Source: Chloroflexota bacterium (GTDB taxonomy: Bacteria; Chloroflexota; Anaerolineae; DTLA01). Taken from it: DNA of 64,000 nt. The notes under the pieces are model-generated. The model was not told where the DNA came from and ran no database searches. It saw only the letters and a program-made list of their open reading frames with translations. Below, in pieces: positions 1 through 64,000 of this stretch (within the stretch, counting starts at the first letter, position 1; each line of letters starts with the position of its first letter). The translations under genes were made by a program, and so were the position numbers. The stretch covers positions 1 to 64,000 of the forward strand of contig JADBJK010000073.1 in the NCBI GenBank assembly GCA_014874485.1. Reading direction: 5' to 3'.

Positions 1-256
1 AACCGAGATGCTTCGCTCCGCTCGTAATGACAGATGGAGCGCGAGGTTGCTTCGCTTCGCTCGCAATGACAGATGGGGTGTCATTGCGAGGGCGCAGCGC
101 CCGTAGGGACAATTCATGAATTGTCCCTACTGAGGCGCGAAGCGCCGAAGAATCTCGTCAACCGAGATGCTTCGCTCCGCTCAGCATGACAGATGGAGCG
201 CGAGGTTGCTTCGCTTCGCTCGTAATGACAACGACGATTCTCTGTGGTCAAGCACT
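1..256. repeat. Family A interspersed repeat cluster
   Basis: No gene is seen here. The segment is built from alternating modules of the type tcattgcgag, gcttcgcttcgctcgcaatgaca and gagatgcttcgct, ending near the phrase ctctgtggtcaag that recurs at other copies. At about 104-129 it carries a perfect 26-bp palindrome (TAGGGACAATTCA followed directly by its reverse complement). Similar blocks lie near 2.8, 5.2, 11.9, 15.7, 16.6, 19.8, 22.0, 42.6, 49.9, 56.6 and 57.8 kb. Confidence 0.85.
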
Positions 257-325
257 GGCGACAGCCACCCCACGGCTTGGTGCGGATTCGTGTGATTTGC
301 GCAGATTCCCGGTTCCCAGCGACGG

Positions 326-552
326 GGGTGCATTTCAATTTGGAGGCGAGGCTGTTGCAATGGGCAGCCTCTTTCGCTGCCTGACGTAGAGCGATGGGTC
401 CGCTTGACCTCACCTAACCCCTCCCGCACCCTTCCCTTTCCTCTCCGCGGGCGGAGAAGAAAGGGGAGGGCCGGGGTGGGGATAGGTGAGGTAGATTCCG
501 CTCGACAACCGAACGATGTTTGGTCATTCCGCCCCAAAATTGAAATACACCC
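326..552. mobile_element. MITE-like element E1 with terminal inverted repeats and 8-bp target duplication
   Basis: The element starts GGGTGCATTTCAATTTGG and ends with the inverted counterpart ccaaaattgaaatacaccc. It is flanked by a direct 8-bp repeat AGCGACGG at 318-325 and 553-560, which looks like a target-site duplication. The centre is a large imperfect palindrome built on ctcacctaacccctccc and its complement. It encodes no protein. Related copies are at 13188-13453 (two ends), 29915-29955 (one end) and 51023-51150 (one end plus part of the core). The right end lies 15 bp upstream of the -35 box of the next gene. Confidence 0.75.
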
Positions 553-567
553 AGCGACGGCATTTGC

Positions 568-595
568 TTGACCTGAACGCGCTCTATGCTATAAT
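568..595 (+). promoter_or_regulatory. Sigma-70 promoter of the Asp-box protein gene
   Basis: TTGACC at 568-573 and TATAAT at 590-595 are separated by 16 bp. This is a near-consensus promoter 80 bp ahead of the start codon at 675. Confidence 0.7.
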
Positions 596-674
596 GCGAC
601 GGCGACACGGCGATTTGCAAACATCGGCGGCAGGCCATCATACGCCCTCTGGGATGGTTCGGGGAGGTTGGCTC

Positions 675-2753
675 ATGGCGAAAATACGTCTCCTGGCCAC
701 GGCGGTCCTGTTGATGACGCTTTTCGGTGCGGGTTCGCCCAGCCCGGCCGCGCTGGCAGGGGTCGGCGTGTGGACAACGACAGGCCCCTTTGGCGCGCAG
801 GTGTGGAGCCTGTGGGTGGCTCCCACCTTCGGGACAGATCCGGTCGTCCTGGCGGGCGCGTGGGAGGCCGGCGTGTTCCGCTCGCTCAACGGCGGGCAGA
901 CCTGGGAGGCCGGCAGCCTCACCGACCACTCCATCATCGCGCTGGCCGCGCCCCCCAACTTCGGCGCAAATCAACTGGTGTTCGCCGGCGCGACGGACGG
1001 GTTCTTCGTCTCCGCCACCAAAGGCCGCTCGTGGAGCGCCGCCAATGCCGGCCTGGGCGCGAGCCCTCGCATCCAGTCCATCGCGCCTACGCCCACTTTC
1101 GCGACCGATAGCACCGTATTCGTGGGCACCTTCGCCGGAGGCGTGTTCAAGTCCACCAACGGCGGCCTGGCCTGGAACCCGTCCAGCGTTGGCCTGACCA
1201 GCCTCAGCGTGCAGGCGCTGGCCGTCTCCCCGGCCTACGCGCAGGATCGCACGGTCTTCGCCGGCACGTTCAGCGGCGGCGTGTTCGTCTCCCGCGACGG
1301 CGGCGACTCGTGGGCGGCCACCAATGAGGGGCTTGCGGCGGGCGAGGACGTGCGGGCGCTGGCGGTTTCCCCCGCCTTCGCCAGCGACGCCACCCTGTTC
1401 GCGGGCACGTTCAACCGAGGCGTGTTCCGCTCCACCGACGGCGGGGCGACCTGGCACGAGCGCAACGTGGGCCTGCCGGCGGCAGGGCGGCAGGTGCTGG
1501 CCCTTGCGCTCTCCCCGAACTTCGCGGCGGATCAGACGCTGTTCATCGGCACGCAGCAAGGGGTGTTCAAGTCCACCGACGGCGGCGGCACGTGGACGGA
1601 GACGGGGACGGAAATTCTCCCCTTCGTCCCTGTGCGCGCCATCGCCCTCTCGCCGGATTTCGCCACGGATGGCCGTGTGTACATCGGCACCGACAAGGGC
1701 GGCGTCTGGATGTCCGGCAACGCGGGCGCGACGTGGGCACCGGCCAACGAGTTGCTCGCGGGCCTGGGCACCGCCAACTTCGTGCAGGCGTCTCCCGAAT
1801 TCTCCACGGACCGCATGGTGTTCGTGGGGACATCGGGGGGCGGCATCTACAAGTCCACGGACAGGGGCGTTACGTGGGAGCGGCTGGTCAACACACCACC
1901 AACCCCCAGCGCAATGGTCATCTCGCCCGAGTTCCGCACAGACCGCGTGATCTACGCGGGGTCGCTGGGAAGCGGCGTGTACAAGTCCACCGACGCGGGC
2001 CGCACGTGGGCGCGTGTCAATTCGGGACTCGGCTCGCTGCGGGTGAGCGCGCTGGCCATCTCGCCCTACTTCGGCGTGGACCGCACCCTGTACGCAGGCA
2101 CCGACGGCGCCGGAATCTACAAGACCACCGACGGCGGCACCCAGTGGAAGGCCGTGAACACCGGTCTGGAGAGTTCGCGCATCATGGATTTGGTCATCTC
2201 GCCGTTCTACTTCAGCGACAGCACCGTGTTCGCCGCCACGTATGACAACGGCGTGTTCGTTACCACGAACGCGGGCGGCTCGTGGAGCCCGGCCAACCGC
2301 GGGCTGATCAGCCTGCGGATCAACGCGCTGGCCATCTCGCCCCAGTTCAACACCGACAAGACGATGTACGCGGGCAGCAGTTGGGGCGGCATCTTCCGCT
2401 CCACCGACGGCGGGCAGACCTGGGCGCAGTTCAACAACGGCCTGCCCGGCGAGTACGTGGTAACCGTGTGCGCGTTGGAGATGTCGCCCACGTTCCTGAC
2501 CGACCAGACGCTGTTCGCGGGCACGTGCTCCGACGGCATTTACATCTCCCGCGACGCAGGCCAGTCGTGGGCGGCCATCAACGAGGGGCTGTGGAACAAG
2601 CGCGTGCGTTCCCTGTCCTTCGCTGCCACGGCAGAGGGGATGCTGTTCGCCGGCACCACGGGCGGCATGGCCTGGGCGCGGGAGTTGGGCGGTGCGGGCG
2701 AACGCGCGCACACCGTGCGCCTGCCTTCGGTGATGGTGAACTACGCGCCGTAG
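675..2753 (+). CDS. Secreted protein with 13 Asp-box (BNR) repeats
   Basis: This is a 692-residue protein with an N-terminal signal peptide (MAKIRLLATAVLLMTLFGAG, cleavage near residue 28). The rest is about 13 repeats of roughly 48 residues, each holding an Asp-box such as STDGGATW, SRDGGDSW or TTDGGTQW, preceded by LAxSPxFxxDxTLFAGT. This is the pattern of sortilin/Vps10-like and YCF48-type beta-propellers, so an exported multi-bladed propeller is likely. Ligand and function are unknown. The start at 675 was chosen because the signal peptide begins there and the promoter lies just upstream. The C-terminus VRLPSVMVNYAP resembles the LPLVMxNY tail common in secreted Anaerolineae proteins (recalled, not searched). 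It is probably transcribed alone. Confidence 0.85.
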   Translation: MAKIRLLATAVLLMTLFGAGSPSPAALAGVGVWTTTGPFGAQVWSLWVAPTFGTDPVVLAGAWEAGVFRSLNGGQTWEAGSLTDHSIIALAAPPNFGANQLVFAGATDGFFVSATKGRSWSAANAGLGASPRIQSIAPTPTFATDSTVFVGTFAGGVFKSTNGGLAWNPSSVGLTSLSVQALAVSPAYAQDRTVFAGTFSGGVFVSRDGGDSWAATNEGLAAGEDVRALAVSPAFASDATLFAGTFNRGVFRSTDGGATWHERNVGLPAAGRQVLALALSPNFAADQTLFIGTQQGVFKSTDGGGTWTETGTEILPFVPVRAIALSPDFATDGRVYIGTDKGGVWMSGNAGATWAPANELLAGLGTANFVQASPEFSTDRMVFVGTSGGGIYKSTDRGVTWERLVNTPPTPSAMVISPEFRTDRVIYAGSLGSGVYKSTDAGRTWARVNSGLGSLRVSALAISPYFGVDRTLYAGTDGAGIYKTTDGGTQWKAVNTGLESSRIMDLVISPFYFSDSTVFAATYDNGVFVTTNAGGSWSPANRGLISLRINALAISPQFNTDKTMYAGSSWGGIFRSTDGGQTWAQFNNGLPGEYVVTVCALEMSPTFLTDQTLFAGTCSDGIYISRDAGQSWAAINEGLWNKRVRSLSFAATAEGMLFAGTTGGMAWARELGGAGERAHTVRLPSVMVNYAP

Positions 2754-2756
2754 GAT

Positions 2757-3005
2757 TTGACCACAGGGATTCTTGGCCGCGGGTCATTGCGAGGACGCGC
2801 AACGCCCATAGGGACGATTCACGAATTGTCCCTACTGAGGCTCGTCAACCGAGATGCTTCGCTTCGCTCGCAATGACACAGGGGATGTCATTGCGAGGGG
2901 CGAAGCCCCGAAGCAATCCCCGGAGTGCGAGATTGCCTCGCCTCGCTCGCAATGACAGGAGCCTTGTCATCCCGAGCAGCGCATCCGCGAAGAATCTCGG
3001 CACGT
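2757..3005. repeat. Family A repeat cluster
   Basis: Non-coding. It contains ccacagggattcttg, several tcattgcgag/cgcaatgaca modules and a degenerate copy of the 26-bp palindrome (gggacgattcacgaattgtc near 2820). It separates two convergent genes. Confidence 0.85.
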
Positions 3006-3040
3006 GAGGAACCGCGAATCGGCGTGGCCCACGCGGTGGC

Positions 3041-3634
3041 TCACGCCTTCCGCTTGAACCCGGGCAGCGGGAGCCCCGCCTTGGCGAACCGCGCCTCTAT
3101 CTCCTTGCGGATTTCGGCAAGCCCCTCGTCAATGCGCGGGTACACCAGCCACACCAGGGCGATCCCGAACAGCGCGCCCGTGATGACCCGCGATACCCAC
3201 GTGCTCGCCCACAGGCCGAAGAACTGGCCCGTGCCGTCCACCGCCAGCGGCAGCACCAGTAGCGCCGCGCCCCACAGCGGCAGCGGCTTCACCCGCGGCC
3301 GCAGGAGCGCGTAGGCGAGGCCCGCCAGCACCACCGTAGTGTACGTCGCCGTGTCGCGCTGGCAGTAGGCCATCTGGTAGCCGAAGAGGAAGAACGACCG
3401 CTCGGGCCGCTGGTGGCAGGCCACGCGGTACGCCACGAAGATGAGTTGCCCGGCGAGTTCCAGCCCCCTGGCCTTCAGGTACGGCGACAGGACCGGAAGC
3501 CCGGCGTAGATGGCGGCCAAGACATTCGCCACGGCGAGCCAGTGGCGCGACAGCACGTAGATGGCCTGATCCGCGGCGATGACCAGGTCCCGCGCGATGC
3601 CGGTTGCCTTCGGTCCCCCTGTGGGATTCTGCAT
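3041..3634 (-). CDS. DUF2085 family membrane protein
   Basis: A 197-residue integral membrane protein with four or five predicted hydrophobic segments. The central signature is CHQRPERSFFLFGYQMAYCQ followed by RDTATY, which is the diagnostic cysteine-rich motif of the DUF2085 family. The biochemical role is unknown; the paired cysteines and charged motif could bind a metal, but that is speculation. The gene is the last of the minus-strand cytochrome c maturation cluster, 30 bp after the thioredoxin-like gene, so it is probably co-transcribed with it. The start is ATG with GGGGAG about 6 bp upstream. Confidence 0.85.
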   Translation of the reverse strand: MQNPTGGPKATGIARDLVIAADQAIYVLSRHWLAVANVLAAIYAGLPVLSPYLKARGLELAGQLIFVAYRVACHQRPERSFFLFGYQMAYCQRDTATYTTVVLAGLAYALLRPRVKPLPLWGAALLVLPLAVDGTGQFFGLWASTWVSRVITGALFGIALVWLVYPRIDEGLAEIRKEIEARFAKAGLPLPGFKRKA

Positions 3635-3664
3635 GGGTGCTCCCCGCGCACCGTCCGCGCGCTT

Positions 3665-4246
3665 CTACTGGATGAGGGCGTACAACTGGTCCAATTCCGC
3701 TGCCGTGAGCGACCCGACGAAGATTTCGCGCACGATGCCCTCGCGATCCACGAAGAAACTGGCGGGGATGCCGCTCACTCGGTACAGCCGGCCGATGGCA
3801 CCCGACGAGTCAATGGCCACCGTGAACGTCATCCCGAACTCCTCCATGAATTTGGCAACGGCCGATGTAGACTCCTGCACGTTCACGGCGACGACGACAA
3901 ACCCGCTGGCCTTATACTTCTCGTAGGCGTTCTGAATCTGCGGGACTTCGGCGCGGCATGGCGGGCACCACGTCGCCCAGAAGTTGATCAGGACGGGCTT
4001 GCCTCGCAGGTCGCTGAGGCGAACCTTCCGACCGTCCGAGTACTTGATCTCAAAGTCCGGCGCGGGGGAACCCTCCCGCACGGTCGGCTGGTTTGATCCG
4101 GAAATCAGGACCGCCTTGCCGATGGCGCTCGCGCCGCTTGCGCCGCTGGATGCCCCACCCTTGAGCAGCCAAATCCCGGCCACCAGGAAGATGATGCCCA
4201 AGACCACCAGAATCAGTACGATGCGCTTCTGCACGGTTATCCTCAC
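3665..4246 (-). CDS. Membrane-anchored thioredoxin-like protein (TlpA/ResA/CcmG type)
   Basis: A 193-residue protein with an N-terminal membrane anchor (residues about 8-27) and an extracytoplasmic thioredoxin fold. The redox motif is ATWCPPCRAE, followed by a cis-proline context SGIPASFFVD. TlpA/ResA proteins reduce apocytochrome c CXXCH cysteines before haem attachment and take electrons from CcdA. The start is uncertain: a GTG at 4246 overlaps the ccdA stop codon (GTGA), and a second GTG lies at 4234. Overlap with ccdA and position inside the ccm cluster support a role in cytochrome c maturation. A general extracytoplasmic disulfide reductase is the alternative. Confidence 0.9.
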   Translation of the reverse strand: MRITVQKRIVLILVVLGIIFLVAGIWLLKGGASSGASGASAIGKAVLISGSNQPTVREGSPAPDFEIKYSDGRKVRLSDLRGKPVLINFWATWCPPCRAEVPQIQNAYEKYKASGFVVVAVNVQESTSAVAKFMEEFGMTFTVAIDSSGAIGRLYRVSGIPASFFVDREGIVREIFVGSLTAAELDQLYALIQ

Positions 4247-4956
4247 TGTATGCCGAAATTGAAGAAACTGCCGTAGGCCGACAGGAACCGCAGCGAGTCG
4301 GTGAAGATGGCGACGCCGATGAGGATAAGCAGGGCGCCGCTGATCCACGAGACCCACTGCATGTACCGGCCCATGCGCCGAATCCAGGCGGTGAGACTGC
4401 CCACCGCCAGCCCCGCCAGCACGAACGGTACCCCCAGCCCCAGCGCGTACACAAACAGCAGGAGCGCGCCCTGCCCCGCCGTCTGGGTGTTGCTCGCCAG
4501 CAGCAGGATGGCGGTGAGGATGGGCCCGACGCACGGCGCCCACCCCGCCGAGAAGAACACCCCCATCAGGAACGACGAGACGTACCCCGCGCCCTTGCGC
4601 TGGAACTGGGCGCGCGTGTCCGAGTACAGGAACGGAATCTGCAACAGCCCCAGCGTGTGCAGCCCGAAGACGATGAGCACCAGGCCGCCGATGCGCTGTA
4701 CCCACACCAGGTAGCGGCTCAGCAGGCTGCTGATGATCCCCACGGATGCGCCAAGCGCCACGAAGACCAGCGAGAACCCCGCGACGAACGCCAGGGAATG
4801 CAGGACGCCGGCCTTCCTGTCGGCGACCAGGCCCGCGACCGTCCCGCCGCCCAGGTAGCCTAGGTAGGCGGGGACCAGCGGCAGCACGCAGGGCGACGCA
4901 AACGACAACAGCCCCCCGGCGAACGCCAGGGCCAGGCTCACGTTCTGTCCGTCCAT
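4243..4956 (-). CDS. ccdA: Cytochrome c biogenesis protein CcdA (DsbD-like membrane domain)
   Basis: A 237-residue polytopic membrane protein of about six transmembrane helices. The two catalytic cysteines are visible in the family contexts SFASPCVLPLVPAYLGY and AGWAPCVGPILTAI. CcdA passes electrons from cytoplasmic thioredoxin across the membrane to thioredoxin-like proteins such as the product of the next gene, with which it overlaps by 4 bp. Length matches stand-alone CcdA, without the extra domains of DsbD. It sits directly downstream of ccmD. Confidence 0.93.
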   Translation of the reverse strand: MDGQNVSLALAFAGGLLSFASPCVLPLVPAYLGYLGGGTVAGLVADRKAGVLHSLAFVAGFSLVFVALGASVGIISSLLSRYLVWVQRIGGLVLIVFGLHTLGLLQIPFLYSDTRAQFQRKGAGYVSSFLMGVFFSAGWAPCVGPILTAILLLASNTQTAGQGALLLFVYALGLGVPFVLAGLAVGSLTAWIRRMGRYMQWVSWISGALLILIGVAIFTDSLRFLSAYGSFFNFGIQ

Positions 4957-4958
4957 GG

Positions 4959-5096
4959 CTAGCCCTTGCGCTGCTCCATTTCCTCGCGCAGCATCTCAAT
5001 CTCGCGCTGCAGGCTCTTCTGCTGGCGGTACACGCCGTACACCAGCGCGAAGGTCAGCACCCAGAACACGAAATACGCCGCAATCAGGTAGGTCAT
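4959..5096 (-). CDS. ccmD: Small CcmD-family haem exporter subunit
   Basis: A 45-residue protein that starts MTYLIAAYFVFWVLTFALVY, giving one transmembrane helix, followed by a charged coiled tail ending LREEMEQRKG. Short single-helix proteins with this layout next to ccmC are CcmD, which binds the CcmC/CcmE/CcmAB haem-handling complex. The start ATG at 5096 has AGGAG 6 bp upstream. It lies 2 bp before the ccdA start, so the two are probably translationally coupled. A family A repeat of about 200 bp separates it from ccmC. Confidence 0.8.
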   Translation of the reverse strand: MTYLIAAYFVFWVLTFALVYGVYRQQKSLQREIEMLREEMEQRKG

Positions 5097-5144
5097 TTTG
5101 CTCTCCTTTGTACACTTTGCTCTCAAGAAGGCCATTCGTACTCT

Positions 5145-5359
5145 GCCACAGGGATTCTTGACGGTGTGTCATTGCGAGGGCGCGGAGCGCCCGAAGCAAT
5201 CCCTGGCACGCGAGATTGCTTCGCTTCGCTCGCAGTGACAACGGGCAATTCTCTCTGTGGTCAAGTACTGGCCTTCGGCCTTTGGTTGGAACCGACTTGA
5301 ACGCTCGTCGCTAGAGGCCAACGGCCATCAGCTAAAGGCTATAGGCCATCGGCCAATGG
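5145..5359. repeat. Family A repeat plus short ggcc-rich repeats
   Basis: 5145-5265 is a family A copy (cacagggattcttg ... ctctctgtggtcaag). 5266-5359 holds small degenerate repeats of ggccaacggccatcag type. The block lies inside the ccm gene order, between ccmC and ccmD. Confidence 0.75.
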
Positions 5360-6058
5360 CTACTCCCTCGTCTTCAGGCTCTCCACTGCGTCGGCGAGAT
5401 GTTCCGCCCGCACGCGCAGGGTTAGGATCACGATGTACATCAACGTGAACACGGCCAGGCTGAACATCAGCACTGTGAGCATCCGGGGCGCCACGTCAAA
5501 CCCGCCGCCGCTGACCACGATGGGGTGGGCCACGCTCTGCCCCCACCACCGCGCCGCGCCGAAGACGATGGGCACGTCGGCGAACCCGATGATGCCCAGC
5601 ACCGCCGCGAACCGGGCCCGTCGCGCGTCATCCTCCACCATCCGCCGCAGCATCATGTAGCCGAAGTAAATCAGCCACAGGATGGCGGCGGTTACCAACT
5701 TCGGGTCGGACCAGGTCCACCACACGCCCCACGTCGGCTTGGCCCAGATGGGCCCGGTTACGACCACCATCGTGGTGAACACCAGGCCGATCTCCGCCGA
5801 GGACGCGGCCAGGATGTCCCACTTGCGCCCGCCTTTCCACAGGTAGGCGACGCTGGCAACGAAGGTTACGAAGAAGGCCAGGAACCCGGTCCAGGCGGCG
5901 GGCACGTGGAAGTAGAAGATGCGCTGGGCCAGTTCCGCCTCGCCGACGAACCCCTCGGCCGGGGGCGCCCAGACGAGCGCCAGGTACCCGGCGACCAGAA
6001 TGCCCACAAAACTGAGCAGGCCCAATGCCCACAGCCAGCCATCTTTTCGCAACGCCAT
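5360..6058 (-). CDS. ccmC: Haem transporter subunit CcmC
   Basis: A 232-residue, six-helix membrane protein of the haem-handling family. The tryptophan-rich periplasmic motif is WGVWWTWSDPKLVT (residues about 110-123). The two axial histidines expected for CcmC are present at H51 (FHVPAAW) and H178 (QSVAHPIV). CcmC loads haem onto CcmE. The gene follows ccmB with a 3-bp gap and is part of the ccmA-ccmB-ccmC unit. Confidence 0.92.
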   Translation of the reverse strand: MALRKDGWLWALGLLSFVGILVAGYLALVWAPPAEGFVGEAELAQRIFYFHVPAAWTGFLAFFVTFVASVAYLWKGGRKWDILAASSAEIGLVFTTMVVVTGPIWAKPTWGVWWTWSDPKLVTAAILWLIYFGYMMLRRMVEDDARRARFAAVLGIIGFADVPIVFGAARWWGQSVAHPIVVSGGGFDVAPRMLTVLMFSLAVFTLMYIVILTLRVRAEHLADAVESLKTRE

Positions 6059-6061
6059 GGC

Positions 6062-6736
6062 TCACTCCTCTATCACATAGTCAAACGTCATGAACGAGAG
6101 CGTGAAGAAAATCGCGTCAAACCCGATGAGCAACTGCCACCAGCGGGCCAACTCCGCCACGGGCAGGCCGTCCATGATCCCCGCCGTGAGTTTCACCGCC
6201 GCGATGATGAGCGGCACCGCCACCGGAAACAGGAGCAGCGGCAGCATCACCTCGCGGGCCCGCGTGTTCACCGCCATGGCCGAGAACAGCGTCCCCACGC
6301 CGGCGAACCCCACCGTGCCCAGGGCCGTTACCACCACGATCATCGGCAGCGCGCCGAAGGACAGGTTGAACAGCACGAACGACACCGGCAGGATGAACAC
6401 GGCCACCAGGGCCATCAGGGCCGAGTTGGCCAGCATCTTGCCCAAGTATATCGCGCTGCGGTCCACGGGGCAAAGGAGCAGCCCTTCCAGCGAACCCCGG
6501 TCCTTCTCCTGGATGAACGAGCGATTGAGGCCTAGCATGCCCGAGAACGTGAAGGCGACCCACAGGATGCCCGGAACCAGCACCCGCGCGTTCTCGGCCC
6601 GCAGTTCCAGCGCGAAGTTGAAGATGATGATGATGAGCAGGGCGAAGACGAACATGGCGCTGAACACCTCGCGGGTGCGCCACTCCGCCCGCAAATCCTT
6701 CCAGGCAACCGCCCCGACCTTCCGCAGGAAGTTCAT
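6062..6736 (-). CDS. ccmB: Haem exporter permease CcmB
   Basis: A 224-residue ABC permease with six hydrophobic segments. The N-terminal AEWRTREVFSAMFVFALL and the SFIQEKDRGSLEGLLLCPVD segment are typical of CcmB. With CcmA it forms the ABC transporter that releases holo-CcmE from CcmC. It is 4 bp downstream of ccmA and 3 bp upstream of ccmC. Confidence 0.93.
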   Translation of the reverse strand: MNFLRKVGAVAWKDLRAEWRTREVFSAMFVFALLIIIIFNFALELRAENARVLVPGILWVAFTFSGMLGLNRSFIQEKDRGSLEGLLLCPVDRSAIYLGKMLANSALMALVAVFILPVSFVLFNLSFGALPMIVVVTALGTVGFAGVGTLFSAMAVNTRAREVMLPLLLFPVAVPLIIAAVKLTAGIMDGLPVAELARWWQLLIGFDAIFFTLSFMTFDYVIEE

Positions 6737-6740
6737 CGCC

Positions 6741-7439
6741 TCACCCCGCCACCTGTTCGGCGTAGATGCGCCGAAAGTCGTGGATGCTCAACCCCTTGGC
6801 GGGCGCTTGGAACCCGATCGTGCCGCCCGACAAGATGGCGACGCGGTCGGCCACCTCCAGCCCCAGTTCCAGGTCGTGGGTGGTCATGATCACGGTGCGC
6901 CCGCTGGCCGCCAGGCCCTGGAGCACGGTTCGCAGCATGGCTGTGGCCTGCACGTCCAGGCCGGTGTACGGCTCGTCCATCAGCATCACCTGCGGGTCGT
7001 GCAGGATGGCGCGGGCGATGGACAGGCGCTGCTGCATCCCGCGCGAATAGGTGCGGACGGGCTCGTGCCGCCGGAAGTAGAGGTCAACCTGGCGCAGCAC
7101 CTCGTCAATGCGGGCGTCCAGTTTGGGCACGTCGTACATCCGTCCGTAGAACTGCAAGTTCTCCACCGCCGTCAGGTCGTCGTACAGCAGCGTGCGGTGC
7201 GAGACCAGGCCGATGTTGCGCCGCACCTGGACCGGATGGTCGGCGATGGACACGCCGCCGATGAGGGCATCGCCGCCGGTGGCGCGGCTCAACGTGGCCA
7301 GGATGCGCAGGAAGGTGGTCTTGCCCGCGCCGTTGGGGCCGACGAGGGTCAGGAACTCGCCGGGGGCCACGTCAAGGTCAATGCCCCGCAGCACCTTCTT
7401 GGGCCCGAAGGCCTTAGTCAACCCGCGCACCTGGATCAT
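6741..7439 (-). CDS. ccmA: Haem exporter ATPase CcmA
   Basis: A 232-residue ABC ATPase. Walker A is GPNGAGKTT (residues 34-42), the signature is YSRGMQQRLSIARAIL, Walker B is VMLMDEPYTGLD and the H-loop is MTTHDLE. The fit to CcmA rests on its place immediately before ccmB and ccmC; the ATPase alone could serve another exporter. The start lies 6 bp after the stop of the upstream regulatory-domain protein gene, so all belong to one operon. Confidence 0.9.
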   Translation of the reverse strand: MIQVRGLTKAFGPKKVLRGIDLDVAPGEFLTLVGPNGAGKTTFLRILATLSRATGGDALIGGVSIADHPVQVRRNIGLVSHRTLLYDDLTAVENLQFYGRMYDVPKLDARIDEVLRQVDLYFRRHEPVRTYSRGMQQRLSIARAILHDPQVMLMDEPYTGLDVQATAMLRTVLQGLAASGRTVIMTTHDLELGLEVADRVAILSGGTIGFQAPAKGLSIHDFRRIYAEQVAG

Positions 7440-7445
7440 GCCGCG

Positions 7446-8651
7446 CTACTCCTGGGCCTCCCCCTGGATTTCCAGCAGGCGGGCCTTCAGGGCCTGCCGC
7501 CGTCGTCGGTACGTCTCCTCGTCCAGGTCGCCGGCCTCAAACAGGTCGTCCAGGTCGGCGATGGCCGCCAGGAGTTCCTCGCACTCGTCATCGCAGGGGG
7601 CCGGCGTCGGCTCCACCGCCCCGGACGGCTGCCTGCGCCGCAGGGCCGGATACGCCAGCGCCAGCGCCACCAGAATCAGCAGCAGCCCGCCGATGATGAG
7701 GACGTAGCCCGTGGTGGACAGGCCGCCCGTCGGGGCGCTCGTTAGCGTGCCGCCGGTCGTGGCCGCGCCTTTGAACTCCAGCGTCAGGGTGTCGCCCACC
7801 GCGAAATCCTGCCCCACGTAGCCGATATACGCCTGCGCGCCCGTGCCCATCGTGCCCATGCGCATCATCCGCTCGCTGGACATCTCCACGCCGGAGTCGG
7901 ACAGGAACACGTTCACCGCTTTCGTGGGATAGAGGAACGTGGTGGACAGGGTCGTGGAAGCAGGGTCGTAAGGGATGACATACGACAGAATCACCTGCAG
8001 CGTGCTCTGGCCGGGGATCACCGGCAGCGTGTCCGCGAACCCGTCGGCGGTCTGAACGATGCGACCGGTATCCGCGCCCTCGTCCACCTGGACGTCCTGG
8101 GCCTGGGGCGGCGGCGCAAACCGCACCGTCGTCCGACGCGCGCCCGCCACCGGCTCCGCGCCGATGTACGTGCGGTCGCCGCTGTTGGAGAACGATTGCA
8201 CCTCGTCCACCACCAGCGCCCCGCCGGAGACGGTGATGATGAAGTGCATCCGCGAGATGGAGATGGCCTCGTCGGATGTCGTGGTCTCGTAGATGAACAC
8301 CGTTGCGTCCAGTTGAGTCTGGCCGCTTTCAAACTTCAGCGCGTCGGTGCCATACTGGATGCCCAGGTACTCGGTGTAGGCGATGTACGAGTAGTCGGAA
8401 CCGGTCTCCAGGCCGGAGAACTGGAACCGCCCCTCGGCATCCGCCGTCGTTGTCTGGGCCGGGAGAAACTCCGTGCCCTTGAACCCCTGCAGGGTAACGG
8501 TCAGCCCAGGCGGAAGCGCGGCCCCGGCCGTGCCGTTGACGACCCGGCCGGAGAGGACGCCCTGCGGCGCGGGAGTCTGTGCCGCCCCGCCCGAGGCGAC
8601 GGTCATCAGAAACAACGTTGCCAGCGCGAGGCTGGCGAGGATTCGCTTCAT
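7446..8651 (-). CDS. Exported carboxypeptidase-regulatory-like domain protein with CcmI-like tail
   Basis: A 401-residue protein. It has a signal peptide (cleavage near residue 24, ...SGGAAQ) and a prealbumin-like fold at about 30-115 (GVLSGRVVNGTAG ... AEGRFQFSGLETG). A long extracytoplasmic region follows, then one transmembrane helix at about 325-345 (STTGYVLIIGGLLLILVALA). The short cytoplasmic tail contains LDDLFEAGDLDEETYRRRRQ, which resembles the helix after the membrane anchor of CcmI. The precise function is unknown. Position directly before ccmA and the CcmI-like tail suggest an accessory role in cytochrome c assembly (inference). The start ATG was chosen for the signal peptide. Confidence 0.75.
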   Translation of the reverse strand: MKRILASLALATLFLMTVASGGAAQTPAPQGVLSGRVVNGTAGAALPPGLTVTLQGFKGTEFLPAQTTTADAEGRFQFSGLETGSDYSYIAYTEYLGIQYGTDALKFESGQTQLDATVFIYETTTSDEAISISRMHFIITVSGGALVVDEVQSFSNSGDRTYIGAEPVAGARRTTVRFAPPPQAQDVQVDEGADTGRIVQTADGFADTLPVIPGQSTLQVILSYVIPYDPASTTLSTTFLYPTKAVNVFLSDSGVEMSSERMMRMGTMGTGAQAYIGYVGQDFAVGDTLTLEFKGAATTGGTLTSAPTGGLSTTGYVLIIGGLLLILVALALAYPALRRRQPSGAVEPTPAPCDDECEELLAAIADLDDLFEAGDLDEETYRRRRQALKARLLEIQGEAQE

Positions 8652-8847
8652 GTCATGCCTTCCTTACGACAGATTGCAAGGCGCGCACGCGGGGGCACAA
8701 CATGCGGTGCCCGTGCGCCACGCGGTTCTACAGGTGCGGCGCACCTGTGTTTTTGCTACAACACAAGCCTCGGGACGCGCATCCGGTACAGGCGGCCTGC
8801 TGGTCGCCCGTAACCACGCCCTCTGCGTCCTCTGCGGTGTGTCCCTC

Positions 8848-9300
8848 TCACAGCGGCTTGCCGCACTTGACGCAGAACTTGTCGCCCGGGTCGTAGGGCG
8901 CGCCGCAGTTGGCGCAGACCAGCGCCTGCGCAAGGCTTGCCCCGCACTTGGCGCAGAACCGGTCGCCCGGGTCATAGGGCGCGCCGCACCGCGGACATGC
9001 GCCCCCGGCCGCCGGGGCGGGCTTCGCAGTGTGCCTGCGCGCCTTCCGCATCGCCTGAATGCGCCGCTCCAGTTCATCATCGGCGGCGGCCGCTATCTTC
9101 CGGGTCAGCGCCGCGTACTCGGCCTCGTCCAGTTTGCCCGTGCGAAAGTCCAGTTCAATCTCCTCGGCGTCGGCGTAGGCCATCTGGGTCTCCAGGTCGG
9201 GCACGGACGGAATCGGCCGCTGGCGCATTCCGCGCACCAGCGGATAGGCAACGAAAGCCGCAGCCGCCAACGTCAGCAGGACAACCAGCACCGTACCCAT
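8848..9300 (-). CDS. Membrane protein with CcmI-like helix and two zinc ribbons
   Basis: A 150-residue protein. It has one N-terminal membrane helix (residues 3-18), then EEIELDFRTGKLDEAEYAAL, a CcmI-like segment, and two tandem zinc ribbons, CPRCGAPYDPGDRFCAKCG and CANCGAPYDPGDKFCVKCG. The start ATG overlaps the ccmF stop codon by 1 bp (TAATG), so translation is coupled to ccmF. It stands where ccmH/ccmI genes are usually found, but no CcmH thioredoxin motif (LRCxxC) is seen. Function is unknown; a cytoplasmic scaffolding or regulatory role in the assembly complex is inference. Confidence 0.8.
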   Translation of the reverse strand: MGTVLVVLLTLAAAAFVAYPLVRGMRQRPIPSVPDLETQMAYADAEEIELDFRTGKLDEAEYAALTRKIAAAADDELERRIQAMRKARRHTAKPAPAAGGACPRCGAPYDPGDRFCAKCGASLAQALVCANCGAPYDPGDKFCVKCGKPL

Positions 9301-11267
9301 TATTCCGCCCTCCCCGCTGCCCGTTTCTTCTCGGAGCGGGGCCACATGGCCCAAAGCGTGCCCACGAACAGCAGCCCCCCGCCGATCCACAGCCAGGTTA
9401 CCATCGGGTGCGTCTGAACCTCCAGCGTGGCCAGCCCGTTGGTCTCCAGCCCCGACAGAATCACGTACAAGTCCTCCACCAGGCCAGGGCGGATCGCCAC
9501 CTCGGTTACCCACTGCTCTATGTTCCAGTGGAAGTTCTTTTCCGCAGTCAGGCGGCCCAGCGAGCGATTCCCCTTGCTCACGTCCAGCGTTACGGCGAAC
9601 CGCTGCTTGGCCTCGGTCGGCTGGATGGCGTACTCGGCGTACTTCAGGGAGTAGCCCTGCACCTGCATGGACTCGCCCGGCCGCATGGAGATGGTCGTAG
9701 AGGTCTTGTACACCGACGAGCCGATGACGCCGGCCGCCAGGATGACGATGGCCAGGTGCACCAGATAGCCGCCATAGCGCCGGTGGTTCTTGTTCACCAG
9801 GCGCACGAACGCGACCGGATACGATTCGCCCGTCATGCGCTTGCGGGCAAACCAGCCCCGCCCGAATTCAACCAACACGGACGTGAACACGAACACGCAC
9901 GCGGCGAATCCCAGCACGGCGTAGAGCGGGCGGATGCCGGCCAGCGCCAGCGCAACCCCGAACACGATGGCCATGACGCCGGGCCACAGCATGGCCCGCA
10001 GCACCCGCTGGGGCGACGACCTGCCCCACGCTAGCAGCGGGCAGATGGCGATGATGAGGATGACCGCCGCGCCCAGGGGCGTGAACACGCGACTGTAGAA
10101 TGCCGGCCCCACCGACAGGTCGCGCCCGCTCAGGGCCTGGGCCAGCGCGGGGTACAGCGTGCCGAGGAGCACCGCCAGCCCGATGCCCACCATGCCTAAG
10201 ACGGTAACGAGCAGACTGAACTCGCGCGACAGGAAAGACTCCATCTCGCGCTTGGAAGCCAGTTCCTGCCTGCGCCAGATGCCCAGCGCAACTGTTACCG
10301 CGAGGACGATGAACAGAAACGCGAGGAAATAGTAGCCCAGGGGCGAACGCTGGAACGCGTGCACGGACTCAATCAGGCCGCTGCGGGTTACGAACGTGGC
10401 GAAGACGCACAGCGCGAAGGTGAGCGTCGCCAATAAGACATTCCACCGCTTGAACATCCCGCGCCGCTCTTGCACCATCACCGAGTGCAGGAACGCCGTC
10501 CCCACAAGCCACGGGATGAGGGACGAGTTCTCCACCGGGTCCCAGGCCCAGTAGCCACCCCATCCCAGTTCCACGTAGGCCCACTGCGCGCCCAGCAGGA
10601 TGCCGATGCCCAGAAACAGCCACGCGAACAGGCTCCAGAGGCGGATACCGCGCACCCAGCCGGAGCCGACGCGCCCCGTCGCCAGCGCCGCGATGGCATA
10701 GGCAAACGGGATGGTGTACACCGCGTAGCCGATGAACAGCGTCGGCGGGTGGTAGATCATCCCCGGGTTCTCCAGCAGCGGGTTCAGGCCAATGCCCTGT
10801 CCGGGGTTGGCGGGCAGGAGTTTGAACGGGCTGGAGAAGGTAACCAGGAGGAACAGGAAAAACGCCGCCACGCCCGAGACAACCGCCCCCACGTAGGGCA
10901 GCAGGTCTTCGTTCCAGTCGCGCCTGTGCGACACGGCGATGGCGCCCGCCACTGCCAGGAACAGCAGCCACAGCAGGAGCGAGCCTTCCTGCCCGGCGTA
11001 GAACGCCGAGATGACGTAGGGCACGGACAGGTAGGTGCTCACGTGCTGATAGACGTAGTCCACCTGGAAGTTCCGGGCCAGCAGGAGATAGAGCAAACAC
11101 CCGGAAGAGACGACGGCGAGCGCAGCAACGGCGATGACGGCGTTGCGCCCGCTCTGGACGAGTTCGGGCACGCGTTGGCGCGCCCCGAGGATAGATGCGA
11201 TCATCCCGTAGACGGCAATCGCCAGGGCGATCCACAGGGCCCACTGGCCCACGGTAACTGCGATCAA
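9300..11267 (-). CDS. ccmF: Cytochrome c haem lyase subunit CcmF
   Basis: A 655-residue polytopic membrane protein. The haem-handling tryptophan motif is WGGYWAWDPVENSSLIPWL. The CcmF signature QGIGLNPLLENPGMIYHPPT lies upstream of it and a C-terminal extracytoplasmic domain follows. CcmF transfers haem from CcmE to apocytochrome c. The start is taken as TTG at 11267 because AGGGAG lies 7 bp upstream and the first membrane helix begins a few residues later; there is no in-frame ATG at this point. It lies 56 bp after ccmE and is coupled to the zinc-ribbon gene downstream. Confidence 0.93.
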   Translation of the reverse strand: MIAVTVGQWALWIALAIAVYGMIASILGARQRVPELVQSGRNAVIAVAALAVVSSGCLLYLLLARNFQVDYVYQHVSTYLSVPYVISAFYAGQEGSLLLWLLFLAVAGAIAVSHRRDWNEDLLPYVGAVVSGVAAFFLFLLVTFSSPFKLLPANPGQGIGLNPLLENPGMIYHPPTLFIGYAVYTIPFAYAIAALATGRVGSGWVRGIRLWSLFAWLFLGIGILLGAQWAYVELGWGGYWAWDPVENSSLIPWLVGTAFLHSVMVQERRGMFKRWNVLLATLTFALCVFATFVTRSGLIESVHAFQRSPLGYYFLAFLFIVLAVTVALGIWRRQELASKREMESFLSREFSLLVTVLGMVGIGLAVLLGTLYPALAQALSGRDLSVGPAFYSRVFTPLGAAVILIIAICPLLAWGRSSPQRVLRAMLWPGVMAIVFGVALALAGIRPLYAVLGFAACVFVFTSVLVEFGRGWFARKRMTGESYPVAFVRLVNKNHRRYGGYLVHLAIVILAAGVIGSSVYKTSTTISMRPGESMQVQGYSLKYAEYAIQPTEAKQRFAVTLDVSKGNRSLGRLTAEKNFHWNIEQWVTEVAIRPGLVEDLYVILSGLETNGLATLEVQTHPMVTWLWIGGGLLFVGTLWAMWPRSEKKRAAGRAE

Positions 11268-11323
11268 CGTAAGTCTCCCTTGCTGTCGGTTATGGTAGGG
11301 CAGGGCGCAGGGTCCCGCGCCGC

Positions 11324-11770
11324 CTATCTGGACGTGGCTTGCTCCGTCGCCTTTTCCTCGTACTTGGAGGGGCACTTCAGGAGAATCTGCGTCGCCTGGA
11401 AGGTGCCATCAGGCCCCATCTTCCCCTCGGCGGTCGCCGTTGCCCCATCGCGGAGCATGTCGGGGCGAACGCCCTTGTACACGACGGGGAGCCGCCCCGT
11501 GTCGTCGGCCAGTTCAAAGCGCAGGACGACGTTGTGGGCGTCCCACTCAATCGTGTCCCCGATCACCGTACCGCTCACCCGCACAAGGCGCTCTGTCGGC
11601 GAGGCCGCCTTGACTTCCTTCACGGTCAAATAGGCCGCCGTCGCGCCCTGCATGCTGGAGAAGACCAGGTACGCGATGATGAGGACCACAACGGCCCCGC
11701 CTGCCAGGAATTTCACCTGCTTGGCGGAACGGCGCTTCTGTGCCGGAACGTTCGTCTTGTTCTCTGTCAT
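11324..11770 (-). CDS. ccmE: Haem chaperone CcmE, CxxxY type
   Basis: A 148-residue protein with one N-terminal membrane anchor (about 21-38) and a beta-barrel OB-fold domain (VRVSGTVIGDTIEWDAHNVV). The haem-attachment site is C133-P-S-K-Y137 in place of the usual HxxxY. Cys-type CcmE proteins are known in archaea and some bacteria, where ccmH is typically missing. The rest of the protein has normal length. It heads the ccmE-ccmF part of the cluster. Start at 11770 (MTENKTN) was chosen because the upstream sequence is repeat DNA. Confidence 0.9.
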   Translation of the reverse strand: MTENKTNVPAQKRRSAKQVKFLAGGAVVVLIIAYLVFSSMQGATAAYLTVKEVKAASPTERLVRVSGTVIGDTIEWDAHNVVLRFELADDTGRLPVVYKGVRPDMLRDGATATAEGKMGPDGTFQATQILLKCPSKYEEKATEQATSR

Positions 11771-11794
11771 CTTGCTATCCACCGGTCGTATGTT

Positions 11795-12140
11795 CACCGC
11801 AGAGGCACAGAGGCCACGGAGGAGATTGGTAAGATGACATACCCTCTGCGCTCTCCGCGTCTCCGCGGTGTTAGTACTTTGCCACAGGGATTCTTGGCAG
11901 TTTGTCATTGCGAGGGCGCGCAGCGCCCGAAGCAATCCCAGCAGACTGTCATTCTGAGGCGCGAAGCGCCGAAGAATCTCGTCAACCGAGATGCTTCGCT
12001 TCGCTCAGCATGACAGATGGAGTGTGAGATTGCTTCGCTTCGCTCGCAATGACAACAGGCAATTCTCTCGGTGATCAAGTGCTAACCTGCTTACCGCAGA
12101 AGCACACTCTCCACGCCCTCTGCGTCTCTGCGGTGTACTT
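11795..12140. repeat. Composite of family B and family A repeats
   Basis: 11795-11875 and 12095-12140 are family B pieces (accgcagaggcacagagg, ctctgcgtctctgcggtg). 11876-12080 is a family A copy (ccacagggattcttgg ... caattctctcggtgatcaag). Nothing coding is seen in this gap of about 400 bp. Confidence 0.8.
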
Positions 12141-12174
12141 TATCATCTCGGACAAAGATTGTCAACTTTCCTGC

Positions 12175-13122
12175 CTATCGGCGCTTCACCTTCGCGCCGC
12201 AGTTGGCGCAATACTGCGCGCCGGGCTTCAGCCTGGCCCCGCACTGGTGGCAGAACCCCGCCCCAGCCCCCGCTGGCGCGCCCTTCGGCGGAGCGGTGCG
12301 GCGCGGCTTCTTGCCCGCGGGTCGGCTGACGGGCTGCGGCTTGGGCCGCTTGCGGGCCTGCACGATGGCATACACCGCCGCGCCCAGCAGCAGCGTCCCC
12401 GCGGCGCCCAGCAGGATGTACGCCACCACGTTCTGCGACCCGGATGGCTGGGCCACGTCCTCAAACTGGGCCGTGCCCGGCGGTTGCAGGCCCAGAATCT
12501 CGGACGTCAGGCGCGGGTCGGTCTTCTCGTAGGTGGCGGAGAACTGGAACGTCTGCCCTGCCGCGAACGGGCCCAGGGCGTACTTCTGGAGCGGCAGGTT
12601 GTCAAAGTCCGTGCCCGTGCCGGTGGCGACCGGCGTGAGGTTGAGGTTCTGCGAGCCCGCCGGCGCCTTGATCTCCACCGTCAGGTCGGCCACGTCGTAG
12701 TCCGCGCGGAACTGGTACACGAAGGACCGCAGCGTGTCTGTTACCACCAGTGGGTTGTAGTAGTACTCCATCTGAAACTCGCGGTACGGGTTCGTGTAGG
12801 ATACCGCCAGGAACTCGCCCGCGTCGGCCAGTTGGTAACTGCGGTAGCGGAACTGGCCCGTGGCGTCCACGCCCGCAGTGGCGGCCGGTTTGCCCGCTTC
12901 CTTCGGAATGAGGAAGCGCAACGTAGCCGGCAAAGGCACGTCTTGCGCGATGCTCCCGCGGTAGATGACCAGGACGCCTTCTTGATCGTATTCCGGCCAG
13001 AGCGACACGGTCATGCTCTGGATTCGCACAGGCTCCTGCGCCATGATGGGCGACGCCGCGAGCGCCAGGAGCAGTGCGATCCCCAGCACCGCGAGGCCGA
13101 TTCTCAATGTATAACCCCTCAT
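12175..13122 (-). CDS. Exported membrane protein with C-terminal zinc ribbon
   Basis: A 315-residue protein. It has a signal peptide (cleavage after ...ASPIMAQ), an extracytoplasmic beta-rich region of about 210 residues, one membrane helix at about 235-257 (NVVAYILLGAAGTLLLGAAV), a basic proline-rich linker, and a C-terminal zinc ribbon CHQCGARLKPGAQYCANCG. The architecture echoes the other two anchored proteins of the ccm cluster, so a shared role is possible. No enzyme motif is seen. It has its own promoter at 13152-13179 and is separated from ccmE by repeats. Confidence 0.75.
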   Translation of the reverse strand: MRGYTLRIGLAVLGIALLLALAASPIMAQEPVRIQSMTVSLWPEYDQEGVLVIYRGSIAQDVPLPATLRFLIPKEAGKPAATAGVDATGQFRYRSYQLADAGEFLAVSYTNPYREFQMEYYYNPLVVTDTLRSFVYQFRADYDVADLTVEIKAPAGSQNLNLTPVATGTGTDFDNLPLQKYALGPFAAGQTFQFSATYEKTDPRLTSEILGLQPPGTAQFEDVAQPSGSQNVVAYILLGAAGTLLLGAAVYAIVQARKRPKPQPVSRPAGKKPRRTAPPKGAPAGAGAGFCHQCGARLKPGAQYCANCGAKVKRR

Positions 13123-13151
13123 ACATCCCCCAGGTATTTGTCTAAACTGTC

Positions 13152-13179
13152 ATTATACGGGAACTGGCCGCATTGGCAA
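13152..13179 (-). promoter_or_regulatory. Promoter of the zinc-ribbon membrane protein gene
   Basis: On the minus strand TTGCCA (13179-13174) and TATAAT (13157-13152) are separated by 16 bp. The left end of element E2 begins 8 bp upstream of the -35 box. Confidence 0.6.
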
Positions 13180-13187
13180 ACTGCGCA

Positions 13188-13453
13188 GGCGCATTTCCAT
13201 TTTGGGGCGAGAACGGCCGAATGTCGTTAGGTTGTCGCGCAGAATCTACCTCACCTATCCCCTCCCCGGCCCTCCCCTTTCCTCTCCGCGGGCGGAGAGG
13301 AAAGGGGAGGGTGTGGGAGGGGTTAGGTGAGGTCAAACAGCCCCTTCGCTGTGCGGCGGGCGGCGAAAGTGGATTTCGTTGGTGGGGAGCGGCTCACGGC
13401 CCTGCTCCGACGTGCCCATTGCAGCAGGCTTGCCCCCAAACTGAAATGCACCC
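13188..13453. mobile_element. MITE-like element E2
   Basis: Same family as the element at 326-552. It has ends GGCGCATTTCCATTTTGGGG and, inverted, cccccaaactgaaatgcaccc. A central palindrome is built on cctcacctatcccctccc and cctcccctttcctctccg with its complement. No target duplication can be recognised. Divergent promoters lie just outside both ends: the minus-strand one 8 bp away and the plus-strand one 16 bp away. Confidence 0.7.
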
Positions 13454-13469
13454 GACTCCAGCCGCGCCT

Positions 13470-13498
13470 TTGACGACAGGCGGCGTTCTCGGTACAAT
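13470..13498 (+). promoter_or_regulatory. Promoter of the SAM hydrolase gene
   Basis: TTGACG (13470-13475), 17 bp, TACAAT (13493-13498), 17 bp ahead of the start codon at 13516. Confidence 0.65.
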
Positions 13499-13515
13499 GC
13501 GGGCGAGGTGAGGGG

Positions 13516-14310
13516 ATGGGCATCATCACGCTGACGACGGATTTCGGCCTAGAGGACAGTTACGTGGCGGAGATGAAGGGGGTGATTCTCTCCATCTGCC
13601 CCGACGCCACGCTGGTGGACATCACCCATTACGTGCCGCCCCAGGACATCCGGGGCGGGGCGTTCGTCCTGTCGGCGGCCACTCGCACGTTCCCACCGGG
13701 CGCGGTGCACCTGGCGGTGGTGGACCCGGGCGTGGGCACCGAGCGACGTCCCATCGCGGTGCAGACCGACCGCGGGTTCTACATTGCGCCTGACAACGGG
13801 CTGCTGTCCCTGGTGCTGGCGGAAGAGCCGCCCCGACGCGCCGTCGTGCTGGCCAACCAGGCCTACTACCGCCAGCCGGTGAGCGCCACCTTCCACGGGC
13901 GCGACATCTTTGCACCCGCCGCGGCGTACATCCACAACGGCGTGCCGCTGCAGGCTTTCGGGCCAGACGCAGGCACGCTGCGGCTGTTCGCCGTGCCGCG
14001 CCCGCGGTGGGTGCACGAGGGGCTGCTCGCGGGCGAGGTGCTGCACGTGGACGGGTTCGGCAACATCATCACGAACATCCGGCAGTCGGACGGGGACTGG
14101 GACCGCTTCGCCTACGCGCAGGTGGGCCGCCATAAGACCCGCCGGTTGTGCCGCACCTATGCGGAAGGCCGGCCGCGCGAACCCATCGCCCTGTTTGGCA
14201 GTTCCGGCTACCTGGAACTGGCCGAGCGCGAGGGGGACGCCGCCCGCCGCCTGCGGGCATTTCCGGGGATGCCCGTCCAGGTGGCCTTCCGGGAACCCGC
14301 GAGCCGTTAG
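13516..14310 (+). CDS. SAM hydrolase / hydroxide adenosyltransferase (DUF62 family)
   Basis: A 264-residue enzyme of the chlorinase/fluorinase superfamily. It opens with [20 protein letters not shown]. The residues known to matter in hydroxide adenosyltransferases, an Asp-Arg-His set, can be placed in [15 protein letters not shown] and [12 protein letters not shown]. Members hydrolyse S-adenosylmethionine to adenosine and methionine. There is no sign of the halogenase insertion. It lies 80 bp upstream of murA on the same strand and may share its promoter, although no metabolic link is obvious. Confidence 0.88.
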
Positions 14311-14390
14311 CGGACGTCTTTCACACGGGCGGGCACGCCCCATCGGCAGGCAGAATGCCCGCCTCCAACAACCATCACAGGGAGCGCAAT

Positions 14391-15668
14391 GTGGCGAAAT
14401 TCATCATAGAAGGTGGCAACCGATTACGCGGGCGGGTAACCCCCAGCGGGAACAAGAACGCAGCCCTGCCCATCATGGCGGCATCGCTGCTGACCGACGA
14501 GCCGCTCATCCTGCACAACGTGCCCCGCATCCGCGACGTGGAGACGATGCTGCAACTCCTGCTGGCGTCGGGCGTGGACGCGGAATGGATCGGCGAGCAC
14601 GACCTGCGGCTCCATGCGCGGGATGTGCGGTGCCCACGTCTGGATCCTGTGCTGTGCAAGGAGATTCGGGCGTCCATCCTGCTGGCCGGGCCCATGCTGG
14701 CGCGGCTGGGCCGAGTGGAACTGCCCCCGCCCGGGGGTGATGTCATCGGGCGGCGGCGCGTGGACACGCACTTCATCGGTCTGGGTTCCCTGGGGGCGGA
14801 GTTCGCCATCGGGCAGACGTTCCGACTCTCCACATCGGGCCTGCGCGGCGCCGACATCTTCCTGGACGAGGCCAGCGTTACCGGCACCGAGAACGTGCTC
14901 ATGGCCGCCAGCCTGGCCAAAGGCACCACCATCGTCCGCAATGCGGCGTCGGAGCCGCACGTGCAGGACCTGGCCCGCTGCCTCAACCAGATGGGGGCCC
15001 AGGTGCAGGGCATCGGCACCAACACGCTGTTCATCCAGGGCGTGGATCGCCTCCACGGGACCGAGTTCACCATCGGCTCCAGCCATGTGGAAGTGGGCAG
15101 TTTCATCGGGCTTGCGGCGGCCACGAAGAGCGAACTGACCATCACCGACGCCGTGCCCGACGACCTGCGCATGATTCGGTTGATGTTTGAGCGCCTCGGC
15201 GTCCGCATTGAGATTCGCGACAACGAGGTGTTCGTGCCGGCGGATCAGTCGCTGGAGATCATGCCCGACTTGGGCGGTGCCATCCCCAAGATAGACGACG
15301 CGCCGTGGCCTGGCTTTCCGGCGGACCTCATGAGCATCGCGCTGGTCGTCGCGACCCAGGCCAAGGGGACGGTGCTGTTCCACGAGAAGATGTTTGAGAG
15401 CCGCCTGTACTTCGTGGACAAACTCATCAGCATGGGCGCGCACATCATCCTGTGCGACCCGCACCGCGCCGTCGTCGTGGGGCCAGCGCAACTGCACGGC
15501 GAGCGGCTGGAAAGCCCGGACATCCGCGCGGGTATGGCCCTGCTCATCGCCGCCCTGTGCGCCGAGGGCCAGAGCGAAATTCGCAACATCGGCCAGATAG
15601 ACCGGGGCTACGAGCGCATTGAGGAGAAGTTGCAGGCGCTGGGGGCGAACATCCGCCGGGTAGAGTAG
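14391..15668 (+). CDS. murA: UDP-N-acetylglucosamine 1-carboxyvinyltransferase MurA, Asp-type active site
   Basis: A 425-residue EPSP-synthase-fold enzyme for the first committed step of peptidoglycan synthesis. Lys22-Asn23 sit in [11 protein letters not shown]. The flexible-loop residue that is Cys115 in E. coli is Asp117 here ([15 protein letters not shown]). Asp at this place is known from Mycobacterium and Chlamydia MurA and prevents alkylation by fosfomycin. The start is GTG at 14391, with AGGGAG about 8 bp upstream; no ATG fits. Length is normal. Confidence 0.93.
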
Positions 15669-15671
15669 TAC

Positions 15672-15835
15672 GCTAGCCCAGGGATTCTTGACCGCATGTC
15701 ATTGCGAGGGCGCGCAACGCCCGTAGGGACAATTCATGAATTGTCCCTACTGAGGCGCGGAGCACCGAAGAAGCTCGCCGGCCGAGATTGCTTCGCTTCG
15801 CTCGCAATGACAGCCGGCAATCCCTCTGTCGCAAG
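15672..15835. repeat. Family A repeat with 26-bp palindrome
   Basis: Non-coding spacer between convergent genes. The palindrome TAGGGACAATTCA plus its reverse complement is at about 15725-15750, inside gcgcgcaacgcccg ... gaggcgcggagc. Confidence 0.85.
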
Positions 15836-15846
15836 TGGTAGCCGCG

Positions 15847-16506
15847 TTACGGCTCCTGATAGCGGATCACTTTGGCGGGGACGCCGACCACCACGGCGTT
15901 GTCGGGCACGTCGTCTATGACCACCGCGCCGATGCCGATAACGGCGTTGTCGCCCACGCGGAGGCGCGCGCCCTGCCCCCACTTGGGCGTCATCACCGAC
16001 GCGCCCAGCCCCACCAGCACGTTGCGCCCGATGTCAATCCGCGCGCCGATGGTAGCGCCCGACGAGATGAGCGCGTTGTCGCCGATGACGGTGTCGTGGC
16101 TCACGACGGCACCGGCATCAAAGTACACGTTATTCCCGATGACGGGGTCCACGTACAGCGTAACCCCGGCGGCCACGATGTTCCCCGTCCCCATGCGCAC
16201 GTCTTTGGAGATGTGGGCCGTCGGGTGGATGGCGTTGATGATTTCAAACCCCATCTGGGCCAGCATTTCGGAGAGTCGGCCACGGGCCTTGTTGTCGCCG
16301 ATGGCGCAGATAGCGCCCGTTACGCCGTCGGCCAGCAGCGCCGGGAGTTTGTCGCGCCCGCCGATGACCTGCACGCCGCGCACTTCCTTGCCCCACGTGT
16401 CGGGGCTGTCGTCCACCATCGCCACGACCTGGATATCCTCGCGGTAACTGAGAATGTAGGCCACCATCTTGCCCACATTCCCCGCTCCGTACACGACAAC
16501 GCGCAT
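15847..16506 (-). CDS. NeuD/PglD-like sugar O- or N-acyltransferase
   Basis: A 219-residue protein. The N-terminal Rossmann-like domain begins MRVVVYGAGNVGKMVAYIL. A left-handed beta-helix of hexapeptide repeats follows from about residue 95 (HISKDVRMGTGNIVAAGVTL, VIGDNALISSGATIGARIDI) and it ends VVGVPAKVI. This is the layout of NeuD/PglD acetyltransferases that modify nucleotide-activated amino sugars. A small phosphoglycosyltransferase lies about 200 bp upstream on the same strand, and PglC and PglD are neighbours in bacillosamine pathways. The aminotransferase and dehydratase partners are not in this window, so the exact substrate is unknown. The start at 16506 follows a purine-rich stretch. 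Confidence 0.8.
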   Translation of the reverse strand: MRVVVYGAGNVGKMVAYILSYREDIQVVAMVDDSPDTWGKEVRGVQVIGGRDKLPALLADGVTGAICAIGDNKARGRLSEMLAQMGFEIINAIHPTAHISKDVRMGTGNIVAAGVTLYVDPVIGNNVYFDAGAVVSHDTVIGDNALISSGATIGARIDIGRNVLVGLGASVMTPKWGQGARLRVGDNAVIGIGAVVIDDVPDNAVVVGVPAKVIRYQEP

Positions 16507-16577
16507 CACCCTACCACCTCGGATATGGATTCTGTCCGGAAGACGACGGGCCGGGTAGTGTCCCCACATCCGTTTGA

Positions 16578-16692
16578 TTGTCATTGCGAGGAGCGCAGCG
16601 CCCGTAGGGACAATTCATGAATTGTCCCTACTGAGGCGCGGAGCGCCGAAGAATCTCGCCAACCGAGATGCTTCGCTCGCAATGACAGAGTG
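16578..16692. repeat. Family A repeat with 26-bp palindrome
   Basis: Non-coding. It begins tgtcattgcgaggagcgcagc, contains the full 26-bp palindrome at about 16607-16632 and ends gctcgcaatgacag. It sits between the acyltransferase and phosphoglycosyltransferase genes. Confidence 0.85.
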
Positions 16693-16712
16693 GTTGACAG
16701 GGAACCCGCCCC

Positions 16713-17330
16713 TCACCCGACCTGCGAAATCTCGTCGGGGGTTCCGTCGTTGTACACGCCCTCGCGCCGAAGGACGACGCCCACCGTCTGCCACAGGATT
16801 TTCAGATCCAGCGCGTAGGACCAGTGATCCACGTACCAGACGTCGCGCTCAATGCGCTGGGGCCAGGTGAGTTGATTCCGGCCGTTGACCTGGGCCAGGC
16901 CGGTAACGCCCGGGGGCACGAGCAGGCGGCGGCGTTGGAAGTCGTTGTACTTCTCCACCTGGTAGGGCAGCGTGGGGCGCGGGCCGACCAGACTCATGTG
17001 GCCCGCCAGGATGTTGAAGAATTGCGGCAGTTCGTCCAGGCTGTACGCCCGCAGAAACCGGCCCACCCGCGTTACTCGTGGGTCGCGCTCGTTGGTGTGA
17101 TACCCCAGCGGGTGTTCGGTGGCGTTCTGCACCATCGTGCGGAACTTGAAGATGCGGAAGATGCGCCCGTCCTTGCCCACCCGCTCCTGCCGGAAGAAGA
17201 CCGGCCCAGGCGAGTCCAACTTGATGGCTGCCGCGATGGCGAGGAAGACCGGCGCTAGAAGCGCCAGCCCGATGACCGAGACCACGATGTCGGTCGCCCG
17301 CTTGAGGAACCGCTGGAATGCGATGCTCAT
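16713..17330 (-). CDS. Small monotopic phosphoglycosyltransferase (PglC/WcaJ catalytic domain)
   Basis: A 205-residue bacterial sugar transferase consisting only of the catalytic domain. It has one N-terminal re-entrant membrane segment ([20 protein letters not shown]). Conserved blocks are [35 protein letters not shown] (the catalytic Asp-Glu pair) and [13 protein letters not shown]. It transfers a phosphosugar from a UDP-sugar to a polyprenyl phosphate carrier at the inner face of the membrane. Its start overlaps the stop of the upstream secreted-protein gene by 4 bp (ATGA), so the two are translationally coupled. Confidence 0.9.
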
Positions 17331-18748
17331 CTTCTGCAACCGTACTCCGCCACGCATCGAAATCCTTCGTAGGCGCTGGAATTGTCCGTGGCACTGTCCG
17401 GTTTGACCTGGTTCACGATGGCCACCAGTTTGTCGCCGGGTGCGCCTTCCACCACCACCGAGTACTGGGCGTTGTTCGCCAGGACGGCGTCGCTGTAGGT
17501 CCAGGGCCGTTCGGCCACCGACCGCCCCGGCGCCAGGGCATAGTTCTTGAGCCCTGCATTGGGCCATTCGGTGCCGGTGTTGAAGTCAAAGTAGCGTACC
17601 GTAACCGTCGCCGTCGCCTCACCCACGTTCTGGATGACGATGGGCGTGATGTAGCCGTAGTAGCCCTTGACCACGTTGGGCAGGAAGATGTACTGCGAGC
17701 CGTCGTTGAAGCCGTTGTAGGCCGAGCCGTCCTTGTGGTCCGCCAAGTTGCGGTTCTGGTTCACGACGGCCACCAGTTCGTCGCCCGGCTGCCCTCTCAC
17801 CACCACAGAGTACTGCTTGTTGGGCGGCAGCACGTCGTCGGGATAGGTCCACGGGCGTTCGGGCAGCGAGCGGCCCGGCTTGAGTTCGTAGTTCTTCTTG
17901 CCCGCCAGCGGGTAGTACGTGCCGTCAAACCCGTAGTACTCCACGTTGACGTAGGCGGTCGTCGCGCCCACGTTCTGGATGATGGCAGGCGTAATGTAGC
18001 CCGCGTAGCCCTTCACCATGTTGGGCAGGTACACGGTGGGCCCGCCCGCCGGGAAGCCGGAATAGGCCAGGTCGGTGTCGCGGCCGATCTGGTTCACCGC
18101 GCCCACGATGGACTGACCGGGCCCCGCCGTCGCCACCACCGCGTACTGCTTGTTGGTGGGCAGTTCGGAGTTGGGCGCGACGGCCGGGTCGTACTCATAA
18201 CTGACGTTGGGCGGGAGGACGATTTCCCGCCGGGCGCTGTCAATGCGGTTGCCCGTGTTGAAGTCAAAGAACTCAATGGTAACCTGGGCGTCCGTCTCGC
18301 CGCTGTTCTGGATGTAGAACGGCGTGTTGAAGCCGTAGTAGTTCTTGGTGATGTTGGGCAGGAACACCCGGCGCGTGCCGGGCTCCAGCGCGTTGTAGGC
18401 CATCTCGCGGCCGGTCGCCAGTTCGTTGACCACCCCGGCCAGCGGGCGCGTGCCGCGGATGACCATGGAATACATGCCGTCGGCCAGGTTCGGGTCGGGG
18501 TTGAGGTAGGGGCGGACGGCGCGGGCGCGCCCTGGCTCCAGTTGGAAAGTCTCGGTGGCCGTGGCGACGTGCCGCCCATCGGCCATGCGGTAGTAGTCCA
18601 CGTACACGGTGGCGGTGCTGTCGCCCATGTTCTGCACTACGACGGGCGAGCGCCAGACCATCCCCGGCGGGTAACTGCCCTGGCCCTGCGCCGCGATGGG
18701 GAGGATTAGGACGATCACAGCCACGGCGATGACCAGCGACTTTCTCAT
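17327..18748 (-). CDS. Secreted protein with four tandem beta-sandwich-like repeats
   Basis: A 473-residue protein with a signal peptide (MRKSLVIAVAVIVLILPIAA) and four repeats of about 105-110 residues. Repeat landmarks are VVVQNMGDSTATVYVDYY, FYIQNSGETDAQVTIEFF, AIIQNVGATTAYVNVEYY and IVIQNVGEATATVTVRYF. The last three repeats are preceded by FLPNITKNYYG-like motifs. The fold is probably Ig-like or a beta-sandwich; function is unknown. The 4-bp overlap with a phosphoglycosyltransferase gene suggests a surface-polymer role, for example as glycosylated substrate or polymer-binding protein (inference). The start was chosen for the signal peptide. Confidence 0.8.
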   Translation of the reverse strand: MRKSLVIAVAVIVLILPIAAQGQGSYPPGMVWRSPVVVQNMGDSTATVYVDYYRMADGRHVATATETFQLEPGRARAVRPYLNPDPNLADGMYSMVIRGTRPLAGVVNELATGREMAYNALEPGTRRVFLPNITKNYYGFNTPFYIQNSGETDAQVTIEFFDFNTGNRIDSARREIVLPPNVSYEYDPAVAPNSELPTNKQYAVVATAGPGQSIVGAVNQIGRDTDLAYSGFPAGGPTVYLPNMVKGYAGYITPAIIQNVGATTAYVNVEYYGFDGTYYPLAGKKNYELKPGRSLPERPWTYPDDVLPPNKQYSVVVRGQPGDELVAVVNQNRNLADHKDGSAYNGFNDGSQYIFLPNVVKGYYGYITPIVIQNVGEATATVTVRYFDFNTGTEWPNAGLKNYALAPGRSVAERPWTYSDAVLANNAQYSVVVEGAPGDKLVAIVNQVKPDSATDNSSAYEGFRCVAEYGCRR

Positions 18749-18793
18749 GACGCCCTCCTTGTGTGCGCCCCCCAATCTGCCCTCACGGCGCGC

Positions 18794-18822
18794 ATTATAG
18801 CGTGGTGTGCGGGAAATGGCAA
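18794..18822 (-). promoter_or_regulatory. Promoter of the four-repeat protein / phosphoglycosyltransferase operon
   Basis: Minus strand: TTGCCA (18822-18817), 17 bp, TATAAT (18799-18794). It lies 45 bp ahead of the start codon. Confidence 0.65.
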
Positions 18823-18947
18823 CTCGCACCGCTTGCGCGGGTTTCGCGATCCGAACACCCCGGCCCTGGACGCCCCAACGGGACATGAGGGCCGGCAATT
18901 GCCCCCGTACAGGCAACCAGCACGCCGCCCCAACAGCGCCGTGATGC

Positions 18948-19382
18948 CTACCATTCCGCGAGCGCTTCGGCCGGGGTACGTGTGGACACCACGCCCGATA
19001 ACCTCTCGCGCTGCTGCTTGTCCAGCGTAACCAGGGTGCTCCCAAACCGCGCCGAGACCGCAGCATACACGGCGTCGCTCCCGCGCAGCCGATGTTGGGC
19101 CGTCAAGTCCGCCGCCTGGTCCGCCAGAACCGAATCCAGGGGAACCCAGATGACGTGTGGCAGTTGCTTCAACGCCCGTGCGAACCGACAGGCAAGGGCG
19201 GGGTCTCTCTGGCCGCGACCGATGGCGGCGGCGACCTCGGGAAGGAGCAGTGTGGGGACCACAATCGGCTTCGCGTCGTCCTGCATCCGCTTCAGCAGAC
19301 GCTGGCTCTCCGCGTGCTCTGGCTCCCGCGGGTTGAACGCGCTGAGAAAGACGCTGGCATCCACGGTGTACATCGCGGCCAC
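18948..19382 (-). CDS. vapC: VapC-family PIN-domain toxin
   Basis: A 144-residue PIN-domain ribonuclease. Acidic residues expected in the active site are in TVDASVFLSAF (Asp near residue 8), LLPEVAAAI (Glu), RGSDAVYAAVSAR (Asp) and TLDKQQRERL (Asp). VapC toxins cleave tRNA or rRNA and are neutralised by the cognate antitoxin. It starts 9 bp after the antitoxin gene ends, the usual antitoxin-first order. Confidence 0.9.
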   Translation of the reverse strand: MAAMYTVDASVFLSAFNPREPEHAESQRLLKRMQDDAKPIVVPTLLLPEVAAAIGRGQRDPALACRFARALKQLPHVIWVPLDSVLADQAADLTAQHRLRGSDAVYAAVSARFGSTLVTLDKQQRERLSGVVSTRTPAEALAEW

Positions 19383-19391
19383 GTCGGTCTC

Positions 19392-19661
19392 CTAACGCCG
19401 CATTTCGGACAGGATTTCCGTCGCGGTCTGGTCCGATTGCCAGCCCTCGCCAATCGCCTGCCCCAGGGCGACCAGTTCTCTCCAGGCTGCGTCGCGCCGC
19501 TCCTGAACCGCCAGTTCATCGCCTTCGGCCTCGCCGAGCGGCAGGATGACGCCCACCGGTCTGCCGCGATAGGTGATGAGGTATCGGGCCCGGCGCTCGC
19601 GCACCGCGCGGACGATCTCCGATGCCCGCGCCTTCAGTTCACGCACCCCGATTTCTGGCAT
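19392..19661 (-). CDS. vapB: Phd/YefM-type antitoxin of the VapBC pair
   Basis: An 89-residue protein. The N-terminus MPEIGVRELKARASEIVRAV is the classical Phd/YefM DNA-binding motif, followed by YLITYRGRPVGVILPL. The C-terminal half is charged and presumably binds the toxin. The start at 19661 has GGGAG 6 bp upstream; an in-frame ATG at 19685 is the alternative. Antitoxins of this kind repress their own promoter. Confidence 0.88.
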   Translation of the reverse strand: MPEIGVRELKARASEIVRAVRERRARYLITYRGRPVGVILPLGEAEGDELAVQERRDAAWRELVALGQAIGEGWQSDQTATEILSEMRR

Positions 19662-19697
19662 GGCGCTCTCCCGAAAAGTGGTCATCTCAGTAACTAC

Positions 19698-19726
19698 ATC
19701 GTACACCATCGGGCGCATCTTGTCAA
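19698..19726 (-). promoter_or_regulatory. Promoter of vapBC
   Basis: Minus strand: TTGACA (19726-19721), 17 bp, TACGAT (19703-19698), about 40 bp ahead of the antitoxin start. Confidence 0.6.
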
Positions 19727-19794
19727 GACGCCGTGGGCGCGGCGGATGACGCACCTGCGAGGTGCGCCGCATGGGCATGAGGGGGCTCTCGCCG

Positions 19795-20140
19795 TCATTC
19801 GGAGCGAAGCGAGGCATCTCGCACCCCAAGGATTGCTTCGGGGCTCCGCCCCTCGCAATGACAACTTGTGCCTGTCATTGCGAGCGAAGCGAAGCAATCT
19901 CACGCTCCATCTGTCATGCTGAGCGTAGCGAAGCATCTTGGTTGGGAGATTCTTCGCGGCTTCGCCGCTCAGAATGACAGTTTAGCGGGATTGCTTCGGG
20001 GCTTCGCCCCTCGCAATGACAACTTGTGCCTGTCATTGCGAGCGAAGCGAAGCAATCTCACGCTCCATTTGTCATGCTGAGCGTAGCGAAGCATCTTGGT
20101 TGGGAGATTCTTCGCGGCTTCGCCGCTCAGAATGACAGGG
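19795..20140. repeat. Tandemly duplicated family A repeat
   Basis: About two near-identical copies with a 158-bp period (about 19829-19986 and 19987-20140), differing at a few positions (for example gctccgcccc against gcttcgcccc). Each copy runs from ggattgcttcggggct through caatgacaacttgtgcctg to cgccgctcagaatgaca. No gene is seen. Confidence 0.85.
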
Positions 20141-20162
20141 GCATACGGACCGAGCCGCACCG

Positions 20163-21431
20163 CTACCGAATCACCTCCACCCCGCCCATATACGGGCGCA
20201 GGACTTCGGGGACGACGATGGAGCCGTCGGCCTGCTGGTAGTTCTCCATCACGGCGATCATCACGCGGGGCAGCGCCAGCCCGGACCCGTTGAGCGTGTG
20301 CACGTATTCGGGCTTCGCGCCTGGCTCCCGACGGAAGCGGATATTGGCCCGCCGCGCCTGGAAGTCCAGGAAGTTGGAGCAGGAGGAGACCTCCAGCCAT
20401 TCGCCGCAGCCCGGCGCCCACATCTCCACGTCGTACTTGACGGCGGCAGTGAAGGACAAATCCCCCGTGCACATCTGCACCACGCGGTGCGGGATGCCCA
20501 GTCGGCGGCACACGTCCTCGGCGTTGTCAATCAGGGTCTCCAGTTCCTGCATGGACGTTTCGGGCGCGACGATTTTCACCATCTCCACCTTGTCAAACTG
20601 GTGGCCGCGCTTGATGCCGCGCACATCCCGGCCCGCGCTCATCTTCTCGCGCCGCCAGCACGGCGTGTACGCCACGTAGTACAGCGGCAGGGTGCCCGGC
20701 TCCAGTATCTCCTCGCGGTGCAGGTTGGTTACGGGCACCTCGGCGGTGGGCACCCACCACAAGTCGTCCTCCACGTCGTGGTACAGGTTCTCGCCGAACT
20801 TGGGCAGTTGCCCCGTGCCCCACAGGCACTTCTCGTTGACCACGAAGGGCGGATACACCTCGGTGTAGCCGTGCTCGTTCACGTGCAGGTCCAGCATCCA
20901 GGCGATGAGCGCACGCTGGAGTCGGGCCCCTAGCCCCTTGAGGACGTAGAAGCGGGTCCCGGCGATCTTCACGCCGCGCTCAAAATCCAGGATGCCCAGC
21001 GCCGGCCCCAGGTCCCAGTGGGGCAGCGGCTGGAAGTCAAACCGGCGCGGCTCGCCCACGGTGCGGACGATGACGTTGTGCGTCTCGTCCGGCCCGACGG
21101 GGACGCCCGGCGCGGGCATGTTGGGCACCTCGTACAGCGCCGCCGTCAGCCGCTCGTCCACGGCCTTCAGTTCGGCCTCCAGGTCTTTGATCTGGTCGCC
21201 CACTTGGCGCATCTCGGCCACGAGACGCTCGCGCTCGGCGGCGTCTTTGATGCGCGGGACCTCCTTGGACACAGCGTTGCGCCGCGCCCGTAGGCTTTCC
21301 ACAGCCTGCAGGAGTTCACGCCGCCGCCGATCCAGTTGCAGGATTTCGTCAATGGGCGCGGTGGTGTTCAGGTCCACCAGCGCCTTCTTCACCTCGTCGG
21401 CATGTTCGCGTATGAAGTTCAGGTCCAGCAT
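20163..21431 (-). CDS. serS: Seryl-tRNA synthetase
   Basis: A 422-residue class II synthetase. The N-terminal coiled-coil arm occupies about residues 25-100 ([20 protein letters not shown]). Motif 2 lies in [20 protein letters not shown] and motif 3 in [20 protein letters not shown]. It charges tRNA-Ser. The start ATG at 21431 ([10 protein letters not shown]) matches the family. The gene is preceded by a T-box leader and its own promoter and appears monocistronic. Confidence 0.97.
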
Positions 21432-21494
21432 CGCTTCCTCCTTGTGGCGCAGATTCTCCCGTTGCGCGCGCCCCGCGGACGCGGCCCGGAAACG

Positions 21495-21525
21495 AAAAAG
21501 GCCCCCATCCGAAAGGACGGGAGCC
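21495..21525 (-). terminator. T-box-controlled terminator
   Basis: On the minus strand GGCTCCCGTCC and GGATGGGGGCC form an imperfect hairpin around TTTC, followed by TTTTT. It overlaps the region that would pair with the T-box in the antiterminator. serS starts about 65 bp downstream. Confidence 0.85.
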
Positions 21526-21763
21526 ATGGCTACCGTGTTGCCACCTTCCTGCGCCTGCCCCTCGCGGGACAGACCTCAGTGGGTCGGTGTGCGCCCGACC
21601 CGGCCCTGTAACGGGGGCGACCGGCCCGGCATACTCCGGGCGGATTGTCCCGCCCGTTTCCGCCTGCGACTCCGGAGGGCTGTTCGGCCGGTACGCGCTG
21701 CCGCCTTCCACCCGCGGCGGCTCTCTGGAAGCCGTGCTCCGGCCTACTCGTCTCCATCACCGT
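21495..21763 (-). promoter_or_regulatory. T-box riboswitch upstream of serS
   Basis: The minus-strand leader shows T-box landmarks in order: GATGGAGACGAGTAG near the 5' end, an AGAGAGCC element, then GGGTGGAAGGCGG, a specifier region GAACAGCCCTCCGGAGTCGC, and the T-box sequence AGGTGGCAACACGG at about 21546-21533. It is followed directly by a terminator hairpin. Both AGC (21681-21679) and TCC (21676-21674) in the specifier region are serine codons; AGC fits the usual position better. Uncharged tRNA-Ser would favour antitermination and serS expression. Confidence 0.85.
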
Positions 21764-21858
21764 CGTTGATATGCCGATGTTCACCGCAGAGACCACGGAG
21801 AGCGCAGACTGTGTCCCCCGCATCTCGGCGGCGCGTGGCTTCGCACGCGTGTGGAAGC

Positions 21859-21887
21859 ATTATGGCGCGAACGTGCGCGTGTGTCAA
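21859..21887 (-). promoter_or_regulatory. Promoter of the T-box-serS transcript
   Basis: Minus strand: TTGACA (21887-21882), 17 bp, CATAAT (21864-21859). A short family B repeat piece (about 21780-21810) lies between it and the T-box. Confidence 0.6.
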
Positions 21888-21954
21888 ATCGGGTAACGCG
21901 GGCACGGTTTCGCCTTCCGTTGACAGACCCCACGAGCACCATCCGATGCTGTCT

Positions 21955-22195
21955 ACGAGGAGCGCAGCGCCCGTAGGGACAATTCATGAATTGTCCCTAC
22001 TGAGGCGCGAAGCCGCGAAGAATCTCGTCAACGAGATGCTTCGCTTCGCTGATGCTTCGCTTCGCTGATGCTTCGCTTCGCTGATGCTTCGCTTCGCTCA
22101 GCATGACAAATGGAGCGTGGGATTGCTTCGCTTCGCTCGCAATGACAAATGAGGTGTCATTGCGAGGGGCGCAGCCCCGAAGCAACCCCGAACGT
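21955..22195. repeat. Family A repeat with four 16-bp tandem units
   Basis: It contains the 26-bp palindrome (about 21974-21999). At 22035-22098 there are four perfect tandem copies of gatgcttcgcttcgct, apparently an expansion of the family A module. It continues to tgcgaggggcgcagccccgaag. No gene is seen. Confidence 0.85.
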
Positions 22196-22219
22196 GCAGT
22201 GGCCCTGCCGCGGCCCCCG

Positions 22220-23497
22220 CTACGAGCCTCTGGCCGAGGCGGCGCCGGGCGATGCCGCCCACGGGACGTAGATTTCCCACCGCTCGCGGAAATACGGGCG
22301 CTGGCGGATGAAGGCTTCCGCCTGGCGGGCTACGACGCGCTCGGTGTCCTCCACGGACATCCCCTGCGTCTCCTGCAGGAAGGCCAGTTGCCGGGCGCAG
22401 CACAGGGGGATAAGCGACTCCACCACGCGGTCGGGGTCGGCCTCGCCCTTGTTGTACACCACGATGAAGTCGTACACGCACCGCGCCCACAGGTCGTCGG
22501 GGAAGCGAAACCCCTCCACCGGCTGGTTGAGGACGTCGCGAATCTCGTCGGCATGTTCCGCCGTGAGGGCCACCTGCCACAGGCGGCGGTGGCGCTTGGA
22601 TGCCTGGCGGAACCGTTCGCCCAGGTACTCGTGGGTCAGGATGCCCTGCATCGGTGGCTCCAGTGGCGCTTCGCCCACCACGGGCACAGGCTGAACCTCC
22701 GGGAACGCCAGCCATGTCTTGCGAAAGATGTAGGCCATGCGGAACAGTGTGCCCACCATCTGCGAGAAGGCCTGGTCGGTGGTGGTGGACGGTTCGCGCG
22801 ACTCGTGCTTGCGGGTGCCCAGCGCGACCTGGCCGATGCGTCGCCCCTCCTGGATGGCGACGGCGGTCATCCAGACGCCCACACCGGCACGCGCCACCTC
22901 GGTCTCCCACACGTCCTTGTCGGCGAAGTGGCCCGCCAGTTCGCCCGACACGCCGAAGACGTCGGCGGTGGGCTGGCGGACGTCGCGCCCCAGCAGCGCG
23001 CGCAGCAGGGGATAGGCGATGAGGTCTGTGGGGCCGCTCTCGGTGCGCGGATACGTGTAGTAGGGCGTGAGGTACTCGTAATCGCCCGAAAGGACGGGAT
23101 CGGCGAGGGCGCGCACCCACCGGGGCGGCATCCCCTTCAGGTCGCCGTCCAGGATGATGCAGGCGTCGGCCTCCAGCGCCGTCGCGATCTGGAATATGGC
23201 GCGCACCGCGCTGCCCCGCCCGGTAACGCCGTGGTAGCCGGTTACGATGCGCTTCACGGTGTCGGGCATCGGCGGGGCCGAAGCCGCTGCCACCGTGTCG
23301 TCGGTGGAGCCGCCGTCGGCCACCACGAGCACCGTGCGCAGGTCCGGGTAGTGGGCCGCGAGGCCCATCGCCACCTGCTGCACGAGGGCGGCGATGGTCT
23401 TGGCGTTGCGGTAGGCAGGGATGCCCGCGACCAGATCGGCCCGGCCGATCTGCCGGATGCGCCGCTTGGCATCGGCCCTGAGGGCTGTCTCAAACAT
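22220..23497 (-). CDS. GT-A glycosyltransferase, candidate glucosyl- or mannosylglycerate synthase
   Basis: A 425-residue cytoplasmic enzyme without membrane helices. The nucleotide-sugar site begins DLVAGIPAYRNAKTIAALVQ, with ADGGSTDD at 60-67, GRGSAV at 93-98 and the DGD metal motif at 117-119 (IILDGDLKGMPPRWV). The C-terminal 200 residues are mostly helical. The overall pattern recalls glucosylglycerate/mannosylglycerate synthase-type enzymes. A glycerate kinase gene lies directly upstream, 28 bp away, which supports glycerate as acceptor (inference). Glucosylglycerate and mannosylglycerate are osmolytes or thermolytes. The start ATG has GAGGAGGAA upstream. Confidence 0.65.
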   Translation of the reverse strand: MFETALRADAKRRIRQIGRADLVAGIPAYRNAKTIAALVQQVAMGLAAHYPDLRTVLVVADGGSTDDTVAAASAPPMPDTVKRIVTGYHGVTGRGSAVRAIFQIATALEADACIILDGDLKGMPPRWVRALADPVLSGDYEYLTPYYTYPRTESGPTDLIAYPLLRALLGRDVRQPTADVFGVSGELAGHFADKDVWETEVARAGVGVWMTAVAIQEGRRIGQVALGTRKHESREPSTTTDQAFSQMVGTLFRMAYIFRKTWLAFPEVQPVPVVGEAPLEPPMQGILTHEYLGERFRQASKRHRRLWQVALTAEHADEIRDVLNQPVEGFRFPDDLWARCVYDFIVVYNKGEADPDRVVESLIPLCCARQLAFLQETQGMSVEDTERVVARQAEAFIRQRPYFRERWEIYVPWAASPGAASARGS

Positions 23498-23525
23498 GAC
23501 GGTTCCTCCTCAGCGCATCGGGTAT

Positions 23526-24908
23526 CTACCCCACGAAGAGAAACGCCAAATCGTTGACGTTCGTTCCCGTGGGGCCAGTGATCACGCGATCTCCCAGAGC
23601 CTGGAAGAAATGGTACGAGTCGTTGTTGTCCAGGTAATCCCTGGCGGCGAGGCCGGCAGCGCGAGCGCGCGCCACCGTCTCGCCGGTCGCAAATCCGCCC
23701 GCAGCGTCGGTGGGGCCATCGCCGCCGTCGGTCGCCAGCGTGGCCAGCGCCACGTCGCGCCACCCCTCCAGCGCGATGGCCGCTGCCAGCGCCAGTTCCT
23801 GGTTGCGCCCGCCCAGCCCCGCGCCGGTTACGGTTACCGTGGTCTCGCCGCCGGCGACGATGCAGGCAGGTGGCGCGACCGGATTGCCGCTGTGGGCGCA
23901 TTCCTTGGCGATTGCGGCCAGGGCGCGCGCCACATGGCGGGCCTCGCCCTCCAAATACGTGGTCAGCAGGAGCGTGTTGTATCCCCTGTTCCGTGCCTCG
24001 GCCACCGCGGCTGCCGCGGCGATCTCGTTGCTGCCGATGACGACGTTGTGCACATTCTGAAACGCCGGGTCGCCCTCCTTCGGCGTCTCTGGGATTGCGC
24101 CCGCCATCCCTGCCTGCAGGCGGCCCCGGATGTTGGGGTTGAGACCGCGGATGAGGTTGTAGCGTTCCAGGATGCGCCAGGCGTCCTCAAACGTGGTGGG
24201 GTCGGGCACGGTCGGGCCGGAAGCGACCACATCCAGCGGGCTGCCCACCACGTCGGAGAGGATGAGCGAGAGCACGGTCGCCGGATGGGCCAGCCGGGCC
24301 AGTTGCCCGCCCTTGACAAGCGACAGGTGCTTGCGCACGCAGTTGATCTCGTTGATGGTGGCGCCGGATTTCAAGAGCGCCTGGGTCAGTTCTTGCAGGT
24401 CGGCCAGTCGGATGCCGCTGGCAGGCAGGGTCAGGAGCGCCGACCCGCCGCCGGAGAACAGGGCGATGACCAGGTCGCGCGGCCCCAGCGGCTCCAGCAG
24501 GTCGGCGATGCGCTGCGCACCTTGCAGCCCCGCTTCGTCGGGGGTCGGGTGGCTGGCCTCCACGATCTGGATGCGGCGGCCTTTGTGCCGGGGCACCTGG
24601 CCTCGCTTGGCGATCACAAGCCCCTCGGAGATGCGGTCGCCGAGCATTTCCTCCACCGCCTCTGCCATGGATGGCGTGGCCTTGCCCGCCCCCACCACCA
24701 CGATCTTGCGATAGCGGCCCAGATCGTAGACCTTGCCCTGCACGTGAAGAGCGTCGGCGGCGAGGCTGAGCACGCTGCGGATGGCGAGGCGCGGGTTCAC
24801 CGCATCCAGCGCCGCCCGCATCAACGCAGCCGCATCCTCGCGGTGGCGAGTCTCCACGGGGTTTTCCGCAATGTTGCGCACGAATCCAAACGGCTCTGCC
24901 ACGTCCAC
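23526..24908 (-). CDS. Glycerate 2-kinase, type II (DUF4147/MOFRL family)
   Basis: A 460-residue enzyme. The N-terminal domain contains RKIVVVGAGKATPSMAEAVE and LVIALFSGGGSALLTLP. The C-terminal MOFRL domain contains VAGGETTVTVTGAGLGGRNQ and ATDGGDGPTDAAGG. Family members phosphorylate D-glycerate to 2-phosphoglycerate. The start is a GTG one base after the stop of the upstream lipoprotein gene; a second GTG two codons later is possible. Pairing with the glycosyltransferase suggests control of a glycerate pool. Confidence 0.88.
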   Translation of the reverse strand: MDVAEPFGFVRNIAENPVETRHREDAAALMRAALDAVNPRLAIRSVLSLAADALHVQGKVYDLGRYRKIVVVGAGKATPSMAEAVEEMLGDRISEGLVIAKRGQVPRHKGRRIQIVEASHPTPDEAGLQGAQRIADLLEPLGPRDLVIALFSGGGSALLTLPASGIRLADLQELTQALLKSGATINEINCVRKHLSLVKGGQLARLAHPATVLSLILSDVVGSPLDVVASGPTVPDPTTFEDAWRILERYNLIRGLNPNIRGRLQAGMAGAIPETPKEGDPAFQNVHNVVIGSNEIAAAAAVAEARNRGYNTLLLTTYLEGEARHVARALAAIAKECAHSGNPVAPPACIVAGGETTVTVTGAGLGGRNQELALAAAIALEGWRDVALATLATDGGDGPTDAAGGFATGETVARARAAGLAARDYLDNNDSYHFFQALGDRVITGPTGTNVNDLAFLFVG

Positions 24909-24909
24909 C

Positions 24910-26259
24910 TCACTGTTGGCGAATCTTCGTCAGGGCCTGCTCGGCGGCCTGCCTGGGCGCGAGTTGCCCTTTGAGGACCTGCGCCAGAGCGGTGTGCAGG
25001 GCCGACGAAACGGCGGGCATCCTGATTGCCGCAGGGCACGGGATGGCCACCTGGGCCAGGTCCAGCAAGATTGCGCTGTCGGTGGCCGAAAGCCGCGCCA
25101 GAGGCCAGGCCGACGGCTGCGTGGGCACAAGCCCCGCGCCCTCGCACCAGACGGATTGCTGCGCGGGCCCCAGCACCCACTCCACAAAGCGGGCCGCGGC
25201 CTGTTGCCGTTCGGGCGTGGAGGCCACAATCGCCCACGACCAGGTGCGGGCCAGCGTGAGCGGCTGTCCGTTCACGGTGGGAATCGCCGACAGCGCCGTG
25301 TCCGTCAGCGCGGCAGCATGGCCCCGAACGACCGATGCCCGCACCTCGGCAAAATCAGCCTCGCCCGCCCTGAACATATCCCAGACCTCATCGGCCTTGT
25401 CCACGGACGCCACCTGCGACGCAAAGACGCCCTGATCCGCCAACCCTCGGTACGTTTCCAGGGCGCGGATCAGCAGACGGCTATCCAGGGACAGCCTGCC
25501 CTCGGCATCCACAAGCGCCCCGCCCAGGCCCAGGTACTGGATGAGCAGCGTCTGGGCCGCGGAATCCTCGTCGCCCGCGGCGAACGCGTAGCGCCCCCCG
25601 CTTGCGGCGATGCCCTCCCACGACAGGGGCAGCGTCATCGGCGTGCGGTACGCCAACAGCGGGAAATCCATGGCGAACGGAACGCCCAGGCGAGCCGCGT
25701 CCCCAGGTGCGCCGACTCGCAGGTTCACGAAGAGCGGGTCGCGCGCCGCGGGAAGAAGAGCATCCAGGGGCTGGAGCAGGCCCAGCGCGGCGATCTGCTC
25801 CAGGGTCTCGTCCGCAGCCAGAATGAGGTCGGGAAGGTAGGATGGAGCAACGGCGCGGGCCCCGCTCAGCAGGTCCACCATGCCGCCTTTGCCGAAAACC
25901 TCCTTGACGGAGACCTGCGCGCGCAGGCCGGGATAGGCATCCGTGAAACCCTGCAGGAGCGCGCCGTTGGACTGGGCGGCGAAGGCGAAATCGGGCGAGA
26001 CCCAGATGTACAGCGTCATCTGGGACAGGCCGGGCGTGGGCGAAGCCTGGGGCGCCGGGACAGTGGGCGCAGGCTGCGCCGTGGGCGTGGGGCTGGGGGG
26101 CGGCAGTGTGGGCGCAGGCCCAGGTCCGCTGCGACACGCCACCAGCGCCAGGACCAACGCAGCCAGCGCGATCGTCCTGCGAGCGCCTCTGCTCCTGGGT
26201 TCAGCGCAAGACGTGGATTTCGTTTCAGGTGCGCTGCGCGTTGCGCGATTCTGGGTCAT
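24910..26259 (-). CDS. Solute-binding lipoprotein, family 1
   Basis: A 449-residue protein. A basic N-terminal stretch precedes a lipoprotein signal ending LVLALVACRS (lipobox LVAC). A Pro/Thr/Ala-rich linker follows, then a periplasmic-binding fold (TLYIWVSPDFAFAAQSNGAL, GVPFAMDFPLLAYR, SAIPTVNGQPLTLARTWSWA). It resembles sugar-binding components of ABC importers, but no permease or ATPase gene is adjacent. The substrate is unknown. It is probably co-transcribed with the glycerate kinase gene. Confidence 0.85.
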   Translation of the reverse strand: MTQNRATRSAPETKSTSCAEPRSRGARRTIALAALVLALVACRSGPGPAPTLPPPSPTPTAQPAPTVPAPQASPTPGLSQMTLYIWVSPDFAFAAQSNGALLQGFTDAYPGLRAQVSVKEVFGKGGMVDLLSGARAVAPSYLPDLILAADETLEQIAALGLLQPLDALLPAARDPLFVNLRVGAPGDAARLGVPFAMDFPLLAYRTPMTLPLSWEGIAASGGRYAFAAGDEDSAAQTLLIQYLGLGGALVDAEGRLSLDSRLLIRALETYRGLADQGVFASQVASVDKADEVWDMFRAGEADFAEVRASVVRGHAAALTDTALSAIPTVNGQPLTLARTWSWAIVASTPERQQAAARFVEWVLGPAQQSVWCEGAGLVPTQPSAWPLARLSATDSAILLDLAQVAIPCPAAIRMPAVSSALHTALAQVLKGQLAPRQAAEQALTKIRQQ

Positions 26260-26617
26260 ACCTTTGCCTTCGTCCAAACCGAGCCATTGCGAGAGGCCAT
26301 CGGAGAAAGCCCGCTTTCGCGGCGGGCGCCCGGGTTTCCCGTGTGCGCAACCCGGGCCGACCAGAGGCACCGAGAAGATTCATCAAGAGCCCTTTGCCTA
26401 TTATATCACACTTTTCGCGTCCTGGAACACGGAGTTTTGCGCCATAATGCGCACGTCGGGTGGGAACCCCTGCTATCCGTTCGGGCTGCCTGGGCGCAGG
26501 TCTATCGTATGCCGTTGGAGTGTCCGACCATTGTCATTGCGAGCGAAAGGAAGCCATCCAGTCGGCCGACGACAACCGTTACCTGTCATTGCGAGCGAAG
26601 CGAAGCAATCCCGGCCC
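26260..26617. other. Divergent intergenic region with partial family A repeat
   Basis: No coding signal is seen. Two shortened family A modules lie at about 26530-26612 (ttgtcattgcgagcgaaagg, tgtcattgcgagcgaagcg). The remainder holds no recognisable site apart from AT-rich tatcacacttttcgcg near 26400, which could be part of the lipoprotein gene promoter. Confidence 0.6.
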
Positions 26618-26646
26618 TTGCCCGCACTCGGGCGCTGTGGTATACT
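26618..26646 (+). promoter_or_regulatory. Promoter of the mevalonate kinase operon
   Basis: TTGCCC (26618-26623), 17 bp, TATACT (26641-26646), 21 bp before the start codon. Confidence 0.6.
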
Positions 26647-26667
26647 GCCACCGCGCGAGGGCATACG

Positions 26668-27612
26668 ATGCGTAGCACAGCCAAAGCCGTGGGAACGGCT
26701 CCGGGGAAAGTGATCCTGTTCGGCGAGCACGCGGTGGTGTACGGTCGCCCCGCCATCGCCGTGCCTGTGTTTGAGGTGCAGGCGCGGGCCGAGGTCAGCC
26801 TGGGCGAGCCGGGCCAGGGCGTCATCCTGGAAGCCCGCGACCTGGACCTGCGCTATCCCCTGTCGTCCGCGAGCGCCGACGACGCCCTGGCGACCATCGT
26901 GTGGAAAACCCTGGCGCGCCTGGAGATCCCGCCCCAGCCGGATATCCTCATCTCGGTGCAGTCCACCATCCCCATCGCCCGCGGGCTGGGGAGCGGCGCT
27001 GCCGTGTCCACTGCCATCGTCCGCGCGCTGGCCCGCTACTTCGGCAAGCACCTCACGTCCAGGGCCATCTCCGACCTGGTGTACGAGGCGGAGAAACTGT
27101 ACCACGGCACGCCCAGCGGGGTGGACAATACCGTCATCGCCTTTGGCAAGCCGGTGTACTTTGTCCGCGGGCGGACGCTGGAGATTTTCTGGGTGAAGAC
27201 GCCGTTCTTGCTGGCCATCGCCGACACGGGCATCGTGAGCGAGACGAAGGATGTCGTGGCCGACGTGCGCCGCCGCTACGAGGAGAACCTGGGCCGCTAC
27301 GAGTTCCTGTTTGACGAAATCGCCGAGATCGCCTACCAGGGCCGCGGTGCGATTGAGATGGGCGACCTGCCGCGCCTGGGCGAGTTGATGAACCGCAACC
27401 ACGCGGTGCTGCAGGCCATCGGGGTCTCGTGCCCGGAACTGGACCGGCTGGCGCAGGCCGCGTTGGAGGGCGGCGCGCTCGGCGCGAAACTGTCGGGGGC
27501 GGGCCGGGGCGGCAACCTCATCGCGCTGGTTACGCCCGAAACGCGCGGGCGGGTGGACCTGTTCCTGCGACTTGCCGGCGCAAAACGGATCATCATCACG
27601 GAGGTCTCGTAG
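26668..27612 (+). CDS. mvk: Mevalonate kinase
   Basis: A 314-residue GHMP kinase. Motif 1 is PGKVILFGEHAVVYGRPAIA, the ATP loop is IPIARGLGSGAAVSTAIVRA, the catalytic context is YHGTPSGVDNTVIAFG, and motif 3 is GAKLSGAGRGGNLIAL. These are the mevalonate-kinase versions of the GHMP motifs. It phosphorylates mevalonate to mevalonate 5-phosphate. The start ATG has GAGGG upstream. Only 1 bp separates its stop from the ubiX start, and ubiX overlaps ubiD, so the three form one transcript. Confidence 0.93.
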   Translation: MRSTAKAVGTAPGKVILFGEHAVVYGRPAIAVPVFEVQARAEVSLGEPGQGVILEARDLDLRYPLSSASADDALATIVWKTLARLEIPPQPDILISVQSTIPIARGLGSGAAVSTAIVRALARYFGKHLTSRAISDLVYEAEKLYHGTPSGVDNTVIAFGKPVYFVRGRTLEIFWVKTPFLLAIADTGIVSETKDVVADVRRRYEENLGRYEFLFDEIAEIAYQGRGAIEMGDLPRLGELMNRNHAVLQAIGVSCPELDRLAQAALEGGALGAKLSGAGRGGNLIALVTPETRGRVDLFLRLAGAKRIIITEVS

Positions 27613-27613
27613 G

Positions 27614-28174
27614 ATGCGGCTCATCGTGGCCGTTACCGGCGCGTCGGGGGCCATCCTGGCGGCCAAGTTGCTGGAGCAGTTGACCGAGCACGAGACCCAT
27701 CTCATCGTGTCGGACGCGGCCCGCGCCGTCCTTCGGCATGAATTGGACCGCGAGGCCCTGCCCGCCGCGTTCCGCTACGGCGAGGACGATTGGAGTTCCC
27801 CGCTGGCCTCGTCGTCGTTCGTGGCCGACGGCATGGTCATCGTCCCCTGCTCCATGAAGACGCTGGCGATGGTGGCCCACGGGATGAGTTCCAACCTCAT
27901 TGGCCGGGCCGCCGACAACGTGCTCCGCATGGGGCGGCGGCTGGTGCTGGTCCCGCGCGAGACGCCGCTTTCGCTGGCGGCCATTGAGAACATGCGCCTC
28001 GCCAAGATGGCCGGGGCCATCGTCCTGCCGCCGAACATGGCGTTCTACTTCGGCCCCCAGACGCTGGACGACATGGTGGGGTTCGTCGTGGGCAAAATCC
28101 TGGACGCGCTGGGCCTGCCCCACGCCCTGTACCGGCGCTGGGAAGGGCCTGCGACGCTGGAGGACGAGACATGA
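27614..28174 (+). CDS. ubiX: Flavin prenyltransferase UbiX
   Basis: A 186-residue flavoprotein. FMN-binding and catalytic segments are LIVAVTGASGAILAAKLLEQ, VIVPCSMKTLAMVAHG and LVPRETPLSLAAIENM. UbiX joins dimethylallyl phosphate to FMN to make prenylated FMN, the cofactor of UbiD decarboxylases. Its own substrate is thus an isoprenoid product, and its partner UbiD is the next gene, overlapping by 4 bp (ATGA). Confidence 0.95.
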   Translation: MRLIVAVTGASGAILAAKLLEQLTEHETHLIVSDAARAVLRHELDREALPAAFRYGEDDWSSPLASSSFVADGMVIVPCSMKTLAMVAHGMSSNLIGRAADNVLRMGRRLVLVPRETPLSLAAIENMRLAKMAGAIVLPPNMAFYFGPQTLDDMVGFVVGKILDALGLPHALYRRWEGPATLEDET

Positions 28175-29496
28175 GTCTGCGCGAGTTCATTCGCCTGGCC
28201 GAGCAGGCGGGCAGGCTCACCCGCGTGGACCGCGAGGTGGACCGCCATCTGGAACTGGCCGCCGTTGCCGCGGACCTGGACGGGCAGGCGGTGCTGTTCC
28301 GGCGGGTGCGGGGCTACGATACCCCTGTCCTCGTGGGCGTGTGCAGCGACCGCGAGTTGATCGCGCGAAGCCTGGGCGTGGAGCGGCGCGAACTGCTGGC
28401 GGCGCTGGCCCGCGCGCTGGAGCATCCCGTGCCTCCGCCGCTGGTGCCCGACGCGCCCTGCCAAGAAGTCGTGGAGCCGCGCGTGGACCTGGACACCATC
28501 CCCATCCTCACGCACATCCCGAGCGACGGCGGGCCGTACATCACGTCGGGCGTCGCCATCATCCGAGACCCTGATTTGGGCCGCAACATGTCGTTCCACC
28601 GCCTCATGCAGATCGGCCCCAATCGGTTTGCGGCGCGAGTAGTGGAAGGCCGGGGCACAGCCACCGCGCTCGCCAAAACGGGGGGCCGTCTGGATGTCGC
28701 CATCTGCATCGGCGTGTCGCCTGCGGTGCTGCTGGCCGCCGCCATGTCGCCGCCCAAGGGCGTGGACGAACTGGGCATCGCCCACGCGCTCAGGCCGACG
28801 CCCCTGGTGCGCTGCAAGACCATTGACCTGGAGGTGCCCGCCGAGTCGGAGTTCGTCCTGGAAGGGCGCTTCACAGGCGAATATGCCGCCGAGGGGCCGT
28901 TCATAGACCTGACGGAGACGTGGGACATCGTCCGACAGCAGCCCGTCGTGGAGATTCAGTGCATCACGCGGCGCCGCGACCCCATCTACCACGCGCTGCT
29001 GCCGGGCAAGAGCGAGCACAAGGTGCTGATGGGCATGCCCCGCGAGCCGACCATCTTCGCCGAGGTCTCCAAAGTGGCCGAATGCCTGGACGTGCTCATC
29101 ACGCCGGGCGGCACCTCGTGGCTGCACGCCGTGGTGCAGATTCGCAAGCGGCACGAGGACGACGGGAAGCGGGCGATTGAGGCGGCCTTCCGCGGGCACG
29201 GCTCACTGAAGCATGTGGTCGTCGTGGACGAGGATGTGGACATCCACAACCCGGCCGACGTGGAGTGGGCCATCGCCACGCGGTTCCAGGCGTCGCGGGA
29301 TTTGGTCGTCCTGGCCGACCAGCCCGGCAGTTCGCTGGACCCCTCAGCGCGCCACGTGCCCGGCCAGAAGACGCGCACGGACAAGATGGGGCTGGACGCG
29401 ACCATCCCGTGGCGGGACCACGCGGGCCGACTCCGCAGCACCGAGGAGCGGGCGGAGTTCCGCCGCGTAAAGTACCCGCCCAGTCCTTTGCTGTGA
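28171..29496 (+). CDS. UbiD-family decarboxylase, candidate trans-anhydromevalonate 5-phosphate decarboxylase
   Basis: A 441-residue prenylated-FMN-dependent decarboxylase. Characteristic segments are DLGRNMSFHRLMQIGPNRFA, EFVLEGRFTGEYAAEGPFID, LTETWDIVRQQPVVE and RRRDPIYHALLPG. Known UbiD enzymes act in quinone synthesis, aromatic acid metabolism, or the archaeal mevalonate branch. Coupling to ubiX and to mevalonate kinase points to the last: decarboxylation of trans-anhydromevalonate 5-phosphate to isopentenyl phosphate. The sequence EGPFIDLT, rather than EGPFGEYTGYY, also recalls archaeal members (from memory). A menaquinone-pathway role remains possible. Confidence 0.85.
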   Translation: MSLREFIRLAEQAGRLTRVDREVDRHLELAAVAADLDGQAVLFRRVRGYDTPVLVGVCSDRELIARSLGVERRELLAALARALEHPVPPPLVPDAPCQEVVEPRVDLDTIPILTHIPSDGGPYITSGVAIIRDPDLGRNMSFHRLMQIGPNRFAARVVEGRGTATALAKTGGRLDVAICIGVSPAVLLAAAMSPPKGVDELGIAHALRPTPLVRCKTIDLEVPAESEFVLEGRFTGEYAAEGPFIDLTETWDIVRQQPVVEIQCITRRRDPIYHALLPGKSEHKVLMGMPREPTIFAEVSKVAECLDVLITPGGTSWLHAVVQIRKRHEDDGKRAIEAAFRGHGSLKHVVVVDEDVDIHNPADVEWAIATRFQASRDLVVLADQPGSSLDPSARHVPGQKTRTDKMGLDATIPWRDHAGRLRSTEERAEFRRVKYPPSPLL

Positions 29497-29499
29497 AAT

Positions 29500-29912
29500 T
29501 CGCACCGCAGAGACGCAGAGGGCGCAGAGAATTCAAGGTCGGTCTCTGCGGTCTCCGCGTGCTCTGCGGTGAATTTCGCACCGCACCGCAGAGGGCGCAG
29601 AGGGCGCGGAGAATTCGGGGCAAATCTCCGCGTTCTCCGTGGTCTCTGCGGTGAATGGAGGGCACGTATCACCGCAGAGACGCAGAGGGCGCGGAGGACT
29701 CAATTATTTTTTCTCCGCGTTCTCCGTGGTCTCTGCGGTGAATTTCGTACCGCAGAGACGCAGAGGGCGCGGAGGTCGGGGCACGAAGGGCGCGAAACCC
29801 CACGAAAAGCACGAAAGGGTTTCGCGCCTTTTCGCGTCCTTTCGCGGCTTTCGTGTTCCACATCCGCCGCGCTCTCCGCGGTGAATTTCGCACCGCAGAG
29901 ACGCAGAGGCGA
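29500..29912. repeat. Family B repeat array
   Basis: About five modules of caccgcagagacgcagagg with intervening inverted counterparts such as ctctgcggtgaat. An extra piece, aaaccccacgaaaagcacg and gtttcgcgccttttcgcgtc, is shared with the array at 44.3-44.8 kb. No gene is seen. Confidence 0.85.
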
Positions 29913-29914
29913 GG

Positions 29915-29955
29915 TGCCCATTGCAGCGGACTTGCCCCCAAACGGGAATGCACCC
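29915..29955. mobile_element. Solo end of the MITE-like element family
   Basis: The sequence gtgcccattgcagcggactt followed by gcccccaaacgggaatgcaccc nearly matches the right end of the element at 13188-13453. No second end is present. It lies 14 bp upstream of the -35 box of nfeD. Confidence 0.65.
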
Positions 29956-29969
29956 CCCTTGCCGCTGTG

Positions 29970-29999
29970 TTGCGCGAAACACCGCTTTCGGGCTATAAT
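29970..29999 (+). promoter_or_regulatory. Promoter of nfeD
   Basis: TTGCGC (29970-29975), 18 bp, TATAAT (29994-29999), 20 bp ahead of the ATG at 30020. Confidence 0.6.
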
Positions 30000-30019
30000 G
30001 TCCGTGAGGAGAGTGTGCG

Positions 30020-31339
30020 ATGGCTACGACTCGTAAGGCGCGTATCGCTGCAAGTCTGGCTGCGGTGCTCCTGGGGCTGCTCCTGCTGCTCGCGGCTCCC
30101 GCAGGCGCGCAGGCGCCGGGCAAGGTCGGCGTGCTCAACGTCAAGGGCCCCATCACGCCCGTCGTGCTCAGTTACCTCAACCGCGGGTTGGGCTATGCCC
30201 AGGACGGCAACGTGTCGCTGCTCATCATCCAGTTGGACACGCCGGGCGGCTCGGTAGAGATCATGAAATCCCTGACCGACGAGATGATCCGCAGTTCGGT
30301 GCCCATCGCCGTGTGGGTCGGGCCGGAGGGCGCGCGGGCGGCGTCGGCGGGGACCTTCGTCGTCCTGGCGGCCCACGTGGCGGCCATGGCGCCGGGGACC
30401 ACCATCGGCGCGGCCAGCGTCGTGAGCATGCAGGGCGAAGAGTTGGACGAGACCAGCAAGGCCAAGATCACCAACGACCTCACGGCGCGGATTCGCAATT
30501 TCACCCAGCGCCGGGGGGCGCAGGCTCAGGAATGGGCCGAGCGCACCGTAACCGAGGCCATCGCCGCCACCGCCGACGAGGTGCACAAACTGGGCGTGAT
30601 TGACTTCATCGCCCCCACCATCCCCGACCTGCTGCGCCAGATGGACGGGATGACGGTGCGCGTGGCGGGCCGCGACGTGGTGATCCGCACGGCCGACGTG
30701 CCGGTGGAGAACCTGCCCATGACGCTCCCCGAGCAGTTCCTGCACCTCATCACTGACCCCAACATCGCATTCATCCTGCTGACGCTGGGACTCAACGGGC
30801 TGCTGTTTGAGTTGTCCAGTCCGGGCGGGTTTGCCGCCGGCATCATCGGGGGCATCTGTCTGGTCTTGGCCCTGTACGCGCTGGGCGTGCTGTCGGTCAA
30901 CTGGACGGGCATCCTGTTCATCGTCCTGGCGTTCGTCCTGTTCATTGCGGACATCAAGGCGGCGACGCATGGCGCGCTGACGGCGGGCGGCATCGCTTCG
31001 TTCGTCTTCGGTGCGCTGATTCTGTTCAGTTCGCCCATCTACACGATTTCCAGGGCGTTGGTCTTCACCGTCGCGCTGGCGACCGGGGCGTTCTTCGCCT
31101 TCGCCGTGAGCAAGGCGCTGCTGGCCCAGAAGCGCCAGCCGACCACCGGCCGCGAGGCGCTCATCGGCAAGCGGGCGGTCGTGCGCGCCCCGCTGGAGCC
31201 CGAAGGGATCATCCTGCTGGCCGGGGAACTCTGGAAGGCGCGGGCCGAGGAGGGGACAATCGGCTACGGCGCGACGGTGGAAGTCGTCGGCATGGATGGG
31301 TTTACCGTGATCGTTCGCGCAGTTCAGTCGGAGAGTTAG
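30020..31339 (+). CDS. NfeD-type membrane-bound serine protease (long form)
   Basis: A 439-residue protein. It has a signal peptide (cleavage after AGAQA), then a ClpP-like protease domain (PGKVGVLNVKGPITPVVLSY, DTPGGSVEIMKS). The catalytic Ser is in ARAASAGTFVVL and the Lys in ETSKAKITND. Four or five membrane helices occupy about 235-375 and a C-terminal NfeD OB-fold domain ends at about 435. Long NfeD proteases are normally encoded beside a slipin (stomatin homologue) and cleave its C-terminus. Here the slipin gene lies 7.7 kb downstream, with a restriction-modification island between. Confidence 0.92.
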   Translation: MATTRKARIAASLAAVLLGLLLLLAAPAGAQAPGKVGVLNVKGPITPVVLSYLNRGLGYAQDGNVSLLIIQLDTPGGSVEIMKSLTDEMIRSSVPIAVWVGPEGARAASAGTFVVLAAHVAAMAPGTTIGAASVVSMQGEELDETSKAKITNDLTARIRNFTQRRGAQAQEWAERTVTEAIAATADEVHKLGVIDFIAPTIPDLLRQMDGMTVRVAGRDVVIRTADVPVENLPMTLPEQFLHLITDPNIAFILLTLGLNGLLFELSSPGGFAAGIIGGICLVLALYALGVLSVNWTGILFIVLAFVLFIADIKAATHGALTAGGIASFVFGALILFSSPIYTISRALVFTVALATGAFFAFAVSKALLAQKRQPTTGREALIGKRAVVRAPLEPEGIILLAGELWKARAEEGTIGYGATVEVVGMDGFTVIVRAVQSES

Positions 31340-31372
31340 CAGCCCCACCAAACCTATAGGGTGTTGACAACC

Positions 31373-34300
31373 ATGGATGCAGGAGCCAGAGAGAAGTTCC
31401 AAACCCTTTTGCGAGAGTTGTTTGAGTTCAATTACGCCGACCTGGACTTCGGCATCTACCGCATTATGAATCACAAACGGCAGGTTATTGAACGCTGGAT
31501 TGCCAATGACCTGCCGAAGGCCATCGCCGAAGAACTGCGGCAAGGCGCGCTGGCTGAACAGGCACAAGCACAACGGGCGCTGGAAGAAGCCCGCCAGAAG
31601 GTGTTAGAAACCCTGGGCAAGGACGCCATTGACGCCGAAGGCAACCTGGCCGAACAGTACCACAACACCCCCTTGGGCAAAGCGTACCTGGAAGCCCGCG
31701 ACAAGGCCGCTTATGCCCAACCTGCCGAAGCCCTGGAAGCCGCGGTGTACAATCACCTGTATACTTTCTTCAGCCGCTACTACCAGGATGGCGACTTTAT
31801 CTCCAAGCGCCGCTACTCCAAGAAGGAACGCTACGCCATTCCCTACAACGGCGAGGAGGTCTACCTTTACTGGGCCAACCACGACCAGTACTATGTCAAG
31901 ACCGGCGAGTATTTCACCGACTATACCTACCAGGCACCCAACGGCGTGACCGTGCATTTCAAACTCCGGCAAGCCGATGTGGAGCAGAACAACGTCAAGG
32001 GAGAGAAGCGCTTCTTCCTGCCGCGCCTGGACGAAATCATGTGGGACGAGGCCGCCCGTCTGCTCACGATTCCCTTCGAGTTCCGACCGCTGACCGAACA
32101 GGAGAACATCGCCTACGGCCAGAAGAACCAGCAGGAAACGATCCTCGCCAAAGCCGTGACAGAAATCCCCAAGCGCGTCAAGGCCGACGAGGCGCAAGCT
32201 GCGCTGACACGCGAGCGCCGACGGACGGAAAAGGGCGAGACCGTCACCTACCTGGAGCACCACCTGCGTCAGTACACCCGGCGCAACACATCCGACTTTT
32301 TCATTCACAAGGACCTCAAGGGTTTCCTTTCCCGCGAACTGGACTTTTACATCAAGAACGAAGTGCTCAACCTGGACGAACTGGAAGCCGCCGGCGAAGA
32401 CCTAGCCGAAGGCTGGTTCCAACTCCTGCGCCTCATCAAGCGCATTGGCCTGAAGATCATCGAGTTTCTGGCGCAAATTGAAGACTTCCAGAAGATGCTT
32501 TGGGAGAAAAAGAAGTTCGTCACCGAGACCTTTTACGTGGTCACCGTGGGCAACATCCCTGAAGCCTTCTACCCTGAAATTGCCAACAATGACAAGCAGT
32601 GGGAAGAGTGGAAAGCATTGGGATTTATCCTGGAGGAAAACGGACGAGATGTCCGTGATCCCGGGAACGCGGACGTCTCGTCCGCATCGTCCGCATCGTC
32701 CGCATCGTCCGCAAAACACAAAGGCTGGCACTCGCGCGGCTATCTTCCTCACTTCGACGCCGGGAACATTTTCCAATTTATCACCTTTCGCCTGCACGAT
32801 TCGGTGCCGGCTTCCGTCATTGAACAATGGAAGCAAGAACTTCACTGGCGCGAAGGTCTGGCCGCCGACTCGAAGGAAGCCGTGGAACTGCGCAAACGCA
32901 TTGAACACTATGCTGACAGCGGCAAAGGAGCCTGTTACCTGCGCGACGAACGCATCGCCAGCTTGGTTCAGGATGCCTTGAAGCATTTTCATGGCGAGCG
33001 CTACCGCCTCATTGCCTGGTGCATCATGCCCAATCACGTCCATGTCCTGATTGAGATGATGAGCGAATCCCTTTCCGCCATTGTGCAAAGTTGGAAATCC
33101 TACACGGCGCATCAGGCAAACAAAATACTGGGCCGGAGCGGGGCTTTCTGGGGGCCGGACTATTTCGACCGCTTCATCCGCGACGAGAAACATTTCATCG
33201 CCACCGTTGATTACATTCTGCAAAATCCGGTCAAAGCGGGCCTGGTGGACGCCACCGAAAAGTGGCCCTGGGCGGGATATATCGGGACCGCCGGGCACGC
33301 AGACGTCTCGTCTGCGCCACCTGCCCCGCCTGCAAACCACTCCAGCGGACGGGACGTCCGTGATCCCAGAGTTGCTTTTCTCAAAGCCCATCCCACCCTG
33401 CCGCTCGACACGCGCCACTTCCCGCCGGACTTTACCGACCGCCTGCTGGCCACTTTTGACAACCTGGACGAGATGACCGACGGCCTGCTGGTGCACTCCG
33501 AAAACTGGCAGGCGCTCAATCTGTTGCAGGAAAAGTACCGCGAGCGGGTCAAGTGCATCTACATTGACCCGCCGTATAACACGGGGAAAGATGAGTTTCT
33601 CTATCGGGATAGCTACCAGCACTCATCCTGGCTTGCCATGATGTATGACCGGCTGACACTGGGGCGGGAGTGGATGCGGGAGGATGGGGCGATTTTTGTG
33701 AGCATTGACGATAATGAACAATGCAGACTGAAGATCTTCATTGAGGATGTTTTCACTCCGCAAAACATACTAAGAACTGTACCTGTCATAATGAATCTGA
33801 AGGGAAATCAGGATGAATTCGGTTTTGCAGGAACTCACGAGTATGTACTGGTAGGTCTAAAAGACAAACCGAGTGCATCATTGGGCCATTTCCCACTAGG
33901 TGAGGAAGAAATCGAAGAATGGGAGGAAGACGAGTATGGATACTTTAAAAAAGGTGCAAATCTTAAGGCAACTGGTGTAAATGCTCCCAGAGAAAAAAGG
34001 CCTAATTTGTTCTTTCCTATCTACATAACTCCAGAAGGTGAAATCAGGTTAGAACGCCAAACAGAGGACGATATCGAACTCCTTCCTCTTACCAATGGGC
34101 AAGAAATGTCTTGGCGTTGGAGCAAGGACAAGATTCGGCGCGAAGTTCATAACCTTATGGTTGTCAGTGAAAGTGATGGCATATCTATTTACAAGAAGCA
34201 AAGGTCATCAATCGGAGACCTCCCTTCAAGTAAGCCAAAATCGGTTTTGTATAAACCAGAGTACAGTAGTGGCAATGGAACAACCCAGATTAAGAACATT

Positions 34301-35167
34301 TTTGGCAAGAAAGCCTATGATTACCCTAAGCCAGTAGACCTGATTCAGGATTACCTTCGCATAGGAGCTGCGGCAAATGGGTATATTCTCGACTTCTTCG
34401 CTGGCTCCGGCACGACCGGCCACGCGGTCATCAATCTCAACCGCGAGGACGGCGGGCGGCGCAAGTTTATCTTGGTGGAGATGGCGCACTACTTCGACAC
34501 CGTCCTCCTGCCGCGCATCAAAAAGGTCACCTTCACGCCGGAGTGGAAGGACGGCAAACCCAAGCGCATGGCCACCGCCGAAGAAGCCGCGCGCTCCCCG
34601 CGCATCGTCAAGGTCATCCGGCTGGAGTCCTACGAGGACGCCCTCAACAACCTGACCTTTGACGAGCAAAGCGGCCAGCAGGCGCGGCTACGCTTTGGGG
34701 AGGAATACCTGCTTTCCTACATGCTCAAGTGGGAGACGCGCCACAGCGAGACTCTGCTCAACGTGGAGCAGTTGCAGTCGCCGTTCTCCTACCGACTCCA
34801 CATCCACCGCGACGGCGAGACGCGCGCCCGGCCCGTGGACCTGCCCGAAACCTTCAATTACCTTCTGGGTTTGGACGTGCAGACGCGCCGCGTGCTCCCC
34901 TCTCCCGCTGGGAGAGGGGCCGGGGGTGAGGGCCGCTACCTGGTCTATCGCGGCGCCTTGCGCAACGGCCGCACCGTCGCCGTCATCTGGCGCGAGACCA
35001 AAGGCTGGACGGCGGAGGACTATCAGCGCGACGCCGCCTTCGTGGCCGAACACAAACTGACCGAGGGCGCCGACGAAGTCTTCGTCAGCGGCGATTCCTT
35101 CATTCCCGGCGCGCGCTCGCTGGATCCCATCTTCAAGGAACGTATGTTTGCGGGGGTGGAGGCCTGA
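31373..35167 (+). CDS. mod: Type III restriction-modification Mod methyltransferase carrying an in-frame RAYT domain
   Basis: This encodes 1264 residues (1268 if GTG at 31361 is used). An N-terminal region of about 420 residues is followed by a transposase-like insert (about 424-659). The N6-adenine methyltransferase core then has DPPYNTG at 732 and [12 protein letters not shown] at about 1008, that is, beta-class order. The target-recognition region between these motifs (33720-34380) is markedly AT-richer. A second small insertion, [13 protein letters not shown], corresponds to a palindromic repeat at 34896-34931. Without the insert the length would be about 1030, normal for large Mod proteins. 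ATG at 31373 was preferred because AGGGTG lies 9 bp upstream. Confidence 0.9.
32641..33367 (+). mobile_element. REP-associated tyrosine transposase (RAYT) element inside mod
   Basis: The element is bounded by direct repeats CGGACGRGAYGTCCGTGATC (32641-32662 and 33346-33367). Just inside lie palindromes GCGGACGTCTCGTCCGC (32669-32685) and GCAGACGTCTCGTCTGC (33299-33315), followed on the left by a triplicated 9-mer atcgtccgc. The encoded domain (about 445-645 of Mod) has FITFRLHDS, the HUH motif [11 protein letters not shown] (552-562) and a C-terminal [10 protein letters not shown] with the presumed catalytic Tyr at 614. This is the Y1/TnpA_REP family. The start-to-start distance of the direct repeats, 705 bp, is a multiple of three, so the host frame is kept. 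Confidence 0.88.
34896..34931. repeat. In-frame palindromic repeat within mod
   Basis: The sequence ctcccctctcccgctgggag followed by aggggccgggggtgag forms a hairpin and is translated as [13 protein letters not shown] between RRVL and RYLVYRG. It looks like a mobile palindromic element tolerated in a surface loop near the C-terminus. Confidence 0.6.
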
Positions 35168-35169
35168 CC

Positions 35170-35475
35170 ATGAGCGAGAAAATACATATCCCGAAAGAAA
35201 AGGTGGCGGAATTTTGCCGGCGGCATCATATCCGACGCCTGGCGCTCTTCGGTTCCGCCCTGCGCGATGACTTTGGACCGGAAAGCGACATTGACCTGTT
35301 GGTGGAGTTCGAACCGGCGCATGTCCCGGGGCTTTTCGGCATGGCTCGCATGGAGCGCGAATTATCGGCGCTTCTGGGCGGACGCAAGGTGGACCTGCGC
35401 ACGCCCGAAGACTTGAGCCGCTACTTCCGAGAAGATGTTCTCCGCGAAGCCGAGGTGCAGTATGCGCAAGGATGA
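35170..35475 (+). CDS. mntA: MNT-domain nucleotidyltransferase antitoxin (MntA)
   Basis: A 101-residue minimal nucleotidyltransferase. The perfect GSX10DXD motif runs from G28-S29 to D40-I-D42 ([20 protein letters not shown]). MntA enzymes modify the HEPN toxin HepT with AMP groups at a tyrosine and so neutralise it. It starts 2 bp after the mod stop and overlaps hepT by 14 bp, so it is embedded in the restriction-modification operon. Confidence 0.9.
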
Positions 35476-35800
35476 CCGTGTCCGTCTCCAGCATATGCTC
35501 GATGCCGCCCGGGAGGCCGTCGAGTTTGCCCGGCTTGCTCGCCGCCAGGATCTGGAAGAAGACCGCAAACTGACGCTGGCGCTGGTCAAGGATATTGAGA
35601 TCATCGGCGAAGCCGCTTACCAGATTTCCGAGGCGACGCGTCAGCAATTGCCGCAGATTCCCTGGGACGACATTGTGGGAATGCGCCACCGCCTGGTCCA
35701 TGCGTACTTCGACATCAACCTGGACGTTCTGTGGAACACAGTACAGGAGGATCTGCCCCCGCTGATCGCCATATTGCAAAGGGTATTGGAGGGCGCATAA
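35462..35800 (+). CDS. hepT: HEPN-domain ribonuclease toxin (HepT, DUF86)
   Basis: A 112-residue all-helical HEPN protein. The nuclease motif RX4HXY is intact: R75, H80 and Y82 in [14 protein letters not shown]82 is the residue that MntA is known to AMPylate in characterised pairs. ATG at 35462 lies inside mntA and gives the normal family length. The gene ends 3 bp before res. Confidence 0.9.
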
Positions 35801-35803
35801 GCC

Positions 35804-38800
35804 ATGCCGGACGGTATCCAGCAGTATGTCAAACTTGAAAACCGCCTGGTCTTACTGGCCTGGCTCAATAGCCTCTTCGGCTACAAGAAGAACCGCGAAC
35901 TGCTGGAAGACTGCAAGAGCGTGGATGAAGGTTATGGCCCAGATGGGCGCAGTTTTCTTTACCATCACCTGATCGCACGCGGCAGTCAGGTCAACATCCC
36001 CGCCGACGACCTGGCGCGCTACGATGAAAACATCCGCCTGCATCTGGAAAAAATCAACCGCGGCCGCACCGAGCGCATCACATTGCGCTACTTTCAATAC
36101 CTGGCTGCATTGTACACGGAAATCTACCTCGACCGCATCTTCAACGACAAAGCGCAACTGCTGGCTGACCTGAACGCTTTCGTGGCCGGGCGCAACGCCA
36201 ACCGTCTGCCCGTAGAACCGCAGGACGAGCCGTTCACCGAAGACGATCTGACCAAACTGGGCTACTGGATGGCCACCGGCAGTGGCAAGACCCTTCTCCT
36301 GCACTTGAACTACTACCAGTTTCTGCACTACAACCGGAATCCGCTGGATAACATCCTGCTCATCACCCCCAACGAGGGGCTTTCTGATCAGCACTTGCGG
36401 GAACTGGAACTTTCGGGCATTCCGGCCCGGCGCTTTGATCTGAATCAAAGCAGCGCCTTCCGCACGCCGAACGAAGTGCAGGTACTGGAGATCACCAAAT
36501 TGGTGGAGGAGAAGCGGGGCGGTGGCGTGAGCGTGCCGGTAGAAGCCTTTGAGGGGCGCAACCTGATTTTCGTGGACGAGGGGCACAAGGGCGCTGGCGG
36601 AGAAGCCTGGCGGGGCTACCGCGACGCCCTGGGAAAGACCGGCTTCACCTTTGAATACAGCGCCACCTTCGGCCAGGCCCTTTCTGCCGCCGGAGATGAC
36701 GAACTCACCAAAGAATACGGCAGAGCCATCGTCTTTGACTACTCCTACCGCTACTTCTACGGCGACGGCTTCGGGAAGGACTTTCGCATCCTCAACCTGC
36801 GGGATGATACGAACGAAGAGCAAACCCACATCCTGCTTTTGGGCAACCTGCTTTCGTTCTACGAGCAACTGCGCCTGTACGAAGAACATGGGGACGAACT
36901 GCACCCCTACAACCTGGAAAAGCCACTGTGGGTGTTCGTGGGCAGCACGGTAAACGCCGTTTATACCGAAAACAAGCGTCCGCGCAGCGATGTGCTGACC
37001 GTGGCGCGTTTTCTCCACAAGGTGTTGCAGGATCGGTCGTGGGCAGAGGGCACCATCAAGAACCTGTTGGCGGGCAAGAGCGGTTTGCGCGCGCCCGATG
37101 GTTCGGATGTGTTCCTGGAACGCTTCAAGTACCTGAGCGAACTGGGGGAAACGCCGCAAGCGCTCTACGCCGATATCCTTCAACGCATCTTGCACGCGCC
37201 GTCTAGCGGGGGCTTGCACCTGGCCGACATCCGCGGCAGTCAGGGCGAGATTGGGCTCAAGGCCGCCGGGAGCGATGAGTACTTTGGCGTCATCTACATT
37301 GGCGACACCTCGGCCTTCAAGAAACTGGTGGGCGAACAGGCCCCGGAAATCACCCTTGAGGAAGAAGCCATCCGTGGCTCGCTCTTTGACGACATCAACC
37401 GGCCGGACTCCCGCATCCATGTACTGATCGGCGCCAAGAAATTCATGGAAGGCTGGAACTCCTGGCGTGTGACCAACATGGGCCTCTTGAACATCGGCCG
37501 GCAAGAAGGCTCCCAGATCATCCAGCTCTTCGGCCGCGGCGTGCGCCTGAAGGGCAAGGAGATGAGCCTGAAGCGCAGCACGGCGCTGCCGGGCGAACAT
37601 CCCAGGAACATCAAAATCATGGAAACCTTGAACATCTTCGCCGTGCGCGCCAACTACATGGCCCAATTCCGGGAATACCTGGAGCGCGAAGGCGTGGAGA
37701 CCGAGCCGATTATTGAATTGCCCCTCTTCACCTGGATCAACCAACCGGCGATCCAGCGAGAACTGGTCGTGCCTCGTGTGCCGGAGGACCGGTCTTTCCA
37801 CGAGCAGGCGCTGCTCATCCTGGAAAGGGATGACGAACAGGACAAGGGCGTTCACGTGCGGGTGGACATTTCGGTCAAAGTGCAGGCTATGGAAAGCACG
37901 GTCCTCGGCTTGCACACCGCCACCGTGCAAGCCGGCGTCGCTAGTCGCATACCGGACGAAAGCCTGGCACTGGTGGACTGGGAACAGGTCTATCTGGATC
38001 TTCTGGACTACAAAACGCGCAAGGGCTGGCGCAACCTGGTCCTCCGCCCGGAAACCCCGCGGCAACTGATGGGGCGAATCAATTACACCCTCATCGCCGA
38101 CAAGGCAACCTTTGAGCCACGAACCTTTGCGGCACGCCAGCGCTTGCAAGAAGCGGTGACTGCCATCCTGTGCAAGTACATGGACACCTTCTACCGGCGT
38201 CGCCGGGAGCGCTGGGAAACCCAGGTCATGGAGTATCGCCCACTGGACGAGCGTGACCCCAACCTGAGCTTTAACCGCGACATGGTCCGCGAAGGTCGGC
38301 CTGCTTATGTGGTGCAGGTGCGGCGCTCCGATAAGGAGCTCATCGAAACCATCCGCAAACTCCTGGACCAGGCTGAGCGCCTGTATCGGGAGGAGAACCA
38401 GGGGTTGCCACGCATCACCTTCGACCGCCACCTGTATCTGCCCCTATTGGTGGAGAAGACCGATGCCCTCAAGAGCATCCCGCCAGCCCTGACGGAGAGC
38501 GAGGCACAATTCGTGCACGACCTCAAAGCCTATTGGGAAGCCGAGAAAGACCGTTCCCTGGCCGGAAAGGAAGTGTTCCTCCTCCGCAACCTGAGCCGGG
38601 GCAAGGGCATCGGCTTCTTTGAGGCGCGGGGCTTTTACCCGGATTTCATCCTCTGGGTGCTGGATGGTCAGGCTCAGCGCATCATCTTTGTGGAACCACA
38701 CGGCATGCTGCACGCCAAGGCGTACACCCACGATGAAAAGGCGCGTTTGTGGGAACGCCTGTCGGAGATGGCAGGGGAGATTGGGAGACGTAGCAGGAAG

Positions 38801-38965
38801 AAGGACGTATCTTTGGATGCGTTCATCATTTCGGCCACGCCATATAACGAGCTTTACGAACATTATGAGGATGGGACATGGACCCGCGAGAAGTTTGCCG
38901 AAAGGCACATTCTCTTCCAAGAGCGTTTGACAGAGTACAATTACATAAGGATACTGTTTAAGTAA
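35804..38965 (+). CDS. res: Type III restriction enzyme Res subunit
   Basis: A 1053-residue superfamily 2 helicase-nuclease. Walker A lies in WMATGSGKTLLLHL (about 157), motif II is VDEGHKG (about 257), motif VI is QLFGRGVRLKG (about 577), and a C-terminal nuclease-like segment is GFYPDFILWV ... IIFVEPHG (about 945-970). The last part would be PD-(D/E)XK with His in place of the usual Lys. It forms the endonuclease complex with Mod. It starts 3 bp after hepT, so mod-mntA-hepT-res is one operon. Confidence 0.92.
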   Translation: MPDGIQQYVKLENRLVLLAWLNSLFGYKKNRELLEDCKSVDEGYGPDGRSFLYHHLIARGSQVNIPADDLARYDENIRLHLEKINRGRTERITLRYFQYLAALYTEIYLDRIFNDKAQLLADLNAFVAGRNANRLPVEPQDEPFTEDDLTKLGYWMATGSGKTLLLHLNYYQFLHYNRNPLDNILLITPNEGLSDQHLRELELSGIPARRFDLNQSSAFRTPNEVQVLEITKLVEEKRGGGVSVPVEAFEGRNLIFVDEGHKGAGGEAWRGYRDALGKTGFTFEYSATFGQALSAAGDDELTKEYGRAIVFDYSYRYFYGDGFGKDFRILNLRDDTNEEQTHILLLGNLLSFYEQLRLYEEHGDELHPYNLEKPLWVFVGSTVNAVYTENKRPRSDVLTVARFLHKVLQDRSWAEGTIKNLLAGKSGLRAPDGSDVFLERFKYLSELGETPQALYADILQRILHAPSSGGLHLADIRGSQGEIGLKAAGSDEYFGVIYIGDTSAFKKLVGEQAPEITLEEEAIRGSLFDDINRPDSRIHVLIGAKKFMEGWNSWRVTNMGLLNIGRQEGSQIIQLFGRGVRLKGKEMSLKRSTALPGEHPRNIKIMETLNIFAVRANYMAQFREYLEREGVETEPIIELPLFTWINQPAIQRELVVPRVPEDRSFHEQALLILERDDEQDKGVHVRVDISVKVQAMESTVLGLHTATVQAGVASRIPDESLALVDWEQVYLDLLDYKTRKGWRNLVLRPETPRQLMGRINYTLIADKATFEPRTFAARQRLQEAVTAILCKYMDTFYRRRRERWETQVMEYRPLDERDPNLSFNRDMVREGRPAYVVQVRRSDKELIETIRKLLDQAERLYREENQGLPRITFDRHLYLPLLVEKTDALKSIPPALTESEAQFVHDLKAYWEAEKDRSLAGKEVFLLRNLSRGKGIGFFEARGFYPDFILWVLDGQAQRIIFVEPHGMLHAKAYTHDEKARLWERLSEMAGEIGRRSRKKDVSLDAFIISATPYNELYEHYEDGTWTREKFAERHILFQERLTEYNYIRILFK

Positions 38966-39050
38966 CCAAAACGCACTTCCATCGCTGCCGCTCCGCTGCT
39001 TCGCGGTGCGGCAGAAGTGAGGCTTGAGCAAGACAGAAGGAGAGGTCTAG

Positions 39051-39818
39051 ATGTTTGAGGTGCTTACGAGTTTTGGCGGCCTGATCATCGTCTTGATCTT
39101 CCTGCTCGGCATGGCGATCAAGATCGTGCAAGAGTACGAGCGGGGCGTCGTCTTTCGCCTGGGGCGTCTGGTGGGGGCCAAGGGGCCAGGGCTGTTCCTC
39201 ATCATCCCGTTTGTGGACCGCATGGTCAAGGTGGACCTGCGGGTGGTAACCCTGGACATCCCGGCGCAGGAAGCCATTACCAAAGACAACGTTACCGTCA
39301 AGGTCAACGCCGTGGCCTACTTCCGGGTCATCAACCCCGAGGCGGCCATCGTGCAGGTGGAGGACTACCGCCGCGCCACCTGGCAGATCGCCCAGACGAC
39401 GCTGCGGAGCGTGCTCGGCCAGTCGGAACTGGACGAGCTCCTGGCCCACCGCGAGGAGATCAACCAGAAACTCCAGCGCATCATTGACGAGCAGACCGAG
39501 CCGTGGGGCATCAAGGTCAGCATCGTGGAGGTCAAGGACGTGGAGTTGCCCGACACGATGAAGCGGGCGATGGCACGCCAGGCCGAGGCCGAACGCGAGA
39601 AACGGGCCAAGATCATCCACGCCGAGGGCGAGTTCCAGGCATCGCAGACGCTGCGCCAGGCGGCCAGTGTCATCTCGGAGGAGCCTGCCGCGATTCAACT
39701 GCGCTACCTGCAAACGCTGACCGAGATCGCCGTGGAGAAGAACTCCACCATCATCTTCCCGGTGCCGCTGGACTTCGTGAAGGCGTTCATCCAGTCGGCC
39801 GGGCAGAAGACGGAGTAA
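39051..39818 (+). CDS. Slipin (SPFH/stomatin family membrane protein)
   Basis: A 255-residue protein. It has one N-terminal membrane segment ([13 protein letters not shown]), the SPFH domain ([40 protein letters not shown]), a coiled-coil ([20 protein letters not shown]) and a hydrophobic C-terminal segment ending [15 protein letters not shown]. In many genomes this gene follows the long nfeD gene directly and the slipin C-terminus is its protease substrate. Here the partner ends at 31339. AGGAGAGG lies upstream of the ATG. Confidence 0.95.
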
Positions 39819-39861
39819 CATTCCGGGGGCGGCGCACACTCGGCGACCGCGTGCTGTCCCC

Positions 39862-41295
39862 ATGAACAGAGGTGCATCCTTGGAGTCAAACCGCGAGAAG
39901 AACGCGGCCGCGACCAGTTCGGTCGTGGCCGCTATCGGCCTGACAACCTTCAAAATCGTCGTCGGTCTGATGACCGGCAGTCTGGGCATCCTGTCCGAGG
40001 CGGCCCACTCGGGCCTAGACCTGGTGGCGGCGCTGCTCACCTGGTTCGCGGTGAGGGTGTCCGACCGCCCGGCCGACGCCGCGCACAACTACGGCCACGG
40101 CAAGGTGGAGAACCTCTCGGCCCTCGCCGAAACCCTGCTCCTACTCCTCACCTGCGCGTGGATTATCTACGAGGCGATCCGCCGCATCTTCTTCGCCGAC
40201 GTTCACGTGGACGCCAACATCTGGGCCTTCCTAGTCATGGGGGTCTCCATCGTCATAGACTTCTCCCGTTCCCGCATCCTGTTGCGCGCGGCGAAGAAGT
40301 ACAACAGCCAGGCGCTGGAAGCCGACGGCCTGCATTTTCAGACGGACATCTGGAGTTCGTCGGTCGTCATCGTGGGGCTGACGCTGACGTGGGCACAGCA
40401 GCGGCTGGGCTGGCCCGCGTGGCTGGCCAAGTCGGACGCCGTGGCCGCGCTGGGCGTGGCGTGCATCGTCATCTGGGTCAGCGTGCGCCTGGGCCAGCGG
40501 ACCATCGCCGCCCTGCTGGACACGGCTCCGGCGGGCTTGCGCGACACGGTGCGGGATGCGGTGGCTTCGGTCCCCGGCGTCCTCACCGTGAATCAGGTGC
40601 GGCTGCGCCAGGGCGGGCCGTACACATTCGCCGACGTGGACATCGCCGTGGGCCGCGAGATGTCGCTCAGCCAGGCGCATGATGTCGCCACGGCGGTGGA
40701 GCGCCGCCTGCGCCAGGTGCTGCCCCAGTCGGACGTGGTGGTGCACGTAGGCCCCGCCACACACCGCGGCGAGACCGACGACCAGAAGGTGCGAGCGGTG
40801 GCAGCGGCGCACGGCCTCACCGCCCACTCCATCCATGTGCACCACATTCGCGGGCAGGTGTACCTGGAGTTCCACCTGGAAGTGCCCGAAGACCTGGACC
40901 TGGAGCGGGCACACGCCCTCGTGTCGGAAGTGGAGGCGGCGCTGAGGGAGGAGTTTCCGGGGCTTGTGGACGTGATCACGCACATAGAGCCTGCCGCGCG
41001 CCAGCGGGTTGTGGCCCCCATGTCGCCGGAGCAGGTCGCGCAGGTGGAGGCAGAGGTGCGGCGGCTGGCCGACGAGCACTGCGGCGATGGCCACTGGCAC
41101 CGCCTGATGGTGCGCGACGAGTCGGGGATGGTGTCCATCTCCCTGCACTGCCAGATGGCGGGCACCGCGTCCGTCAAGGCGGCCCACGAACTGTCGGAGC
41201 GGCTAGAAGCGGCGGTGCGGGAGGTTGTCCCCAACGTGGGACAGGTGATGATTCACGTGGAACCCCTGGAAGGCCCCCAGGAAACCCAACCATAG
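39862..41295 (+). CDS. Cation diffusion facilitator with extended cytoplasmic domain
   Basis: A 477-residue CDF transporter. The metal-site motifs are HSGLD (H49-D53) and HFQTD in the fifth helix. Six membrane helices occupy about residues 20-200. The C-terminal region is about 270 residues, with two or three ZT-dimer-like units (TVRDAVASVPGVLTVNQVRL, VRAVAAAHGLTAHSIHVHHI, VRRLADEHCGDGHWHRLMVR), longer than the usual single domain. It probably exports Zn, Fe, Co or Mn in exchange for protons. It may be co-transcribed with the slipin gene (43-bp gap). Confidence 0.88.
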   Translation: MNRGASLESNREKNAAATSSVVAAIGLTTFKIVVGLMTGSLGILSEAAHSGLDLVAALLTWFAVRVSDRPADAAHNYGHGKVENLSALAETLLLLLTCAWIIYEAIRRIFFADVHVDANIWAFLVMGVSIVIDFSRSRILLRAAKKYNSQALEADGLHFQTDIWSSSVVIVGLTLTWAQQRLGWPAWLAKSDAVAALGVACIVIWVSVRLGQRTIAALLDTAPAGLRDTVRDAVASVPGVLTVNQVRLRQGGPYTFADVDIAVGREMSLSQAHDVATAVERRLRQVLPQSDVVVHVGPATHRGETDDQKVRAVAAAHGLTAHSIHVHHIRGQVYLEFHLEVPEDLDLERAHALVSEVEAALREEFPGLVDVITHIEPAARQRVVAPMSPEQVAQVEAEVRRLADEHCGDGHWHRLMVRDESGMVSISLHCQMAGTASVKAAHELSERLEAAVREVVPNVGQVMIHVEPLEGPQETQP

Positions 41296-41314
41296 CGCAA
41301 TCGGGAGCGTCCTC

Positions 41315-41905
41315 ATGCTCAGGCGTTTGCGCAAACAGGGTGGCTGGATCGGGCTGGCGCTGTCCTACATTCTGGTGGCAGGTATCGCGTTTCTCGCGGC
41401 GCGATGGCCCGCCCCGGGTGGCGTGCAGATTCTCCCGCCGGAGCCTTCGCCCACCCATGCGCCCAGCCCCACGCCCGCGCCCGTGCGCGTGTACGTCAGC
41501 GGCGCGGTCGTCGCGCCGGGCGTGTACACCCTGCCGCCGGGAAGCATCGCCCAGGATGCGCTTCTCGCTGCCGGCGGCCCCGCACAGGATGCGGACTTGT
41601 CCCTGGTGAACCTGGCCGCGCGCGTGTCCGACGGCCAGCAGGTGCACATCCCCCGCGTGGGCGAGAAAGTCTCGCAGAAGAGTCAGGCCACAGCCATCCC
41701 CACCCTGGCCGGGCCGCTGAACCTCAATACCGCCACCGCCGCCGAACTGGAGCAACTGCCCGGCATCGGCCCCGCCCTGGCAGCCCGAATCGTGCAGTAT
41801 CGGCAGGAACACGGACCCTTCCGCACGGTAGATGCGTTGTTGCTAGTGTCAGGCATCGGCCCGTCCACACTGGAACGGATTCGGAGCCTGGTAACGGTGG
41901 AGTGA
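41315..41905 (+). CDS. comEA: ComEA-like DNA-binding competence protein
   Basis: A 196-residue protein with an N-terminal membrane anchor (GLALSYILVAGIAFLAA), a Pro-rich linker, a SLBB domain (VRVYVSGAVVAPGVYTLPPG) and a C-terminal helix-hairpin-helix pair (LNLNTATAAELEQLPGIGPA, VSGIGPSTLERIRSL). ComEA binds incoming double-stranded DNA on the outer face of the membrane. No comEC is adjacent. It starts 20 bp after the CDF gene. Confidence 0.9.
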   Translation: MLRRLRKQGGWIGLALSYILVAGIAFLAARWPAPGGVQILPPEPSPTHAPSPTPAPVRVYVSGAVVAPGVYTLPPGSIAQDALLAAGGPAQDADLSLVNLAARVSDGQQVHIPRVGEKVSQKSQATAIPTLAGPLNLNTATAAELEQLPGIGPALAARIVQYRQEHGPFRTVDALLLVSGIGPSTLERIRSLVTVE

Positions 41906-41971
41906 GCAAGGCTGGCATGGGCCTTGCACACCACCGTTACGCAAAGACATCACCGTCGGAAGGGGGAATCT

Positions 41972-42550
41972 ATGTTCCGGACATTGCTTGCGCCGCGACT
42001 CGTTGCCGCTCTGGTGTTTCTGCTCCTGCTCGGGGTGCCGCAGTCGGGCGCGGCCCAGATGCCGCTGGTGCATCTGTCGCCCGCAGTGGCCGTCGTGCCC
42101 GTTGGGGAAACCGCGTGTGTGGACTTGCAGGTTCAGGATGCGCAGGACCTGTTTGGCTTCTCAACGGACATCGTTTTTGACCCCAGCCGCCTGGCTGTGG
42201 TGGACGCCGATGCCAGCAGTGCGGGCATCCAAATCGCCGTTGGGCCGTTCCTGCAGCCGGCCACCCCAGGCAATTGGTACGTCATCAACTCGGTGGACAA
42301 CGCCAGGGGGCTGATCCGCTTCGCGGTTACGTTGTTCCCGCCCGAGACGGGGCACAGCGGCAGCGGGACGCTGGCGACAATTTGCTTCCGCGGGCTGAAC
42401 CGAGGGCATTCGGCCATTACCTTGTCGGAGTCGGGGACCCTTCTCGTTGACTCTCGGGTTTCCACCATCCCCTTCACGATGAAATCGGGCGGGGCATTCG
42501 TCGGGTATGTGTTCCGGTTTCGGATTCCCCTGGTGGCGAGAGGGCGGTAG
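41972..42550 (+). CDS. Secreted cohesin-domain protein
   Basis: A 192-residue protein. It has a signal peptide (cleavage after SGAAQ) and a cohesin-type beta-sandwich (VPVGETACVDLQVQDAQDLF, GFSTDIVFDPSRLAVVDADA, SGTLATICFRGLNRG). No dockerin gene is seen in the window. The C-terminus FRIPLVARGR resembles the LPLV-type tail of the first gene's product. The start at 41972 was chosen for the signal peptide and GGGGGA upstream. The exact role is unknown; a surface adhesion module is plausible. Confidence 0.8.
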   Translation: MFRTLLAPRLVAALVFLLLLGVPQSGAAQMPLVHLSPAVAVVPVGETACVDLQVQDAQDLFGFSTDIVFDPSRLAVVDADASSAGIQIAVGPFLQPATPGNWYVINSVDNARGLIRFAVTLFPPETGHSGSGTLATICFRGLNRGHSAITLSESGTLLVDSRVSTIPFTMKSGGAFVGYVFRFRIPLVARGR

Positions 42551-42599
42551 AAGCTGAAAGCGCCGCGACGCACGCGTCCGGGGTGCGTCGCCCTGGCAA

Positions 42600-42770
42600 T
42601 TGACCCCTGTCATTGCGAGGGCACGGAGTGCCCGAAGCAATCCCAGGCTCTCCTCCGTCATGCTGAGCGAAGCGAAGCCTCTCGGCTCACGAGATTCTTC
42701 GCGTCTCCGCCGCTCAGAATGACAGCCTGGCGGGGTTGCTGCCTCGCTGCGCCCCTCGCAAGGGCAAGCA
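42600..42770. repeat. Family A repeat
   Basis: It runs from cctgtcattgcgagggcacgg to ctcgcaagggcaagc, with ctcagaatgacag modules. It separates convergent genes and holds nothing coding. Confidence 0.8.
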
Positions 42771-42790
42771 AGGATTGATGGGGCGAAGCC

Positions 42791-44140
42791 CTACGGCATG
42801 GGCACGACGAAATCGCGCCCGACGATGATGCGCAGGTTCCCCGCGCCGGTCTGGCCGCTCGGCTCCTTGCGGATGTTCCGCTCGGCGACGTTGAGCAGCT
42901 GGGCCAGCAGGGCCACGGTCTGGGTGTTGTCGGCGTAGTCTATGATGAGGGTCTCGGCATAGTCGCTGCGGTCGGCGTTCTCAATCGCCACGACCTCAAA
43001 TCCCTGCTCCTTCAGCAGGGCCGCCATCTGCGCGGCCAGCCCCGGCACACCCGCCCCGTTGAGGACCTCTATCTTGGCCGATTCGCCGGGAACGCGCTTG
43101 TGGTTGTTGTTGCCCGACGAGAACATCTCGTCCACCAGTGCGCGGATCTTCTCGCGGTTGGGCAGCAGCACGTCGCCGCCGCTGGGGGTCTTGGTCTCCA
43201 CCACCATGGTGTAGTCTATGACAGCGGTGTGGATGTTCCCGGTGTCCACTTGATTGGCCAGTTTCGCCAGGGCCAGGATCTCGCCGGGCTGCAGGTCGGT
43301 CTGGACGGCGCTCATGACCGTCGCCATGAGGCTGGGCAACTTGGGCAGCAGGTTCAGGCGCAGGGCCTTGTCGCGCGCCGCCATAAGCACCTGCTGCTGA
43401 CGCCGCCCGCGGTCAATGTCGCTGCTGCCGTGGCGCACGCGGGCGTACTTGAGCGCGAGGTCGCCGTCCATGTGCACGAGGCCCGCAGGAATGTGGACTT
43501 CCTGATAGCCATAGTCGTCGGTGGGGTACTGGGTGTCGTCTATGGGCTTGTCCACCTGGACGTCAATCCCGCCGATTTGGTCAATGAGTTTGCGGAACCC
43601 GTCAAAGTCCACGAGGATGTACCCATGGATGGGCACGCCGAGGAATTCCTGCACGGTGCGCATGGCCAGGGCCGGCCCGCCGCCCGGGTACTTTTTCACC
43701 TCGCCCAGCACGAATGCCTGGTTGATGCGACTTTCGCCGTAGCCGGGGATGGGCACCCACAGGTCGCGCGGGATGGACAACATGCCGGCGGTCTTGGTGG
43801 CGGGGTCAAGGGTAACGACGATGAGGGTGTCGGTGCGATAGATGGTCTCGTCGGGCCGCTTGTCCGCGCCCAGCAAGAGCAGGTTCACGCGCTCGGTGCG
43901 CTGCCACACGGGCACCTGCGGCAGGTCGGAGTTGGTCTCGGACGGCGGCGCGGGCGCGAAGAAGTTGAGGTTGGGCAAAAGCGGGATGTCGGCCTCGGCC
44001 ACGAGGGCGCGCACCGTCCCGTAGAACACGTAGCCCGAAAGCAGCCCGCCCAGCGCGAAAAGCGCGAGGGCGATGTATAGCACCAGACGGGTCTTGTGCT
44101 GTGCTCCCCCTCTTGGGGGAAGCGATAGTTGTCTGCTCAT
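42791..44140 (-). CDS. LytR-CpsA-Psr (LCP) family protein with LytR_C domain
   Basis: A 449-residue protein with one N-terminal membrane helix (LVLYIALALFALGGLLSGYV). The LCP catalytic domain covers about 90-310 (RVNLLLLGADKRPDETIYRT, GMLSIPRDLWVPIPGYGESR, VHMDGDLALKYARVRHGSSD). A LytR C-terminal domain covers about 345-445 (KIEVLNGAGVPGLAAQMAAL). LCP enzymes attach anionic or exopolysaccharide polymers from polyprenyl carriers to peptidoglycan. It fits with the phosphoglycosyltransferase and guanylyltransferase genes of this window. Confidence 0.92.
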   Translation of the reverse strand: MSRQLSLPPRGGAQHKTRLVLYIALALFALGGLLSGYVFYGTVRALVAEADIPLLPNLNFFAPAPPSETNSDLPQVPVWQRTERVNLLLLGADKRPDETIYRTDTLIVVTLDPATKTAGMLSIPRDLWVPIPGYGESRINQAFVLGEVKKYPGGGPALAMRTVQEFLGVPIHGYILVDFDGFRKLIDQIGGIDVQVDKPIDDTQYPTDDYGYQEVHIPAGLVHMDGDLALKYARVRHGSSDIDRGRRQQQVLMAARDKALRLNLLPKLPSLMATVMSAVQTDLQPGEILALAKLANQVDTGNIHTAVIDYTMVVETKTPSGGDVLLPNREKIRALVDEMFSSGNNNHKRVPGESAKIEVLNGAGVPGLAAQMAALLKEQGFEVVAIENADRSDYAETLIIDYADNTQTVALLAQLLNVAERNIRKEPSGQTGAGNLRIIVGRDFVVPMP

Positions 44141-44204
44141 TCAGCGTCCCAAAGGCGAGATAGAAAACCCCGGTCGCGGTTCGCAGCATCACGGGGCAGT
44201 TCGC

Positions 44205-44232
44205 ATTATACCCATTTGACGCCGAACGTCAA
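44205..44232 (-). promoter_or_regulatory. Promoter of the LCP gene
   Basis: Minus strand: TTGACG (44232-44227), 16 bp, TATAAT (44210-44205), about 64 bp ahead of the start. Confidence 0.65.
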
Positions 44233-44264
44233 CAAATGGTTCCGCGGACACGGCGTCTCTGCGG

Positions 44265-45000
44265 CGGCGGAAATTCACCGCAGAGACCGCGGAGAACGCG
44301 GCGGATGTGGAACACGAAAGCCGCGAAAGGACACGAAAGGCGCGAAAACCTTTCGTGCCCTTCGTGCTCCAATCTCTGCGACCTCTGCGTCTCTGCGGTG
44401 CGGGAGGGTTTTCACCGCAGAGCACGCGGCGGATTTGGAACACGAAAACCGCGAAAGGACACGAAAGGCGCGAAAACCTTTCGTGCCCTTCGTGCTCCAA
44501 TCTCTGCGACCTCTGCGTCTCTGCGGTGCAGTGCGAATTTCGCCGCGGAGAACGCGGCGGATGTGGAACACGAAAGCCGCGAAAGGACACGAAAGGCGCG
44601 AAAACCCTTTCGTGCTTTTCGTGGGGTTTCATGCCCTTCGTGCTCCGATCTCCGCGCCCTCTGCGTCTCTGCGGTGCAGTGCGAATTTCGCCGCGGAGAA
44701 CGCGGCGGATGTGGAACACGAAAGCCGCGAAAGGACACGAAAGGCGCGAAAACCCTTTCGTGCTTTTCGTGGGGTTTCATGCCCTTCGTGCTCCGATCTC
44801 CGCGCCCTCTGCGTCTCTGCGGTGCAGTGCGAATTTCACCGCAGAGACCACAGAGAACGCAGAGAAAAAGAAAGTTTTGAGTCCTCCGCGACCTCTGCGT
44901 CTCTGCGGTGCGGGAGGGTTTTCACCGCAGAGCACGCGGAGAACGCGGAGATTTGCCCCGAATTCTCCGCGCTCTCTGTGTTCTCTGTGGTGATAGGAGG
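44265..45000. repeat. Family B repeat array with two tandem 148-bp units
   Basis: At least five modules bounded by ccgcagagaccgcggagaac and ctctgcgtctctgcggtg. Units at 44523-44670 and 44671-44818 appear identical with a period of 148 bp. Inside each is cacgaaagccgcgaaaggac, and later ccctttcgtgcttttcgtgg, which can fold back. Long open frames cross the array but look like repeat artefacts. The gap holds no gene. Confidence 0.85.
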
Positions 45001-45080
45001 CACGTCTACCGCCCCCCGCCTGTGCCCCCTGCTTGCAGCGGCCTCCAACGAACGTCGGAACCAACCTGGGCCATCTTCCC

Positions 45081-45108
45081 TTGACGCCGCACGGCATCGT
45101 TGTATAAT
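45081..45108 (+). promoter_or_regulatory. Promoter of dnaE
   Basis: TTGACG (45081-45086), 16 bp, TATAAT (45103-45108), 32 bp ahead of the ATG. Confidence 0.7.
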
Positions 45109-45140
45109 GGGCCAAAGGGTTTGGAGAAGGCGGTCAGGCG

Positions 45141-48100
45141 ATGCGTCCCTTCGTTCATCTTCACGTCCACAGCGAATACTCCCTCCTTGATGGGCTTGCC
45201 AAAGTGGATGCGTTGGCCAAACGCGCGGCGGAACTGGGCATGCCCGCCATCGCGCTCACCGACCACGGCACGCTCTACGGCGTCATTGAGTTCTACCAGA
45301 AATGCCAAGCCGCGGGCATCAAGCCCATCATTGGCTGCGAGATGTACCTATCGCCCAACTCCATGCACTCGCGGGCGGGGCGCGACGACCAGAGCACCTA
45401 TCACCTCGTGCTCCTGGCCCGCAACAATCAGGGGTACCAGAACCTGCTGAAGATCGCCACGGCGGCGCAACTGCAAGGGTACTACTACCGCCCCCGCATT
45501 GATAAGGAGCACCTCGCCGCCCACGCCGAGGGGCTGATTGCCCTCAGTGCTTGCGGTTCCGGCGAGATTCCCCGGCTGATCAAGGATGGCCTGATTGAGA
45601 GCGCGAAGGAAGCCGCCGCGTGGTACCGCGACCTGTTCGGCCCCGACGGGTTCTATTTGGAACTGCAATACCACGAGGGCATCCCTGAATTCGGCGACAT
45701 CAACCGCGTCCTCGTGGACATTGCGCGGGAGTTGAACATCCCGCTCGTGGCCACCAACGACGTCCACTACGTCCACGCCGGCGACGCCTACGCGCAGGAA
45801 GTGCTGCTGTGCATGCAGACCAACGCGGTCATGACGGACCCCGACCACATGAGCATGGGGGACAACAGTTTCTACCTGAAGGACGGCGACGAGATGGCCG
45901 CCCTGTTCCCCGATTGGCCCGAGGCGCTGGACAACACGCTGCGCATCGCCGAAGCCTGCAACGTGGAGATTGAGTTCAACCGCTATCACCTGCCGCCGTT
46001 TGAGGTGCCCGACGGATACACGCCGCAGACGTACCTGGCGAAACTGGTGGAAGAGGGCCTTGCCGAACGCTATCCGGGGATGCCCCCGCACGTGCGCGAG
46101 CGGATGGAGTACGAACTCCGCGTCATCCACGACATGGGGTTTGACACCTACTTCCTCATCGTGTGGGACCTGGTCCGCTACGCGCAGAGCCGGGACATCT
46201 GGTGGAACGTGCGCGGGTCCGCGGCGGGGAGCATCGTCGCCTACGGCCTGGGCCTCACCTACGTGGACCCGCTGGCGCAGGACCTGATCTTTGAGCGGTT
46301 CCTCAACCCGGGCCGCGTCAACATGCCCGACGTGGACCTGGACTTCCCCGACGACCGCCGGGACGAGATGATCCGGTACGCCATTGAGAAGTACGGCGCC
46401 GACCAGGTGGCGCAGATCATCACCTTCGGCACGCTGGGCGCGAAGGCGTCCATCCGCGGCGCGGGGCGCGTGCTGGACCTGCCCCTGACCGAGGTGGACC
46501 GCGTCGCCAAACTGATCCCCCAGGGGCCTGGCGTAACCATTGCCGGCAGCCTGGAGGCCGTGCCCGAACTGAAGGCCCTGTACGAGGACGAGAACGCGCC
46601 CTATTTCAAGACGCTGATTGACACGGCGCGCGCACTGGAAGGCGTGGCGGCGCACGCTTCTACCCATGCAGCGGGCGTCGTCATCGCCGACCGTCCCCTG
46701 GTGGAGTACGTCGCCCTGCACCGCCCCACCAAGGGCGAGGGCGGCGTGGTAACCCAGTACGAAATGGAAGCCCTGGAGAAGATCGGCCTGCTCAAGGTGG
46801 ACTTCCTCGGCCTGGCGACCCTCACCATCATGCGGCGGGCGTGCGACCTCATCCGCCAGAATCACGGCGTGGAACTCAACCTGCGCAACATCCCGTTGGA
46901 CGACCCGGCCATCTACGAACTCCTGTCCAGCGGCCACGTAACGGGGCTGTTCCAGGTGGAAAGCGAGGGGATGCGCAAGGTGTTGCGCGGGCTCCAGCCC
47001 CAGCGGTACGAGGATGTGATGGCCGTCGTGGCCCTGTACCGCCCCGGGCCCATGGAGTTCATCGGCGACTTCATTGAGCGCCGCCACGGGCGCGTCGCTA
47101 TTGAGTACGTCCACCCCAAACTGGAACCGATCCTCAAGAAGACCTACGGCGTCATAGTGTACCAGGAGCAGATCATCCGCATCCTCACCGACATCGCAGG
47201 GTACACGGCCGCTGAGGCCGACAACGTGCGGCGCGCTGTGGGCAAGAAGAAAAAAGAAGTCCTCCTGGCCGAGCGCGAAAAATTCATCCGCGGAGCCACG
47301 AGCCACGGCGGCGTCAGCGAAGACGTTGCCAACCAAATCTTTGACCAGATTGAGAAGTTCGCCAGTTACGGGTTCAACCAGGCCCACGCCGCCGACTACG
47401 CCTACATCACGTGTCAGACGGCTTACCTCAAGGCCAAGTACCCACTGGAGTATATGACGGCCCTGCTGTGCGTGGAGCGGGGCAACACCGAGAAAATCTC
47501 CCTCATCGCCGCCGAGACCCGCAGGCTGGGAATTGAACTCCTGCCGCCCGATGTGAACCACAGCGACTGCGACTTCGTGATTGAGAACGGCAAGATTCGC
47601 TTCGGCATGGGCGCCATCAAGGGCATCGGCGACGGGCCGATCAACGCCATCGTGGCGGCGCGCCAGGCAGGGGGCCCGTTCACCAGCCTGGGCGACTTCG
47701 TCAAGCGTGTGGATTTGCGCCAGGTCAACCGCAAGGGCCTGGAGTGCCTCATCAAGGTCGGCGCGCTGGACCGCTTCGGCGAGCGCAAGCACCTGCTTGA
47801 GGCCATTGACATGATGATGGCGGTGAGCCAGAAGGAATGGACGGCCCGCGAAATCGGGCAGATGTCCATGTTTGACCTGGTGGACGAAGCCGCCATGCCG
47901 GGGGTCTCCATTCTGGACACGGTCAAGAAGCCGCGCCCCGCAACCCAGAAGGAGCGCATCGCCTGGGAGCGCGAACTGACGGGCACGCTGTTTACCGAGC
48001 ACCCGCTGCAAACCGTGATGAACCAACTGGAGGGTCTGGAAATCACGCCCAGCACCGCCATTACCGAAGAACTGGTGGGCCAGCACGTAACGATTCTGGG

Positions 48101-48764
48101 GACGGTTGCCCTCATGCGGACCATCAGCACCCGCAAGGGCGAGGAGATGGCCTTCGTCCAAATAGACGACCTGCACGGCAGCATTGAGTTGGTGGTGTTC
48201 CCCAAGGTGTACCGCACCACCAAAGACCTGTGGACAACCGACCGCATCCTGCTGGTGCGCGGCAAGGTGGACATGCGCGACCAGAAGCCCAAACTCATCT
48301 GCGATTGGGCCACCCAGGAACTGTCTGTGCCTCGCGCGGCCAACGGGGCTGCGACCGACCTTGCGGATCTCAACGGCTACATGCCCGAGGCCGAGGAGGA
48401 TTCGTGGGGCGCTCCGCCGTTCCTGGACGAGCCGCCCGCGGAACCCGACGTGCCGGCTGCGCCGCCCGTGTCGGAACCGCCACCGGAACCGCAACGCCCG
48501 ACCGGCGAGCCTCCGCGCCGCATCCTTGTTACGCTGCGACTGGGCGGCGACATTGAGAGCGAGAAGCGCCGCCTCCACGAGATTTACCGTCTGTTCCGAA
48601 AGTACCCGGGACAGGACCGCTTCTGCGTGCGGGTATGGCGCGGCGGAGGAGGCTGGGAACTGGATTTTCCCAATGCCACAACCGCCTGCTGCGACGCGCT
48701 TTTGCAGGAACTCCAGAGCCTTGTGCCGCCCGATGCACTGGATGTGCAGCCGGTGCAGGCCTGA
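45141..48764 (+). CDS. dnaE: DNA polymerase III alpha subunit
   Basis: A 1207-residue replicative polymerase. The PHP domain is at the N-terminus (FVHLHVHSEYSLLDGLAKVD). The palm contains the catalytic acidic motif PDVDLDFPDDRR at about residues 396-407. The fingers contain YGFNQAHAADYAYI. An OB-fold follows (HVTILGTVALMRTISTRKGE) and a Pro/Glu-rich linker and C-terminal domain end the protein. The start ATG has GGAG about 15 bp upstream and the N-terminus fits the family. pfkA follows 18 bp downstream. Confidence 0.97.
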   Translation: MRPFVHLHVHSEYSLLDGLAKVDALAKRAAELGMPAIALTDHGTLYGVIEFYQKCQAAGIKPIIGCEMYLSPNSMHSRAGRDDQSTYHLVLLARNNQGYQNLLKIATAAQLQGYYYRPRIDKEHLAAHAEGLIALSACGSGEIPRLIKDGLIESAKEAAAWYRDLFGPDGFYLELQYHEGIPEFGDINRVLVDIARELNIPLVATNDVHYVHAGDAYAQEVLLCMQTNAVMTDPDHMSMGDNSFYLKDGDEMAALFPDWPEALDNTLRIAEACNVEIEFNRYHLPPFEVPDGYTPQTYLAKLVEEGLAERYPGMPPHVRERMEYELRVIHDMGFDTYFLIVWDLVRYAQSRDIWWNVRGSAAGSIVAYGLGLTYVDPLAQDLIFERFLNPGRVNMPDVDLDFPDDRRDEMIRYAIEKYGADQVAQIITFGTLGAKASIRGAGRVLDLPLTEVDRVAKLIPQGPGVTIAGSLEAVPELKALYEDENAPYFKTLIDTARALEGVAAHASTHAAGVVIADRPLVEYVALHRPTKGEGGVVTQYEMEALEKIGLLKVDFLGLATLTIMRRACDLIRQNHGVELNLRNIPLDDPAIYELLSSGHVTGLFQVESEGMRKVLRGLQPQRYEDVMAVVALYRPGPMEFIGDFIERRHGRVAIEYVHPKLEPILKKTYGVIVYQEQIIRILTDIAGYTAAEADNVRRAVGKKKKEVLLAEREKFIRGATSHGGVSEDVANQIFDQIEKFASYGFNQAHAADYAYITCQTAYLKAKYPLEYMTALLCVERGNTEKISLIAAETRRLGIELLPPDVNHSDCDFVIENGKIRFGMGAIKGIGDGPINAIVAARQAGGPFTSLGDFVKRVDLRQVNRKGLECLIKVGALDRFGERKHLLEAIDMMMAVSQKEWTAREIGQMSMFDLVDEAAMPGVSILDTVKKPRPATQKERIAWERELTGTLFTEHPLQTVMNQLEGLEITPSTAITEELVGQHVTILGTVALMRTISTRKGEEMAFVQIDDLHGSIELVVFPKVYRTTKDLWTTDRILLVRGKVDMRDQKPKLICDWATQELSVPRAANGAATDLADLNGYMPEAEEDSWGAPPFLDEPPAEPDVPAAPPVSEPPPEPQRPTGEPPRRILVTLRLGGDIESEKRRLHEIYRLFRKYPGQDRFCVRVWRGGGGWELDFPNATTACCDALLQELQSLVPPDALDVQPVQA

Positions 48765-48782
48765 CAGAGAGGGAGGTGAACC

Positions 48783-49748
48783 TTGAAACGAATCGGTGTG
48801 CTGACAAGTGGCGGAGACGCGCCGGGGATGAACGCCTGCGTGCGGGCCGTTGTGCGCTCGGGGTTGAGCGCCGGCCTGGAGGTGTACGGCATCCGCCGGG
48901 GCTATTCGGGCCTCATTGACGGCGACATGGAACCCCTCAGCGCCCGCGATGTGGGGGGCATCATCCAGCGCGGCGGCACGTTCCTGCAAACCGCCCGCAG
49001 CGCCGAGTTCATGACGGTGGAAGGCCGCAAGCAGGCCGTCCGCCGCCTCAACGACCGCCTCATAGATGGCCTCGTGATCATCGGCGGGAACGGGTCGCTG
49101 GCCGGCGCATACGAGTTGCACAAGATGGGCGTGGCTGTGGTGGGCGTGCCCGGCAGCATTGACAACGACGTGCCGTTCACCGATATGTCCATCGGCGTGG
49201 ACACGGCGCTCAACACCATGGTGCACATCATTGACATGATCAAGGACACGGCGTCATCCCACCAGCGTTGCTTCCTCGTCCAGGTGATGGGCCGCCACCA
49301 CGGCTACCTGGCGCTCATCGGCGGCATCATTTCGGGGGCCGAGGTTACCGTCATTCCGGAGAAAGAGATTCCCCTGGAGCAGATCGCCAGCGCCGTGGAC
49401 GATGCCTACATCCGCGGCAAGACCCACGCCATCATCGTCGTGGCCGAAGGGGCCAGATTCAGCGCGCAGGAGATCGCGGACTACCTGACCAAGACATCGC
49501 CCGGGTTTGAGGTGCGGGTTACGGTGCTGGGGCACGTGCAGCGCGGCGGGTCGCCCACCGCATTTGACCGACTGCTGGCCACGCGCATGGGCATGCGGGC
49601 CGTCCAGGCGTTGCTGGCGGGCGAGCACGGCACCATGACCGGGCTGCGGGGGAACCGCATAGAACTGGTGCCGCTGGAGCAGGTGGTGCAGAGCACGCCC
49701 AGCCTGGACCTCACCAACTACGACATCGCGACGATGCTCGCGCGGTGA
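48783..49748 (+). CDS. pfkA: 6-phosphofructokinase
   Basis: A 321-residue PfkA-family enzyme. Motifs are LTSGGDAPGMNACVRA, GGNGSLAGA (usually GGDGS), PGSIDNDVPFTDMSIGVDTA, MGRHHGYLAL and LGHVQRGGSPTAFDRL. Gly after the GGN pair is typical of ATP-using rather than pyrophosphate-using forms, but Asn replaces the Mg-binding Asp. The start is TTG at 48783, supported by GGGAGGTGAA just upstream. It is probably co-transcribed with dnaE and ends before a strong hairpin. Confidence 0.93.
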   Translation: MKRIGVLTSGGDAPGMNACVRAVVRSGLSAGLEVYGIRRGYSGLIDGDMEPLSARDVGGIIQRGGTFLQTARSAEFMTVEGRKQAVRRLNDRLIDGLVIIGGNGSLAGAYELHKMGVAVVGVPGSIDNDVPFTDMSIGVDTALNTMVHIIDMIKDTASSHQRCFLVQVMGRHHGYLALIGGIISGAEVTVIPEKEIPLEQIASAVDDAYIRGKTHAIIVVAEGARFSAQEIADYLTKTSPGFEVRVTVLGHVQRGGSPTAFDRLLATRMGMRAVQALLAGEHGTMTGLRGNRIELVPLEQVVQSTPSLDLTNYDIATMLAR

Positions 49749-49770
49749 GCGCGCCTCGCCGGAAATCAAA

Positions 49771-49796
49771 GCGCCCACGTGGGCCGACGTGGGCGC
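49771..49796 (+). terminator. Hairpin after pfkA
   Basis: GCGCCCACGT and ACGTGGGCGC form a perfect 10-bp stem around GGGCCG. There is no T-run, so termination is likely but not typical. Confidence 0.55.
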
Positions 49797-49824
49797 TGGG
49801 GTAGTGCTTGGCCACCGAGCCAGT

Positions 49825-50250
49825 TTCCCGCTGTCATTGCGCGCGAAGCGTCTCGGCTGACGAGATTCTTCGCGGCTTCGCGCCTCAGAATGACAAGGCT
49901 ATTGTCATGCTGAGCGAAGCGAAGCATCTCACGCTCCGGGGATTGCTTCGGGCACTCCGTGCCCTCGCAATGACAAAGCCTGTCTGTCATTGCGCGCGAA
50001 GCGACGCAATCCCCACGTGCGACGCACCTCGGAGGTGCGTCGCACGTGCCTTCTCACGTCATTGCGCGCGAAGCGTCTCGGCTGACGAGATTCTTCGGCG
50101 CTCCGCGAACGTTCAATCCACGAATCGCACGAATCTACACGAATGTAACAGGCTCCCCTCACTGTCATGCTGAAGCGAAGCGTCTCGGCTGACGAGATTC
50201 TTCGCGGCTTCGCGCCTTAGTAGGGACAATTCATGAATTGTCCCTACGGG
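49825..50250. repeat. Family A repeat cluster
   Basis: Several modules (gctgtcattgcgcgcgaagcg, cgcctcagaatgacaagg), a palindromic cgacgcacctcggaggtgcg near 50020, and a 26-bp palindrome copy at about 50221-50247. No gene is recognisable. Confidence 0.8.
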
Positions 50251-50315
50251 CGCTGCGCACCCCCGCACTGACCCACCACCAGAATCCCTGTGGTAGAGTC
50301 CCAGTGCGAGAAATC

Positions 50316-50642
50316 CTATCCGAGGTGCGGCTTGAGCCGCTCTACCAGTTTCTCCTTCGGCATGTAACCGACGATGCGCTCCACCGGCTGGCCGTTCTTG
50401 AACAGGATCAGCGTGGGGATGCTCATCACGCCGAAGCGCGTGGCCACGGTGGGGTTCTGATCCACGTCCAGTTTGGTAACCTTCATCTTGCCCTCGTACT
50501 CTTGGGCCAGTTGCTCCACGATCGGGGCGATCATCTTGCAAGGGCCGCACCATGCCGCCCAGAAGTCCGTCAGGGTCGGCAGCGAGGATTCCACCACCTC
50601 CTTGTCAAAGTTGGCATCGGTCAGTTGGATAACGGTTCCCAT
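50316..50642 (-). CDS. trxA: Thioredoxin
   Basis: A 108-residue thioredoxin with the active site FWAAWCGPCKMIAPIVEQLA, the cis-Pro context MSIPTLILFK and the end KEKLVERLKPHL. It is a cytoplasmic dithiol reductase. It lies 28 bp after the CsoR/CstR-family gene, so the two form an operon, and it is probably repressed by that regulator. GGAGG lies upstream of the start. Confidence 0.95.
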   Translation of the reverse strand: MGTVIQLTDANFDKEVVESSLPTLTDFWAAWCGPCKMIAPIVEQLAQEYEGKMKVTKLDVDQNPTVATRFGVMSIPTLILFKNGQPVERIVGYMPKEKLVERLKPHLG

Positions 50643-50670
50643 CGGTTCATACCTCCAAGAATGTACGGCG

Positions 50671-50952
50671 TTAGGCCAGTTTCAGAAACAACTCCACAAT
50701 GCGGATGATTTTTTCGCGCGCCTCTTCGGAATCGGGGGATTCCAGGCAACTCTCGGTGTACTCGCGCACGATGGCGCGGCCCACGGCGTCCAGTGCTGCG
50801 CGGACAGCCATCAACTGCGTCAGGATTGCGGCGCAGTCCCGCCCCTCCTCCACCATGCGCTGAAGGCCGCGAATCTGCCCCTCAATCCTGCGCAGGCGGA
50901 TGAGCGTAGAGCCTGTTGGTTCCACCACTGCCACGTTGTCCGCGTCTTCCAT
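50671..50952 (-). CDS. CsoR/CstR-family transcriptional repressor
   Basis: A 93-residue all-helical regulator (RLRRIEGQIRGLQRMVEEGR). The two family cysteines are present, in GRDC and TESC, 29 residues apart. The position that is His in copper-binding CsoR is Tyr (REYTESC). A Cys/non-His/Cys set is what persulfide-sensing CstR proteins show, so a sulfur or redox sensor is more likely than a Cu(I) sensor (inference). ATG at 50952 was preferred for spacing to GGGGG; ATG at 50958 is possible. Confidence 0.85.
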   Translation of the reverse strand: MEDADNVAVVEPTGSTLIRLRRIEGQIRGLQRMVEEGRDCAAILTQLMAVRAALDAVGRAIVREYTESCLESPDSEEAREKIIRIVELFLKLA

Positions 50953-50957
50953 ATGCA

Positions 50958-50972
50958 TACCCCCAGTGGGTA
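50958..50972. promoter_or_regulatory. Probable operator of the CsoR/CstR-family repressor
   Basis: TACCCCCAGTGGGTA is an inverted repeat (TACCC ... GGGTA) of the C/G-tract type bound by CsoR-family proteins. It overlaps the likely transcription start and the ribosome binding site of the repressor gene. Confidence 0.65.
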
Positions 50973-50977
50973 GGCCC

Positions 50978-51006
50978 ATGCTACAACAACTCGCGCGATT
51001 TGTCAA
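50978..51006 (-). promoter_or_regulatory. Promoter of the repressor-thioredoxin operon
   Basis: Minus strand: TTGACA (51006-51001), 17 bp, TAGCAT (50983-50978). The operator lies just downstream. Confidence 0.6.
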
Positions 51007-51022
51007 ACGTCTTTGGGGCCCG

Positions 51023-51150
51023 GGGTGCATTTCAATTCTGGGACGCGAGTGCCCGGACATCGTTCGGTTGCCGAGCGGAATGTACCCCACCTAGCCCGAC
51101 CCCGGTTCTCCCCTTTTCCTCTCCGTAGGCGGGGAGGAAAGGGGAGGGCA
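51023..51150. mobile_element. Partial MITE-like element E3
   Basis: It begins GGGTGCATTTCAATTCTGGG and continues with acatcgttcggttgccgagc and ccccttttcctctccg, matching the inverted right half of the element at 326-552. The other end is missing. The end lies 16 bp outside the -35 box of the repressor gene. Confidence 0.65.
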
Positions 51151-51237
51151 ATGGCTCCTTATGCATTCGTGCAGATTCGTGCGATTCGTGGATTGAACCT
51201 TCGCGCCCATTTGGTCCCGCGCCGCCCGGCCCTGCAG

Positions 51238-51266
51238 TTTACAGCGCGTGCGCTCTGTGTTATGAT
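51238..51266 (+). promoter_or_regulatory. Promoter of the guanylyltransferase-lgt-nadE operon
   Basis: TTTACA (51238-51243), 17 bp, TATGAT (51261-51266), 44 bp ahead of the start codon. Confidence 0.6.
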
Positions 51267-51310
51267 AGTCCCGCTGGCTTCATCGCGATCCTGAGAACGG
51301 AGGCGAACCG

Positions 51311-53809
51311 ATGAAAGCAGTGGTCATGGCGGGCGGCGAGGGCTCGCGGTTGCGGCCGCTGACCCTGGGGCGACCTAAGCCGATGGTGCCCCTGGTCAAC
51401 AAGCCGGTCATCGGACACATTCTGTCGCTGCTCAAGAAGCACGGCATCACCGACGTGGTCATAACCGTCCAGTACATGGCCGACATGATCCAGCGCTACT
51501 TCGGCGATGGCCATGGCCTGGGCATGCGGCTCGTCTACTCCGTGGAAGACACCCCCCTGGGCACGGCGGGCAGCGTCAAGAACGCCCAGGCCTTCCTGGA
51601 CGAGCCGTTCATCGTCATCAGCGGCGACGCGCTCACGGACATTGACCTGGGCAAGGTCATCGCGTTCCACCAGCAGAAGCACGCCAAAGTAACCATCACC
51701 CTGTTCCACGTCCCCGACCCGCTGGAATACGGCGTCGTCATCACCGATGCCAACGGCCGAATCCAGCGGTTCCTGGAGAAACCCGGCTGGAGCGAGGTCA
51801 TCTCCGACACGGTCAACACCGGCATTTACGTGGTAGAGCCAGACGTGCTGGACTACTTTGAGGCCGACAGGGTCTTTGACTTCAGCCAGAACCTGTTCCC
51901 CCTGATGATGGAGAAGGGCGACCCGCTGTTCGGCTACGTGGCCGACGGGTACTGGTGCGACGTGGGCAACTTGCAGGAGTACCTGCGGGCCAGTGGCGAC
52001 ATCCTGGAGGGCCGCGTGCAGGTGGGGCCGCTGGGCGCCGAGGCGCAGCCTGGCATATGGGTTGAGGATGACGTGCAGATTGCCCCCAGCGCCGTGCTGG
52101 ACGGGCCGGTGTTTCTGGGCAGCGGCGTGCGTATCCGCGCCGGCGCGTACATCGTGGGCCCGTCGGTCATCAAGGAGAATACCATCGTGGACGCGCGCGC
52201 CCACGTGGAGCGCAGCGTTGTCTGGGCCAACTCGTACATCGGCGAGGCCGCCGACGTGCGCGGCTGCATCATCGGCAGCCAGTGCAACGTCAAGGGCCAG
52301 GCCGTCATCTTTGAGGGCGCAGTCATCGGCGACGGCACCACCATCGGCCAGCAGGCCGTGATCCACCCCAACGTGAAAATCTGGCCAGGCAAGGAGATTG
52401 AGGCCGGGGCCATCGTCCGCACCAGCCTCATCTGGGGGGCGCAGGGGCGGAAGGTCCTCTTCGGTCGGTACGGCGTGTCGGGCCTGGTCAACGTGGACCT
52501 CACGCCTGAGTTCGCCGCCAAACTCGGCGCGGCCTACGGGGCGACCCTGCCCCGCGGCGCGACCGTAACCATCAACCGCGACGCCCACCGCAGCGCCCGC
52601 ATGATCAAGCGCGCCATTATCTCGGGCCTGCCGTCGTCGGGCGTCAACGTCCTGGACCTGCGCACCGTCCCCATCCCCGTCGCGCGGTACTACACCCGCT
52701 CCACCGGTGCGGCGGGCGGCATCCACGTCCGCGTCTCGCCCTTTGACTTCCGCATCGTGGACATCCGCATCATGGACGCGGAGGGCCGAAACCTGAGCAA
52801 GGAGGAGGAGCGCAAGATTGAGCGCGTCTTCTTCCGCGAGGACTTCCGCCGCGTCCACAGCGACGAAATCGGCAGCATCCAGTACGCCGCGAACGTCGTG
52901 GAACTGTATTCCGACGGCTTCAAGCGTGCCCTGGACATGGAGACCATCCGCAAGCGGGGGTTCCGCGTGGTGCTGGACTACGCCAACTCGCCGGTGTCCT
53001 TGGTTCTCCCCGAACTGCTTGACGACCTGAACTGCTCCGTCGTGGGGCTGAACGAGCGCATAGACGAGTCGCGGGTCTCCGTAACCGAGGAGGCGCTGGA
53101 AGAGGGCCTCGCCCAACTCGCCAGCATCTGCCAGGTGCTGAACGCCGACTTCGGGATTCGGGTGGACGCCGGCGGCGAGATCGTCTATGCGGTGGACGAC
53201 AAGGGGCGCATCGTGCACCCCATTACCCTGTCCGCCGCCTTTGCCGACCTGGCGCTGGCGGCCCACGGCCCGGGCGGCACGCTGGTGCTGCCGGTCTCCG
53301 CGCCCGCGCTCTTTGACGACATCGCTCGCAATCGCGGCGGCGCGGTCATCCGCACCAAACTGGACCTGCACTCGCTGACACAGGAGGCCGCCGGTCAGCA
53401 GGCGACCCTGGCGCTGGACGGCCGCGGCAGTTTCGTGTTCCCCACCTTCCAGAGCATGGCCGACGCCATGATGAGCATGGCGAAACTCATGGAGTGGCTG
53501 GCAACCCTGCGGGCGCGCCTCTCGGAGGTCATCGCGGGCCTGCCCGAATGGCACATGGCCGGCAAGGACGTCCCGTGCTCCTGGGAGGTCAAGGGGGCCG
53601 TCATGCGGCGACTCCACGAGCAGCACAAGGGCCAGCGCACCGAGGCCATTGACGGCCTGAAAATCTGGCTGGCCGACCGCCGCTGGGTCATCGTCCTGCC
53701 CGACCCCGACCGGCCCATGTTCCACGTGCACGCCGAGGCGGAGACGGATGACTTCGCCCAGGAACTGGCGGAACGCTACGCCCGCATCGTGGAGAGCCTG
53801 AAAGGATAA
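51311..53809 (+). CDS. Mannose-1-phosphate guanylyltransferase fused to a degenerate phosphomannomutase domain
   Basis: An 832-residue fusion. Nucleotidyltransferase domain at 1-235 ([20 protein letters not shown]), left-handed beta-helix at about 250-370, and a phosphohexomutase-like region at about 375-832. In the last part the catalytic phosphoserine loop (TASHNP) is replaced by [12 protein letters not shown], and the metal loop DGDxDR by [13 protein letters not shown], so mutase activity is doubtful. The product is likely GDP-mannose or another NDP-sugar for glycans. It heads an operon with lgt, an amidase and nadE. Confidence 0.85.
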
Positions 53810-53811
53810 CC

Positions 53812-54600
53812 ATGCGCCCCGTACTCGTGCACATCGGCAACATCCGCCTCATGTCGTACACGGTGTTCTTGGACTTGGCCGTGCTGGTGGGGCTTTGGGT
53901 AGCGTACCGACTCGCCCGCCGCTACCGACTGCCGCAGGACAGCGTGCTGGATGCAGCCCTGTGGGGCATCGTCGCGGGCATGGTCGGTGCCAGAGCCCAC
54001 TTCGTGCTGGCGAACTGGGACTACTACGCCGTCCGAACCGGCGAGATACTCCAGTTCTGGAAAGGCGGCATGGCCTTCGGCGGTGGCCTCATCGCCGGCA
54101 TCGCCGCGTGCTGGACCTTCGGCAGGGCGCGGCGCGTGAGCGTGTGGGACCTGCTGGACCCGCTGGCCCCCGCGCTGGCCATCGGCTCGGCGCTGGCGTG
54201 GGTGGGCAACTTGCTCGCGGGCAGCGCCTACGGCAGGCCCGGCCGGGGCCTCGGGTACCTGTTCCTGCCGGACATCTACGGGTACGTGGAGTACCGTTTC
54301 GCCACCCAGGCAGTGGCGGCGGTCGTGTATGCGGTCCTGTTCGCGTTCCTGTGGTACCTGCTGCATCGCCGACCCTGGCCCGGATTGCCCTTCGCCGCCT
54401 ACCTGACGCTCGTCGGCGCGACCCAGTTCGCCCTGGAGTTCACGCGGGGCGACGACACGCTGCTCATCGGCGGGCTGCGGCTGGCCCAGTGGCTGGACGC
54501 CGCCGCGGTCATCGCCGGGGTGATTCTCATCGTGGCCCTTCGCCGGCATGCGAGGCCCGCAGCCGAGGGCACGTCAATCAAGGAGGGATTCGTTGGATAG
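53812..54600 (+). CDS. lgt: Prolipoprotein diacylglyceryl transferase
   Basis: A 262-residue membrane enzyme with seven hydrophobic segments. Landmarks are GIVAGMVGARAHFVLANWDY, KGGMAFGGGLIAGIAA and ALAWVGNLLAGSAYGRP. The usual HGG motif of E. coli Lgt is not seen as such (GGMAFGGG occupies this place). It attaches diacylglycerol to the lipobox cysteine of lipoproteins such as the binding protein at 24910-26259. It starts 2 bp after the preceding gene and overlaps the next by 8 bp. Confidence 0.85.
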   Translation: MRPVLVHIGNIRLMSYTVFLDLAVLVGLWVAYRLARRYRLPQDSVLDAALWGIVAGMVGARAHFVLANWDYYAVRTGEILQFWKGGMAFGGGLIAGIAACWTFGRARRVSVWDLLDPLAPALAIGSALAWVGNLLAGSAYGRPGRGLGYLFLPDIYGYVEYRFATQAVAAVVYAVLFAFLWYLLHRRPWPGLPFAAYLTLVGATQFALEFTRGDDTLLIGGLRLAQWLDAAAVIAGVILIVALRRHARPAAEGTSIKEGFVG

Positions 54601-55474
54601 GAAATTCACCGTCGGCCTGGCCCAGATGTTTCCCCGCCTGGGCGACGTTCAGGCCAACCTGGAGCGCCACCTGCAACTGGCGCGCGAGGCTCAGGGGCTG
54701 GGGGTTGACCTGCTCATCTTCCCCGAACTGTCGCTGACGGGCTACACCCTGCGCGAACTGGTGCCCCACGTGGCGATTCGCCCGTCGGACGCGCACCCGA
54801 TGTGGAAGCCGCTGCTAGAGGCCAGCGCCGACATGGCCCTGGTCGTCGGGTTTGTGGAGGAGGACGCGCGGCATCGGTTTTTCGCCTCGTCGGCGTTTCT
54901 GGACGGGGGGCGCGTTGTCCACATCCACCGCAAGGTGTACCTGCCCACCTATGGCCTGTTTGAGGAGGGGCGCTACCTGTCCCCTGGCGATGGGTTCCGC
55001 GCCTTTGACACGCGCTTCGGGCGGTGCGGCATGGCCATCTGCGAGGACTCCTGGCACATCAGCACGCCGTACCTGCTGTGGATGGACGGGGCCGACTACC
55101 TCATTTTCTGCTCGGCGTCGCCGGTCTACGGCGTGGGGATGGACCAGGAGGGCGCGACGGCCAACGCCGCCACCGTAACCCTGTTCACCAAGACCTATGC
55201 CACGCTCCTGACCTCCTTCGCCTTCCATGCGAACCGAGTGGGCGTGGAGGAGGGGATTTCGTTCTGGGGCGGCAGCCTCGCCGTGTCGCCGCGCGGCCAC
55301 GTCCTGGGCCACGCGCCCTACTTTGAGGAGGCGCTGCTGCCCGTGGAAGTGGACCCAGGCCTGCTGCGGGCCGCGCGCCAGCGCCTGCCGCTCCTCCGCG
55401 ACGAGAAGCCCCTGCTGACCCTGCACGAGTTATCGCGCATCCTGTCCGAGGAGCACCCCCATGACGAACGTTGA
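54593..55474 (+). CDS. Nitrilase-superfamily amidase, likely glutaminase partner of NadE
   Basis: A 293-residue carbon-nitrogen hydrolase with the catalytic triad Glu45 (FPELSLTGY), Lys114 (HRKVYLPTYG) and Cys150 (GMAICEDSWH). The ICEDSW context is that of glutamine-dependent NAD synthetases. The start is TTG at 54593, with AAGGAGGGA upstream, inside lgt. It overlaps nadE by 14 bp. The two would together form a glutamine-dependent NAD synthetase from separate chains (inference). Confidence 0.88.
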   Translation: MDRKFTVGLAQMFPRLGDVQANLERHLQLAREAQGLGVDLLIFPELSLTGYTLRELVPHVAIRPSDAHPMWKPLLEASADMALVVGFVEEDARHRFFASSAFLDGGRVVHIHRKVYLPTYGLFEEGRYLSPGDGFRAFDTRFGRCGMAICEDSWHISTPYLLWMDGADYLIFCSASPVYGVGMDQEGATANAATVTLFTKTYATLLTSFAFHANRVGVEEGISFWGGSLAVSPRGHVLGHAPYFEEALLPVEVDPGLLRAARQRLPLLRDEKPLLTLHELSRILSEEHPHDER

Positions 55475-56294
55475 CGCCCTGCTGCAGCAAGACATCCCCC
55501 TCGTGCGGCGGCTGCTGGTCAGTGCCATCCGCACCGAGTTGGGCCGGTTTGGGTTCACGCGGGGCGTCCTGGGGCTTTCCGGCGGCGTTGATTCGTCGCT
55601 GGCGGCGTTTCTCGCGGCCGAGGCGCTGGGGCCGGAGAACGTGCGCGCTGTGCTCATGCCCTACCGCACCAGCGCGCCCGAATCCGCCGCCGACGCGATG
55701 GAGGTCATCCGCATCCTGGGCCTAAACCACGTTACCGTGGACATCACCGGCATGGTGGAGCCGCTCTTCGCGCAATTTCCGGATATGGGTCAGCGCCGAC
55801 GGGGCAACGTGATGGCGCGGGCGCGGATGATTGTCCTGTACGACCAGTCGGAGGAATGGGGCGGGCTGGTCATCGGCACCAGCAACAAGACCGAACTCCT
55901 GCTGGGCTACGGCACGCTGTTCGGCGACATGGCGTCGGCGGTGAACCCGCTGGGCGACCTGTACAAGACGCAGGTGCGGCAACTGGCACGCGCCGTCGGC
56001 GTGCCCGAGCGCATCATCGCCAAGCCGCCCTCCGCAGACCTCTGGCCCGGCCAGACCGACGAGGGCGAGATGGGGCTGACCTACGCCGAGGTGGACAAAG
56101 TGCTGTACCTTCTCGTGGACGAGCGCCGAACGCCCGCCGAAGTGGTGGGCATGGGGTTCTCGGAGGGATTCGTGCGCCAGGTGTGGCGGATGGTGCAGCG
56201 CAATCAGTACAAGCGGTGCCCGCCGGTTATCGCCAAGGTGAGCGGGCGCACCCTGGACTGGGAGTTCCGCATGCCCCGCGACTGGGGCACGTAA
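55461..56294 (+). CDS. nadE: NAD synthetase (ammonia-dependent type)
   Basis: A 277-residue ATP-pyrophosphatase-fold enzyme. The P-loop is LSGGVDSSLAAF (39-50). Other conserved parts are GTSNKTELLLGYGTLFGDMA and PPSADLWPGQTDEGEMGL. It amidates deamido-NAD to NAD using ammonia, likely supplied by the overlapping amidase gene. The operon ends about 170 bp later at a good terminator. Confidence 0.95.
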   Translation: MTNVDALLQQDIPLVRRLLVSAIRTELGRFGFTRGVLGLSGGVDSSLAAFLAAEALGPENVRAVLMPYRTSAPESAADAMEVIRILGLNHVTVDITGMVEPLFAQFPDMGQRRRGNVMARARMIVLYDQSEEWGGLVIGTSNKTELLLGYGTLFGDMASAVNPLGDLYKTQVRQLARAVGVPERIIAKPPSADLWPGQTDEGEMGLTYAEVDKVLYLLVDERRTPAEVVGMGFSEGFVRQVWRMVQRNQYKRCPPVIAKVSGRTLDWEFRMPRDWGT

Positions 56295-56461
56295 CGCCCG
56301 CCCGATGCTGCCGCCTCGGACGGAAGGGGGAAGCCCTGCGATCCGGTGCGAACGCACGGCTCCCTTTCGCGGCGTTCGCGATCCAAACGCCCTTCGCCCT
56401 AGCCCCCTCCGGCGCGGACCAGGCAACGCCCCGCCCGCGAACGCGAAGCCAAGCGCACAGC

Positions 56462-56503
56462 GGCGAGGGCCTCCCCCATTGCAGGGGAAAGCCCTCGCCT
56501 TTT
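56462..56503 (+). terminator. Rho-independent terminator of the nadE operon
   Basis: GGCGAGGGC and GCCCTCGCC form a 9-bp stem around a 20-nt loop, followed by TTTT. It lies 168 bp after nadE. Confidence 0.75.
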
Positions 56504-56584
56504 GCTGAGGCGTGTTGAGGTGCGGCGCACGTTCTGAATGCGCCCGCCTGTGCTGAATCGTGCTGTTGGGACGCCAGACTGCTA

Positions 56585-56790
56585 CTTCACCACAGGGATT
56601 CTTGATGCCGTGTCATAGCGAGGGCACACAGCGCCCGTAGGGACAATTCATGAATTGTCCCTACTGAGGCGCGCAGCGCCGAAGAATCTCGTCAACCGAG
56701 ATGCTTCGCTTCGCTCAGCATGACAGATGGAGCGTGAGATTGCTTCGCTTCGCTCGCAATGACAACGGACTCTCTTCTCTGTGGTCAACT
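56585..56790. repeat. Family A repeat with 26-bp palindrome
   Basis: It begins ccacagggattcttgatgcc, has the palindrome at about 56639-56664 and ends ctctgtggtcaact just after the rplL stop. The gap otherwise contains no gene. Confidence 0.85.
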
Positions 56791-56791
56791 A

Positions 56792-57184
56792 CTACTTCAG
56801 TTCTACGACGGCCTGCTGCTCTTCCAGTTTGGCCTTGGCAGCCTCGGCCTCTTCCTTCGGGACGCCGGTCTTGACGGTGGCCGGAGCGCTGTCCACCAGT
56901 TCCTTGGCCTCCTTCAGGCCCAGGTTGGTCAGTTCGCGCACGACCTTGATGACCTGAATCTTGTTCGGCCCCACTTCCTTGAGGATGACGTCAAACTCGG
57001 TCTTCTCTTCCTCGGCGGGCGCAGCAGCCGCAGCAGCGCCGGCAGCCGCAGCGCCGGGCATGGCCGCGAACGCAACGGGCGCAGCCGCGCTCACTCCGAA
57101 CTTCTCCTCCAGGGCCTTGACCAGTTCGGCCAGTTCCAGGACCGTCATCTTTTCAATCGCCTGCAAAATCTCTTCCTTCGTCAT
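56792..57184 (-). CDS. rplL: Ribosomal protein L7/L12
   Basis: A 130-residue protein with N-terminal dimer domain ([20 protein letters not shown]), an Ala-rich hinge, and a C-terminal domain ([37 protein letters not shown]). It forms the stalk that recruits translation factors. It follows rplJ by 42 bp. Confidence 0.97.
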
Positions 57185-57226
57185 TCTATTTTCCTCCCAT
57201 TTGATTTTCAGATTGTGATGTGCCGA

Positions 57227-57757
57227 CTAGGCAGCATTCGCCAGTTGATCCTGGCGCGCTTTGAGGGCATAGACCAGCCCTCGCATGGGGCCACTGAGCA
57301 CGTTGACCAGGCCGTAGAGCGGAGCCTGCAGCCGCGAGACCACCTGCGCGAGCAACTCTTCGCGCGACGGCAGTTTGGACAGGGTAACCACGTCCTCCGC
57401 GGACAGCACGCGGTCGCCGAACAGCCCGCCCTTGACCTCAATGGCCTTGGTTTCCTCGGCGAAGGCCAGCAGGGCCTTGAGGCCCGCGGCGATGTCGCCC
57501 GACAGGTAGGCCACAGCCGTCGGCCCCACGAGGATGTCATCCAGCGCGGGCTTCTTCTCATCGGCCAGGGCCAGGCGGAACAGGGTGTTTTTCGTAACCT
57601 GGAACCGTCCGCCCATAGGGCGTAGCCGCGCTCGCAGGTCGTTCAACTGCCCCATGGTCAGCCCATGGTACTGCGTTACGACGACCGCCTGCGAGGAAGC
57701 CAACAGGTCCTTGTACTGCGCTACACGGGTTTCCTTGATCTCCTTGGTTATCGCCAA
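57227..57757 (-). CDS. rplJ: Ribosomal protein L10
   Basis: A 176-residue protein that starts MAITKEIKETRVAQYKDLLA and includes FQVTKNTLFRLAL. It anchors L7/L12 and represses its own operon through the leader RNA. The start is TTG at 57757 with GGAGGTG 7 bp upstream. Downstream of the L10 leader and attenuator, a family A repeat lies ahead of it. Confidence 0.95.
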   Translation of the reverse strand: MAITKEIKETRVAQYKDLLASSQAVVVTQYHGLTMGQLNDLRARLRPMGGRFQVTKNTLFRLALADEKKPALDDILVGPTAVAYLSGDIAAGLKALLAFAEETKAIEVKGGLFGDRVLSAEDVVTLSKLPSREELLAQVVSRLQAPLYGLVNVLSGPMRGLVYALKARQDQLANAA

Positions 57758-57813
57758 ATTGTATCACCTCCTTACGATATGAACTCTGGATTTGGGTGCG
57801 TTGCCCCATTTCT

Positions 57814-57890
57814 GTCATTGCGAGCGAAGCGAAGCAACCTCGCATGGGCGGGATTGCTTCGGGCACTCCGTGCCCTCGCAATGACGGCTA
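57814..57890. repeat. Short family A repeat in the rplJ leader
   Basis: It runs from ctgtcattgcgagcgaagcg to gccctcgcaatgacgg. It lies between the attenuator and rplJ, so it must be part of the rplJL transcript. Confidence 0.8.
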
Positions 57891-57920
57891 CCCACAGTCT
57901 GGGACCGAAAGGGTGCGTGG

Positions 57921-57962
57921 CCAAAAACAAAAAGCCTTTGCGCCAGCCGACGCAAAGGCTTT
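57921..57962 (-). terminator. Attenuator upstream of rplJ
   Basis: On the minus strand AAAGCCTTTGCG and CGCAAAGGCTTT form a strong hairpin with loop TCGGCTGG, followed by TTTGTTTTT. It lies downstream of the L10 leader fold, so transcription into rplJL is probably attenuated. Confidence 0.85.
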
Positions 57963-57984
57963 GCAATACCCACACGCACGCCAA

Positions 57985-58120
57985 GCGGTCTTGCCGCGCC
58001 CTGCTGGGCGGTACCCTGCCCAGGGACGGCACTCGCGTGGGAACTCCAATCCTTTGCCTCGGCAGGACTTACGCACCGAAGTGCACCTGCTGTCACCGGC
58101 ACAGGAACGTATTCGGTTGG
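57985..58120 (-). ncRNA. L10 leader (ribosomal protein L10 autoregulatory RNA)
   Basis: The minus-strand sequence has the conserved core GACAGCAGGTGCACTTCGGT, then GTAAGTCCTGCCGAGG and AAAGGA, as in the L10 leader family that mimics the L10 binding site on 23S rRNA. It begins just after rplA and ends before the attenuator hairpin. Confidence 0.85.
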
Positions 58121-58133
58121 GAAGGTGTCGCCG

Positions 58134-58847
58134 TTACACCAGGCGCAGGTTCATCGCCTGGTACACGTCCACCCGCACCGACGGCCCCATCGTCGGCGCC
58201 AGGGCGATCTTCTTGATGTACGCGCCCTTCACGCTGGCGGGCTTCGCGCGCACGATGGCCTCCATCACCGCAGCGAAGTTCTCCAGCAACTGCTGCTCGG
58301 TGAAACTGGCCTTGCCGATGGGGATGTGCAGGTTGCCCGTCTTGTCCAGCCTGTACTCCACGCGCCCCTTGCGAATCTCCTCAATGGTGCGGGGCAGGTC
58401 TTCGGGCTGCACAATCGTGCCCGTTTTGGGGCTGGGCATCAGGCCACGGGTACCCAGCAGGCGGCCCAATCGCCCGATCTTGCCCATGATCTGGGGCACG
58501 GCCAGCACGACGTCAAACTCAAACCAGCCTTCCTGAATCTTGGCGATGAACTCGTCGCTGCCGACGTAGTCGGCGCCGGCTTCCCGCGCGATCCGCTCGG
58601 CCTCGCCCTCGGCGAAGACCAGAATCCGCTTGGGCTTGCCCGTGCCCGCCGGCAGGGGCACCACGCCGCGAATCTGCTGGTCGGCCTGGCGCGGGTCCAG
58701 GTTCATGCGCATGTGCAACTCCACGGTGGGGTCAAACTGGGTGTACGCCACCTGCTTCACCAGCGCCATGGCCTCTTCAGGCGAGTACAACTTGTTCCTG
58801 TCCACCAGTTTGGCGACTTCTTGGTACTTCTTTCCTCTCTTCGGCAT
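58134..58847 (-). CDS. rplA: Ribosomal protein L1
   Basis: A 237-residue protein with PKRILVFAEGEAERIAREAG, GRLGRLLGTRGLMPSPKTGT and an end typical of L1. It binds 23S rRNA at the L1 stalk. It follows rplK by 71 bp. The stop at 58134 is next to the L10 leader. Confidence 0.97.
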   Translation of the reverse strand: MPKRGKKYQEVAKLVDRNKLYSPEEAMALVKQVAYTQFDPTVELHMRMNLDPRQADQQIRGVVPLPAGTGKPKRILVFAEGEAERIAREAGADYVGSDEFIAKIQEGWFEFDVVLAVPQIMGKIGRLGRLLGTRGLMPSPKTGTIVQPEDLPRTIEEIRKGRVEYRLDKTGNLHIPIGKASFTEQQLLENFAAVMEAIVRAKPASVKGAYIKKIALAPTMGPSVRVDVYQAMNLRLV

Positions 58848-58918
58848 CTTTCCTCCCTTTGTGGTTCAATTGGGCCTCATCGGGTGAGACCCTCCCACCG
58901 GCCCGTGTGGGGCCAGGG

Positions 58919-59344
58919 TTAGTCTTTGATGGTAATGCCCATGCTTCGGGCGGTGCCCTCAATCATGCGCTCCGCGCCTTCAATATCCAGCGCGTTCAGG
59001 TCCTTCATTTTGATCTCGGCGATTTCCCGCAACTGTTTGCGGGTGATGGAGCCGGCGGGCTTGCGATTCGGCTCGCCCGAACCCTTGGGAACGCCCGCGG
59101 CCCGCCGCAGCAGGTCAGGCACCGGCGGCGTCTTGGTAATGAACGTGAACGAGCGGTCCTGATAGACGGTGATCTCCACCGGGATGATCATCCCGGCCTG
59201 ATTGGCCGTGCGGGCGTTGTACTCTTTGCAGAACTGCATGATGTTGATGCCATGCTGGCCCAGCGCAGGCCCCACCGGCGGCGCCGGGTTGGCCTTGCCA
59301 GCCTCAATCTGCAGTTTCACGACTGCCACAACTTTCTTTGCCAT
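58919..59344 (-). CDS. rplK: Ribosomal protein L11
   Basis: A 141-residue protein with [20 protein letters not shown] and the C-terminal [17 protein letters not shown]. It belongs to the GTPase-associated centre. It follows nusG by 50 bp in the usual order. Confidence 0.97.
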
Positions 59345-59394
59345 GTATCCTCCTCAACCTGTAGCGCAGGCCACAACCCGCACCACGGCATGCA

Positions 59395-60123
59395 TCACAA
59401 TCTGGAAACCTGGGTCAGGTCCACTTCCACCGGCGTCTCGCGCCCGAAGAAGGAGACCAGCACGGTAACCTTGCCCTTCTCCATGCTGATGCTGTCCACC
59501 GTGCCCATGAACTCGGCGAAGGGGCCGCTGATGATCTGCACCTTCTCGCCCCGATGGAAACTGACCTTGATGGTCGGCTCCTCGGCCTCCATCCGCTTGA
59601 TGATCTTGTCAATCTCTTCCTGGCGCAGCGGGATGGGCTTGGTCCCCGAACTGACGAAGCCGGTAACGCCCGGGGTGTTCCGCACCACGTACCACGCCTG
59701 CTCGCTCGGCGTCAGCGTGTCCTTCGGGACGAGGATTTGCACAAGGACGTAGCCGGGGAAGATGCGGCGCTCCACCATGCGGCGCTGGCCGTCCCGGATT
59801 TCTATCTCCTCTTCCGTGGGCACCACGACCTGGAGAATCTGCTCCCGCATCCCCATGGATTCAATACGCTGCTCCAGGTTCTTCTTGACCTTGTTCTCGT
59901 ACCCGGAGTAGGTGTGAATGACGAACCACGCCTTCTGGTAGGGGCTTTCGGCCTCTTCGGCTTCGGCGGTCGCGGCGGTCTCCGCGCTCGTCTCGGCCGA
60001 ACCGGCCTCAGGCGCATCCTCCGGCTGCGCGGCAGCCGCCTGCTCCACGTCCTCGGGCACGGCGCTTGCGTCCGCGGGTTCTTCTATTTGGTTCTCGGGC
60101 GATACGGCTTTTTCCTCTTCCAT
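59395..60123 (-). CDS. nusG: Transcription antitermination factor NusG with acidic N-terminal extension
   Basis: A 242-residue protein. Residues 1-61 are an acidic, Ala/Glu-rich, low-complexity extension (MEEEKAVSPENQIEEPADAS). The NGN domain then begins YQKAWFVIHTYSGYENKVKK and the KOW domain lies near the end (GEKVQIISGPFAEFMGTVDS). Typical NusG is about 180 residues. It links RNA polymerase with the ribosome or Rho. The ATG at 60123 follows secE by 50 bp. Confidence 0.95.
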   Translation of the reverse strand: MEEEKAVSPENQIEEPADASAVPEDVEQAAAAQPEDAPEAGSAETSAETAATAEAEEAESPYQKAWFVIHTYSGYENKVKKNLEQRIESMGMREQILQVVVPTEEEIEIRDGQRRMVERRIFPGYVLVQILVPKDTLTPSEQAWYVVRNTPGVTGFVSSGTKPIPLRQEEIDKIIKRMEAEEPTIKVSFHRGEKVQIISGPFAEFMGTVDSISMEKGKVTVLVSFFGRETPVEVDLTQVSRL

Positions 60124-60173
60124 CGGTCCCCAGATACTTCGTGCTATGCCCAGGCGAGTGCGCGCGGCTCCCT

Positions 60174-60383
60174 TTACCTAACCAGGAGCGCGAACAACTT
60201 GGACAGAACGTAGTCCACTACCCCCAGGAACAGGGCGAACGCCACCGTCGTCGCCAGGACGATGCCCGTGAGGCGCAGCGCCTCCTCGCGCGTGGGCCAG
60301 GTAACCTTGGCCAGTTCGGCCCGCGTCTCGCGCAGGTAGCGGACGATTCGGTTCTCTTTCTTCGGTGCTGACGTCTTCGCCAC
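60174..60383 (-). CDS. secE: Preprotein translocase subunit SecE
   Basis: A 69-residue single-helix subunit: VRYLRETRAELAKVTWPTRE is the conserved amphipathic helix and IVLATTVAFALFLGVVDYVL is the membrane helix. It clamps SecY. It precedes nusG and follows tRNA-Trp. Confidence 0.95.
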   Translation of the reverse strand: MAKTSAPKKENRIVRYLRETRAELAKVTWPTREEALRLTGIVLATTVAFALFLGVVDYVLSKLFALLVR

Positions 60384-60490
60384 TCTTCACCCTCGGCAAG
60401 CACTCTATGAATTCGGTTTCAAACATTTCAAGACACCGCGCACATTCGGACTGCAGGCCTCGTGCGGCGGTGTCTTCGTCCAGCAGAGGC

Positions 60491-60563
60491 AGGCCAGGCA
60501 GGACTTGAACCCGCAACCCTCGCTTTTGGAGAGCGATGCTCTGCCAAGTTGAGCTACTGGCCT
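60491..60563 (-). tRNA. tRNA-Trp (CCA)
   Basis: A 73-nt cloverleaf on the minus strand. The acceptor pairs AGGCCAG with CTGGCCT, the anticodon stem pairs TCGCT with AGCGA around the loop CTCCAAA, and the T arm contains GGTTCAAGTCC. It lies between rpmG and secE, a common bacterial position. Confidence 0.95.
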
Positions 60564-60600
60564 GTGCACGGGCAGGCCCAAGGGCCCGCCGGGTGTGCTC

Positions 60601-60768
60601 CTACTTCGTCTCCCGGTGCAGGGTGTGCTTCTGGCAACGGCTGCAGTACTTCTTCAACTCCAGCCTGCCCGGGTCATTGCGACGGTTCTTCTGGGTTGTA
60701 TAGTTCCGCTCCTTGCACTCGGTGCAAGCCAGCGTGATGACTGCTCGGACGTCTTTCTTCTTTGCCAT
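60601..60768 (-). CDS. rpmG: Ribosomal protein L33, zinc-binding type
   Basis: A 55-residue protein starting [20 protein letters not shown]. Two Cys pairs, CTEC and CSRC, make the zinc-containing (C+) form of L33. It lies between tuf and tRNA-Trp. Start ATG at 60768 is the first in the frame and fits the family. Confidence 0.93.
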
Positions 60769-60820
60769 CTCTTCAATCCGGAAGCGTCGGCTTCCTTCCC
60801 CCTTCCAAGTCTATCTGCGG

Positions 60821-62023
<1,203 letters not shown>

Positions 62024-62089
62024 CTAGATTCCTCCTGTGTAAACAAAAACGCTGAACCTGATAGGACTCGGTGCAGCCGATCGTATGGA

Positions 62090-62161
62090 GCCCACGACCA
62101 GACTTGAACTGGTGACCCCATTCTTACCAAGAATGTGCTCTACCGACTGAGCTACGTGGGC
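62090..62161 (-). tRNA. tRNA-Thr (GGT)
   Basis: A 72-nt cloverleaf. The acceptor pairs GCCCACG with CGTGGGC, the anticodon stem pairs CATTC with GAATG around TTGGTAA, and the T arm contains AGTTCAAGTCT. Confidence 0.95.
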
Positions 62162-62185
62162 CTCTACGCCGCTGTGCAGCCAGGT

Positions 62186-62266
62186 GGGCAGGGGCGGATT
62201 CGAACCACCGAAGGCTGAGCCAACTGATTTACAGTCAGTCCCCTTTGGCCGCTTGGGTACCTGCCC
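62186..62266 (-). tRNA. tRNA-Tyr (GTA)
   Basis: An 81-nt class II tRNA. The acceptor pairs GGGCAGG with CCTGCCC, the anticodon stem pairs ACTGA with TCAGT around CTGTAAA, and a long variable arm is present. Confidence 0.95.
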
Positions 62267-62324
62267 ACGGAAAGCCGTTTTTCAAATCACAACCGGCGTG
62301 TGCTGCAGCGCCGGCTGTCCAGGA

Positions 62325-62396
62325 GCCGACGGTGGGACTTGAACCCGCAACCCGCGGTTTACAAAACCGCTGCTCTGCCGATTGAGCTACGTCGGC
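62325..62396 (-). tRNA. tRNA-Thr (TGT)
   Basis: A 72-nt cloverleaf. The acceptor pairs GCCGACG with CGTCGGC and the anticodon stem pairs GCGGT with ACCGC around TTTGTAA. It is the first gene of the tRNA-tuf-rpmG transcript. Confidence 0.95.
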
Positions 62397-62432
62397 TCGG
62401 AGACGGGGTACACCCACCACGTCGGCAAACGC

Positions 62433-62461
62433 ATTATACCCACACTGACCTCAATGGTCAA
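62433..62461 (-). promoter_or_regulatory. Promoter of the tRNA-tuf operon
   Basis: Minus strand: TTGACC (62461-62456), 17 bp, TATAAT (62438-62433), 36 bp before tRNA-Thr. It is one of the strongest promoters in the window, as expected for stable RNA and EF-Tu. Confidence 0.8.
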
Positions 62462-62567
62462 GTTGGTGGGCTCACCGCATAGCAACGTGCAAGTATACGC
62501 ATAACGCCCCCTGTGTCAAATTGAGCGCGGACGCATGGCGGCGAAATGACCCTGCGCTGTCGCTGCC

Positions 62568-62596
62568 TTGACAAGAAACGCAAGTCAGGATATAAT
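62568..62596 (+). promoter_or_regulatory. Consensus promoter of the dtxR-feoAB operon
   Basis: TTGACA (62568-62573), 17 bp, TATAAT (62591-62596) is a perfect sigma-70 consensus. A perfect promoter is expected where a repressor supplies control. Confidence 0.85.
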
Positions 62597-62632
62597 AGGG
62601 TATCCTAATCTTCAATATTAGGCTTTCCTAAT
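62594..62632. promoter_or_regulatory. Two tandem DtxR-type operator palindromes
   Basis: AATAGGGTATCCTAAT (62594-62609) and ATTAGGCTTTCCTAAT (62617-62632) share the half-site TTAGG/CCTAA of iron- and manganese-dependent DtxR-family repressors. They are spaced 23 bp apart (start to start), and the first overlaps the -10 box. Confidence 0.75.
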
Positions 62633-62651
62633 CATCGCGCGGAGTTCCGGG

Positions 62652-63305
62652 ATGATCTCGCAGAGCGTGGAAGAATACCTGGAGGCGATCTACAAACTGG
62701 CTGAGGACGGCGCGCCCGCGGGCATCCCTGCCCTGGCCGAGCGGCTGGGCGTCTCGTCGGTGTCCGCCAACGAGATGGTCCGCCGACTGGAGCGCGACGG
62801 GCTGGTGACGTATGCCCCGTACAAGGGCGTAACCCTCACCGCCGAGGGCGAGGCGCGCGCCCTCAATATCCTGCGGCGGCACCGATTGTGGGAACGGTTC
62901 CTGGTGGACGTGCTCGCCATGCCCTGGGAGGAGGCCCACGAGGCCGCCTGCGGCTTGGAGCACGTCTCGTCGCCCAGCCTGATAGACCGGCTGGAGCGCT
63001 TCCTGGGCGAGCCCGACACGTGCCCCCACGGCCATGCCGTGCCCACTGCCACCGGCCAGATTGCCGCCCGCAACGGGCATCCCCTGTCCGACCTGGCGGA
63101 GGGGGACGAGGCGGTGGTAGTCCAAGTCCCGGAGGAGGAGCCCGGCGTGCTCACCTACCTGAGCGGGTTGGGGTTACGTCCGGGGACCGCCGTGGTGGTG
63201 GAGGCCATCGCGCCGTTTGAGGGTCCTCTGACACTGCGGGTGGGCGAGGCCGTCCTGGCCCTGGGGAGGAATCTCGCCTCGCGCATTCTGGTTGAGCGAA
63301 AGTGA
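62652..63305 (+). CDS. DtxR-family metal-dependent repressor with FeoA-like domain
   Basis: A 217-residue regulator. Winged helix at 1-65 (LAERLGVSSVSANEMVRRLE), dimerisation and metal domain at 66-125, where the Cys and Glu-His ligands are visible in AACGLEH, and an SH3-like FeoA domain at about 140-215 (LSDLAEGDEAVVVQVPEEEP). It should bind Fe(II) or Mn(II) and repress the operon. It overlaps the alternative feoA start by 4 bp (GTGA). Confidence 0.92.
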   Translation: MISQSVEEYLEAIYKLAEDGAPAGIPALAERLGVSSVSANEMVRRLERDGLVTYAPYKGVTLTAEGEARALNILRRHRLWERFLVDVLAMPWEEAHEAACGLEHVSSPSLIDRLERFLGEPDTCPHGHAVPTATGQIAARNGHPLSDLAEGDEAVVVQVPEEEPGVLTYLSGLGLRPGTAVVVEAIAPFEGPLTLRVGEAVLALGRNLASRILVERK

Positions 63306-63313
63306 GGGACATC

Positions 63314-63640
63314 ATGCACGCGAAGAAGCACTTTCACCTCGGGAAGCATTTCTGGAGACGGGAGCACAAGACGGCGGTCGCAGATGGCCGGGCCGTTACG
63401 CTTGGCACGCTGCCTGCGGGCAAGACGGCCACCATCGCCGAACTCCAGGGCGGGCGCGGGTTCACGACGCGCATGGCCGCGTTGGGCTTCACCCCTGGCG
63501 CTGAGGTTACCATGATCCAAAACTTCGGGCGCGGGCCCATCATCGTGCTGGTCCGCGGCACCCGCATCGCCCTGGGCCGAGGCGAGGCGGAACGCGTCTG
63601 GATTACGCCGAACGGAGGCAACGCCCATGGCGAATCGTGA
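63314..63640 (+). CDS. feoA: FeoA-family protein
   Basis: A 108-residue protein with a His-rich N-terminal extension ([19 protein letters not shown]), then the SH3-like domain ([40 protein letters not shown]). FeoA assists FeoB in ferrous iron uptake. ATG at 63314 has GAGGG 6 bp upstream; GTG at 63302 is possible. It overlaps feoB by 14 bp. Confidence 0.9.
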
Positions 63641-64000
63641 GGAAACGGCGCGCTCGGTCCCGTCCGTGCTTGGAGCCTGCTGCGCCGATGGGAGCGGCCC
63701 GGTGCAGCCCGCCGGCCCGTGCACCATTCGGGTAGCATTGGTGGGCCAGCCCAACGTGGGCAAGTCCACCGTGTTCAACCTGCTCACGGGCATGAACCAG
63801 CATGTGGGCAATTGGCCCGGCAAGACCGTGGAGCGCAAGGAAGGCATCCACCGCTGCGATGGCGTGGACATCCAGATTGTGGACCTGCCGGGCACCTACA
63901 GCCTCACGGCCAACTCGCTGGAGGAGCGTATCACCCGCGACTACATCATCCACGAGCGGCCCGACGTGGTGGTGATGGTGGCCGACGCGGCGTCGCTGGA
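63627..64000 (+). CDS. feoB: Ferrous iron transporter FeoB, N-terminal part (cut by window end)
   Basis: The first 124 residues are present. A short Cys-containing N-terminal stretch precedes the G domain: [16 protein letters not shown] (G1), [15 protein letters not shown] (G2 region) and VDLPGTYSL (G3). FeoB is the GTP-dependent membrane Fe(II) importer. The gene continues past 64000. Confidence 0.95.

Follow-up and report, generated by a model that had tools for sequence, protein, structure and literature searches.

Why do the ends of palindromic repeats in the genome of a Chloroflexota bacterium lie at nearly the same distance from the -35 boxes of different genes? The question was raised by a stretch of 64,000 nucleotides (the window), in which an earlier note had described five such ends and had suggested either a MITE that targets promoters or an upstream activator site spread by transposition. 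We propose, with a probability of about 93%, that the repeats are a non-autonomous MITE family, mobilised in trans by an ISKra4-family transposase and inserting at a fixed distance upstream of promoters. The features of the window on which the analysis is based are as follows.

318-325: left copy of the 8-bp target-site duplication, AGCGACGG, identical to 553-560
326-552, plus strand: MITE of 227 bp, complete, with the A end (GGGTGCATTTCAATTTGG...) on the left and the B end on the right
405-495: central near-perfect palindrome of this first copy (fold -35.2 kcal/mol as DNA, z -7.9)
553-560: right copy of the target-site duplication, AGCGACGG
568-595, plus strand: predicted promoter TTGACC-16-TATAAT, with 15 bp between the B end and its -35; the gene downstream encodes a BNR-repeat protein
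13152-13179, minus strand: predicted promoter TTGCCA-16-TATAAT, with 7 bp between the B end and its -35, an outlier; the gene downstream encodes a zinc-ribbon protein
13187-13453, minus strand: complete MITE from the longer, ~266-bp subfamily, running from the B end (13187) to the A end (13453)
13470-13498, plus strand: predicted promoter TTGACG-17-TACAAT, with 16 bp between the A end and its -35; the gene downstream encodes a SAM hydroxide adenosyltransferase
29912-29955, minus strand: MITE fragment with the A end only (~44 bp), the remainder lost into a CCGCAGAGACGCAGAGG repeat array
29970-29999, plus strand: predicted promoter TTGCGC-18-TATAAT, with 14 bp between the A end and its -35; the gene downstream encodes NfeD
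50978-51006, minus strand: predicted promoter TTGACA-17-TAGCAT, with 16 bp between the B end and its -35; the gene downstream encodes a CsoR-type repressor
51023-51150, minus strand: MITE fragment with the B end and most of the central palindrome, the A half lost

All five ends were present, and the gaps of 15, 16, 14 and 16 bp given earlier for the edges at 552, 13453, 29955 and 51023 were measured again at the same lengths; the intervening sequences are AGCGACGGCATTTGC (15), GACTCCAGCCGCGCCT (16), CCCTTGCCGCTGTG (14) and, read leftward, CGGGCCCCAAAGACGT (16). The fifth end does adjoin a -35 box, but with its boundary at 13187 the distance is 7 bp and not 8, and the copies at 29955 and 51023 need correction to fragments. 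The products that had been named for the four adjoining genes (Asp-box protein, SAM hydrolase, nfeD and CsoR-type repressor) were borne out by Pfam, which returned BNR/Sortilin repeats, SAM hydroxide adenosyltransferase, NfeD and metal-sensitive (CsoR-type) repressor, respectively.

The family comprises forms of ~227 and ~266 bp with the terminal repeat GGGTGCATTTCMR and target duplications of 8-9 bp. In the first copy the terminal repeats read GGGTGCATTTCAA and GGGTGTATTTCAA, and the 8-bp direct repeat noticed previously is exact. Two types of end do exist, as had been seen, but they are the A end (..CAGTTTGGGGGCAAGGCTGCTGCAATGGGCA) and the B end (..CATTTTGGGGCGAGAATGACCGAATGTCGTTAGGTTG) of one element. 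The 227-bp copy is immobile unless a transposase is supplied in trans. At the SAM-hydrolase MITE (13187-13453) there is no target duplication and the upstream gene differs from that in both congeners (L360, L361), which together suggest a rearrangement.

The central palindrome (CCTCACCTAACCCCTCCC...GGGATAGGTGAGG; 405-495 in the window, and loci L083, L091, L096, L084 and L092) is a separate module. It was found without MITE ends in the congener G001, and inside an unrelated MITE with ends CTCGACAATGTTAAATTC in G007, a genome from another family; it was therefore rejected as a defining feature. Other repeats also occur in the window. A second dispersed repeat, the palindrome TAGGGACAATTCATGAATTGTCCCTA, has seven copies (104-137, 2809-2842, 15724-15757, 16605-16638, 21974-22007, 50221-50254 and 56638-56671), which lie within repeats of the TGTCATTGCGAG type. 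A CACCGCAGAGACGCAGAGG-type repeat forms inverted and tandem arrays at 29469-29909 and at 44286-44992, the latter with 128/148-bp periods, and one such array abuts the MITE fragment at 29912. An Rfam match to the L10 leader was located at 57919-58117 on the minus strand.

Within the window alone the end motif is not above chance (16 matches at up to 3 mismatches, 14.6 expected). Across the genome (3.74 Mb, 122 contigs, 95.7% complete), the 13-base end gave 165 matches at up to 2 mismatches, against 48 for the reversed control, and many further copies align with most of the element at 326-552, at 82-94% identity. Among the loci fetched by sequence search we recognised 60 elements or fragments, 36 of them with both ends; many copies lie at contig ends, so that the assembly breaks within them and the list is a sample rather than a full census. 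Short length, terminal inverted repeats, dispersed copies and exact 8-9 bp duplications at many of them are all features of a MITE.

Promoters were predicted with a consensus-based matrix covering the -35 and -10 boxes with a spacer of 15-19, and are not mapped transcription starts; a strong promoter was one scoring at least 10, and a score of at least 9 was used in counting complete elements. The 95 ends with enough flank included 45 with a strong sigma70-like promoter whose -35 started 13-17 bp outward, with a peak at 15; other 5-bp windows between 23 and 92 bp had a mean of 0.53 and shuffled flanks 0.4. The absence of any preferred promoter distance genome-wide had been set beforehand as grounds for giving up the idea, and the preference is present. 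Among 35 complete elements with both flanks, 30 had a predicted promoter, at exactly one end in 28 and at both ends in 2; the remaining 5, with a promoter at neither, count against the explanation proposed. For comparison, the specificity that defines the ISKra4 group is a sigmaA -35 at 13-17 bp in >20% of insertions, a level that the predicted promoters exceed here whether ends (45/95) or complete elements (30/35) are counted. The B end is the one usually concerned (31/46 B ends and 14/49 A ends with strong promoters), and in the one-ended cases it faced the promoter 23 times against 5 for the A end (two-sided binomial p ~0.001). The predicted promoters beside the MITEs also possess an extended -10, TGTGNTATAAT; since the matrix did not use this feature, it counts as an independent sign that they are real promoters.

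Could the transposase simply read the shape or composition of upstream intergenic DNA, where promoters happen to be common? Most insertions are indeed intergenic, as expected of sites near promoters. The peak is only 3-4 bp wide and anchored 7 bp from the -35 box, and the 15 bp between element and -35 is GC-rich with no motif detected in it, both of which make this explanation highly improbable. We give virtually no credence to another, that a longer repeat including the -35 was duplicated and that the element carries part of the promoter. No point in its favour was found; the target duplications separate element from promoter, the flanks are unrelated between copies, and it is contradicted by the promoters that stand at empty sites in the congeners.

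Such sites are available in two congeners. The SAM-hydrolase promoter is present in both without the element, and four further insertions give the same picture: both congeners lack the element and retain the promoter and the gene, on five flanks in all, since one of the insertions has a gene on either side. At two of the four sites the sequence of G002 runs across the junction, and the target stands there once instead of twice (CGCACATT... and AATAGGGCG...). Judged by these comparisons, the predicted promoters preceded the insertion of the elements. Both the duplications and the empty sites that the earlier note had advised looking for in related genomes were thus found.

The geometry of insertion was examined in those MITEs and insertion sequences that have an exact 8- or 9-bp duplication and a predicted promoter. 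Duplications of 8 bp were mainly paired with a distance of 15 and those of 9 bp with 16 (Mann-Whitney p = 6e-6), and distance minus duplication length equalled 7 in 33/45 cases. The promoter-side cut is therefore fixed 7 bp upstream of the -35 box and the other cut varies, the spread between 15 and 16 bp following the length of the duplication.

The end pattern is multi-copy in many other genera of the class, with controls near zero, and the MITEs of these genera have unrelated interiors and the same spacing. Ends with a correspondingly placed promoter numbered 22/30 in G149, 17/59 in G218, 8/32 in G007, 3/7 in G035 and 3/10 in G019. Several genomes, among them G277, G137 and G227, harbor insertion sequences (1.4-1.6 kb) that encode a transposase and share the ends of the MITEs, one B-like and one A-like; the full-length transposon with matching ends that the earlier note had advised testing for is found in other genomes. 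The transposase matches the NCBIfam ISKra4 model (NF033572) with 192 bits on its C-terminal part, below the family cut-off of 205 bits for that fragment, and also matches Pfam UPF0236. The named relatives that a transposase search returned are Chloroflexota, largely Anaerolineae. The insertion sequences have duplications of 8-9 bp, mostly 9, and in most copies one of the two ends has a predicted promoter at a distance of 14-18 bp, usually 16. The 15/16 spacing is also seen in many distant members of the ISKra4 family, taken from Poribacteria, Bryobacterales, Gammaproteobacteria and Planctomycetota.

In G137 and G227 (L141-L189) the ISKra4-family transposases are in two overlapping frames, yet these elements target promoters. 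Overlapping frames, seen in several of the Anaerolineae insertion sequences, are a trait of the ISMich2 group, for which no promoter targeting was reported (PMC3942029). Membership of that group was not concluded from them, as related copies in other genomes, at 50-55% identity, have a single ORF.

The common spacing bears also on the second suggestion of the earlier note, that the element is an upstream activator or UP-like site, spread by transposition and selected where its distance to a promoter suits. The spacing would be compatible with an activator dependent on helical phase, and among solitary fragments inside contigs the promoter-side end is the one kept in 10/13 (promoter score of at least 9). 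Loss of the far half would equally be expected from selection against deletions that reach the promoter and harm the gene. Selection on the promoter-side end was not seen in the conservation of the terminal repeats, where mismatches are alike (0.75 promoter-side, 0.61 far), and full-length insertion sequences, as well as MITEs with unrelated interiors, keep the same distance. We consider an activator site very unlikely and did not retain it; its companion, the promoter-targeting MITE, was upheld by the target duplications, the ~60 copies and fragments, the sharp peak at 14-16 bp, the empty sites in relatives and the autonomous relatives with the same ends and spacing.

For the promoter-targeting MITE, we envisage a DDE transposase of the ISKra4 family (Mutator-like, p-MULT 4) that would act in trans to mobilise it and would bind the two slightly different terminal repeats. 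Insertion would take place upstream of sigma70-type promoters, with one strand cut 7 bp upstream of the -35 box and the other 8-9 bp further away, so that the edge of the element would come to lie 15 or 16 bp from the -35, usually with the B end toward the promoter. What is recognised may be promoter-bound RNA polymerase, as proposed for the superfamily (PMC3942029). Against this explanation, an ISKra4-family transposase was sought in this assembly and in two congeners and was not detected.

The ends common to elements with an ISKra4-family transposase, and the duplications of 8-9 bp, place the window elements close to that family. They are too short to encode a transposase of their own, and since they encode none and none was detected in the genome, they are filed as MITE derivatives and not as ISKra4 insertion sequences. 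Membership of IS256 (p-MULT 1), which has no preferred promoter position, was rejected in view of the sharp positional peak and of the match of the relatives' transposase to ISKra4.

Within a single bacterial class, many genera have probably seen separate radiations of promoter-targeting MITEs, which differ in their interiors and have come to sit next to dozens of promoters in each genome; the promoter-side cut would be anchored at 7 bp from the -35, on its upstream side, and the spacing of 15/16 bp would depend solely on the 8/9-bp stagger. Many promoters in this genome now have a transposon end just upstream, and regulation of dozens of adjoining genes may be affected. Such high-copy MITEs are natural promoter markers, precise to the base pair, and their positions tell which promoters were probably occupied or recognised in organisms known mostly from metagenomes. 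They extend the targeting rule of full-length elements to copies without a transposase, and the anchored cut places a concrete geometric constraint on the proposed contact between transposase and RNA polymerase.

That rule is already known for full-length elements from two studies. Guerillot et al. 2014 (PMC3942029) reported insertion 13-17 bp upstream of sigmaA promoters for the ISKra4 group and a similarly constant upstream distance to such promoters for TnGBS/ISLre2 elements. In both, the target duplications measure 8-9 bp and the orientation depends on the unequal ends, and the authors proposed that the initiation complex of RNA polymerase is contacted. A 2022 survey (PMC9208149) found that ISKra4 and ISLre2 elements favour positions 50-250 bp from genes. 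Like the window MITEs, the ISKra4 group (p-MULT 4; PMC3942029) has terminal repeats starting with GGG, 8-9 bp duplications, the 13-17 bp spacing and promoters on either side; the window MITEs differ in their length of 227-266 bp, the lack of a transposase, asymmetric ends and the 23:5 preference for the B end. The ISLre2 insertion sequences and TnGBS conjugative elements (p-MULT 3; PMC3942029) resemble them in lying 15-17 bp upstream of the -35 and in being oriented by unequal ends, but are mostly from Firmicutes, and membership was rejected since the transposase of the autonomous relative fits ISKra4 better (192 bits against 98 for ISLre2).

Correia, RUP and other prokaryotic MITEs are similarly short, dispersed and noncoding, with terminal repeats and target duplications; the parts of the review consulted (PMC10969869) treat them as carriers of promoters or IHF sites and do not describe insertion at a fixed distance upstream of existing promoters, and the review mentions neither ISKra4 nor Mutator. 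In the literature searched, open access with a few subscription journals, we found no description of MITEs with such promoter specificity or of the anchored cut. Yeast Ty3 also inserts by transcription start regions and is thought to be guided by the transcription machinery (an analogy cited in PMC3942029), but it employs a retrotransposon integrase at Pol III genes, an unrelated machinery. Set beside these systems, what is new here is the MITE family itself, together with the class-wide occurrence of families like it; the promoter-targeting kind to which they belong was known before.

Follow-up and report, generated by a model that had tools for sequence, protein, structure and literature searches.

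Does a bacterium with a mevalonate kinase gene next to genes for UbiX and UbiD make its isoprenoids by the archaeal mevalonate pathway? This pathway used to be regarded as nearly confined to Archaea. The three genes lie in a stretch of 64,000 nucleotides from a Chloroflexota bacterium (the window), which belongs to genome G000, a draft assembly of 3.74 Mb in 122 contigs (completeness 95.7%, contamination 3.0%). The original prediction of an archaeal-type isoprenoid route in a bacterium is supported by the genes for both subunits of aconitase-X (AcnX) and for isopentenyl phosphate kinase (IPK), by the membership of the UbiD in the clade of archaeal anhydromevalonate-phosphate decarboxylases (AMPD) and by the absence of Dxr. 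With a probability of roughly 0.88, the operon would code for the enzymes of two steps of this pathway and for the supply of its cofactor.

Gene arrangement in the window

The mevalonate kinase gene (MVK; 26668-27612, + strand) starts with ATG at 26668 and ends with TAG at 27610-27612. Its product reaches 249 bits with the equivalog model TIGR00549 (cut-off 163), and mevalonate kinases are the nearest solved chains. The gene of the flavin prenyltransferase UbiX (27614-28174, +; TIGR00421, 187 bits, cut-off 108.9; NF004685 over cut-off; PF02441) starts with ATG at 27614. Its stop codon is contained in ATGA at 28171-28174 together with the start codon of the third gene, coding for a UbiD-family decarboxylase of the AMPD type (28171-29496, +; TIGR00148, 382 bits, cut-off 244.85), whose stop codon ends at 29496. 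The spacing described before, a 1-bp gap and a 4-bp overlap, was exact when read from the sequence, with all three genes on the + strand. In a genus mate (G038, locus L165) the run is kept contiguous and co-directional, with identities of 94%, 88% and 87% for MVK, UbiX and UbiD.

Genes for a solute-binding protein, a glycerate 2-kinase and a glycosyltransferase were found upstream of and divergent from the operon, and a gene for an NfeD-type protein downstream. An Rfam search for RNA elements in the operon gave zero matches. By repeat analysis, two TGTCATTGCGAGCGAAGCGAAGCAATCC-type interspersed repeats (TCATTGCGAGCGAAGCGAAGCAATCC) are located upstream of MVK at 26532-26611; they probably play no part in the function. 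Five ACCGCAGAGACGCAGAGG-type copies with inverted arms, similar to the repeats before MVK, follow the UbiD gene at 29486-29917.

Further downstream, a type III restriction-modification Mod gene (31361-35167, +) codes for a PF01555 domain at amino acids 730-1043 and for an in-frame Y1 transposase/RAYT-like domain (PF01797) at amino acids 546-619. REP-like palindromes flank the latter at 32641-32684 and 33291-33367, and it seems that a transposase was inserted into the Mod gene with the reading frame unbroken. Between this gene and a ResIII restriction gene (35804-38965), a pair of the nucleotidyltransferase/HepT-like toxin-antitoxin type is encoded at 35170-35800 (+).

The UbiD and its partner genes

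Among the matches listed, the closest homologues of the window UbiD from named genomes belong to Anaerolineae/Chloroflexi (55-70% identity), followed by Bathyarchaeota (mostly 55-58%); identities to Thermoplasmata, Asgard and DPANN archaea are 43-54%. A tree of 98 sequences was built with IQ-TREE, its archaeal sample being the best 80 matches; in it, 26 Chloroflexota UbiDs form one clade (SH-aLRT 99). This clade is joined to six archaeal UbiDs, from Bathyarchaeota and one Thermoplasmata (SH-aLRT 96). HmfF and six other bacterial UbiDs are placed on a separate side (SH-aLRT 99), long branches making the outgroup root less certain. The name AMPD clade is used here for a tree that contains no AMPD of demonstrated activity (A. 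pernix, M. mazei) as anchor. The phylogeny agrees with the original prediction, as the UbiD falls among archaeal proteins of the AMPD type, next to Bathyarchaeota and apart from the other UbiDs tested. The UbiD of one Chloroflexota genome (G156) branches elsewhere among archaea, which indicates at least two acquisitions of AMPD-type UbiD by Chloroflexota.

The EGPFIDLT motif highlighted earlier is real, and its signature EGPFID is encoded at 28891-28908 (+). At the sixth position of EGPFxx, every aligned sequence of the AMPD clade has Asp, whereas HmfF and the six other UbiDs examined have Glu (EGPFGE/EGPLAE). EGPFxD is therefore a signature of the AMPD clade and no private oddity of the window UbiD. 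In ferulic acid decarboxylase, the Glu at the matching position is a catalytic residue. Phylogeny and gene context suggest trans-anhydromevalonate 5-phosphate as the substrate of the window UbiD. A second UbiD as the true AMPD was rejected, since the genome contains no other one.

The AcnX subunits and IPK, which had been proposed for a search of the genome, are all encoded on contig C56 by overlapping or adjoining genes. AcnX-L, the large subunit of the predicted phosphomevalonate dehydratase (C56:8318-9613), aligns almost end to end with the type II AcnX of T. kodakarensis (7cnr, E 6e-107) and is closer to this protein than to type-I hydroxyproline dehydratases. The three type-II cluster cysteines are present (sites A, 1 and B: TCTPY, GCPHAS, DTCLV), and the type-I CxC/site C cysteine is absent from the AcnX-L sequence. 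For the A. pernix phosphomevalonate dehydratase, these three cysteines were reported to be required; the criteria for this enzyme and the [4Fe-4S] cluster of AcnX are described in the same work (PMC10040528). The gene of the small subunit AcnX-S (C56:7902-8375; PF01989) overlaps that of AcnX-L and is itself overlapped by the IPK gene (NF040647, 169 bits, cut-off 120), and a gene for an RseP-like protease follows. By inspection, IPK has the Lys, Gly, His, Asp and Thr residues of Table 2 of Dellas et al. (PMC3857490).

Contig C10 carries a gene for HMG-CoA reductase with a gene for an archaeal-type HMG-CoA synthase directly after it. No match to Dxr was obtained at E 0.1 in the draft genome G000, and the MEP pathway was rejected as main route because of this absence. 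Among the GHMP proteins of G000 (homoserine kinase-like, galactokinase, MVK, a phosphomevalonate decarboxylase (PMD) and one further on contig C71), none had a phosphomevalonate kinase (PMK) family as best match. The protein on C71 (locus L010, G000:C71:65746-68970, ORF 1186-2235, +) is GHMP kinase-like with weak similarity to mevalonate kinase, its score of 44 bits falling short of the cut-off.

The distribution of these genes was surveyed in 199 genomes of the class to which the window belongs, each at least 80% complete, counting AMPD-type UbiDs at 49% identity or more to the window UbiD. Of the 199 genomes, 83 have such a UbiD, 74 have a same-type AcnX-L and 69 have both (Fisher p 7e-33); in 29 of these 69 the genes of UbiD and AcnX-L are no more than 1 kb apart and share one strand. 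Owing to this co-occurrence and the gene clusters, a role of the UbiD in the pathway is much likelier than an unrelated decarboxylation.

A very unlikely reading is that UbiD and UbiX form an aromatic or furan acid decarboxylase system (HmfF-, VdcC- or UbiD-like) and follow MVK by chance. Reactions of this kind are commonly served by UbiD/UbiX pairs, and the closest solved structure to the window UbiD is 6h6x/6h6v (E 1e-98), of which we take 6h6x to be the furandicarboxylate decarboxylase HmfF, its PDB name being generic. HmfF shares the UbiD fold and the prenyl-FMN family with the window UbiD as its nearest solved sequence, but it has EGPFGE instead of EGPFID and is located outside the AMPD clade. 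Both the tree and the Glu-to-Asp signature separate this clade from HmfF and the other six UbiDs. Furthermore, the co-occurrence with AcnX and IPK and the gene order are hard to explain by such a function, and the genome has no UbiD besides this one.

A second decarboxylase and the two branches

Contig C68 encodes a further decarboxylase, with 277 bits for TIGR01240 (cut-off 171). A classical diphosphomevalonate decarboxylase (DMD) would have spoken against the original prediction. A homologue of this family is indeed present, but its residues are those of PMD and not of DMD: the protein contains KYWG-A and KGH, with Ala and His in place of the Lys and Met of DMD, and the same was found in the genus mates. 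Its best solved match is 6n0x/6n0y, which we take to be the PMD of Anaerolinea thermophila; 6n0z differs from these by Asn-to-Lys and His-to-Met. That a structure exists for a PMD of Anaerolinea thermophila is stated in PMC9254496. According to Zhu et al. (PMC11052028), the pattern of Chloroflexota is a missing DMD lysine together with the PMD histidine. Among 24 aligned class members (17 further loci fell outside the motif filter), the DMD lysine occurs in none and the histidine is kept in 23, with Ser in G156.

The C68 protein is thus most likely, judged by its sequence, a phosphomevalonate decarboxylase and not a classical DMD. As its substrate-determining residues are those of PMD, it would provide a second route to isopentenyl phosphate. 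It is very unlikely that C68 encodes a classical diphosphomevalonate decarboxylase of a eukaryote-type pathway, with the UbiD serving something else. Such a function would fit the score for TIGR01240 and the Ser-x-Ser residues of the phosphate site (GSGSACRS), which resemble those of DMD in the table given by Dellas et al. (PMC3857490). Of the Ser139/Ser192 positions, for which Ala/Thr are given in the Chloroflexi MPD, the C68 protein keeps Ser in GSGSACRS, the second position being ambiguous. However, the lysine (KYWG-A) and the methionine (GH, not GM) of DMD are both missing, the best solved match is taken to be the PMD of Anaerolinea thermophila, and no phosphomevalonate kinase was the best match of any GHMP protein.

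What was observed is the presence, order and co-occurrence of genes, their family membership and phylogeny, the diagnostic residues and purifying selection; from these, we infer all catalytic activities and the operation of both branches. Mevalonate would come from HMG-CoA synthase and reductase (C10), and MVK would convert it to mevalonate 5-phosphate. The latter would be dehydrated to trans-anhydromevalonate 5-phosphate by the two-subunit [4Fe-4S] enzyme AcnX-L/AcnX-S (C56). UbiX is predicted to make prenyl-FMN and to load the window UbiD, by which trans-anhydromevalonate 5-phosphate would be decarboxylated to isopentenyl phosphate and CO2. PMD (C68) would arrive at isopentenyl phosphate as well, in a single step that uses ATP. 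The AcnX/UbiD and PMD branches would meet at this compound, which IPK (C56) would phosphorylate to IPP; MVK and IPK would be common to both.

AMPD as the only route, as implied by the original prediction, is unsupported, since PMD is also encoded; because of PMD, the AMPD branch may be non-essential or minor in this organism. It is possible, though in our opinion doubtful, that isoprenoids are formed mainly via the haloarchaea-type route (MPD/PMD and IPK) with AcnX/UbiD redundant or rarely used. All three genus genomes (G000, G001, G038) encode a conserved PMD of full length that contains the catalytic Asp motif DAGPN, with a dN/dS of 0.16-0.20, and the MPD and IPK route was proven in the Chloroflexi for Roseiflexus (Dellas et al. 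2013; PMC3857490). On the other hand, AcnX, AMPD, UbiX and IPK are under comparable purifying selection (dN/dS 0.10-0.24; 0.07-0.24 across all seven genes compared), and 70 class genomes contain AMPD without a TIGR01240 decarboxylase over cut-off. Judged by these 70 genomes, relatives can depend on AMPD alone. In the window genus, purifying selection acts on both branches, and we prefer the archaeal-type pathway with PMD as a parallel branch.

AMPD, AcnX and PMD occur together in the three genus genomes. An origin of the contigs with PMD or AcnX from contamination was rejected, because G001 and G038 hold all three as well. In G156, PMD, UbiD, AcnX-L/S and UbiX are encoded within about 5 kb; since the genes are neighbours there, the pairing of AMPD and PMD is no binning artefact. 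A PMD homologue near AMPD and AcnX was also observed at two archaeal loci, L033 (Hodarchaeota) and L087 (archaeon RBG_16_50_20). Thus, dual-route gene sets are not confined to bacteria.

Distribution, known pathways and oxygen

The gene order differs within the class. UbiX-UbiD-AcnXL-AcnXS-IPK form a single run in G012 (L164), and MVK-UbiD-AcnXL-AcnXS-IPK occur in G059 and G085 (L115/L116), an order matched in several genomes of the class and the same as in the Bathyarchaeota clusters L016-L023. The order common with Bathyarchaeota points to a transfer of the pathway cluster between the domains. The two clusters of G000 (MVK-UbiX-UbiD and AcnXL-AcnXS-IPK) look like a split of such a single run.

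Genomes of family f33, e.g. G180 (L163:6230-8008), encode a single-chain aconitase-X of about 590 amino acids adjoining an AMPD-type UbiD, in which the large part precedes the swivel part. The protein contains the three type-II cysteines, has only about 36% identity to AcnX-L of G000 and is possibly a fused phosphomevalonate dehydratase with unusual domain order. A MAG labelled Deltaproteobacteria (L079) carries UbiD, AcnX-L, AcnX-S, UbiX and IPK in one run; its UbiD groups with archaeon RBG_16_50_20, by either a separate transfer or misbinning.

Dxr was found in one of the 199 class genomes. The TIGR01240 decarboxylase was detected in 96, only 13 of which have AMPD too, a strong mutual avoidance (p 1.6e-15). 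All three genomes of the window genus are among these 13.

The archaeal modified mevalonate pathway, on which Hayakawa and co-workers are said to have reported in 2018 for Aeropyrum pernix, comprises MVK, AcnX-L/S, UbiD and IPK like the window genome. The bacterial host, UbiX inside the operon and the parallel PMD are different. Both key enzymes of Ca. Promineifilum breve (AcnX and AMPD) were reportedly shown to be active by Kanno and co-workers in 2024. The archaeal mevalonate pathway was reported from this member of the Chloroflexota by Kanno et al. (2024, Appl Environ Microbiol 90:e0110624, as cited in PMC13001223). Hence, the implied novelty of the pathway is smaller, given this earlier work in the phylum; what is added here is the spread through the class and the dual route. 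Judged by the relatives found here, Ca. Promineifilum breve is of the same phylum as the window genome. Both have AcnX (phosphomevalonate dehydratase) and AMPD (UbiD) as pathway-specific enzymes, and as far as can be told their lineages differ. Set beside this organism, as far as the citation goes, the window genome also has PMD and the split into MVK-UbiX-UbiD and AcnXL-AcnXS-IPK, and so do its close relatives.

The route of Roseiflexus castenholzii and Anaerolinea thermophila (PMC3857490) resembles the window genome in IPK, in a PMD-like decarboxylase and in that no PMK or Dxr was detected. It is without the AcnX/UbiD branch, whereas the window genome encodes both. No earlier description of the class-wide spread, the route exclusion or dual-route bacteria was found, which is weak evidence as the literature covered did not include the text of Kanno et al. 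(2024). The earlier report concerned one uncultured Chloroflexota bacterium; here, archaeal pathway genes were detected in about 40% of the sampled genomes of a whole bacterial class. The near-exclusion with PMD and the few dual-route genomes offer a direct way to study what makes lineages change their isoprenoid route and whether oxygen is the deciding factor.

AcnX ([4Fe-4S]) and UbiD (prenyl-FMN) are expected to be oxygen-sensitive, and PMD costs one more ATP (PMC11052028). A strong match to COX1 (heme-copper oxidase) was obtained for 69 of 83 PMD-only genomes versus 27 of 70 AMPD-only genomes. At family level the means are 0.77 and 0.19, respectively (p 2e-4), with families not being independent; f13, f19 and f33 are counter-examples. 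The link between PMD and oxidase is a correlation with clear exceptions and incompletely controlled kinship. Strictly anaerobic archaea relying on the PMD route alone exist (PMC11052028), and oxygen is therefore not the whole story. The window genome itself has only a weak COX1-type match. Tentatively, the two branches might alternate with oxygen or redox state, the ATP-saving, presumably oxygen-sensitive AcnX/UbiD branch with the ATP-using, presumably oxygen-tolerant PMD. If true, the class-wide route exclusion and the link of PMD with heme-copper oxidase would be the evolutionary trace of a trade-off between oxygen and ATP.
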